Positions 1 through 39,761 are shown, counted from the first letter of the stretch. The stretch is DNA of 39,761 bases from Candidatus Kapaibacterium sp. (GCA_025363605.1 JANYDO010000434.1:1-39761); one strand, 5' to 3'. The notes: generated from the letters alone by a model not told the origin. Program-made: numbers and translations.

Positions 1-2
1 CG

Positions 3-212
3 GGTTTCATTATCGGGTATCGTTCGCCGGGTGTTGCTGTGAAGGAAGCAGGAGTGGCAGGCTTTCTGGCGGTAGTGCTGAACATTGATATTGTGTGTGT
101 TGCACTCGGAATGTTAGACATTACGATTATTTTAAGCGGTCTTGTGCTGGGGATACTCATGACGCTTTTAGGCGGCTGGGTGGGAGAAAAAGTGCAAGAA
201 GTCCGTGCCTAA
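3..212 (+). CDS. C-terminal part of a small glycine-rich hydrophobic membrane protein (5' truncated by window edge)
   Basis: Frame 3 is open from the window edge to TAA at 210-212: GFIIGYRSPGVAVKEAGVAGFLAVVLNIDIVCVALGMLDITIILSGLVLGILMTLLGGWVGEKVQEVRA; hydrophobic segments. Confidence 0.55.
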   Translation, partial: GFIIGYRSPGVAVKEAGVAGFLAVVLNIDIVCVALGMLDITIILSGLVLGILMTLLGGWVGEKVQEVRA

Positions 213-386
213 AAAAAACTTGCCCCATCATGAGCAAATCCTCCAACCTTCCTATAAAAACCTCCTCCCTTTTTAAGTAAAAAATCCTATATTGTTGCTT
301 GTCAAAAGCGTGACATTTCCCCGTTCATGGCTTCCCCTACGGTTGCTCACGATTGCATACCCCCTACTATCCTTGACATCACCACG

Positions 387-3300
387 ATGCTTACCATTAT
401 GCGCTCTTTTCTTACCTCTTTTGCCCTTCTCTTTCTTTGCAGCGCTCTTTCCCTTTGGGCGCAGCCGGGGCAGCTTGTTCCCTGTTTCAATACTGGCTTG
501 GGCTTTAACGGCAATACGAACTCATTTATTCTGCTGCCAACGGGAAAACTGCTCTGTGCGGGGAATTTTACCACGTACAACGGCTCGGCTGCAAACCGCA
601 TTTGTCGTTTGAATGCTGATGGGACACTTGACCCGACCTTTACTCCTAGTATCGGAGCAAACGCTTCCATTGACTGCATGGCTGTTCTGCCGAATGGACA
701 AATTATTATTTCCGGCTTATTTACTTCCTACAACGGCACACCGAAAGGGCGTATAGCCCGCCTTAATACTGACGGTACGTTAGATGCTACCTTTGCAGCA
801 GGTGTGGGTGGTAATGCGGGACGCATATTGAGATTTGCCGTGCAAGCCGATGGAAAAATTGTTATTGGCGGCGGATTCATGCTCACCCAATACGATGGCA
901 TTACAATCAATAGTTTTGCACGCCTGAACACTGACGGCTCGCTTGATGCCGCATTCAATAGCGGCGCAACGTCTGGAATTACTGGTATCGGCACCTACGA
1001 TCTTAAAATTCAATCGGACGGCAAGATTCTTCTTGCTGGCGATTTCACCGCCTATAAAAGTGTTGCCGTACCGAGAGGACTTATTCGCATCAATACCGAT
1101 GGCTCGCTGGACGTTACTTTCAATAACGGTGGGAGTGGTGCAAGCAACTATGTCGAGTCAATGGCGATTCAGACCGACGGCAAAATTGTCGTCGGATTAA
1201 GCGGAACATACAACGGCTTTATGCGCAATAACATTGCCCGCCTGAACGCTGACGGTTCACTGGATAATGCTTTCTATCCGCTTGGTCCCAATGGTGCGTG
1301 TGGTGTAGCGCTCCAAAGCGATGGAAAAATTCTTGTGTCCGGCTCATTCAGCACATACGATGGTATGACCCGCAATAACATTGCCCGCGCCAATAGCGAC
1401 GGAACAATCGACATCAGCTTTAATCCTACGGGCAGCAATGCCGCCATTACCTCACGCTTTGTGCTTGCTGATGGCACAGCAGTATTAGGGAGTAATGTCG
1501 GCTTTACTACCTACAACGGCGTTAGCGCTACCAACATTGCCCGTATCCAACTTTCTGCGCCTGTAACTATTTCCGGCACAAGTCCCGTCCGCAATAGCAA
1601 CACCGCACCCCTTTCCACACAGCTCACACTCAATTTTACCCAGCCAATGAACGCCGCCACCGCCTCCCAAAGCGCCTTCCGCATCTGGGGCGGGCAGTCG
1701 GGACTCCGAAGCGGCAGCTACTCCGGCGGGGGAACAAACACCATCAGCTTTGTACCGAGTAAGCCCTACAGCCCCGGCGAACTCGTCTCGGCGACGCTGA
1801 TGTGCGGGGCGCAAACAAGTACAGGTGTGCCTGTCAGCCCACAGGTAATGCAGTTTCGGGCGAAGGCGGGTGCGGGTCCGGCGACGTTTTATGAGACAAG
1901 GACGTTAGCAACGACAAGCAATAGTTTGTATGACATTACCTGTGGTTATTTTAATGCTGATGGGTATTTAGATTATGCAGTATCAAATATTACCAGCTTT
2001 GGCGGCACAGGAGGAGTAGAAATTTTTCTCGGTAGTGCAAGTGGTAACTTTACTTACTTCACAACTGTTAGCCCAGGCTCACCATTTGTAGGATTGGCTG
2101 TTGCCGATATGGATAATAATGGAACGCAGGATATAATAGCGGCTGGTGGTGGATATGGGGCAGCTTTTACAATAAACGTATTTCTTAATAATGGTGCTGC
2201 GAGTTTTACGCCCCTTGCCCCGACCAGCCCCGTACTCCAGCAAACACAAGTAGATATTGCCACAGGGGATTTTGATGGCGATGGCGATATGGATATTTTT
2301 GCCGTTTCTGATTTTGGTGGTACAGGTGGATATGCTATTTATCGCAATAATGGTATCGGTGTCTTATCAATCGTTGCAACGCAAGCATCGGGTTTCTCGC
2401 CCTCACAAAATGGTTTTTTGGGTGCCGCATCCGGTGATATAGATAACGACGGCGATATAGACCTTATCTATAATCAATTCTTGCTGAACAATATCGCCGT
2501 CGGTTATGCCCACGTTCTTATCAATGATGGGAAGGGTAATTTTTCTCCTGGGCAAACCCTGAATGTAGGAGCAACACTTTATTTCTCTCGTCTTGCTGAT
2601 ATTGATAATGATGGCTGGTTAGATTTAGTTACGGAGCAGTCAGGATCAAGTTTGCTGAAAGTCTATAAAAATATGGCAGGAACGTTTGGAGCGCCAGTGC
2701 AAACAGTCAATGTCGGTAGTACGGGACTCGGGAAGATTGTCATTTTGGACGGGAATGGTGATGGGTACTTAGATATTGCCGTAACGGTTGGTCCCACACC
2801 CGGCGTGGTTTTTGTTCCCAATAATGCCGGAATATTCGGTACAGCCGTTACAACACCTCTAGTTTTGGGTGCAGGCAGTCTCGGTGTTGGCGATACGGAC
2901 GGCGACGGAGACCTTGATTTATTGGCTACTGGTAATGCGTCCGTTACCGTCCTCACCAACGGCATCCAACCCCAAATTCTCGCCACCACTCCCATCCGCA
3001 ACTCGCACTCCTTCACGTCCACAAGCCTCACCCAATCATGGAATCTGCCCATGACCACCGCCACTGCCACGCTGCCTAGTCCCGCTTCGGTGCCGCACAG
3101 CCTCTACGTGTGGGGCGATATGACGGGCTACCGCGCACTACCAAGCGGGGGAACGGCTACCCAAAGTGGCAGCATCACTACCTTCACGCCCGTAAAGCCC
3201 TTTCTGCGCGGTGAGCGTGTCAGCGTGGCCGTTACCAATGCCCGTTCTACGGAGCTTGTGCCTGCAAAGCCTGTGGTGTATGACTTTCGGGCGAAAGCGG

Positions 3301-6300
3301 GGGTGGGACCGGGCGTGTTTTCGTCGGTTGCAGGCTCGCCTTTTGCTGTTGCTTCCCTTGCCAGTAGCCCTATTGCTATTGCCGCCGCTGATATAGATAA
3401 CGATGGAGATGTAGATATGGTAACGGCAAATGGCTCAAGTAATGTAACAATTTTTACGAATAACGGTTCGGGTCTCTACACTCCCGCAAATGTTGCTGTG
3501 CCTGCTCCAAACTATAGAGGTATCGCACTGGGCGATCTCAATAATGACGGCAATATAGATATTGCTGTTACAAATCAAGGCGGAAACGTTTACGTACTGC
3601 TTAACGGCGGAGGGGGAACTTTCGGCGCTTCCATTCCTATCGCCTCCGTGACTCAAGCCGGAAGTATTGAGCTTGCCGATTTTAACGCTGACGGATATTT
3701 AGATATTGTTGCAACTAATATCGGTGGTGGCAGCACTGTCACCGTCATCCTCAATAACGGAGGGATGAGTTTTTCGGCAGGCGTTACATACCTAACAGGT
3801 GGTAACACTTCTATTGGTGTAGCTGTTGCTGATATGGATAACGACGGAGATATTGACATCATAACCTCAAACCAGAACTCAGGCGATGTATCGGTCTTAC
3901 AGAATAACGGAAGTGGTGTGTTTGCTAATCTGACTCCTGTTCCTACGGGCGGTAATCCTAATAACATCAGCGTCGGCGATATTGATGCAGACGGAGATAT
4001 GGATATTGTTGTGGGGATAAGTTCCCTTAGTCAGGTAGTTGTTTTGAGTAATAACGGTTCGGGAATACTGAGCGTTGCTGCTTCCTATCCCACATCAGCA
4101 GGTCCGGCAGGCGTTGCCTTCGGAGACGTGGACGGCGACGGGGACTTGGATATAGCGGCGGCTCTTTCATCGAACAACGTTGCTGTGTTCATCAATAACG
4201 GCGCGGGCAGCTTTACAGCGTCCCCTTCACTTTTCCCGACGTTAGCTTCTGCCATTAATCATATTATCATGGCAGATGTAGACGGCGACGGAGATTTAGA
4301 TATTGGAACGGCAAATTATGGTGCAAATAGCATTTCCATTCTCAAAAACACTATCCAACCCGTCGTCGTTACTACTAACCCCGCCCACAATGCCCCTTCC
4401 ACAATCGCAAACAGTACTGTATCGCTCATGTACAACCAAAATATGACTCCTTCCAGTGCCAATGTACCCTCACTTAATATCTGGGGCGGTTTTTCGGGCT
4501 ACAAAACAGGCGGGACGCGCTCTGTGGCGGGCGGGACAGTCACGGCAAATGTCGGCGGCTTCCGCCCGGGCGAGCAGGTGTGGGTAACGCATCAGTCCGC
4601 CAAAAGCACGTCAAACGTTGCCGCAAAGCCGTATGTGTATGGCTTCACGGCGAAGGCGGGGGTGGGACCAGCAAATTTTGTGCAGAGTTCGATTATCTCC
4701 GTTGGTCCCCCCAATACACCATTTTCTCCTGCTTTTGGCGATATAAACAGCGATGGCGCACTGGATATGGTTGTTGGAGTGAATGGGGCAGGCGCAAATG
4801 TCTATCTCAATGACGGTAACGGTAATTTTACGCTCGCCGCCACTCCCGGCGGCGGTGATGGACACGTGTGTATTGCTGATGTCAATAACGACGGTAAGCC
4901 TGATATTATCTCGGGCACTGGTGCAAATATTGCGATTTTGACGAATATCACTCCGCCTATGGGGGCTTTGAGCTTTTCACCCGCAAGCGTAGGCAATTTC
5001 GGTAATGTTGTTAATGGCATAGCGGTAACTGATGTCAATGCTGATGGCACGTTGGATATTGTAACGGCAAATAACTCAGGAAGTAATATAAGTATTTTTT
5101 TGAATAATGGTGTGGGTACTTTTCCCGCAACTCCCACATCAACATTTACCGTAGGAGCAACTGTTCCTAATGGCATTACCGTTGGCGATATTGACAACGA
5201 TGGTGATATTGATATTGGCATTGCTGGGCAAAATAGTAATCAGATTGGTATATTTTTTAATGATGGAGCAGGTGGTTTTTCGGTGACAGGCGGTTTTGCG
5301 CTTGGTGGGCAACCGACTGCACTTTCTTTCGGCGATGTCAATAATGACGGCAATCTCGATTTAGTCGTGACAGCCATCAATGGGGTTGTCACTGTATTGC
5401 TGAATAATGGTATGGGAACATTCGCCCCCGGCTCACCGTACAATATCGGTGCAGCCAGAAATTCTACAACAATCATGGCTTTGGGCGATATGAACGGTGA
5501 TGGCAGCCTTGATATTGTTGCTGGAAACCCTTCTGTAAATACCTTTTCTGTCTTGCTAAATAATGGCTTCGGTGGATTTTCTCCTGCAAGCGGCTCACCA
5601 TTTACCGATGGCACAGGCTTTTGGGGGCTTGCCCTTGCTGATATTGACGGCGATGGCGATCTTGATGTAGCTGTTTCCAGTGATGGCGCACAACGGATTG
5701 CGTTGTATAAAAACAGCAACCAACCCATCCTCACCACCTTCTCTCCACCCCGCAACACCCAAACTCTACAACCAAACGCCGCAATAAACCTAACCTACAA
5801 CCAATCCATGACCACTGCGACGGCATCCGTACAGCCTTTCCATGTCTGGGGCGGTATGCGGGGCTTTCGCTCCGGCACGTACTCGCAGCCCACTGGCGCG
5901 GCATCGGCTCAGATTGCGCTCTCGCCGCCGCTTCTGCCGAATGAAGAAGTCTTTGTGAGCGTTACCAATGCGCAGAATAGCAACGCCATTGCGGCTCGTC
6001 CTTTCAGTTTGCAATACCGCGCCCGCTCCGGCGTTGCTCCGGCGACGTTCTTTGCGCTGCCGCCTGTTTCTATGGGCAGTACTCCGGCGCAAATGCGCAA
6101 TATGGTAACGGCAGATTTTAACGGCGATGGTAAACTTGATGCAGCCCTCTCCAATACAGGCGCAAACGGCGTTCAGCTCATGTACGGCAATGGCGCGGGC
6201 GGCTTTACCCAAGGACCACTCTTGGGTGTGGGCGGCACTGCACCGGACGAACTTGTAACAGGTGATTTTAATAACGACGGCAGACCGGATATTGCCGTGT

Positions 6301-9300
6301 CTGTCACGGGTTCAAACCTCTTGACTGTGCTTATCAATACTGGCGGTGCTTACACTTCTACCAGTTATTCCGTCGCCTCACGTGGCTTGGCAGTGGCGGA
6401 TTTTAATGGTGATGGAGCGCTGGATATTGCTGCAGTTGCGCAAGGTCTTGTTGTCAATATTTTTCTTGGCGCCAATAACGGTACGTTTAGCGTCGGCAGT
6501 CCAACGCCTGTAGTACCGTCGAACTGCAAAGGCATTACGGCGGCGGACGTGGATAACGACGGCGATATGGATATAATTGCCGTTGCCTATGGTGGAGTAC
6601 TCATCACCGACAATGCGCTCGTCTTCATCAATAACGGTCTTGGCGCGTTCACCACCGTCACGCTTCCTGCCACAGCACACCTGAAAGCAGAATATCCCTT
6701 TGCGGGAGATTTCAACAACGATGGCAAAATGGACTTTGTCGCCTTCTCTAGCGTTCCGGGCGGAGCATTTTTAGCGCTCTTCACCGGAAACGGTGCTGGC
6801 GGCTTTACGAACACCTCCTTCGGAACGGGTATATCCGGCGGATTCGGCAATGTAGGCGACCTCAATGGCGACGGACTGCTGGACGTAGCGGCAACGGATG
6901 TTTCCGGCAATGCACAAATTTGGCTCAATACGGGCGGCGCGTTTACGCAAAGTGGCGTGGGGCAAGGCACACTGGGCGCATACCCAGTTTCCGCAGATGT
7001 GGATGGCGATGGCGATCTTGACCTGATGATGACCGATTGGGCAAACGGACTCTTCAAGGTCTTGCTGAACCAGCCTGCACCTGTGCTGAACGCCAATCCG
7101 CTCACGCTCGACTTTGGCGTTGTTACCGTTGGGCTGAACGCAAGCGTTTCTACCGCAATCGCGGGAATAAATCTTGTGGGGCAAACACAAATTCTTCTTT
7201 CCACCAATGCAGCGTTTTCGATTTCCAGCAACGGCACAACCTTCGCAACGCAAGCCTCGCTCGCTCTGACCCAAACGCCGAACTTGAATATGACGTTGCA
7301 AGCTCGCTTTATCCCGCTCACAAGCGGCACCTTTACGACTACTATTACCGTAACCTCTGCCAGCGCCGCGCCGCTCACGCTCACGTTTACGGGCGTTGCC
7401 ATTCTGCCGCGCATCCCCACACCGCCTGTTATCACAGCACTTTCGACGACAGCCGCGCTTATCGGTACTCCCGTTACCGTGTCGGGTTTAAATTTTACCA
7501 ACGTCTCGCAAGCAAGTATTGGCGGTATTTCTACAACGGTGAATATTCTTTCTGCGACGCAAGCAAACGTTATTCTGCCCACAGGATTAAGCATTGGTCA
7601 AATTGTTCTCACCAACGTTGACGGTACTGCCATCAGTCGTGATTCTGTGCGGGCGCTCGTACCCTACACGCCGCCACCGATTGTTACAGCCGCACAGCCG
7701 CTCATGGGTGCTGCCGGAGAAATTATTATCGTGACAGGAGCAAACTTCGCAACGGGCGCAACGACGGTCTTTATCGGCACACTGCAAGTCTCGACAACAT
7801 TTAACTCCACGACGCACCTGACCATCATTCTTCCTGCGAATGCGCTGGGAAATCTTATCGTCCGAACGCCCAACGGCTCTACTACGTCGTCGTTTGTCCT
7901 TCGCGCGATTCCGCCACCGCTTATTCAATTCATCACTCCTACCGCAGCCAGAGCGGGTGATGCTCTGACGATTGTTGGCTCAAATTTTATCAACGTCCTT
8001 TCGGTAACTTCAGCAAATATGCGCTTGGACAGCACGTCGTGGCAAATTGACACTCTCGCACAGCGCCTCACGGTGCAAATCATAGAGAATCTCAATACTG
8101 ACGGTACGATTGGCACGATTACCCTTCTGACGCGAAGCGGCGTGGCGTTTTTCACCCAACGATATAGCGCAGGTGGCGTTCCCGAGGGCGTTCCGCAACC
8201 AAGCATTATTGCTGCTCTTCCCCTCAACTCAGCGGCAACGCTCCAAGAGGGTAATGAAATCGCTCTTCTTGCCACAAACATACCCACCGGAGCGACGTTG
8301 ACACTGACGGTGAACGGCATCACGGCGACGATTGCCAACATTCAAATCACATCCGGCACAGCGACGCTGCGCTTCCGCCTTCCTGTTGGGATTGTACCAA
8401 TAGCGCGACAAAGCACACCGTCTCTGGTGTTCAGTCTCACTATCGGCGGCATTGCTACAACGGCAACATTTCAACTTCCCGTACAAGCAGCATCCTTGCC
8501 AACGCTCACTACCTTCACGCCACCGCTCGGCGGGACGTGTTCGACTGTCAGCATCACCGGACAAAACCTTGGATTGGAGCCGCGCGGCAGAGTCACAAAC
8601 GTTCTGGTGGGCGGCGTTCCTGTGCAGGCATTCCGCGTTGTCTCGCCGACACAAATCCTGGCGACAGTGGGAACGGTCAGAAGCGGCGTGGTTACTATCG
8701 TGACCAGCATTGGCGCGATTTCCACTTCCGCCATGTTCAGCTTTGACCCCACTTTCCAATGTTACCCCCCGATGCGGCACGAAGACTCACTTGCGCTAGA
8801 TGCGTTCTACGTGGCAACGGTGGGACTGGACTGGACGACCTCGACCAACTGGACGGTTCAGGGCGTTCCGGCGGCAATGCGCTTTGGCGTGAAGGTGGAT
8901 GGCGACCGCGTGGTCGAAATTGCTATGCCGAAAAACAATGTAAGTGGCTCCATTCCTGACTTTGTGATGCAGAATCTCAGAACACTACGAGTGCTGGATT
9001 TGAACGATAACCGCATTTCAGGGGCGCTGCCGCAAACGCTTTCCTTGGCAACAAATCTCGAAATACTGCGGCTTGGCGGGAATCGCTTCACGGGCGCATT
9101 GCCGCCGAATGTGGCGGCACTCACGCGATTACGCCAACTGGACTTGGCGAACAACTTGCTTTCCGATACGCTTGGGCAATGCTGGTCGCTCACGGCGCTT
9201 GAACACTTGAATCTTCGCCAAAATAAGTTCACAGGACGAATACATACAGGCATCGCACGACTTCTCAATCTTCTTAGCCTTGACCTTAGCAATAACCAGC

Positions 9301-11744
9301 TTTCTGACACACTCCCGCCCGAAATCGGTAGCTTGCGGACGCTGCAAACGCTCCGCCTGGGAGGAAATCGCTTCACGGGGCGCATTCCGTCGTCATTGGG
9401 CAGCACAACGGCAACAGTAAAGGCTGCGCGTCTTGCCTCAACACCAGACTTGAGTACTCTTGACCTCAGTAATAATCAACTAAGCGGTACGATTCCTGCG
9501 GAACTCAGTACGCTCACCAATCTGCGTGAACTCCTGCTTGGTGGCAATGCTCTCAGCGGCGATGTGCCGAATGCTCTGGCTGGATTGCGGCTCTTGCAAA
9601 CGCTGGATGTGGAGAAGAACACACTGCAAGAAGCACCGCCCTTCATTGCCAATCCACGTCTGGCACTCCGTCTGGCGGGCAACCGCATGGACTTTGCAAC
9701 GCTTGAAGCACAAGTTTCTGTGCGCCCTACAACGGGTTCACCCCAGCAAGTCTTTAGTACAACTAACTTCAGTTACACCCGGCAAAGCCCGAACATTCGC
9801 ATTTCTGAACGCGCCGATACGGGTGTTGCGCTGGATGCCGACCTCCGACTTCGCGTAAGCACACGCGGCGCAAACAATCGGTATGCGTGGTGGAAGGACA
9901 ATGTACTTATTCAAGCAACCTCGCCGTCGGCAACGCTGCTCATTCCCGTCATTGCACCCGGCGATAGCGGCTTGTATAAGTGCGTCATTACGAACACGCT
10001 TTTGCCGGATTTGACCTTGATTACGCCCCAGCTACGAGTCACGACCTTCACCCCCACACTACCGCCGCAAGACAGCATTGTGCTTATCGCACCTGCCGCA
10101 GGCGCAGAAGATGTGTCACCCGTGCCGACTTTTGTGTGGACAAGTGTTTCGGGAGCGCGTCAGTACAGGCTTGAGGTGTCTGGTTCGCCGACCTTTACGA
10201 CGATACTTGCCAGTGCGCTTGTTTCGCAAGGCTCACAAACACTGACCTCTGGTCGCGTTGAGTTTTCAGGACAAAGTGCTATTGGTTTCCCACTTTCGTC
10301 GTCAGCGCGGATATATTGGCGAGTGCGGGCAGAAAATACACAAGGCTTGGGCAAGGCTACAAGTAGCAATTTCACCACAGCATCGGGCGATGCGCTTCTA
10401 AGCGCAGAGCGCTTGGACTTTGGCAGAGTGCCGCGTGCAGACACGGCTTCACGGCTTCTGACTGTGCGAAATATAAGCACAAATACGCTTCGCATCGAAA
10501 CCATCACGCCGAATAACGCTGTCTTCCGTGGCAGCCTACCTAATGCACTCATATTGGCGGCTGGACGAGATACGACGGTACTTGTGCGCTTTGTACCAAC
10601 GGCACTTGGCGACACACAGTCAAATCTGAATGTGCAATTCCGCAGCATCAGTTCTGGCGGCGCACAGGGAGCCTTGCAAACGCAAACGCTTCCAGACCGC
10701 TTGCGTGGGCGCGGCGGTGCGCTGAAGGTGATTGCACCGACATTCGATAGCGTTGCTGTGCGTTCCACAAAGATTGCTTCTGCACTGCTCATCAATGTCA
10801 GCGATAGCACGCTTGAAATCAACAGTATCACACCGCAACGTCGAACGGTAGGCTTTGAACTACGCTCCGGCGAAATACCGCGCGACAGGATGGCAGCAGG
10901 TGATACACTGGCGATACCCATTAGCTGCCGCCCTCAGCAAGTAGGCGTATTTATGCGCGACACCCTCCGCATTCAAACTTCACTCGAAAGGATTGATGCG
11001 CCCGTGGAAGCATTTGCCCGCGCTCGCACCCCGAACGATGTAGCCGTACAGCTCGGTATTCGCCCCCAGCAGGAGAATCTTCCGCCCGGCAGCACGGTGA
11101 CGCTGGAACTCTTTGTTATTCCGATAGGAAGCATCACCTTAGATAGCGTTTTTCGTTCGGCACTGCCTTTCATTCAAGCCGTTGTCCGTGCTGATAAGAA
11201 TGTACTTGCGCTCAGCCCGAATGAACTTTCTGCGCGAGTACAACGGCTAGACACCAATCGAATGATACGATTTATCGTACCGGCGACGGTGTGGAGCGGT
11301 CGGGCAAACGTCGTCGCGCAATTCCAGTGCATCGTCGTTGCCGGAAACACAGATAATACGTCGCTCATTATCGAAGATGTGCAGTGGGGCGCTGGAAACG
11401 TGATTTTAGATACGGTGCTGAATGGTTCGTTCACCTCCCGGATTTCGCGGGCAGGCGGAAAACGGCTTATTTCTTCCGGCACTACGACCCAACTCATGGC
11501 AGTTTTCCCGAACCCGGCAAAGGATGAAATCGAACTCACCTATACCCTGGCGGAAGGTGGCATAATAGCACTGACGCTGCTGGATGCACGAGGGAATGAG
11601 GTAATGAACGTTGCTAACGAAGTACAATCTGCCGGCAAACACACGATGCGCGTGAAAGTAGGCTGGCTGGCAAGTGGAACATATCATGTACGACTTGTGT
11701 CACCCGATGAAACGGCGACTCAACAGGTGCAAATTGTGCGCTAG
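387..11744 (+). CDS. Giant secreted multidomain protein: delta-60 repeats, 4x VCBS/FG-GAP blocks, Ig-like spacers, Hydin/ASPM-like, IPT/TIG, LRR, T9SS type A C-terminal domain
   Basis: ORF 327-11744; the ATG at 387 (or 399) gives a better signal peptide (MLTIMRSFLTSFALLFLCSALSLWAQ). Repeated ADGSLDxxF..DGKI units, 28 DxDxDGxxD motifs, C-terminus FPNPAKDEIELTY...GTYHVRLVSPDETATQQVQIVR. Confidence 0.93.
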   Translation: MLTIMRSFLTSFALLFLCSALSLWAQPGQLVPCFNTGLGFNGNTNSFILLPTGKLLCAGNFTTYNGSAANRICRLNADGTLDPTFTPSIGANASIDCMAVLPNGQIIISGLFTSYNGTPKGRIARLNTDGTLDATFAAGVGGNAGRILRFAVQADGKIVIGGGFMLTQYDGITINSFARLNTDGSLDAAFNSGATSGITGIGTYDLKIQSDGKILLAGDFTAYKSVAVPRGLIRINTDGSLDVTFNNGGSGASNYVESMAIQTDGKIVVGLSGTYNGFMRNNIARLNADGSLDNAFYPLGPNGACGVALQSDGKILVSGSFSTYDGMTRNNIARANSDGTIDISFNPTGSNAAITSRFVLADGTAVLGSNVGFTTYNGVSATNIARIQLSAPVTISGTSPVRNSNTAPLSTQLTLNFTQPMNAATASQSAFRIWGGQSGLRSGSYSGGGTNTISFVPSKPYSPGELVSATLMCGAQTSTGVPVSPQVMQFRAKAGAGPATFYETRTLATTSNSLYDITCGYFNADGYLDYAVSNITSFGGTGGVEIFLGSASGNFTYFTTVSPGSPFVGLAVADMDNNGTQDIIAAGGGYGAAFTINVFLNNGAASFTPLAPTSPVLQQTQVDIATGDFDGDGDMDIFAVSDFGGTGGYAIYRNNGIGVLSIVATQASGFSPSQNGFLGAASGDIDNDGDIDLIYNQFLLNNIAVGYAHVLINDGKGNFSPGQTLNVGATLYFSRLADIDNDGWLDLVTEQSGSSLLKVYKNMAGTFGAPVQTVNVGSTGLGKIVILDGNGDGYLDIAVTVGPTPGVVFVPNNAGIFGTAVTTPLVLGAGSLGVGDTDGDGDLDLLATGNASVTVLTNGIQPQILATTPIRNSHSFTSTSLTQSWNLPMTTATATLPSPASVPHSLYVWGDMTGYRALPSGGTATQSGSITTFTPVKPFLRGERVSVAVTNARSTELVPAKPVVYDFRAKAGVGPGVFSSVAGSPFAVASLASSPIAIAAADIDNDGDVDMVTANGSSNVTIFTNNGSGLYTPANVAVPAPNYRGIALGDLNNDGNIDIAVTNQGGNVYVLLNGGGGTFGASIPIASVTQAGSIELADFNADGYLDIVATNIGGGSTVTVILNNGGMSFSAGVTYLTGGNTSIGVAVADMDNDGDIDIITSNQNSGDVSVLQNNGSGVFANLTPVPTGGNPNNISVGDIDADGDMDIVVGISSLSQVVVLSNNGSGILSVAASYPTSAGPAGVAFGDVDGDGDLDIAAALSSNNVAVFINNGAGSFTASPSLFPTLASAINHIIMADVDGDGDLDIGTANYGANSISILKNTIQPVVVTTNPAHNAPSTIANSTVSLMYNQNMTPSSANVPSLNIWGGFSGYKTGGTRSVAGGTVTANVGGFRPGEQVWVTHQSAKSTSNVAAKPYVYGFTAKAGVGPANFVQSSIISVGPPNTPFSPAFGDINSDGALDMVVGVNGAGANVYLNDGNGNFTLAATPGGGDGHVCIADVNNDGKPDIISGTGANIAILTNITPPMGALSFSPASVGNFGNVVNGIAVTDVNADGTLDIVTANNSGSNISIFLNNGVGTFPATPTSTFTVGATVPNGITVGDIDNDGDIDIGIAGQNSNQIGIFFNDGAGGFSVTGGFALGGQPTALSFGDVNNDGNLDLVVTAINGVVTVLLNNGMGTFAPGSPYNIGAARNSTTIMALGDMNGDGSLDIVAGNPSVNTFSVLLNNGFGGFSPASGSPFTDGTGFWGLALADIDGDGDLDVAVSSDGAQRIALYKNSNQPILTTFSPPRNTQTLQPNAAINLTYNQSMTTATASVQPFHVWGGMRGFRSGTYSQPTGAASAQIALSPPLLPNEEVFVSVTNAQNSNAIAARPFSLQYRARSGVAPATFFALPPVSMGSTPAQMRNMVTADFNGDGKLDAALSNTGANGVQLMYGNGAGGFTQGPLLGVGGTAPDELVTGDFNNDGRPDIAVSVTGSNLLTVLINTGGAYTSTSYSVASRGLAVADFNGDGALDIAAVAQGLVVNIFLGANNGTFSVGSPTPVVPSNCKGITAADVDNDGDMDIIAVAYGGVLITDNALVFINNGLGAFTTVTLPATAHLKAEYPFAGDFNNDGKMDFVAFSSVPGGAFLALFTGNGAGGFTNTSFGTGISGGFGNVGDLNGDGLLDVAATDVSGNAQIWLNTGGAFTQSGVGQGTLGAYPVSADVDGDGDLDLMMTDWANGLFKVLLNQPAPVLNANPLTLDFGVVTVGLNASVSTAIAGINLVGQTQILLSTNAAFSISSNGTTFATQASLALTQTPNLNMTLQARFIPLTSGTFTTTITVTSASAAPLTLTFTGVAILPRIPTPPVITALSTTAALIGTPVTVSGLNFTNVSQASIGGISTTVNILSATQANVILPTGLSIGQIVLTNVDGTAISRDSVRALVPYTPPPIVTAAQPLMGAAGEIIIVTGANFATGATTVFIGTLQVSTTFNSTTHLTIILPANALGNLIVRTPNGSTTSSFVLRAIPPPLIQFITPTAARAGDALTIVGSNFINVLSVTSANMRLDSTSWQIDTLAQRLTVQIIENLNTDGTIGTITLLTRSGVAFFTQRYSAGGVPEGVPQPSIIAALPLNSAATLQEGNEIALLATNIPTGATLTLTVNGITATIANIQITSGTATLRFRLPVGIVPIARQSTPSLVFSLTIGGIATTATFQLPVQAASLPTLTTFTPPLGGTCSTVSITGQNLGLEPRGRVTNVLVGGVPVQAFRVVSPTQILATVGTVRSGVVTIVTSIGAISTSAMFSFDPTFQCYPPMRHEDSLALDAFYVATVGLDWTTSTNWTVQGVPAAMRFGVKVDGDRVVEIAMPKNNVSGSIPDFVMQNLRTLRVLDLNDNRISGALPQTLSLATNLEILRLGGNRFTGALPPNVAALTRLRQLDLANNLLSDTLGQCWSLTALEHLNLRQNKFTGRIHTGIARLLNLLSLDLSNNQLSDTLPPEIGSLRTLQTLRLGGNRFTGRIPSSLGSTTATVKAARLASTPDLSTLDLSNNQLSGTIPAELSTLTNLRELLLGGNALSGDVPNALAGLRLLQTLDVEKNTLQEAPPFIANPRLALRLAGNRMDFATLEAQVSVRPTTGSPQQVFSTTNFSYTRQSPNIRISERADTGVALDADLRLRVSTRGANNRYAWWKDNVLIQATSPSATLLIPVIAPGDSGLYKCVITNTLLPDLTLITPQLRVTTFTPTLPPQDSIVLIAPAAGAEDVSPVPTFVWTSVSGARQYRLEVSGSPTFTTILASALVSQGSQTLTSGRVEFSGQSAIGFPLSSSARIYWRVRAENTQGLGKATSSNFTTASGDALLSAERLDFGRVPRADTASRLLTVRNISTNTLRIETITPNNAVFRGSLPNALILAAGRDTTVLVRFVPTALGDTQSNLNVQFRSISSGGAQGALQTQTLPDRLRGRGGALKVIAPTFDSVAVRSTKIASALLINVSDSTLEINSITPQRRTVGFELRSGEIPRDRMAAGDTLAIPISCRPQQVGVFMRDTLRIQTSLERIDAPVEAFARARTPNDVAVQLGIRPQQENLPPGSTVTLELFVIPIGSITLDSVFRSALPFIQAVVRADKNVLALSPNELSARVQRLDTNRMIRFIVPATVWSGRANVVAQFQCIVVAGNTDNTSLIIEDVQWGAGNVILDTVLNGSFTSRISRAGGKRLISSGTTTQLMAVFPNPAKDEIELTYTLAEGGIIALTLLDARGNEVMNVANEVQSAGKHTMRVKVGWLASGTYHVRLVSPDETATQQVQIVR
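477..1556 (+). other. Delta-60/DUF5122-type repeat block, 7 units
   Basis: Repeating (L/I)N(T/A)DG(S/T)LDxxF...QxDGKI(V/L)xGxFxxYNG...NNIAR in translation. Confidence 0.8.
1890..2965 (+). other. VCBS/FG-GAP block 1 (7 Asp-rich motifs)
   Basis: YFNADGYLD, DMDNNGTQD, DFDGDGDMD, DIDNDGDID, DIDNDGWLD, DGNGDGYLD, DTDGDGDLD. Confidence 0.85.
3320..4355 (+). other. VCBS/FG-GAP block 2 (7 Asp-rich motifs)
   Basis: DIDNDGDVD, DLNNDGNID, DFNADGYLD, DMDNDGDID, DIDADGDMD, DVDGDGDLD, DVDGDGDLD. Confidence 0.85.
4672..5715 (+). other. VCBS/FG-GAP block 3 (7 Asp-rich motifs)
   Basis: DINSDGALD, DVNNDGKPD, DVNADGTLD, DIDNDGDID, DVNNDGNLD, DMNGDGSLD, DIDGDGDLD. Confidence 0.85.
6040..7070 (+). other. VCBS/FG-GAP block 4 (7 Asp-rich motifs)
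   Basis: DFNGDGKLD, DFNNDGRPD, DFNGDGALD, DVDNDGDMD, DFNNDGKMD, DLNGDGLLD, DVDGDGDLD. Confidence 0.85.
8800..9690 (+). other. Leucine-rich repeat domain, plant-type (SGxIP) consensus
   Basis: LRVLDLNDNRISGALPQTLSLATNLEILRLGGNRFTGALPPNVAALTRLRQLDLANN... and LDLSNNQLSGTIPAELSTLTNLRELLLGGNALSGDVP in translation. Confidence 0.85.
11505..11744 (+). other. T9SS type A sorting domain (C-terminal)
   Basis: FPNPAKDEIELTYTLAEGGIIALTLLDARGNEVMN...GTYHVRLVSPDETATQQVQIVR followed by stop. Confidence 0.85.
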
Positions 11745-11873
11745 AAAACGTCATTTACGCAGTTGGATGTATGTCCAATGGCGATATTTCCTAATTTCTT
11801 TGTAAATTTGCTCCCCCAAGAACAACTTTTTAATCACATATTTCGCTCTTGGACTGGACGTATTTTTGTCATT

Positions 11874-13718
11874 ATGCTCGTCACCACACCAGTTAAAATC
11901 TCATTTCTTGAACGTCTTGCCGAAGGAACACCGCTTGTAACGGACGGTTCTATTGCCGCCGAACTCACCGCACGTGGTTTCGCGGACTTTCCACCCTGCA
12001 TTTACAACAGCAAACAATCCGTCCTTATTGAAGACATTCACCGCGCCTTTGTGGATGCGGGTGCGGAGCTTCTTCAAAGCAATACCGAGCACGCAAACCG
12101 CCTGACGCTTGAGCGCTACGGCTTTGCCGATAAAGTTTATGAGCTGAATCGCACAGGGGTGTGGATAGCCCGCTATACAGCGCTTCATAAGGCGTATGTG
12201 GCTGGAGTAGTGGGTCCCATTGGAAAATTCCTCACGCCACTCGGAGCGCTCAACCGCGAAGATGTCCGTGCGGCATTTGTGGAGCAGATTACAGCACTGG
12301 TGGACGGTGGGGCGGACGTGCTGATGCTCAAATCGTTTATTGATGTGGAAGAACTGGAAATTGCCATAGATGCGGCAAAATTCGTTGCCCCTGATATGCC
12401 CATCATCGCCCAAAAAACATTTCCTGAAGATGGGGCTGTTTTGGCAACCTCATATCCCTCTGACATCGCACAGAATCTCGTAAAGAAAGGTGTTGCGGTG
12501 ATTGGAACGAATGGCACAGTTGGTCCACAGCGAATGATGGATATTTTGAAGAATTTTCACGCCGAAGGTACGCCGCTTTGCTCGCAGCCAGATGTTGGCA
12601 TACCGACACTGGTGGACGGCAAGGCAATTTACAACGCCGAACCGCGCTATGTAGCCCAATCCATCAAACGTTTGGTGGAAGCAGGAGCGCAAATTGTAGG
12701 CTGCGAAGGCGGCGGCACGGTGGAACATACCCGCGCCATCGCTGAGGCGGTACAAGGTGCAGTAGTGGGGTCGCGCAAACCGGAAGTAAAAGTAACGCAT
12801 CATAAAGAGCCTGAGGTAGCAAATGGCGCAACAACGAGCTTTTTCGACAATCTGGGTAAAAAACTTCTGACAACGGTGGAACTTGACGTGCCGCGTGGCT
12901 TGGATTTATCCAGTATTCTGGAAGGCGCGGAGTATTTGAAAAAGAATGGACTGGACGCAGTAAATATCTCGGACGGGGCGCGGGCACGCTTACGAATGAG
13001 TTCGATTGCGATTTCGCAGATTGTCCAGACACAAGTGGGAATCGAATGTTTGACACATCTCGCCTGCCGCGACCGCAATATGATTGGCTTGCAATCGGAG
13101 TTATTGGGCGCACACGCGATGGGCGTAAAAAACATCCTCGCCGTTACGGGCGACCCCACGCAAATTGGCGATTTTCCGTATGCCACATCGGTCTATGATG
13201 TAGATTCTATCGGACTGATACGTGCTTTGGGACAAATGAACGATGGGCGCGACCTCATGGGTAATCCGATTGGCGGGAAAACGCAATTTTGCATCGCCTG
13301 TGCTTGCAATCCCGCAGCATACGACCTTGACCGCGAAATTCGCCGCTTAGAAGAAAAAGCTGCGCAGGGCGCACACGTAGCCTTCTCGCAGCCCGTCTTC
13401 GACGAAGAAACATTGAACCGATTCATGGAACGGGCAAAGCACATCAAGATTCACATCTTGCTGGGTGTGATACCGCTGCGGTCGGCGCGTCACGCTGATT
13501 TCTTGCACCACGAAGTGCCGGGGATGTACATTCCTGACTGGGTACGCGCCCGTATTCACGAAGCAAATGCCTCTGGCGGACTGGAAGCCGCTACACGTGA
13601 AGGAATATCACTCACCGTAGATTTTCTGCGTAAAGCAAAGTCAATGATTCAAGGGATTTATCTGATGCCGCCGTTTAAGAAGTATTCGATGGCTGTGGAG
13701 ATTTTGCAGCAGGTGTAG
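11874..13718 (+). CDS. Bifunctional homocysteine S-methyltransferase / 5,10-methylenetetrahydrofolate reductase
   Basis: N-terminal half is HMT-like (LVTDGSIAAELTARGF, EGGGTVEHTRAIAEAV); C-terminal half is MetF-like (VELDVPRGLDLSSILEGAEYLKKNGLDAVNISD, AVTGDPTQIGDFP, QPVFDEETLNRFMERAK). The ORF opens at 11763; ATG at 11874 is the likelier start. Confidence 0.93.
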   Translation: MLVTTPVKISFLERLAEGTPLVTDGSIAAELTARGFADFPPCIYNSKQSVLIEDIHRAFVDAGAELLQSNTEHANRLTLERYGFADKVYELNRTGVWIARYTALHKAYVAGVVGPIGKFLTPLGALNREDVRAAFVEQITALVDGGADVLMLKSFIDVEELEIAIDAAKFVAPDMPIIAQKTFPEDGAVLATSYPSDIAQNLVKKGVAVIGTNGTVGPQRMMDILKNFHAEGTPLCSQPDVGIPTLVDGKAIYNAEPRYVAQSIKRLVEAGAQIVGCEGGGTVEHTRAIAEAVQGAVVGSRKPEVKVTHHKEPEVANGATTSFFDNLGKKLLTTVELDVPRGLDLSSILEGAEYLKKNGLDAVNISDGARARLRMSSIAISQIVQTQVGIECLTHLACRDRNMIGLQSELLGAHAMGVKNILAVTGDPTQIGDFPYATSVYDVDSIGLIRALGQMNDGRDLMGNPIGGKTQFCIACACNPAAYDLDREIRRLEEKAAQGAHVAFSQPVFDEETLNRFMERAKHIKIHILLGVIPLRSARHADFLHHEVPGMYIPDWVRARIHEANASGGLEAATREGISLTVDFLRKAKSMIQGIYLMPPFKKYSMAVEILQQV

Positions 13719-13735
13719 GCACAGAGACAAAAAAA

Positions 13736-13782
13736 ACACGGACTTCGATGAATAAGCAAGCCCTATTCGCCAAAGTCCGTGT
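13736..13782 (-). terminator. Rho-independent terminator of the TonB gene (convergent with the HMT/MTHFR gene)
   Basis: Stem ACACGGACTT...AAGTCCGTGT, followed on the minus strand by an 8-T run (+ strand aaaaaaaa). Confidence 0.8.
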
Positions 13783-13796
13783 CCCTTCAGATAAAA

Positions 13797-14645
13797 TTAT
13801 TTCATGCGAAAGTTAATCGGAATGCTAATCCAGCAGTCAAGCGGTGTATTGCCTTGGATAGCAGGAGTGAAGCGGGACGACATGACGGCATCAACGGCAG
13901 CCTTATTGAGCAAATCGGAATCGGTAGATTCGACAATATATTTTTTCGGATTGCCTTTTTTATCCACCAACACACGGATGTTGACTGTGCCTTCGATACC
14001 CGCCCGACGAGCAATATCGGGATAGACGATACGCTTTTGCAATTCTGAAATATCAATATACGGCTCTTTGTCCACTGCCATAAATTCATACGCATTCGGT
14101 TCTTCTTCGCGCACTTCCTCACTCACTTCGCTGGCAAGCCCCAGATATCCGGCATCATCACCGCTTCCACCAACAGCGCTGGCACGTGAGATTTCATCCA
14201 CATTCGCAAAATCTTTTACATCGGGTGCAATAAGCGCATCCGGCACTGGCACTGGCGTACCGGCGCGGGCAGCAGGTCCGGGAGCAGTTGGCGGTGGGGG
14301 CGGTACGTCTGCTTGTGCGGGCGGTGGCGGGAGTTGCGTCAGTTTCATTTTATTAATAGCAGGACCTTTTACTTTCGCAAGCGAATTACTGGCGATAAAG
14401 CCCGCATAGCCGCCTAAAAGCAATGACACACTCACCATCGCAACAGTGAAGCCGCGAAACGTTGCTTGTGGGATATATTGTTTAAGTTCCGTAGCGCCAT
14501 ATTTTTTAGTTTGCGCGAGCACAGAAGAAACAGGAATGCCCGCAAAAGAAGGTACGGTACGCTTTGCAGGCGGCGTACTTTTAGAGGAAGCGGTATGTGA
14601 GGCGCTCTCAAGAAGAACATCGAGATTTTCGAGTTCGGGGGTCAT
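13797..14645 (-). CDS. tonB: Energy transducer TonB
   Basis: N-terminal TM, Pro-rich linker (LPPPPAQADVPPPPPTAPGP), C-terminal TonB domain (YPDIARRAGIEGTVNIRVLVDKKGNPKKYIVESTDSDLLNKAAVDAVMSSRFTPA). The ORF opens at a TTG at 14657; ATG at 14645 preferred. Confidence 0.92.
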   Translation of the reverse strand: MTPELENLDVLLESASHTASSKSTPPAKRTVPSFAGIPVSSVLAQTKKYGATELKQYIPQATFRGFTVAMVSVSLLLGGYAGFIASNSLAKVKGPAINKMKLTQLPPPPAQADVPPPPPTAPGPAARAGTPVPVPDALIAPDVKDFANVDEISRASAVGGSGDDAGYLGLASEVSEEVREEEPNAYEFMAVDKEPYIDISELQKRIVYPDIARRAGIEGTVNIRVLVDKKGNPKKYIVESTDSDLLNKAAVDAVMSSRFTPAIQGNTPLDCWISIPINFRMK

Positions 14646-14811
14646 GGTAATTCTCAAATAGTGAAAAAGAAGTCAAACCTGACGTTGGTCGAATGAAATG
14701 ATGTGCTTTGCTAAAAGCAATACATTTTTATTTACGCAAAATTCGCACTCTTGTTGCAAAGTGCCGCATTACGTTTTCATAACGTTGAGACATCAACTAT
14801 TGCGAAATAAA

Positions 14812-14846
14812 AAAGCCGCATTGTCCACGTGGTACAATGCGGCTTT
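14812..14846 (-). terminator. Terminator of the proline dehydrogenase gene
   Basis: Perfect stem AAAGCCGCATTGT-ccacgtggt-ACAATGCGGCTTT with minus-strand T-run. Confidence 0.85.
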
Positions 14847-14916
14847 GGAACTATTATGTTCGTTATGTCAAGGCTTAGTATTGGCGGCAAGTGCTTTCCT
14901 GCCGATGTCTCTTGGG

Positions 14917-15816
14917 TTAACGTCCGCCGGTAAATATTGCTTTGAAAATGTGTCCCGCGACTTCGGGATTTTCCTTCAATCGGCGTACCGAATAGCCGTA
15001 CCAATCATTCCCAAAAGGGACGTAAATACGCATTTTGTGTCCTTGCTTGATAAGCGCGTCGCGCTTCTGCTCGCGCACACCCAAGAGCATTTGAAACTCG
15101 TAGCGGTCGCGTGGAACGCCGCGTTTCGCGATTTCTTCTTGCGCAAATTCCAACAGCACGTCATCATGCGTAGCAATACCGACATACATATTGTTGTCAA
15201 AAAGAAGTCTGAGAAGTCGTTTGTAATTTTCTTGCACTTCTTCACGTCCGCGAAAAGCAATTGTTTCGGATTCAAGATAAATCCCCTTGCAGAGCCGCAC
15301 CGAAGCACCTGATTTCGCAAGCGTACGAATATCATCTTCGCTACGCCGCATATATGCTTGAATGACCACACCGGTATTATCGAAACCGTCCTTGCGAAGA
15401 CGATGGTAAAGGTCAATCGTCTTAGAGGTATAGGGCGAATTTTCCATATCGAGCCGTACAAAGCGCTTGATTGCTTGCGCCTTTGCGATAATCTTGCTCA
15501 CGTTATTGTAACAAAATTCATCATCAATATCCAAACCGAGAGACGTTAGTTTCACCGACAAGCCCGATTGTAGCTGGTTGGCAGCGATAGCTTCCAGAAC
15601 GGTAATAGACATCTCGGCTTCATGCTCGGCTTGCGAGCGCGAGCTAACAAATTCGCCTAGCACATCCACCGTGCAGACTGCACCTAAGCCATTGAGCCTA
15701 CGGGCTGTGTTGACAGCATCCGGCACCGTTTCTCCGGCGATATAGCGGTTGGAAACTTGGCGAACAATTGATTTAGGAACAATGGGTAGCGTTTTGGCAA
15801 TGAGTTCGTTCAGCAT
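14917..15816 (-). CDS. Proline dehydrogenase family protein
   Basis: SVKLTSLGLDIDDEFCYNN, FVRLDMENSPYTSKTIDLY, GVVIQAYMRRSEDDI, VRLCKGIYLES, IATHDDVLLEFA, FQMLLGV, RIYVPFGNDWYGYSVRRLKENPEV. Confidence 0.93.
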   Translation of the reverse strand: MLNELIAKTLPIVPKSIVRQVSNRYIAGETVPDAVNTARRLNGLGAVCTVDVLGEFVSSRSQAEHEAEMSITVLEAIAANQLQSGLSVKLTSLGLDIDDEFCYNNVSKIIAKAQAIKRFVRLDMENSPYTSKTIDLYHRLRKDGFDNTGVVIQAYMRRSEDDIRTLAKSGASVRLCKGIYLESETIAFRGREEVQENYKRLLRLLFDNNMYVGIATHDDVLLEFAQEEIAKRGVPRDRYEFQMLLGVREQKRDALIKQGHKMRIYVPFGNDWYGYSVRRLKENPEVAGHIFKAIFTGGR

Positions 15817-15855
15817 AGCGCTTCCTTTGAGGGAAATTTTGAAGAAGGGAATATT

Positions 15856-16497
15856 TTAATCAACTAATTCGGGCAACTCTGCCAGCACATCATTCACACG
15901 AGCACCGCGCCGAAGCAGAGTAAATGCGTCTTCGGTCATGTCTATCACCGTGGATTCACCAAAGAAATAATACTCATTGGGCGTGACGACGACATCCACA
16001 ATTGGTGCAAAGGCAGCAACAAGCTCTTCCGGCGTTTCAAATGTGTCGTCGTCGGAGCGGGCTGTGATGGAAATAAGCGGCGTAGAGAGTTCCTTGAGCA
16101 ACGCCAGTGCGATGCGATTGTCCGGCACACGAATACCGGTTGTTTTACGCTTGGGGTCAACGGCGTAATGCGGAACAGATTTCGTCGCAGGAAGAATAAA
16201 TGTGAACGGTCCCGGTATAAGGCGTTTGATAGCGCGATAAGCGTGGTTACTCACGCGGGCGTATTCGGCGATATTTGCCAGCGAATCGCACAAAAAGGTG
16301 AGGTGCTTATGCTCCGGCAAACGCCGAATCTGACGAATTCTGGTAATCGCCGACTTCTGCGACAAACAGCATCCGAGAGCAAAACCGGTATCGGTAGGAT
16401 ACAATGCCACGGCACCACCGCGCAAAGCAGCAATAACTTTGCTGACTTTGTAGGTTTCGGGGTTAGTGGCGTGCATATCCAATGTAAGAGAAGCCAT
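15856..16497 (-). CDS. Sua5/YciO/YrdC-family protein (L-threonylcarbamoyladenylate synthase-like, closest to YciO)
   Basis: ALYPTDTGFALGC, RIRQIRRLPEHKHLTFLC, IPGPFTFILPATK, KTTGIRVPDN, STPLISITAR. Confidence 0.88.
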   Translation of the reverse strand: MASLTLDMHATNPETYKVSKVIAALRGGAVALYPTDTGFALGCCLSQKSAITRIRQIRRLPEHKHLTFLCDSLANIAEYARVSNHAYRAIKRLIPGPFTFILPATKSVPHYAVDPKRKTTGIRVPDNRIALALLKELSTPLISITARSDDDTFETPEELVAAFAPIVDVVVTPNEYYFFGESTVIDMTEDAFTLLRRGARVNDVLAELPELVD

Positions 16498-16522
16498 TAC
16501 ACGTATCTTTCAAAGAAAAAAG

Positions 16523-18214
16523 CTACCACACTAAATACATGGCAACAAGTGCGCTCAGGGCTGCTATTGAGCGCATTATCAGGAGCAGTGAGCGATGGTC
16601 GAGCGCGTAACTGCGAATTCGATAGACAAGATGGTTCATATTTTCGGTGAAACTGAATTGCAAGTTATTACCTTCCACAGCCCATGAGTTTATGTATCGC
16701 GCTTGAAATGGAGTATTGATGAGAATACTAACCCAGATGAGCGCTGCGGCAAAGAGGAACAAAGCGAAGCCCATAGCGCGAAAGGCAACACCTTTACCAT
16801 CACCGCTCACCATCAGGATACCCTCAATGGGTTTACTTTCAATGCCATAGTTGTCAATACTGGCAATACGATAATAATACTGCCCCGAATCAAGTCGCAT
16901 GGAAACAGAATCGCCGGTCTGAAAAACGTGCCGATAGACGAGCGATGTAAAAGACGCATCATTCGCTACCTCCAGCCGTGTGAGTAGTGATGCGTGATGT
17001 ACCCACTGAAACAACACCGGAGAAGGAATTGCCAGTAGCGCGGCAAGTGCGCGGTCGGGCGTAACTAATTCAGGCATTGGCGGAATACGACGTACCGTAT
17101 TGTTTCCGCCTTGCATAGAAAAGCCATAGCCGCTTTCCACCTCGACTGTGGAATCGCTGCTGCCATTCCCCAGTTTTACCTTCGCATTACTTCCTTGAAA
17201 TACTGACACCGTTGAGCGTTGATTGCTGTCCACCGTGACATTACCCGCATTGGTACTGTCGAATTCAATGGCAGAACCGGAGGTCTTGACGACCATTCCC
17301 TTGCCATTGAGCTTCACGAACATATTACCGTTGAAAAGACGCACGTTCTCTTGTGGCTTGTCTGCTGCCCTATCTTTACTGGGGCTGAGAATAAGCATGG
17401 ACGTATTTTCGCTAATCTGAATTTTGCTATTGTCGGTAAAGGTAATTTCCGCACGGGAATTCTCACCGGTATTGATGCGGTGGTATTCATAGACAGCATC
17501 GGTGGGGCGTGCAGAGTGAAAATCCAATTCCCACGGCGCACGAAGCTGTACTTTATTTTGAATGGTCGAGATTTTACCGATGCCATCGGCTGCTTTCCCT
17601 GTCTCGGATGTCAGCGCTTGCTGCGTGACGGACGAAATACCGACAATCTCCACACGACGGTTCTGCGAGCGCCCTTTCTCGTCGGTGTTCGACTTGAGTG
17701 GTCGTGTATCACCGAAGCCCTGAGTGCGAATACGTGCTGCTAAGATGCCGTAGCGCTCAATTAAATATTTTTTCGCTCCCTCAGCACGTTCTTTAGAAAG
17801 TTGCATATTTTTTGCCGCATCGCCTTCAGAAGAGGCGTGTCCGCGTATCTCAATTTCCAAATCCGGACGTGCCATCAAATACTCACCCAGAGCATTGAAA
17901 AACGGCAGGCTATTCGGCTCCAAAGCAGGGCTTCCCACTTTGAACGCTGAATCCTGTACCGACAATTTACCGCCAGGTCCCAAGTCAAAGGCAATCACAC
18001 GCTGGACATTCGGCTGTGTGGCGGTCGGCACGTTCCCCTGCGGTCGGTTTTGTGCGGGAGAATTGAGCTGCTGTGGCGCACGAACCGCTTGCTGCGGCTT
18101 TGGAGCGCCTATTTGGGCATTCACATTGCCGACATTGAGGCTGCCAAGTGCGCAGCAAAAACAAAAGACAAGAGTACGTGAGAATGGATACATAGATGGT
18201 TTTTGTCGAATCAT
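16523..18214 (-). CDS. OmpA-domain protein fused to a FecR-like domain, with C-terminal transmembrane segments
   Basis: OmpA-like motif LEIEIRGHASSEGDAAKNMQLSKERAEGAKKYLIERYGI...RTQGFGDTRPLKSN...NRRVEIVG; FecR-like NTGENSRAEITFTDNSKIQISENTSMLIL; hydrophobic FALFLFAAALIWVSILI. The ORF opens at 18229; ATG at 18214 or 18193. Confidence 0.85.
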   Translation of the reverse strand: MIRQKPSMYPFSRTLVFCFCCALGSLNVGNVNAQIGAPKPQQAVRAPQQLNSPAQNRPQGNVPTATQPNVQRVIAFDLGPGGKLSVQDSAFKVGSPALEPNSLPFFNALGEYLMARPDLEIEIRGHASSEGDAAKNMQLSKERAEGAKKYLIERYGILAARIRTQGFGDTRPLKSNTDEKGRSQNRRVEIVGISSVTQQALTSETGKAADGIGKISTIQNKVQLRAPWELDFHSARPTDAVYEYHRINTGENSRAEITFTDNSKIQISENTSMLILSPSKDRAADKPQENVRLFNGNMFVKLNGKGMVVKTSGSAIEFDSTNAGNVTVDSNQRSTVSVFQGSNAKVKLGNGSSDSTVEVESGYGFSMQGGNNTVRRIPPMPELVTPDRALAALLAIPSPVLFQWVHHASLLTRLEVANDASFTSLVYRHVFQTGDSVSMRLDSGQYYYRIASIDNYGIESKPIEGILMVSGDGKGVAFRAMGFALFLFAAALIWVSILINTPFQARYINSWAVEGNNLQFSFTENMNHLVYRIRSYALDHRSLLLIMRSIAALSALVAMYLVW

Positions 18215-18259
18215 AATCGGAACAAGCAAAAAATGGGATGCTGCGAAATAGTGATTATT

Positions 18260-19516
18260 TCAAGCATCAGCAAAAATAGAGCCTTGCAGGCGATTTTGCA
18301 AGTAAAACGCAGTAATTACTTCCACCACAAAGCGAATCTGCTCTTCGCCCAGTTCAGGATAAATCGGCAGCGCCAGAACGTGCGCCGCAAGGCAATTCGC
18401 CACAGGGAAATCACTATCCTTCGCACCCAAGCCAGCAAAACACTCTTGGCGATGGAACGGCACCGGATAATAAATTTCCGAGCCGATGCCTCGCTCTGCG
18501 AGATATTGCCGCAGCTCATCGCGACGTGGTACTCGAATGGTATATTGATTGTAGATATGGTGATTGCTCACTTTTGAGTCGGCGTAGAGTGCGGGAGGCA
18601 GCAAAATAGTGTTTTGCTCGTCGAAGCGCTCTATATGTGCGCTTGTGCAGTCGGGACAATGCTCAAAGCCCGAACACGCCTTGCGTACCGAAGGATGCTC
18701 TTCTGCCAAGCCTGCTTCTACAAACAAGCGAGTGTACAGAGCGGCGTTGTGCCGACGCGCTTCATGCCATGTTTCCAAATGAGGAAATTTCACATTCAGC
18801 ACGGCAGCCTGCAAAGCATCCATGCGAAAATTACCGCCGATGAACTTGTGATAATAGCGCGGCTCCATGCCGTGATTGCGAATCTGCTTGAGTTTGATGT
18901 AGAGTGCTTCGTCATTGGTCGTGACAAGTCCTGCATCGCCAAAAGCGCCCAGATTTTTTGTTGGATAAAATGAAAAACATCCCACCATTCCAATTGAACC
19001 TGCCTTACGACCATCTTTGTACTCCGCGCCGATAGCCTGCGCAGCATCTTCAATAACCGCAATACCGTGTTTGTTGGCAATACGCATGATTTCGTCCATT
19101 GCCGCACACTGCCCGAAAAGATGAACGGGAATAATCGCCTTCGTGTGAGGAGTAATAAGATGTTCAAGAAGTAATGGGTTCATATTAAATCCATCGGCTT
19201 CCGAATCCACAAAGATTGGTGTAGCCCCAACGCGAGCAACCGCGCCCGCTGTCGCAAAAAAAGAAAAGGTCGGCATAATCACTTCATCGCCCACACCAAT
19301 ATCCAGCGCCATGAGTGCCATAAGAAGCGCATCGGTTCCGCTCGATACACCGAGTGCAAAACGCGAACCACAGTAATTTTCCATCGTGCGTTCCAGAGCA
19401 TCTACCTCGCTGCCCAGAATACAGACTTGAGATTCGGCAACACGGATAAGAGCCGCGTCCAATGCAGGCTTGAGGGCGCGATACTGCGCCTGAAGGTCTA
19501 AAAGAGGGACGGTCAT
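18260..19516 (-). CDS. DegT/DnrJ/EryC1/StrS family PLP-dependent aminotransferase
   Basis: LGVSSGTDALLMALMALDIGVGDEVIMPTFSFFATAGAVARVGATPIFVD, VIEDAAQAIGAEYKDGRKAGSIGMVGCFSFYPTKNLGAFGDAG, GGNFRMDALQAAVLNVK. Confidence 0.95.
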   Translation of the reverse strand: MTVPLLDLQAQYRALKPALDAALIRVAESQVCILGSEVDALERTMENYCGSRFALGVSSGTDALLMALMALDIGVGDEVIMPTFSFFATAGAVARVGATPIFVDSEADGFNMNPLLLEHLITPHTKAIIPVHLFGQCAAMDEIMRIANKHGIAVIEDAAQAIGAEYKDGRKAGSIGMVGCFSFYPTKNLGAFGDAGLVTTNDEALYIKLKQIRNHGMEPRYYHKFIGGNFRMDALQAAVLNVKFPHLETWHEARRHNAALYTRLFVEAGLAEEHPSVRKACSGFEHCPDCTSAHIERFDEQNTILLPPALYADSKVSNHHIYNQYTIRVPRRDELRQYLAERGIGSEIYYPVPFHRQECFAGLGAKDSDFPVANCLAAHVLALPIYPELGEEQIRFVVEVITAFYLQNRLQGSIFADA

Positions 19517-19584
19517 CTCATTCCAAAAATAGTTGAGAAATAAACGATAGTTTACAATTTATTAACATTTACACTTTTTCGCGC

Positions 19585-19612
19585 TTGATAAAGATGTAAA
19601 ATTGTATTTTTG
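19585..19612 (+). promoter_or_regulatory. Bacteroidota-type promoter of the TonB-dependent receptor gene
   Basis: TTG (19585-19587), 17-bp spacer, TATTTTTG (19605-19612), an exact match to TAnnTTTG; CDS starts at 19688. Confidence 0.6.
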
Positions 19613-19687
19613 CCTCAATTCAATCACGCATATCTATCGTTTCTTCGATGGATATTGTTTCACCTCAATTCTTTATGGAGATTGTAT

Positions 19688-22600
19688 ATGAGAAGAAATA
19701 TACTTCTTGTTTGCACCATGTTCGCATTGCTTCTGCCAGCACTCGCGCTGCGGGCACAGGTAACGACGGGTGCTATGAGCGGCACGGTCACAATGAAAGA
19801 TGGCAAGCCTATCAGCGGTGCTCGTGTTACAGCAACTCACTTGCCATCAGGCACTAAATATGGCTCAATTGTTGGCGCAACCGGTCGTTATGCTGTGCCG
19901 AATTTGCGTACCGGCGGTCCGTACACCGTTGAGATTTCAGCTATCGGCATGAAAGCAGCAAAATTTGGTGACATTACGATTCAGCTTGGTCAAACCTACG
20001 TCCTCGACGTAAAACTTGATGAAGGCGAAGTAAAATTGTCCGAAATTACCATTACCTCAAAAAAGGGTTCAGTAATGAGTAACGAGCGTACTGGTGCGGC
20101 AACAAATATCAACAGAGACATTATCAACGCTGTTCCAACCCTTAATCGGAATATCCTTGATTTTACCAAGATGACCCCCCAAGCTGGCAGAGGTAATTCT
20201 TTTGGTGGTCAAGACAACCGTATGAATAACTTAACCATTGACGGTTCGGTATTCAATAATACCTTTGGCTTGGCAAATACTCCGGGCGGACAGACCGGGC
20301 AATCTCCGATTTCGCTTGATGCTATCGAAGAAGTTCAAGTCAATATTGCTCCCTATGATGTGCGCCAAGGCGGTTTCACTGGTGCTGGTGTGAATGCTGT
20401 CACCCGTAGCGGTGATAACGAGTGGCGCTGGTCGGTGTTTACGAATACTCGGAACCAAGGTTTTGCCGGTGATTCTGTTGCGGGAGCAAAAGCTACCGAT
20501 GGTTTGAAAATTATCAAAGCAAATAACCAATACCAGGTATTGCAGTTTGGTGGTCGTCTCAGTGGTCCAATTATTGAGAATAAGCTATTCTTCTTCCTCA
20601 ATTATGAGCGCGAAACAAACGTTAGCCCGATGTCGAACTATCGTGCAGCACAGCCCGGAGAAGCAGCAACCGGTGCTGTAACACGCGTACAGGCTTCAAC
20701 ACTTGATTCACTTCGTCAGTTCTTAATCAATAAATATCAGTATGACCCAGGTATTTACGATAATGTGAATCAACCGTACAACCGTACAACCTTTGGCGAC
20801 AAAGCAACAGGAAAATTGACGTGGAATATTGACGAAACAAACAAAGCAAGTATTCGCTTCCAATATCTACGCTCACAGTCAGACGTTATTCTCAATAGCG
20901 GCTCGAATGCCGTAGGTAATCGTAATGGAAACAACAATGCTCTGAACTTCGCTAACTCTAACTACGGTATCAACAACGACATCTATTCGGCAGTTGCGGA
21001 ATTGAACTCGGTGTTTAGTTCAAGTATGTCTAACAATCTTATCGTTGGCTTTACAGCAAACCGTGATTATCGCAGCAGCCCGTCACGTCCGTTCCCAATG
21101 GTAGATATTCTTCAAGGCGGTTCGACACTTACTTCGTTTGGTTACGAACTTTTCACGCCCTTTAATAAGCTGGACACCGATACATGGCAGCTGCAAGATA
21201 ACGTGACAATTTATTCCGGCGATCATACCATTACAGCGGGTGTTAGCTTTGAAGCATTCCGATTTGTGAATGGCTTTAACCAACGTTACTACGGCTATTA
21301 TCGCTTTAATTCGCTTCAGGACTTCTACAACAGCGCCAATGGGGTCAAAGTACCGATTCGCGTAAACGGTCGTGATTCCTTAATCGTGGCGCAACCTGTT
21401 CAATTTAGCCAGACCTATTCGGCATTGAAAGATGGCTCTGTACCGCTTGCAGAAACTCGCGCTTACCAAGCCAGCATTTATGGACAAGACGAGTGGAACA
21501 TTTCCAGTACATTCAAAGCAACTATCGGTTTACGCATTGATGCGCCAATCTTCGATCAATCTACGGCGCTAGCCAATAGCGTTGTTAGTGATGCAACATT
21601 CTACAACAACGTTACAAATAATAGCAGTGAAAAACTGAGTACTGGTAATCTTCCTTCACTGAATCCTTTATTCTCACCTCGCGTTGGTATCAACTGGGAT
21701 GTAAATGGAGATCGCTCCCTGCAAGTTCGCGGTGGTACGGGCATTTTCTCCGGTCGCCCGCCGTTTGTATGGCTGTCGAATGTTGTTACCAATAATGGTG
21801 TTTCGTCTGGTGAAATTTTGCAAAACAGCCCGCTTAATCGCCAATTTAATCCAGACCCCAATGCCTATATTCCGGCAAATGCCTCATCAAGCGTTCCGGC
21901 AGCAACCTTCACGGTCAACACGGTTGTGCCTGGTTTCCGCTTCCCGCAATTATGGCGCTCAAACCTTGCGGCAGATATTCAGCTTCCACTTGGCTTGATT
22001 GCTACGGTGGAAGGTATTCACAGCAAATATCTCGCTCAAGTCTATTATCGTGATGCAAACTTGCGTCCCGCAACAGCAGCCTTTACTGGTGTTGACAATC
22101 GCCCTCGTTTCCCCGGTTCATTTATTACCACTGCCGGAGCAGCACGTGATTCGGCAATTCGCTTAAACTATCGTATCAATGGCAACTACGTTTTGGACAA
22201 TACCGATGCTGGTGATTCATGGTCGGGTACCGTTCAAATTCAAAAACCTTTCAGTGATGGCTGGTTTGCAATGGTTGCTTACACATACTCAGTAGCACGC
22301 GATATCACCTCAGCGGGCTCAATCGCAGCAAACTCATGGAATGCTAACCCAATTGTGGCAAGCCCAAATCTACCGACTATTTCCTACTCGGATAACGACA
22401 ACCCACATCGCCTCATTGCATCGGCTTCCTATCGTTTTGACTTTGGTGAGGTCGCTGCGCTGACACTGTCCGGTTTCTATGAACTTCGTACACAAGGTCG
22501 CTTCTCCTACACCTACTCAGGTGATATGAACGGCGATGGTGTTTCCAATAATGACCTTATCTTTGTTCCCAAAAACAAAGAAGATGTTGTTCTCGTACCA

Positions 22601-23053
22601 TTTACTGCAGGCGGTAAAACATGGTCGGCAGATGATCAATGGACAGCATTGGATAAATTTATTAGCAGCGATCCTTATCTGAGTACTCGTCGCGGTCAAT
22701 ATTCCGAGCGCAATGGCGGTTTACGTGGCTGGCTCAGTTCTCTCGACATCGCAGCAACGCTTGATGTAAACTTTATGATTGGCGAGAAGAAAAATACAGT
22801 ACAAATTCGTGCTGACGTTATTAACGGAACAAATATCCTCAATCCGTCATTGGGCGTGGGTGATCGCGTTCTTCAAAACGGTGCTTCCCGTCCACTTCTG
22901 TTTGTCGCTACACGCGCTGACGGTGTACCAACCTACCGTCTGAACGAAACCGCTGCGGGTGCTGGTCTTGCACCCTCCGTGCTGACCAATTCGCTGAACT
23001 TCCCCGGCGATGTATGGCAATTCCAACTTGGTATTCGTTACATCTTCAACTAA
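19688..23053 (+). CDS. TonB-dependent receptor with N-terminal carboxypeptidase-regulatory-like domain (Oar-like)
   Basis: Signal peptide MRRNILLVCTMFALLLPALALRAQ; TTGAMSGTVTMKDGKPISGARVTATHLPSGTKYG; plug GQDNRMNNLTIDGSVFNNTFG and EEVQVNIAPYDVRQGGFTGAGVNAVTRSG; terminal beta-strand VWQFQLGIRYIFN. Confidence 0.95.
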   Translation: MRRNILLVCTMFALLLPALALRAQVTTGAMSGTVTMKDGKPISGARVTATHLPSGTKYGSIVGATGRYAVPNLRTGGPYTVEISAIGMKAAKFGDITIQLGQTYVLDVKLDEGEVKLSEITITSKKGSVMSNERTGAATNINRDIINAVPTLNRNILDFTKMTPQAGRGNSFGGQDNRMNNLTIDGSVFNNTFGLANTPGGQTGQSPISLDAIEEVQVNIAPYDVRQGGFTGAGVNAVTRSGDNEWRWSVFTNTRNQGFAGDSVAGAKATDGLKIIKANNQYQVLQFGGRLSGPIIENKLFFFLNYERETNVSPMSNYRAAQPGEAATGAVTRVQASTLDSLRQFLINKYQYDPGIYDNVNQPYNRTTFGDKATGKLTWNIDETNKASIRFQYLRSQSDVILNSGSNAVGNRNGNNNALNFANSNYGINNDIYSAVAELNSVFSSSMSNNLIVGFTANRDYRSSPSRPFPMVDILQGGSTLTSFGYELFTPFNKLDTDTWQLQDNVTIYSGDHTITAGVSFEAFRFVNGFNQRYYGYYRFNSLQDFYNSANGVKVPIRVNGRDSLIVAQPVQFSQTYSALKDGSVPLAETRAYQASIYGQDEWNISSTFKATIGLRIDAPIFDQSTALANSVVSDATFYNNVTNNSSEKLSTGNLPSLNPLFSPRVGINWDVNGDRSLQVRGGTGIFSGRPPFVWLSNVVTNNGVSSGEILQNSPLNRQFNPDPNAYIPANASSSVPAATFTVNTVVPGFRFPQLWRSNLAADIQLPLGLIATVEGIHSKYLAQVYYRDANLRPATAAFTGVDNRPRFPGSFITTAGAARDSAIRLNYRINGNYVLDNTDAGDSWSGTVQIQKPFSDGWFAMVAYTYSVARDITSAGSIAANSWNANPIVASPNLPTISYSDNDNPHRLIASASYRFDFGEVAALTLSGFYELRTQGRFSYTYSGDMNGDGVSNNDLIFVPKNKEDVVLVPFTAGGKTWSADDQWTALDKFISSDPYLSTRRGQYSERNGGLRGWLSSLDIAATLDVNFMIGEKKNTVQIRADVINGTNILNPSLGVGDRVLQNGASRPLLFVATRADGVPTYRLNETAAGAGLAPSVLTNSLNFPGDVWQFQLGIRYIFN

Positions 23054-23084
23054 TACCTGACGTTCTAACGAACACCAAAACCTC

Positions 23085-23130
23085 AAAAGCCCCTGTATCC
23101 AAGCGCTATCGCTACGATACAGGGGCTTTT
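23085..23130. terminator. Bidirectional rho-independent terminator between the TonB receptor and FMN reductase genes
   Basis: 15-bp perfect stem AAAAGCCCCTGTATC...GATACAGGGGCTTTT. Confidence 0.88.
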
Positions 23131-23150
23131 GCTTTTTAGGGCGGTGTTCT

Positions 23151-23729
23151 TTATTGCCGATATTTCGCCATAAACGTTGCGTCTTCCGTGCTTTGCAGGT
23201 CGCGTGAGCGCTGCTCCGCGATAAGACTGCCATAAACGACCATATCCCGTGCCAGCATCCTGAGGCGCTCTTCCAGACGGCTATTGGCGATGGAACCATG
23301 AGCAACGTCATCGTCGGACATCGTCACGCCATACGGTAGCGACCAGCCATAGCACTGACGAACACACGTCCGCACGTGATCCATAGCCGTTAAGCCCTTA
23401 TCGAACGACGAACACACATACCCAAAGACTTTGCCCGCAAACTCCATCCAAAAATAATCCAAGAAATTCTTGAGCGTCCCCGACATGGAGCCGTGGTAGT
23501 CCGGCGTTGCCAGCACAAACGCATCTGCCGCCAGCACCAGCGAACGCACGTGTGGAAGATGCTCCGGCTCAATCTCGGACGAAGGATTCAAAAGCGGAAG
23601 TGGCGTTTGGCGCAAGTCCAGAATGTGTACGCTTGCACCGCGCTCACGAGCAGCATCGGCAACGGTTTGGAGACCAAGAGCAGTGATGGACTCATCGTCG
23701 TTACTGCTAAGGACGCAGAGAATATTCAT
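23151..23729 (-). CDS. NADPH-dependent FMN reductase family protein
   Basis: MNILCVLSSNDDESITALGLQTVADAARERGASVHILDLRQTPLPLL...ADAFVLATPDYHGSMSGTLKNFLDYF. The ORF opens at TTG 23744; ATG at 23729. Confidence 0.9.
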   Translation of the reverse strand: MNILCVLSSNDDESITALGLQTVADAARERGASVHILDLRQTPLPLLNPSSEIEPEHLPHVRSLVLAADAFVLATPDYHGSMSGTLKNFLDYFWMEFAGKVFGYVCSSFDKGLTAMDHVRTCVRQCYGWSLPYGVTMSDDDVAHGSIANSRLEERLRMLARDMVVYGSLIAEQRSRDLQSTEDATFMAKYRQ

Positions 23730-23786
23730 AATGTGGTGAATCAAAAAAAGTGAATCAAGAAAAGTGAAAAAACAAAATGGGAAATA

Positions 23787-24239
23787 TCAGTCAAGACCGC
23801 ATTTATCAGGCTCCGTCCATGCAGCGCGAGCTTCGGTCGAAAAAAGCAATTCTTTGCTGTAAAAGCGAAGCGGATAGGCGCGGTCGGCAATCTCACTTGC
23901 TAGCATTGTTTCCACAAGGGTTTCTATGGATAAGGCTGCATCGTCGTCGTCGTCGTCGTCGTCGGCTGATTCAACAAAGCGCTTCACGGCAAGAGTATAG
24001 AAGCAGGTAAGCGTTTCGTGATAACCGCTTGTTGGCGTGGAAACAACACCTACTGCGGCGTTGTAGTGCTTGATTCCTTCGCGAATGCGGCGTTCTGCCT
24101 CGGCTGCGGGATAGCACCGAACATACCAGAGCGCCATTGTCAAATGCGCCCTATGTGTCCATTCTTCACGTGGCAGAGTTCCTTCCTCGAAAGCGGTGAT
24201 GAAATCGCTTAACAAGTGGTGATTGGTAGAGAAGTTCAT
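23787..24239 (-). CDS. Conserved hypothetical protein with internal poly-Asp tract
   Basis: 150-aa ORF with 4-nt ATGA overlap with the upstream lrp-like gene; motif EEWTHRAHLTMALWYVRCYPAAEAERRIREGIKHYNAA; tract DDDDDDDD. Confidence 0.75.
   Translation of the reverse strand: MNFSTNHHLLSDFITAFEEGTLPREEWTHRAHLTMALWYVRCYPAAEAERRIREGIKHYNAAVGVVSTPTSGYHETLTCFYTLAVKRFVESADDDDDDDDAALSIETLVETMLASEIADRAYPLRFYSKELLFSTEARAAWTEPDKCGLD
23941..23964. repeat. (TCG)8 trinucleotide microsatellite inside a CDS
   Basis: Eight consecutive TCG units, encoding D8 on the minus strand. Confidence 0.97.
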
Positions 24240-24706
24240 AGTGTGTTTTTATTTTGAAGGAGTGAAAGATTACTTGTTTCTTTTGGCGAAGATAGCGCAA
24301 TTGCCGTATTCGTGCGGGCAATGCCCGGAATACTTTTCAAACCTTGCTTCAAAAAAAGCTCAAGGTCGGCAGTGGAGCGAACGCGCACTTTGAGCAGATA
24401 CGAGAATTCGCCCGTAATATGATGACATTCTTGTATTTCCTCAAGAGCAAGAACACGCTGCAAAAACCCGCCCTCATGCTCCGGCGTACTGAGCAAAACG
24501 TGGATAAAGGCGCACACATCGAATCCCGCCTGAGCAGCATTGATGCGAACGGTGAAATGCTCAATATATCCTTGCGAATCAAGTTTCTTCAACCGTTCAT
24601 TCACGGCAGATACGGACAAACCGACCTCTTTACCGAGTTCTGCGTAGGACAGCCGCGCATTGCGCTGAAGCAAGTCCAAAAGGTGATTATCTATGGAGTC
24701 AAGCAT
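24236..24706 (-). CDS. Lrp/AsnC family transcriptional regulator
   Basis: LDSIDNHLLDLLQRNARLSYAELGKEVGLSVSAVNERLKKLDSQGYIEHFTVRINAAQAGFDVCAFIHV...ECHHITGEFSYLLKVRVRSTADLELFL. Confidence 0.95.
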   Translation of the reverse strand: MLDSIDNHLLDLLQRNARLSYAELGKEVGLSVSAVNERLKKLDSQGYIEHFTVRINAAQAGFDVCAFIHVLLSTPEHEGGFLQRVLALEEIQECHHITGEFSYLLKVRVRSTADLELFLKQGLKSIPGIARTNTAIALSSPKETSNLSLLQNKNTL

Positions 24707-24736
24707 GAAAAGTATTTTATGCGGTAAATGATTTAA

Positions 24737-24757
24737 TTTTAGTAAAAATTACTAAAA
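24737..24757. promoter_or_regulatory. Palindromic operator-like site upstream of the lrp-like gene
   Basis: TTTTAGTAA-AAA-TTACTAAAA; core TAGTAAAAATTACTA matches 13 of 15 positions of the E. coli Lrp consensus YAGHAWATTWTDCTR. Confidence 0.6.
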
Positions 24758-24836
24758 ACATACTAAATAACAATAAAATTTCTTTTTATAGCACAAAAAA
24801 CACGTCAAATACATTGTCCTCGACGTATCAAACACC

Positions 24837-24882
24837 AAAGCCTCTGTACCTAAGCGGTTTTCCGCTATGATACAGAGGCTTT
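24837..24882. terminator. Terminator downstream of the Cys/Met-metabolism PLP enzyme gene
   Basis: AAAGCCTCTGTA...TACAGAGGCTTT stem with nested AAGCGG/CCGCT loop stem. Confidence 0.8.
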
Positions 24883-24915
24883 TATCATGATTTTCGGTTT
24901 GCCGGCAATCGCCCA

Positions 24916-26034
24916 CTAGCCCAGCGCCTGCGCCAAATCTGCTTGTAAATCTTCGTAATGCTCCAAGCCGATGGAAAGCCGAAGCAATCCCTTCGGCGTA
25001 GGTGAATCTACGCCTTCCACGGATGCGCGGTGCTCAATAAGGCTCTCGACCGCACCCAGACTGGTCGCGCAGGTGAACAATTTCACGTTGCCGCAGACAG
25101 CAATCGCTGCATCCCAGCCGCCTTTAATTTCTACCGAGAGCATTCCGCCAAAGCCCTTCATCTGGCGCTTTGCCAGTGCATGAAAGCGGTTATCAGGCAA
25201 ACCCGGATAATGTACTTTTTCCACGTTGGGATGCTGCGCCAGATACTCCGCTATCTTCATTGCGTTTTCCGAGTGTGCTTTCATGCGCTGCGGAAGCGTG
25301 GAAATGCTGCGAAGCGTGAGCCAGCAATCAAATGGCGAAGGTACGCCGCCGCCGACCTTCTGGAACAAACGAATTTTTTCATAGACCGCACCAGACTCGC
25401 GCGTAGCAATGATGCCACCCAGCACGTCGCTATGTCCGGCAAGATATTTGGTCGAGGAATGAAACACAGCATCGCAGCCAAGTTCGAGAGGCTTTTGCAA
25501 AAGCGGTGTTGCCCATGTGTTATCGCAAACGCAGAGTGCGCCTGCCTTGTGAGCAATGTCGGCTACTGCTGCAATATCGGTCAGAAACAATCCCGGATTA
25601 GACGGAGTTTCTGTCCATATCAGACGTGTATTCGGCTTGACGGCGGCTTGTACTGCCTGAAGGTTGCTCATATCCACAAAACTCGACTCCAAACCCCACG
25701 AGCCGTACAGCTCACTCACAAGGCGGCGCATGGTGAAATAGCAATCCGTCGGCATGATTACGTGGTCGCCCGCCTTCAGCATCGTGTGGACAAGCGCCGT
25801 TGCAGCCGCCATACCGGAAGCAAAGGCTATTCCTTCGGTTCCGCCTTCCAGTCCGGCAACGCAGATTTCGAGTGCTCCGCGATTGGGATTGTCGTAACGG
25901 GAGTACAAATAGGTATCGTACGTGCTGTCGGGCGCGTGCTGAAACGTCGTGGAAAGGACGATAGCAGGCGCAACAGCTTTCGTTACGGGGTCAATCGCCC
26001 TTCCGGCGTGTATGGCAAAGGTTTCGGTATGCAT
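24916..26034 (-). CDS. Trans-sulfuration PLP-dependent enzyme (cystathionine gamma-synthase/lyase-like)
   Basis: MHTETFAIHAGRAIDPVTKAVAPAIVLSTTF, YSRYDNPNRGALE, FASGMAAATALVHTMLKAGDHV, ETPSNPGLFLTDI, VCDNTWATPLLQKPLELGCDAVFHSSTKYLAGHSDVLGG. Confidence 0.94.
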   Translation of the reverse strand: MHTETFAIHAGRAIDPVTKAVAPAIVLSTTFQHAPDSTYDTYLYSRYDNPNRGALEICVAGLEGGTEGIAFASGMAAATALVHTMLKAGDHVIMPTDCYFTMRRLVSELYGSWGLESSFVDMSNLQAVQAAVKPNTRLIWTETPSNPGLFLTDIAAVADIAHKAGALCVCDNTWATPLLQKPLELGCDAVFHSSTKYLAGHSDVLGGIIATRESGAVYEKIRLFQKVGGGVPSPFDCWLTLRSISTLPQRMKAHSENAMKIAEYLAQHPNVEKVHYPGLPDNRFHALAKRQMKGFGGMLSVEIKGGWDAAIAVCGNVKLFTCATSLGAVESLIEHRASVEGVDSPTPKGLLRLSIGLEHYEDLQADLAQALG

Positions 26035-26123
26035 AGCAAAGGGAAAAACATGGGTTCGTAAAATGGAATTGAGTTCGAGAGGATTAAAGGAATCGTTAAA
26101 AAATAAATGAGTAAATCTTCCTT

Positions 26124-26212
26124 GGTGGCACAGACATTCTTGTCTGTGTAGTCCTTCAACACCTCTTCAAACCTCACAGACAAGATGAGCGCCGCGCTCA
26201 GTCTGTGCCACC
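26124..26212. repeat. Small palindromic interspersed element with 12-bp terminal inverted repeats
   Basis: GGTGGCACAGAC ... GTCTGTGCCACC, with internal CACAGACA/TGTCTGTG palindrome; shares core with the element at 28565-28632. Confidence 0.75.
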
Positions 26213-26462
26213 GAAGCCAAAAAACTTTGACACTTTATTTTTTGTGTCATCCTAATAAGGAAAATTGAACGCGCACAATCTACATATTTCCTACGAAATG
26301 ACCACCTTCCCTATCCAAATTTGCGGAAAAGCAGGATTTTCTCCCTGCGTATCATGCTGAGATTTCGTATATTGTAACCTATTGACCTCACAAGTCTTTC
26401 TTCAATTACGATTTCTTCAGATTTTTTTTTCACGTTTTTTACATCGTCTCAAGGAGTTGTGT

Positions 26463-28421
26463 ATGACACGCTTTGTTCGTCTCCGCATCGTGGTTATTGC
26501 GCTGGGAATCTTCACAGCATTTAGTGGTACAATGACTGCTCAAAACAGCGCTGTTACGACTTCATTGCAATTTATTCATCTTTCGCCCGATCCTGCCACC
26601 AGTCCCATTGCCGTCTGGGCGGGAGTTTCGATTTTTGCTGGAACGGTACAATTTTTTCCTGCCACATCCAACATCTCATTTCGTGGCGCGACTCCCGTTA
26701 TTTCAGGCGTTGCCGGTCCTCTGGGGCAAATATCGGTAGCGCAATTTATCGGGCAATCTCTTGGCGCAAATCTCACGGCTGTTACGAATACTTCCGCGAC
26801 TCCCACCATTCAAGGCGGTCAGTTTAGCGGTTTAGTCCTGAGTACCGGTGCAAACATAGCATTTGTGCGCGGTGTCATAGACCCTGCTACCTTTGCTGTC
26901 AATCCCGATGGGAAAGCAACACGCCTCACCATTAGCGTTGTGACAGACCCAGCACCAGTACCATCAGCTTCCACAACAAGAATACTCTTTTACCAAGGCG
27001 TTACCGATGCTCCTCCGCTTGACGTAATTATCCGTGAAACAGGCGACATTGTGGCAACGCAGCTTGCGTTTGACCAAGTCGTTGCGTACAACATTCCTAC
27101 CGGCAATTACACCATCGACATTTACCAAAGTTCACCCAGAACCCTTTTACGGTCATATAGCGCTCCACTTCAGACATTAGGTTATGCCGGACAGCGCGTG
27201 ATTATTTCTGCAAGTGGTTTTTTGACTCCTTCGCTTAATCGCAACGGCGCTGCCTTTGGCTTGGTCGCTGTACCGAACACCGAGTCTGTCGCTACACCAA
27301 CGGTCTTCGCCACCGCCGCACCGCCATCGGCGGGCAATGCGCTTCCGGCGATTAGCCTCCAAACGATTCATGCCTCAGCTGACCCGACGCTCAGTCCCAT
27401 CGCATTTTGGCTGAATACGGCTCCTTTTGGCGGAGCGCAGTTTTTCCCGATTAGTACCAATCTTGCCTTCCGCACTGCTACACCTGTGCGAACAAGTATT
27501 TCTGCCGGGACGCTCCAAGTACCGATTGCGGGCAATACCGGCCGCCCGACCGATGCACTCATCACGGCTATTACAACAGGCACTTTACCCGGCGCGGGCA
27601 TTATCCGTGTGCCGAATTACTCTTTTGCACCGTTAGCAAATTTCACCTTACTGGAAGGCGTAAGCGATTCCACGCGCTTTGCACCGAATCCGATTAGACG
27701 CAGCATTCGCTTCCAACTCCGCACGCTTCCAGACACAGCGACCTTTGTAGCAAGCAGCCAAACACGCCTGCTCGTGGCTCACTCCGTTACCGACGCGCCC
27801 GATATTGTGCTTGATGTGCGCGATGCCTTGGGCAATACCCTTGGAACGTTAGGACCACTCACCTACGGTCTGACCTTTGTAACCACTAATCTCACCATCG
27901 GAAATTACACACTGTCAATGCGACCTAACGGAACGAATACGGTACTTGGAACGTTTAGTTTGAATCTTCTTTCCGAGAATCTGGGTGGTAAACGTATCTT
28001 GCTTACTGCGACTGGCTTTGCCAACCCCGCACAAAATCTGGGCGGACCCGGAGTGCGAATTTTGGCTGCGGTAAATGATAGCAACGGGCGTTTCTTCTTG
28101 CTGCCGGGTGGCTTCACCGCTGTTCGTCAAGAGCAAGTCGCACCGCAAGCGGCTTCAGGAATGATGCTCCACATCATCTCACCAAACCCCGTGCGCGACG
28201 AAGCAACTATCCGCTATGACCTCAGCGAAGCAAAAGAAATCGCAATGAATATTCTGGACACGCAAGGCAAAACCATCTGGAGCGCAGAAAGCCGCTTTAT
28301 GCCAGCCGGAGAACACTCCCTGAAACTTGACGCAAGTGCATTCGCACAAGGTGCGTATTTGGTGCGCTTGAGCGATTTGCAAGGGAACATGGCTTCCACA
28401 CGATTGATGATTGTGCGGTAA
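26463..28421 (+). CDS. Secreted protein with two tandem DUF4397-like domains and T9SS type A C-terminal domain
   Basis: Signal peptide MTRFVRLRIVVIALGIFTAFSGTMTAQ; duplicated FIHLSPDPATSPIAVWAG.../TIHASADPTLSPIAFWLN...; C-terminus SPNPVRDEATIRYDL...GAYLVRLSDLQGNMASTRLMIVR. The ORF opens at 26382; ATG 26463 preferred. Confidence 0.88.
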   Translation: MTRFVRLRIVVIALGIFTAFSGTMTAQNSAVTTSLQFIHLSPDPATSPIAVWAGVSIFAGTVQFFPATSNISFRGATPVISGVAGPLGQISVAQFIGQSLGANLTAVTNTSATPTIQGGQFSGLVLSTGANIAFVRGVIDPATFAVNPDGKATRLTISVVTDPAPVPSASTTRILFYQGVTDAPPLDVIIRETGDIVATQLAFDQVVAYNIPTGNYTIDIYQSSPRTLLRSYSAPLQTLGYAGQRVIISASGFLTPSLNRNGAAFGLVAVPNTESVATPTVFATAAPPSAGNALPAISLQTIHASADPTLSPIAFWLNTAPFGGAQFFPISTNLAFRTATPVRTSISAGTLQVPIAGNTGRPTDALITAITTGTLPGAGIIRVPNYSFAPLANFTLLEGVSDSTRFAPNPIRRSIRFQLRTLPDTATFVASSQTRLLVAHSVTDAPDIVLDVRDALGNTLGTLGPLTYGLTFVTTNLTIGNYTLSMRPNGTNTVLGTFSLNLLSENLGGKRILLTATGFANPAQNLGGPGVRILAAVNDSNGRFFLLPGGFTAVRQEQVAPQAASGMMLHIISPNPVRDEATIRYDLSEAKEIAMNILDTQGKTIWSAESRFMPAGEHSLKLDASAFAQGAYLVRLSDLQGNMASTRLMIVR

Positions 28422-28459
28422 AGCATAAACAGACAATTACTTGCCGATGATAATAAACC

Positions 28460-28500
28460 ATGCAAGTCTTATTTAGACGAAATCTAAATAAGACTTGCAT
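28460..28500. terminator. Long AT-rich perfect hairpin downstream of the DUF4397 gene, probable terminator
   Basis: 18-bp perfect arms ATGCAAGTCTTATTTAGA-cgaaa-TCTAAATAAGACTTGCAT followed by TTT, 38 bp after the stop codon. Confidence 0.7.
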
Positions 28501-28564
28501 TTTAGAATAATCCGACCTATATTTGTGAAGCTAAGGTATTGAACGAAATTATCTTGAACTATCT

Positions 28565-28632
28565 GCACAGACAAGAGTGTCTGTGCTACGGCATGGGAAC
28601 TGGTTTTGGTGGCACAGACACTCTTGTCTGTG
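28565..28632. repeat. Second copy of the CACAGACA palindromic element, 21-bp perfect inverted arms
   Basis: CACAGACAAGAGTGTCTGTGC (28566-28586) and GCACAGACACTCTTGTCTGTG (28612-28632). Confidence 0.82.
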
Positions 28633-28823
28633 TTCCAAGTATCACTGTCCAAATGCTTATTGGAAATTACCTCACTACATAGCAACCCTTCAGGGAGGAC
28701 AAAGCACTACAAGTACAGGGAAATGGAAATAAACGCTTTGGCAAAGCCATTCTTTAGACCGAAAAATTAACCGTATAAAACCACATAACATTTTTTCACC
28801 TTTCACCTTTTTTCAATAATACT

Positions 28824-29747
28824 ATGCTTAAATTCAAAGCAGATTTACGTTCGCTTGCTTTTATGTCGGTCACAACGGCACTCCTCTTTGTGCAGTGGAA
28901 TATGCCGTTCAACCTCTTTCTTAGCCCCGTTTTGTATATTCTCTCGCTCTATTTAGCGATTACGGTTGCGGTGATGGCTCACAACCACAATCACCTTCCG
29001 ATGTGGAAAAATCAAACGATGAACACGCTCATGGATTACTGGATTACGCTTTTTTACGGATTTCCGGTCTTTGCGTGGATACCGACGCACAATCGTAATC
29101 ACCACCACTACACGAACCGCGAAGGCGACTTCACGATTACCTACCGCTACAGCGAAAACAATAACTTGATGACGCTTCTGAGCTATCCCGCCATTAGTAG
29201 CTATTTCCAACAGCACCCTATCGTTGAGTATTTACGCGACCTCTGGGTGCGCAATCGCACGAAATTTTTCCAATCTATCGGTCAATACGCTGCTCTGGGA
29301 GTAATGATTCTGGTAGCACTCGTGCTGGATTGGAAAAAAGCTATTTTGTTCGTGCTGATACCGCATCAAACGGCGCTTTTCTCCGTTCTGATTTTCAATT
29401 ATCTTCAGCACGTTCACGCTGACGAAGAATCGGAATACAACCATTCGCGCAATTTCGTAAGCAAACTCACCAATATTTGCCTCTTCAATAACGGCTTGCA
29501 CACAGCGCACCATATCCGTGCAAATGTGCATTGGAGCGAGGTTCCGGCACTTCATGCCAAAATCGAACACTTGATTGTACCCGAACTTAAAGAGCGCGGC
29601 TTCTGGCCTTATGTTTTCCGTGTTTATGTTGGTGGTCTCTTTATCCCCAAATATCGCGGAACGTCTATGCGTCTGGAACGCAAAGCAAACGAAGGCGCTT
29701 CTTCTTCGGTATCAATGCAAGCCCACGAGATGGCTTCAGCAGTATAA
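28824..29747 (+). CDS. Membrane fatty acid desaturase
   Basis: Histidine boxes HNHNHLP, HNRNHHHYTN and HTAHH; multiple hydrophobic segments. Confidence 0.92.
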   Translation: MLKFKADLRSLAFMSVTTALLFVQWNMPFNLFLSPVLYILSLYLAITVAVMAHNHNHLPMWKNQTMNTLMDYWITLFYGFPVFAWIPTHNRNHHHYTNREGDFTITYRYSENNNLMTLLSYPAISSYFQQHPIVEYLRDLWVRNRTKFFQSIGQYAALGVMILVALVLDWKKAILFVLIPHQTALFSVLIFNYLQHVHADEESEYNHSRNFVSKLTNICLFNNGLHTAHHIRANVHWSEVPALHAKIEHLIVPELKERGFWPYVFRVYVGGLFIPKYRGTSMRLERKANEGASSSVSMQAHEMASAV

Positions 29748-29788
29748 AACATTGAGCAAAGTCAACAGTTTTTGTTTTTGAAAAATAC

Positions 29789-29823
29789 AAAACCCGCATT
29801 ATCGCTACGATAGTGCGGGTTTT
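29789..29823. terminator. Terminator downstream of the fatty acid desaturase gene
   Basis: AAAACCCGCATTATCG-cta-CGATAGTGCGGGTTTT followed by ctgttttttt. Confidence 0.85.
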
Positions 29824-29876
29824 CTGTTTTTTTGAGAGTAAAGATATATGCAATTCTGATTGGATTGAAAAACTCA

Positions 29877-29961
29877 GTCATGCCGACACAGGTCGGCATC
29901 CATTGGAAACGTATAAATACTGTTTTCTTTCGATATGGATACCGACATACGTCGGTATGAC
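29877..29961. repeat. Pair of REP-like palindromes in inverted orientation
   Basis: GTCATGCCGACACAGGTCGGCATCCAT (29877-29903) and ATGGATACCGACATACGTCGGTATGAC (29935-29961). Confidence 0.85.
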
Positions 29962-30025
29962 AGCCTGATGTTTCCACCATTCGCAGAAGATACTTCCAAA
30001 TGAAAGAATCTAGAATCAGATATTT

Positions 30026-33000
30026 TTACTTTTTCGTTATCGGTACAATCTCGAAATCCTTACCCGATAACTGCCCGAATGGCGTTTGTTCCTTGCCTTT
30101 GAGCAGTTGGCGCGTTAGCTCCGGCACTTGCTCCTCGACGTAGTTTTTGAGTGCATTGACAGTGACTTTACCTTTATCGTTCTTGACTTCGCCGCCGAGT
30201 GCTTTCAAAAGCGTGTAGGAAAAGACACCGTGCTGGATGGATGTCACCTGATTGGCGGCTTGGTCGGACGATGCTGATGCAATGACCGCACTACCGGTCT
30301 TCCGCGCCACACCTTTGACGGATTTGGACTGCATGAAGTCATCAAGAGCTGCACCGGACTGGCAAGCATCGAAGAGTACCAGTTGACGCGCTGCCGGAAC
30401 GTTTGTCAGCAGGACGCTGAGTTCCTTTGCCGATAAGCCGCGCGATTCAAGCTCTTGCTCATTCTTCACGTCCTGCATCACAAGATAGAACGACGTTTGT
30501 TCGTCAGCCGTCACCACTTTGCCGTGTCCGGCGTAGAAGAATACGAACACGTCCTGGCGTTGTGCGGTCTCGGTGATTTTTTTGAAGATTTCTTGCACCT
30601 TCTCTTTTTTTGCTTCCGCGTCGTAGAGTTCGTACTTAAACACTTTGTCGTAGCCGCCTTGCGCAGCATTGCCGATAATAGTTTTCAGAACGTCCTGTGC
30701 GTCGGGGCGAGCGTAGGGCAAATTATACTCTTTGTTGAGATAATCGTTTACACCGATAGCGAAAACGTGTAGATTCGAGGTCTGAACGGGAATATTGCAA
30801 AAGACGGTAGCTTCTGCCGCATTGGATTCAGTTTTATCGGTGTTGATAGCAACGACTTTCAGGTCATTTTTGCCCGGTAAAAGCTGAATCGTATAGTCAC
30901 GCAAGATAGTAAAACCCTGCGCCGAAGGGAGATTCTTGAATTCTTCGGGGAAAAGCAACTTGCCATTTTGGAAAATGCGAATTTCAGCAATCTGGGATCC
31001 TCTGTCTTTTACGCCAACGGTAAGATTCACACGGGGCGAAGCAAGCGTATCGGCGGGACGTGGAGCAAGAATCTCGACCAACGGCGGCAATTTGAAATCG
31101 CGCGTAATGTCGGGAGCCATCTGCACACCGGCAACAGGATTAACGACTTCCGCCGATGCAGCCGCAACGGCAGCTTCTTGTTGTTTTTTCACTTCAGCTT
31201 GCCGGAGTGCAAGCGTTTCTGCCTCTTGCTTCGCTTTTGCTTCAGCCGCAAGACGCACTTTTGCTTCGGCTTCCTGTTTTGCTTTCAAATCCGCCTGTTG
31301 CTTGGCAAGAGCATCTGCATCTTGTTTTGCCTTGGCTTCAGCCGCAATGCGGACTTTCGCGTCTGCTTCTTGCTTCGCTTTCAAATCTACTTGCTGCTTG
31401 GCAAGAGCATCTTGTGCTGCTTTTTCTTTCGCAGCCGCTTGTTGTTTAGTGAGTTCGTCTGCTTCACGTTTTGCTTTTGCTTCAGCTTCCGTGCGGGCTT
31501 TAGCTTCGGCTATCTGTTTTACTTTCAGGTCTGCTTGTTGCTTGGCAAGAGCATCTGCCTCTTGTTTTGCTTTGGCTTCAGCGACAATGCTGGCTTTCGT
31601 TTCGTTTTCTTGTTGCGTTTTGAGCGCCAGTTGCTGTTTGGCAAGTTCCGCCGATTCACGTTTGGCTTCGGCTTCCGCATCGCGTTTTGCCTTTGCGGTA
31701 GCTTCTTTCGCAGCTTTATCTTGTTGGGCTTTCAAAGCCACTGCTGCGGGTGAAGCAGGAAAAATACGCGACAGCAGTTTCGGCGAGTAAAAGCGCTCAA
31801 AGAACGCATCCAACTGCACCGGCTGACCATCCACGACCCAGTGCAAGAGCTTCGTGCCGTCTTCCGAACCGTCGAACTGCCCGTCCGGCGTTACCACGAC
31901 CCAGTCGCCTCTGTCTAAACCGACCAACGTAGCATTTTCCTTGCCTTCGATAGCATCCCAGACGATGACTTTCGCGTCCGCACTAGCGCTGGCAAGTGTG
32001 CGGTTGTTGGGATGGAAAGACGTTGCCAGCACCCAGTTTGCATGACCTTTGAGCGTCTTAATTTCTTTGCCGCTCGCCACATCCCAGACTTTTACGTCGT
32101 CATCCGTAGCGCCGCTTGCCGCGTATTTGCCGTCGTTGCTCATCGAAACAGCCATCACCTCGCCTTTATGCCCTGCGAAGGTCTTGACAGCTTGCCCGCT
32201 CGCCACATCCCAGACTTTGACAGTGCGGTCGGCGCTACCCGAAACAAGCTGTTTCCCGTTCGCAGAAAACGCAACGCTGTTAATAAGTTCAGTGTGTCCG
32301 GCGAGCACTTTCAGTTCTTTGCCGCTCGCCACGTCCCAGAGACGAATCGTGCGGTCGGACGATGCCGTCGCAAGCGTCTTCCCATCAGGGCTAAACTGCA
32401 CGGAATACACACTTTTTCTATGCCCACGCAGCTTTTTGTCGAGCTTGCCTGTTTGAGGATTCCAAAGACTGACCACTGAATCAATCGCGCCACTAGCAAT
32501 CATGCTGCCGTCAGGGGAAACAGCAACGGCTTGAATTGGACTATCATCGGTGGTAATCGTTTTCGTCATTTTACCCGTCTCGACGTTCCAAATGGCAATG
32601 CTCTTGTTGTCGAGCGATGTTCCGCCCGCCACAAGCGTCTTACCATCGGCAGTGTAGGAAAGGCTTGCCACCTGAATAAGCGGTGCTTTCAGGTCGGCAG
32701 GTTCTGTACCTTTTTCCAAATCCCAGAGGCGGATATTGTTCCCATCTTTGTCGGAATGCGCCGTAGCGAGGTGATTCCCCGTTTTGTCGAAGGCAACCGC
32801 CTTGATGACTTTTCGGTAGCCGTTGAACTCGCTTGCATCGCGCCCTGTCGCTACATCGTAGGTACGCATAGCGCGGTCAGCGCCGCCGGTGGTAAGTTTC
32901 GTACCGTCGGGCGAAAAGGCAAAGCACAGCACACGCGGCGAATTGCCGATAAAGGTGCGAAGTTTTTTGCCATTGAAGACGTTCCAAAGAGCCACCGTGC

Positions 33001-33874
33001 GGCGAATATCCATATCGTCATCTTCCTGCGAGGATTTGTCAACGCTGGCGATGATACGACCATTCGGACTAATAGCAGCTTGCTTTGCCACACCGACCAC
33101 TTCGCGCAAAAAGGTTTTTTTTGCGGCATCGTATATTTTAACGGCTTGATTGTCGCATTGTGCAATAAGTAAGGAGCCATCGGCGCTGTATGCCAGATTG
33201 GTAATCCCTGCTCCGGCATCAAGCGTGACAACGCTATTTTGCTGAATGTTCAGTAAGCGAATCGTATTGTCGTCTCCACCCACAGCAAGCGTTTGCCCGT
33301 CGGGGCTGAAGGCAAGCGTGTTTTGAGCTTTTGTCAAGCCCGTCAGAGGAATGGGAATTTCTTTCCCGATGCGAATATCCCAGAGTTTGACGGTCTTGTC
33401 AATGCTGCAACTCGCAATGATATTATTTGTGGGGCTGAATGCCACCGCCGACGCATAAAATGAGTGTCCGGGCAACGTACGAACTTCCGTACCCTTGCGA
33501 ACATCCCAAATGCGAATGGTATTGTCCTTCGCAGCCGTAACGAGCATATCGCCAGCTGCGTTGAAATCAAGCGCCGTAATATAGCCCCTGTGCGCCACAA
33601 AGGTTCGTACAACCTTGCCTGTGGTTACATCCCAAAGTTTAACCGTATTATCCTCACTACCACTGGCGATAAAATTGCCATTGGGACTGTATTTCACAAC
33701 AACAACATCTCCAAAGTGTCCCGTTTGGACGATAAGTTCCGGTTTGGTGGGAGTTTGTGCCGTAGCTGCGACTTGTGCAAAAGCACGTGGGGGCGGATAG
33801 CCTCCGCCAAGCGCTACAAGAAACGCTAAGGCGAGCAACAGCCTCGGTGGCACAAAAGAAGTTCGTCGGTTCAT
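30026..33874 (-). CDS. Exported WD40 repeat / coiled-coil / caspase-like (peptidase C14) protein
   Basis: Signal-peptide-like N-terminus MNRRTSFVPPRLLLALAFLVALGGGYPPPRAFAQ; many WD40 repeats (LWDVASGKELKVLAGHTELINSVAFSANGKQLVSGSADRTVKVWD); Ala/Lys/Gln-rich coil; caspase-like YAGHGK (His codon 30524-30526) and DACQSG (Cys codon 30362-30364). Confidence 0.94.
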   Translation of the reverse strand: MNRRTSFVPPRLLLALAFLVALGGGYPPPRAFAQVAATAQTPTKPELIVQTGHFGDVVVVKYSPNGNFIASGSEDNTVKLWDVTTGKVVRTFVAHRGYITALDFNAAGDMLVTAAKDNTIRIWDVRKGTEVRTLPGHSFYASAVAFSPTNNIIASCSIDKTVKLWDIRIGKEIPIPLTGLTKAQNTLAFSPDGQTLAVGGDDNTIRLLNIQQNSVVTLDAGAGITNLAYSADGSLLIAQCDNQAVKIYDAAKKTFLREVVGVAKQAAISPNGRIIASVDKSSQEDDDMDIRRTVALWNVFNGKKLRTFIGNSPRVLCFAFSPDGTKLTTGGADRAMRTYDVATGRDASEFNGYRKVIKAVAFDKTGNHLATAHSDKDGNNIRLWDLEKGTEPADLKAPLIQVASLSYTADGKTLVAGGTSLDNKSIAIWNVETGKMTKTITTDDSPIQAVAVSPDGSMIASGAIDSVVSLWNPQTGKLDKKLRGHRKSVYSVQFSPDGKTLATASSDRTIRLWDVASGKELKVLAGHTELINSVAFSANGKQLVSGSADRTVKVWDVASGQAVKTFAGHKGEVMAVSMSNDGKYAASGATDDDVKVWDVASGKEIKTLKGHANWVLATSFHPNNRTLASASADAKVIVWDAIEGKENATLVGLDRGDWVVVTPDGQFDGSEDGTKLLHWVVDGQPVQLDAFFERFYSPKLLSRIFPASPAAVALKAQQDKAAKEATAKAKRDAEAEAKRESAELAKQQLALKTQQENETKASIVAEAKAKQEADALAKQQADLKVKQIAEAKARTEAEAKAKREADELTKQQAAAKEKAAQDALAKQQVDLKAKQEADAKVRIAAEAKAKQDADALAKQQADLKAKQEAEAKVRLAAEAKAKQEAETLALRQAEVKKQQEAAVAAASAEVVNPVAGVQMAPDITRDFKLPPLVEILAPRPADTLASPRVNLTVGVKDRGSQIAEIRIFQNGKLLFPEEFKNLPSAQGFTILRDYTIQLLPGKNDLKVVAINTDKTESNAAEATVFCNIPVQTSNLHVFAIGVNDYLNKEYNLPYARPDAQDVLKTIIGNAAQGGYDKVFKYELYDAEAKKEKVQEIFKKITETAQRQDVFVFFYAGHGKVVTADEQTSFYLVMQDVKNEQELESRGLSAKELSVLLTNVPAARQLVLFDACQSGAALDDFMQSKSVKGVARKTGSAVIASASSDQAANQVTSIQHGVFSYTLLKALGGEVKNDKGKVTVNALKNYVEEQVPELTRQLLKGKEQTPFGQLSGKDFEIVPITKK

Positions 33875-33976
33875 AGACCTGTCCCTTCACGGTGAAAAAT
33901 TGAATAAATAAAATGAGTTGAGCGTTTTGACAAATTTTTGACAAATACGAGGCATTATGCGGTTTAAGATGCCCGA

Positions 33977-35185
33977 TTACGACAGAGTAATCTCCCGCAG
34001 TGCTTTGATAACGGCGTGCATTTCGTCCATCGTGTTGTAGCAATGCGGCGCAAATCGCAAGCGATTCTCGCGCAGAGAAATTGTGATAGAGCGCTTTGTG
34101 AGTTCTGCCATAATGCGCTCTCCGCCCGATGGCTCTTGCAAGCGACCGCTTACGATACCGGCTCTGTTTCCGGGAGCAAACGAACTTATTTCCTCAAACA
34201 CGCCAAGAGTTGGTAATTCAGCAAGTAGATACTCCGTCAGCGCCGATAAATGCTGCTCCGTGAGGCGCGGGTCAACTTCCAGCAAGGTTTTGAGCGATGC
34301 GCCCAGCCCAATAATACCGGGGAAATTGAGTGTACCGTTTTCATAGCGCACAGCGCTTGTGTTCAGGGGCTGGTCGTACTTGAAAAAGTCCCACGGCTTT
34401 GCGACCGAAATCCAACCTAGAGTTGCCTGCTCAATACGATTTTGTAATTCTTCGGTGAGATAAAGAAAGGCAAGACCCGTCGTCGCCATGAGCCACTTCT
34501 GCCCGCCCGACGCAAGCGCATCTATCTTCATTGCTTGCACATCAATCGGCACTGCTCCGGCAGCTTGAATCGCATCGACGACAAATATCACGCCGTGCTG
34601 CTTACAGATTGCGCCGATAGTCGCCAAATCAGGTCGGTAGCCGCTCAGAAACTGTACTGCGCTCAACGATACTAATTTTATGCGCCCGCCGGAGCGAGTG
34701 ATAGCATTTTCAACCATTTCCGGCGTTACCTCGCCATCGCGCGTGGGCAAAATATCAATTTCCACACCGAAACGGCGCACATTCAGGTACGGATAGACAT
34801 TCGCGGGAAATTCTTGGTCATTGAGCAAAATGCGGTCGCCCGTCTGCCATGACAACCCCGCAGGGATGATATTGAGCGCATCGGATGTGTTCAGCACAAA
34901 AGCAATCCGCTCCGGCGATTCGGCATGAACAAGCTGCGCTACAAGTCTCCGACACTCACGCGAAAGCTCAAGGTCACGAAAGAATGTATTGACATCACCC
35001 TCAGAGCGGTTGAGCAAATGTGCTTCGATTGCCTCGCGCACCTTGGCCGATAGAGGTCCGATAGAGGCATGGTCAAGATATATTTTTCCCTTCGCGGTAT
35101 GCGGAAAAAGAGCGCGAAGGTCGGCAGAACCACAAGCGAGGGAAGTCAATGTGTCCGATGCAGCAGCCAGAGGTGGTACGAACAT
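33977..35185 (-). CDS. Class V aminotransferase-fold PLP enzyme (cysteine desulfurase/isopenicillin epimerase-like)
   Basis: KIYLDHASIGPLSAKVREAIEAHL, NTSDALNIIPAGLSWQTGDRILLNDQEFPANVYPY, VVDAIQAAGAVPIDVQAMKIDALASGGQKWLMATTGLAFLYL. Confidence 0.92.
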   Translation of the reverse strand: MFVPPLAAASDTLTSLACGSADLRALFPHTAKGKIYLDHASIGPLSAKVREAIEAHLLNRSEGDVNTFFRDLELSRECRRLVAQLVHAESPERIAFVLNTSDALNIIPAGLSWQTGDRILLNDQEFPANVYPYLNVRRFGVEIDILPTRDGEVTPEMVENAITRSGGRIKLVSLSAVQFLSGYRPDLATIGAICKQHGVIFVVDAIQAAGAVPIDVQAMKIDALASGGQKWLMATTGLAFLYLTEELQNRIEQATLGWISVAKPWDFFKYDQPLNTSAVRYENGTLNFPGIIGLGASLKTLLEVDPRLTEQHLSALTEYLLAELPTLGVFEEISSFAPGNRAGIVSGRLQEPSGGERIMAELTKRSITISLRENRLRFAPHCYNTMDEMHAVIKALREITLS

Positions 35186-35205
35186 AAACGCTCTAAAAAG
35201 AATGG

Positions 35206-35463
35206 TTAATAATGGTCATAACAGGATATGATGGTAATGCTGTCATCGGTGACTTGATAGACAAGACGATGCTCCAGAGTAATTCGTCGAGACCAACAGC
35301 CCTGTAAATCATGTTTTAACGCTTCAGGCTTGCCCATGCCGCTAAATGGCGTACGACGAACTTCGGTAATGATTTCACGAAGTTTTTGGAATATTTTTTT
35401 ATCCTGTATTGCCCATTCGCTGTATTGGTCGAAAGAACGTCCATAAAAATTGATTGTTCTCAT
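35206..35463 (-). CDS. yoeB: Txe/YoeB family toxin
   Basis: YGRSFDQYSEWAIQDKKIFQKLREIITEVRRTPFSGMGKPEALKHDLQGCWSRRITLEHRLVYQVTDDSITIISCYDHY is a full-length match to the YoeB pattern. Confidence 0.95.
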   Translation of the reverse strand: MRTINFYGRSFDQYSEWAIQDKKIFQKLREIITEVRRTPFSGMGKPEALKHDLQGCWSRRITLEHRLVYQVTDDSITIISCYDHY

Positions 35464-35466
35464 ACA

Positions 35467-35718
35467 TTACTGAAACTGCTCTTGGTCGGGAACAATGATA
35501 TTTCGACCATAACGAATGTCTTCTACCGCTTGCAACAAGTATTCACGCCGTTTGGGGTCGCTCAGAAGATACGTTGTCGTATCAGTTTCGGGTTCAGTGC
35601 TATCTTCACCTACATCACAGACAGCAATTTCCACTTCTTTACCCGTAAAAAGCGCTTTGAGCGAAAGAAGAAATCGCTCGTCCAAATCATCAGCGCGTAA
35701 ACGATAAACAGAGTACAT
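35467..35718 (-). CDS. Putative antitoxin partner of YoeB (non-canonical N-terminus)
   Basis: 3 nt upstream of yoeB, same strand: MYSVYRLRADDLDERFLLSLKALFTGKEVEIAVCDVGEDSTEPETDTTTYLLSDPKRREYLLQAVEDIRYGRNIIVPDQEQFQ. The ORF opens at 35763; ATG 35718 preferred. Confidence 0.78.
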   Translation of the reverse strand: MYSVYRLRADDLDERFLLSLKALFTGKEVEIAVCDVGEDSTEPETDTTTYLLSDPKRREYLLQAVEDIRYGRNIIVPDQEQFQ

Positions 35719-35759
35719 ACAATGTATAAAAATAAGTTGGTGAGATGTTGCCCGAATGT

Positions 35760-37607
35760 TCACCGCGCTTGCGCTATCTCGCGTGGTACTTTGGTAGAAT
35801 CAGAATGTTGTTGCTGTTTTGCTTTTTCGCGGTCGAGTTTTTGTAGTGCAAAATAGCGCTCCATAATTTTCTGCGCTATCGGTGCAGCAATCGTGCCGCC
35901 GGTAGCGCCAGCGTTTTCAATCATCACGCAGATAGCGATTTGCGGATTCACGCGCGGTGCAAAGCAGATGAACCAAGCGTGGTCTTTGTTTTGGGAGTTT
36001 TGCGCTGTACCGGTTTTCCCGCACACAATTACGCCATCTACTGCCGCGTTCAAGCCCGTACCACCACGCCCGACAGCAGCTTCCATACCATCGTGAACGA
36101 TGTCGAAATACTCAGGCTTAATGGGAATTTGGTTGGAGGCATAGCCCAAAGCCTGCTCGGAGCCGCTTCGCTTGTCTATGAGTGAGCGAACAATGTGCGG
36201 CTGATTCCATACGCCCCTATTGGCAAGCGCTGCTGCGTAACTCGCCATTTGAAGCGGTGTAACGCCGACTTCGCCTTGCCCAATGCCCCAGTTCACCAGC
36301 ACGCCGTCGCCCCAACCATTTTTCCCGTAGCGGCGGTTCATATATTGCGCTGAGGGTAGGTTTCCCGTGCCTTCGTCTATCACATCCGCACTTGTTCTTG
36401 CGCCGAAGCCGAACATTTTTCCATATTGCTCGAATCGCTTTACGCCAAGTTTAAGGCTGAGTTGATAGAAGAAGGAATTACACGACACCTGAATAGCGTG
36501 ACGAACGCTAATTGCGCCGTGCGAACCGCCGTGACACTTGAACGATTTATTGCCGAATTGGAAAACACCATTGCACGTGAAGGTCGAATTTTCGTCAATA
36601 ATACCTTCCTGCAAGCCTGCAAGCGCCATGAGCATTTTCCACGTCGAACCGGGCGGATACGATGTCTGCGTGGCGCGATTGAACATGGGAGTTTCGGGGT
36701 CGTTTGCAATGGAATCATAAATAGCTTTCGGGGTACGTCCGCTGAACTTACGCAAGTCGTAATCGGGTTTGCTCACGAGCGAAAGAATCTCGCCGGACTT
36801 TGGTTCAATCACCACAGCCGCGCCGCGCCGATTGATGAGCGAATCAATGTAATCCTGCAAGCGAGCGTCTATGCCAAGTTTCAGGCTAAAGCCGTCTTCG
36901 GGGGCAACGTCATTTCTACCATTGTTAAAACTGGAAACGCGCTGCCCAAGCACGTTCACCGCCGCAAATTCAATTCCTTTGCGACCGCGCATGAAATTTT
37001 CATAGCCCGCTTCAATGCCTGTGTAGCCAATCGCATCGCCCGGACGGTAATAATCGCCTAATTGCGAAAGCTGCTGCTCGGCAATTTCTTTGGTATAACC
37101 AAAAAGATGCGGCGAATCGCCCTTGAAATCATAGACACGCTTAGATTCGGACAGCACCGCCACTCCGGGCAATTCATTTCTATTTTCTTCGATGGCAGCG
37201 ATAATTTTCGCATCGGCATCGCGGAAAATTTTCACGGGAATTGTTGGCGAGGTTTTGCGATAGCGGTCAATTTTTGTGCGGAGTTCGTCCTCGTCCATAG
37301 CCAAAACAGTTGCCAAAAACGGCAGAGTGCGGACATCAAATTCTGCAGGCGTGATGGTGACAGCTTGCGAAGGCGTGTTGTGGACGATAAGCGTTCCGTT
37401 GCGGTCGTAAATAGCACCGCGAACCGGCTCTCGGACGATTTGCTTAATTGCCTGCATCTCTGATTTGGAGCGGTATTCCTCGCCTTCGATAATTTGTAAT
37501 TGCACCAAGCGCCCGACGTAAATGGCGCAGACAAGCAGAATCACACCGTACAAAATCCGGCGACGCTTAGAGGTGCCGAATTCACTTGAAGAATTAAGAA
37601 TTTCCAT
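35760..37607 (-). CDS. mrdA: Penicillin-binding protein 2 (peptidoglycan transpeptidase)
   Basis: N-terminal TM; VREPVRGAIYDRNGTLIVHN; active-site motifs SYPPGSTWK, SCN (VSCNSFFYQ), KTGTAQ. Confidence 0.95.
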   Translation of the reverse strand: MEILNSSSEFGTSKRRRILYGVILLVCAIYVGRLVQLQIIEGEEYRSKSEMQAIKQIVREPVRGAIYDRNGTLIVHNTPSQAVTITPAEFDVRTLPFLATVLAMDEDELRTKIDRYRKTSPTIPVKIFRDADAKIIAAIEENRNELPGVAVLSESKRVYDFKGDSPHLFGYTKEIAEQQLSQLGDYYRPGDAIGYTGIEAGYENFMRGRKGIEFAAVNVLGQRVSSFNNGRNDVAPEDGFSLKLGIDARLQDYIDSLINRRGAAVVIEPKSGEILSLVSKPDYDLRKFSGRTPKAIYDSIANDPETPMFNRATQTSYPPGSTWKMLMALAGLQEGIIDENSTFTCNGVFQFGNKSFKCHGGSHGAISVRHAIQVSCNSFFYQLSLKLGVKRFEQYGKMFGFGARTSADVIDEGTGNLPSAQYMNRRYGKNGWGDGVLVNWGIGQGEVGVTPLQMASYAAALANRGVWNQPHIVRSLIDKRSGSEQALGYASNQIPIKPEYFDIVHDGMEAAVGRGGTGLNAAVDGVIVCGKTGTAQNSQNKDHAWFICFAPRVNPQIAICVMIENAGATGGTIAAPIAQKIMERYFALQKLDREKAKQQQHSDSTKVPREIAQAR

Positions 37608-37799
37608 GACAATTTTTTAGGGGAAAAGTACCACGAATAATGAACGCTTAAAATTACACACTTCGCCGCTTCTAACCAATTTTTAACCGTACAATTTCTT
37701 GCGCCAAATGTCGGCTTATTCAGCAATAATACCGCACGTTGCGCGTTGTACAAGAAAAAGCTACTTAAAGCACTCACTCCACAAACCAACGCCACCATC

Positions 37800-39173
37800 A
37801 TGCCCGCAACTTCTTCTATCCCAAACGGCGCACTGCACCTTGATTCTTCGCTTGAAGAAATCCGTGCGGGCTTGCGTGAGGATTTTTCCACGGTGCGTAT
37901 TGCCACCATCGAACTCTGCCAGCCGCTTACTATTGAGGATTATGTCATCCAGACTGCGCCGTTTATGAGTCCTCCGCGCTGGCATCTGGGGCATACGTCG
38001 TGGTTTTTTGAAATGCTGTTGACGCGCTTTGTGCCGGAATACAAGATTTACTCCGATGCTTTTTTGTATTATTTCAATTCCTATTATGAAGGCTTCGGCG
38101 CAAGAATCAATCGCCAGAAGCGTGGTGCAGTCTCGCGTCCGACAGTACAGGAAACGTTGCTTTATCGCACACGCATAGATGGGCATTGCAAAATTTTGCT
38201 AGAGCGCTTGCCGTCTTTGCCGGACGCACACGAGGCTGCACGGCTTTTTCGCTTGGGATTGGAACACGAAATGCAGCATCAGGAATTACTGGTCTATGAC
38301 ATCAAGCATCTGCTCGCCGATGAGTATAAGCCATTTGAAATAAAAGAAATGCCGAAAGCGCTTCACGACGTGCAGGGCGAGGTGGAATTTGCGGGCGGTA
38401 TCTTTGAATTGGGCACAAATGCCGATAAACACGCCTTTGTGTGGGACAACGAAGCACCGCGCCACAAAGTCTATGTGAACAATTTTGCCCTCGAAAAGCG
38501 CATGGTGACAAATGCGGAGTTTCTCGAATTTATGCAGGACGGCGGCTATACAAATTACAAATGGTGGCTTTCGGCGGCGTGGGACTGGGTAAAAGCCGAA
38601 TCCGCACAAGCGCCAATGTATTGGGAAAAAGACGGCGACGGAAACGCTGCCGAATGGCACATCCGTGATTATCGCGGCTTACGCCAAGCAAGAAATAACG
38701 AACCTGTGCAGCACATCAGCTATTACGAAGCCGCCGCCTTTGCAAAATGGCGTGGCAAACGCCTTCCCACCGAAGCGGAATGGGAATATGCTTGCACCAC
38801 CAACGCAGGGAGCGGCATAAAACAAGCCTTCCCGTGGGGAAATAGCAGTTTGACAGCGCAGCACGGTAATTTTCTGGAAAACAATCTTTGGAGTGCTTCC
38901 GAAGCGGGCGCATTTCCGGCAGGCATGACTGCAAGCGGTCTTTGGCAAATGACGGGCGACCTTTGGGAATGGACAAGCAGCGATTATGCGCCCTATCCCG
39001 GATTTACGCCACAGTTTGACGAATACAACGACAAATGGTTCATTAACCAAAAAGTGCTTCGCGGCGGCTCATTCGCTATGCCACGAGCCAGTATGCGCTC
39101 CACGTACCGCAACTTTTTTCACCCCAACGAGCGCTGGATGGCTTCAGGCTTTCGCTGCGCGAGGACGTTGTAA
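37800..39173 (+). CDS. egtB: EgtB-like protein (DinB-like + formylglycine-generating-enzyme/sulfatase-modifying domain)
   Basis: PPRWHLGHTSWFFE, LGLEHEMQHQELLVYDIKHLL, ALEKRMVTNAEFLEFMQDGGY, RLPTEAEWEYA, GDLWEWTSSDYAPYPGF, VLRGGSFAMPRASMRSTYRNFFHPNERWMASGFRCAR. The ORF opens at 37746; ATG 37800 preferred. Confidence 0.87.
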   Translation: MPATSSIPNGALHLDSSLEEIRAGLREDFSTVRIATIELCQPLTIEDYVIQTAPFMSPPRWHLGHTSWFFEMLLTRFVPEYKIYSDAFLYYFNSYYEGFGARINRQKRGAVSRPTVQETLLYRTRIDGHCKILLERLPSLPDAHEAARLFRLGLEHEMQHQELLVYDIKHLLADEYKPFEIKEMPKALHDVQGEVEFAGGIFELGTNADKHAFVWDNEAPRHKVYVNNFALEKRMVTNAEFLEFMQDGGYTNYKWWLSAAWDWVKAESAQAPMYWEKDGDGNAAEWHIRDYRGLRQARNNEPVQHISYYEAAAFAKWRGKRLPTEAEWEYACTTNAGSGIKQAFPWGNSSLTAQHGNFLENNLWSASEAGAFPAGMTASGLWQMTGDLWEWTSSDYAPYPGFTPQFDEYNDKWFINQKVLRGGSFAMPRASMRSTYRNFFHPNERWMASGFRCARTL

Positions 39174-39225
39174 AGCACAACGCCCTTTGCACACACACTC
39201 CGACAATAAATTTTTCACAAAAATT

Positions 39226-39761
39226 TCATACCTTCTCAAACACAGCCGCCAAGCCCTGACCAACACCAATGCACAGCGAAGCAACACCATAGCGCACATT
39301 CTCGCGCTGCATGGAGCGCGTCAGTGTTCCCACAAGCCGCGCACCGCTCATCCCGAGCGGATGCCCCAGCGCAATAGCGCCACCGTGAATATTCAAACGG
39401 CTTGCGTCCAGCTTCAATGCTTGCACACACGCCAGCACTTGCGCTGCGAATGCTTCGTTTATCTCCACCAGCCCGATGTCTTCCACGCGAAGGTTTGCGC
39501 GGGAAAGCGCTTTGGAAATTGCCGGCACAGGACCAATGCCCATCGTGCGCGGGTTCACTCCCGCTACGCCTGACGAAACGTAACGGGCAAGCGGCTTTAG
39601 GTTGTATTTTTTCACGGCTTCTTCGCTGGCAAGCAGTATTGCCGCTGCGCCGTCGTTGAGTGACGAGGCATTGCCCGCCGTGACCGTTCCGCCCTGACGG
39701 AATGCGGGTTTGAGTTTGGCGAGTGCTTCCGTGCTTGCGTCGGGGCGAGGCTGTTCGTCTG
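39226..39761 (-). CDS. Thiolase (acetyl-CoA C-acetyltransferase), C-terminal part, truncated by window edge
   Basis: Frame is open to the window edge: [57 protein letters not shown]...[13 protein letters not shown]...[25 protein letters not shown]...[18 protein letters not shown]. Confidence 0.95.

Follow-up and report, generated by a model that had tools for sequence, protein, structure and literature searches.

Whole beta-propellers of a large T9SS surface protein in Candidatus Kapaibacterium sp. are probably interchangeable cassettes, swapped by homologous recombination through the Ig-like linkers of the protein. The gene lies in the window, by which we mean the whole 39,761-nucleotide stretch of DNA analysed (GCA_025363605.1 JANYDO010000434.1:1-39761). 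Sequence comparison established both the architecture of the protein, five propeller blocks followed by a stalk, and a mosaic of whole propellers among its orthologs.

Architecture of the multi-propeller protein

A single T9SS protein of 3805 residues is encoded in the open frame 327-11744 (+), with a probable start at M25 (position 399, MRSFLTSF...); an identical MRSFLTSF start was found in the closest ortholog, from a congeneric genome (G006). By Pfam and NCBIfam the domain order is delta-60/DUF5122, Big_5, FG-GAP_3, TIG, LRR, Ig, HYDIN/ASH and T9SS sorting domain. The two profiles that an earlier note on this DNA had named as a check were both matched by Pfam on the 3805-aa frame, FG-GAP_3 (PF13517) above cut-off in 21 stretches (E 4e-150) and DUF5122 with 214.9 bits (E 1e-64), and NCBIfam matched delta-60 repeats (TIGR02608, 155.7 bits) and Por_Secre_tail above cut-off on frame 327-11744. 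The repeat counts are far beyond chance. The features are listed below, with linker boundaries accurate to about ten residues.

399-464, + strand: signal peptide (hydrophobic N-terminus; start shared with the G006 ortholog)
465-1541, + strand: delta-60 (DUF5122) seven-unit propeller block (Pfam/NCBIfam matches, unit parse, moderate-confidence model)
1548-1847, + strand: linker L1, Big_5 Ig-like domain (Pfam Big_5 32.8 bits, above cut-off)
1848-2972, + strand: VCBS propeller P1, 7 units, first Ca loop degenerate (motif scan, FG-GAP_3 matches)
2973-3299, + strand: linker L2, Big_5-like (alignment homology to L1/L3/L4; no Pfam match by itself)
3300-4337, + strand: VCBS propeller P2, 7 units (7 strict motifs)
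4338-4646, + strand: linker L3, Big_5-like (Pfam 19.3 bits, below cut-off; DNA profile)
4647-5705, + strand: VCBS propeller P3, 7 units (7 strict motifs)
5706-6020, + strand: linker L4, Big_5-like (Pfam 18.8 bits, below cut-off)
6021-7052, + strand: VCBS propeller P4, 7 units (7 strict motifs; AlphaFold model m1090f73d2d88; two allele classes)
7059-8921, + strand: stalk part 1, ASH-like domain (weak) then IPT/TIG domains (TIG 59.7 bits, 3 stretches)
8934-9656, + strand: leucine-rich repeats (LRR_8, three stretches)
9750-10661, + strand: Ig-like, Rha78A-type Ig and HYDIN/ASH (choice-of-anchor D-like) domains (Pfam)
11502-11744, + strand: T9SS type A C-terminal sorting domain and stop (Por_Secre_tail, PF18962, 28.0 bits, cut-off 27; TIGR04183, 26.6 bits, cut-off 23)

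The earlier note had proposed five consecutive blocks of seven units in one secreted protein, at 477-7070. The five blocks of seven were confirmed by the Pfam and NCBIfam matches, the motif scan and the unit parse. Position 477 falls just inside the mature protein, but the gene extends to 11744, and the blocks, although in series, do not adjoin directly, four Big_5-like domains of ~100 aa lying between them. The long stalk after the propellers and the T9SS secretion that the note had also predicted agree with the C-terminal sorting domain and with an SprA_N gene of the T9SS translocon that the genome carries. Export of T9SS type A substrates leaves the C-terminus at the cell, and the propellers of this protein would then be outermost. 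A gene directly upstream of an ortholog (L009:176-8146) has the LRR/Ig/ASH/T9SS stalk in common with it (36% over ~1470 aa) and contains no VCBS motifs, that is, it combines the same stalk with different heads.

Scanning the four VCBS blocks for the strict Ca-loop pattern D-x-[DN]-x-[DN]-G-x-x-D gave 27 motifs (6+7+7+7), spaced 45-56 residues inside blocks and 155-166 from block to block, with P2 and P3 the most regular. The earlier note had counted exactly seven per block, 28 in total; the 28th, in P1 unit 1 at residue 541 (YFNADGYLD), is degenerate, its first Asp lost. In the genus, none of 115 propeller clusters (33 frames, eight congeneric genomes) had more than seven motifs and 64 had seven, clusters with fewer reflecting degenerate motifs, gap-rule splits or contig ends. 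Clusters with more than seven occur outside the genus, where the scan leaves adjacent propellers unseparated by linkers and the count is not comparable. The delta-60 block parses into seven units, six full ones, with a first core at ~72, and a degenerate last one near residue 382.

A seven-bladed ring of the kind that the earlier note had expected is well resolved in the model of P4. AlphaFold on L4-P4 (27-row alignment) gave a mean pLDDT of 78 (block means within the propeller 72-96) and a seven-bladed ring of 27 strands, which a further short N-terminal strand, following the linker, could close; Foldseek matched this model to complete propellers (KICSTOR subunit, LGI1; target TM up to 0.76). 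For delta-60 + L1 + P1 the model was of moderate confidence (mean pLDDT 68, pTM 0.56), with low to moderate pLDDT in the delta-60 block (under 50 in its last unit), and contained the expected repeated strand pattern, so that ring closure of the delta-60 block and P1 is predicted as likely only. By analogy with related propellers, the VCBS propellers may bind Ca and serve in adhesion or as lectins.

All four linkers align to one another. L4 is 76-91% identical in amino acids among orthologs, and the L3 core (about residues 1380-1410) retains 85-98% DNA identity in all five ortholog pairs profiled.

A mosaic of whole propellers among orthologs

Orthologs with the same layout were found in four congeneric genomes (G006, G003, G001 and G007), the one in G003 apparently being the full-length ortholog of an Ignavibacteria metagenome genome (L009); all compared genomes appear to be metagenome assemblies. 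Each ortholog has four blocks of six or seven motifs, and across five species the number of VCBS modules is constant at four while the identity of the propellers changes. With one housekeeping gene, PBP2, as species yardstick, the order is (window,G006), (G003,G001), G007, both clades having support of 100, and the stalk agrees. Linkers, delta-60 block and stalk are conserved between orthologs, and the propellers are either clearly related or resemble unrelated ones; along the five orthologs, sliding identity falls at most propellers and recovers at each linker. Propellers from different positions, taken as background, share a median of 36.7% identity (maximum 48.7%).

Three of the four propellers are unrelated in the sister pair G003-G001 despite near-identical PBP2. 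Identities (amino acid/4-fold sites) are 99/81% for PBP2, 93/82% for the stalk and 94/90% for P4, and 45/29%, 36/17% and 39/28% for P1, P2 and P3. The window and G006 share 95% of PBP2 residues, 88% of delta-60 and 81% of the stalk, with P1-P4 at 40-49%. A P1 class common to G006, G003 and G007 is 84-89% identical in genomes whose stalks share 62-66% and delta-60 blocks 58-76%; at 4-fold sites, P1 of G006 and G007 is 67% identical vs 42% for PBP2. The window P1 shares 33-41% with P1 of the orthologs. P4 likewise forms clear classes, window/G003/G001 vs G006/G007, and because alleles of different classes still share ~50% identity, the sequences indicate that P4 has its own older lineage. For P2, all ten ortholog pairs lie within the different-position background.

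The AU test rejected (window,G006) for P4 (p=3e-50) and, for P1, both (window,G006) (p=1e-4) and (G003,G001) (p=0.004). The tests of P2 and P3 alone were weak (p 0.03-0.06), G003 and G001 still pairing weakly for P3. A second ortholog pair, C118 of G006 and C55 of G003, has identities of 93, 38, 45 and 94% for propellers 1-4. The second half of the delta-60 block (1047-1541) is itself mosaic, with 75-85% identity among window, G006 and G003 and 43-49% to G001 and G007, and its tree rejects the G003+G001 clade (p=0.007).

The origin of such a pattern might be sought in very fast diversification in place, with strong positive selection acting on point mutations and blade turnover and with no exchange of cassettes. 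The exposed position of the propellers, their repetitiveness and their tendency to blade amplification speak for it, and the weak P2 and P3 trees would be compatible with it. However, near-identical and unrelated propellers alternate in one gene, propeller classes are common to non-sister species contrary to the species tree, silent sites fall too in the replaced propellers (17-29% in G003-G001 vs 81% in PBP2), and the AU tests of P1 and P4 weigh against it; we consider diversification in place improbable.

Repeated linkers are also places where assemblers can misjoin strains, and the mosaic could in principle consist of propellers of different strains or paralogs joined there. One contig of the window's own genome, C416, has the look of a chimera, and unknown residues form a run close to the 3' end of the G001 ortholog. 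Misjoining nevertheless appears unlikely as the source of the mosaic: four of the five orthologs are full-length open frames of ~3800 residues and in the fifth every propeller is intact, contigs of 76-132 kb enclose three of them, and separate assemblies share the P1 and P4 classes. An ordinary scaffold or adhesin with several propellers, the reading of the earlier note, would involve no exchange; it fits the architecture described for the VCBS core group, which combines a signal peptide with several propellers and with Ig-like domains (PMC8023676), but leaves the mosaic unexplained, and is very improbable as a full account.

Propellers in other genes and positions

Further propeller genes are carried by each of the eight genomes. 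The best relatives of the window P1 are P2 of another gene (51% to C446 of its own genome, 52% to C81 of G006) and P3 of the G001 ortholog (45%). Since P1 is thus nearest to propellers of another gene and another position, exchange appears from these comparisons to cross positions and genes, by events that are old. In G001, P1-L2-P2 of C180 corresponds to P2-L3-P3 of C272 in the same genome as one 2.67-kb block of 88.5% identity, shifted by one position.

C81 of G006 and C446 of the window's genome are orthologs one whole propeller module apart (four vs three), P1, P2 and P4 of the former being 94, 95 and 81% identical to P1, P2 and P3 of the latter. G006 C43 is a single frame of 7595 residues that encodes ten VCBS propellers and as many Ig linkers. 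Freshly amplified blades, with 76-88% DNA identity, are seen in G006 C118 P3 and in C43 P1 and P2 (76-86% in the C43 pair).

No near-identical donor copy of any window propeller was found. The window's own genome, which is possibly incomplete, yielded no close copy of P1 or P2, and no DNA repeats were found between the window gene and other family contigs of that genome. Silent-cassette antigenic variation with same-genome donors was rejected, there being no close silent copies of window P1 or P2. Exchange among the modules of the window gene was rejected as well: the gene has no DNA repeat of at least 90 bp at 75% identity or more, and its linkers share too little DNA identity with each other for exchange inside the gene. 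Contig C416 (L006, 2.5 kb) has a 106-bp inverted repeat of 99% identity (1-106 and 1206-1311) and two inverted linkers that are 85% identical; as an invertible shuffler it was set aside, being a probable assembly chimera of propeller genes.

Linkers as candidate recombination joints

Among same-genome repeats of at least 250 bp placed in linker or propeller, 54 of 57 were linker-linker, linkers making up 25% of residues. At 4-fold sites the linkers of the sister pair G003-G001 are more diverged than the stalk (61% vs 82% identity, p=2e-8), whereas the opposite holds in four wider pairs, where the stalk has diverged more than the linkers (p 0.01 to 9e-6). No significant difference was seen in the other five of the ten pairs, and the Fisher tests are mutually non-independent across pairs. 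Silent sites of the linkers do not track species distance. More divergence than the stalk in the sister pair and less in wider pairs is what is expected if linkers travel between species, and it fits linkers that are carried along and used as recombination arms.

Exchange of whole propellers could proceed as follows. A chain of Big_5-like Ig domains would display the delta-60 block and four VCBS propellers, and the TIG/LRR/Ig stalk would keep them at a distance from the cell. Incoming DNA would recombine in two neighbouring linkers, the conserved DNA of these flanking linkers serving as the arms, so that one propeller is replaced with frame and fold undisturbed and with blade number and stalk left intact. 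The donors would be other strains or species and sometimes other genes of the family. By analogy, the likely effect would be an altered glycan or protein specificity at the exposed end; alternatively, a swap might let the cell evade a phage or grazer that targets the tip. A change of ligand seems likely because related propellers bind glycans and exchange of lectin domains retargets the umbrella particle. A broader reading, which we hold tentatively as a real possibility and not as the expectation, is that of a genus-wide system in which blade amplification creates complete propellers and Ig linkers, kept alike as recombination arms, allow these propellers to move between genes and species, reassorting binding specificities.

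Genomic neighbourhood

Directly downstream of the gene, 11763-13718 (+) encodes a fused homocysteine S-methyltransferase and methylenetetrahydrofolate reductase (MTHFR). Because this fusion and the proline dehydrogenase-like gene downstream in the window were absent from the ortholog flanks examined, synteny was uninformative. A protein of 1282 aa encoded at 30026-33874 (-) contains numerous WD40 repeats and a long coiled coil, and its C-terminal domain is caspase-like (PADLOC caspase E 1e-10); it is a second propeller protein, unrelated to the first, and may act as a protease in signalling or cell death. The 3805-residue protein had no PADLOC match, and a defence-system reading of it was rejected.

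Relation to known systems and implications

Secreted prokaryotic proteins of the VCBS superfamily (PF13517) with several VCBS propellers, Ig-like domains and Asp-rich cation loops have been described (Pereira and Lupas 2021; PMC8023676), and the window protein is like them in propellers, Ig-like domains and loops. The word 'recombination' is absent from that paper, and the present family differs by the probable exchange of whole propellers between orthologs. Propeller birth from single blades and recent amplification are also documented (PMC9218822, PMC6805158), and near-identical blades of this kind occur here in G006 C118 P3 and C43 P1 and P2. Those studies concern how a propeller arises; here finished propellers appear to change place as units.

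By both profile and fold, the best match of solved structure was UmbA4 (9oee_A), a lectin propeller that binds cell-wall glycan and belongs to the umbrella particle, which is retargeted by exchanging lectin domains (PMC13274773). UmbA4 has six blades, in contrast to the seven of the window VCBS propellers, and belongs to a soluble Streptomyces toxin particle in which the swap was engineered. The VCBS blades also gave profile matches to the propellers of integrin alpha, CRTAC1 and PVL lectin, which have one propeller per chain, are mostly eukaryotic and are only remotely similar. Mycoplasma synoviae VlhA is a surface adhesin varied by recombination from promoterless pseudogenes into one expressed site (PMC4206340). 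The present protein would resemble it as a surface protein varied by recombination; in contrast to VlhA, no silent store was found here, and the units would be folded propellers that pass from species to species.

Both VCBS proteins that combine several propellers with Ig-like domains and the birth of propellers from blades were thus known; new would be the exchange of whole propellers between orthologs, of which no published report was found in the open-access literature. Few binding scaffolds are as versatile as propellers, and the origin of their new specificities is usually studied blade by blade. If whole-propeller exchange is true, it would add a second level of propeller evolution, in which closed propellers are replaced between sister species with Ig linkers as the joints. 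Protein engineering would also gain module boundaries set by nature, and surface variation in uncultured bacteria would have a case open to testing.
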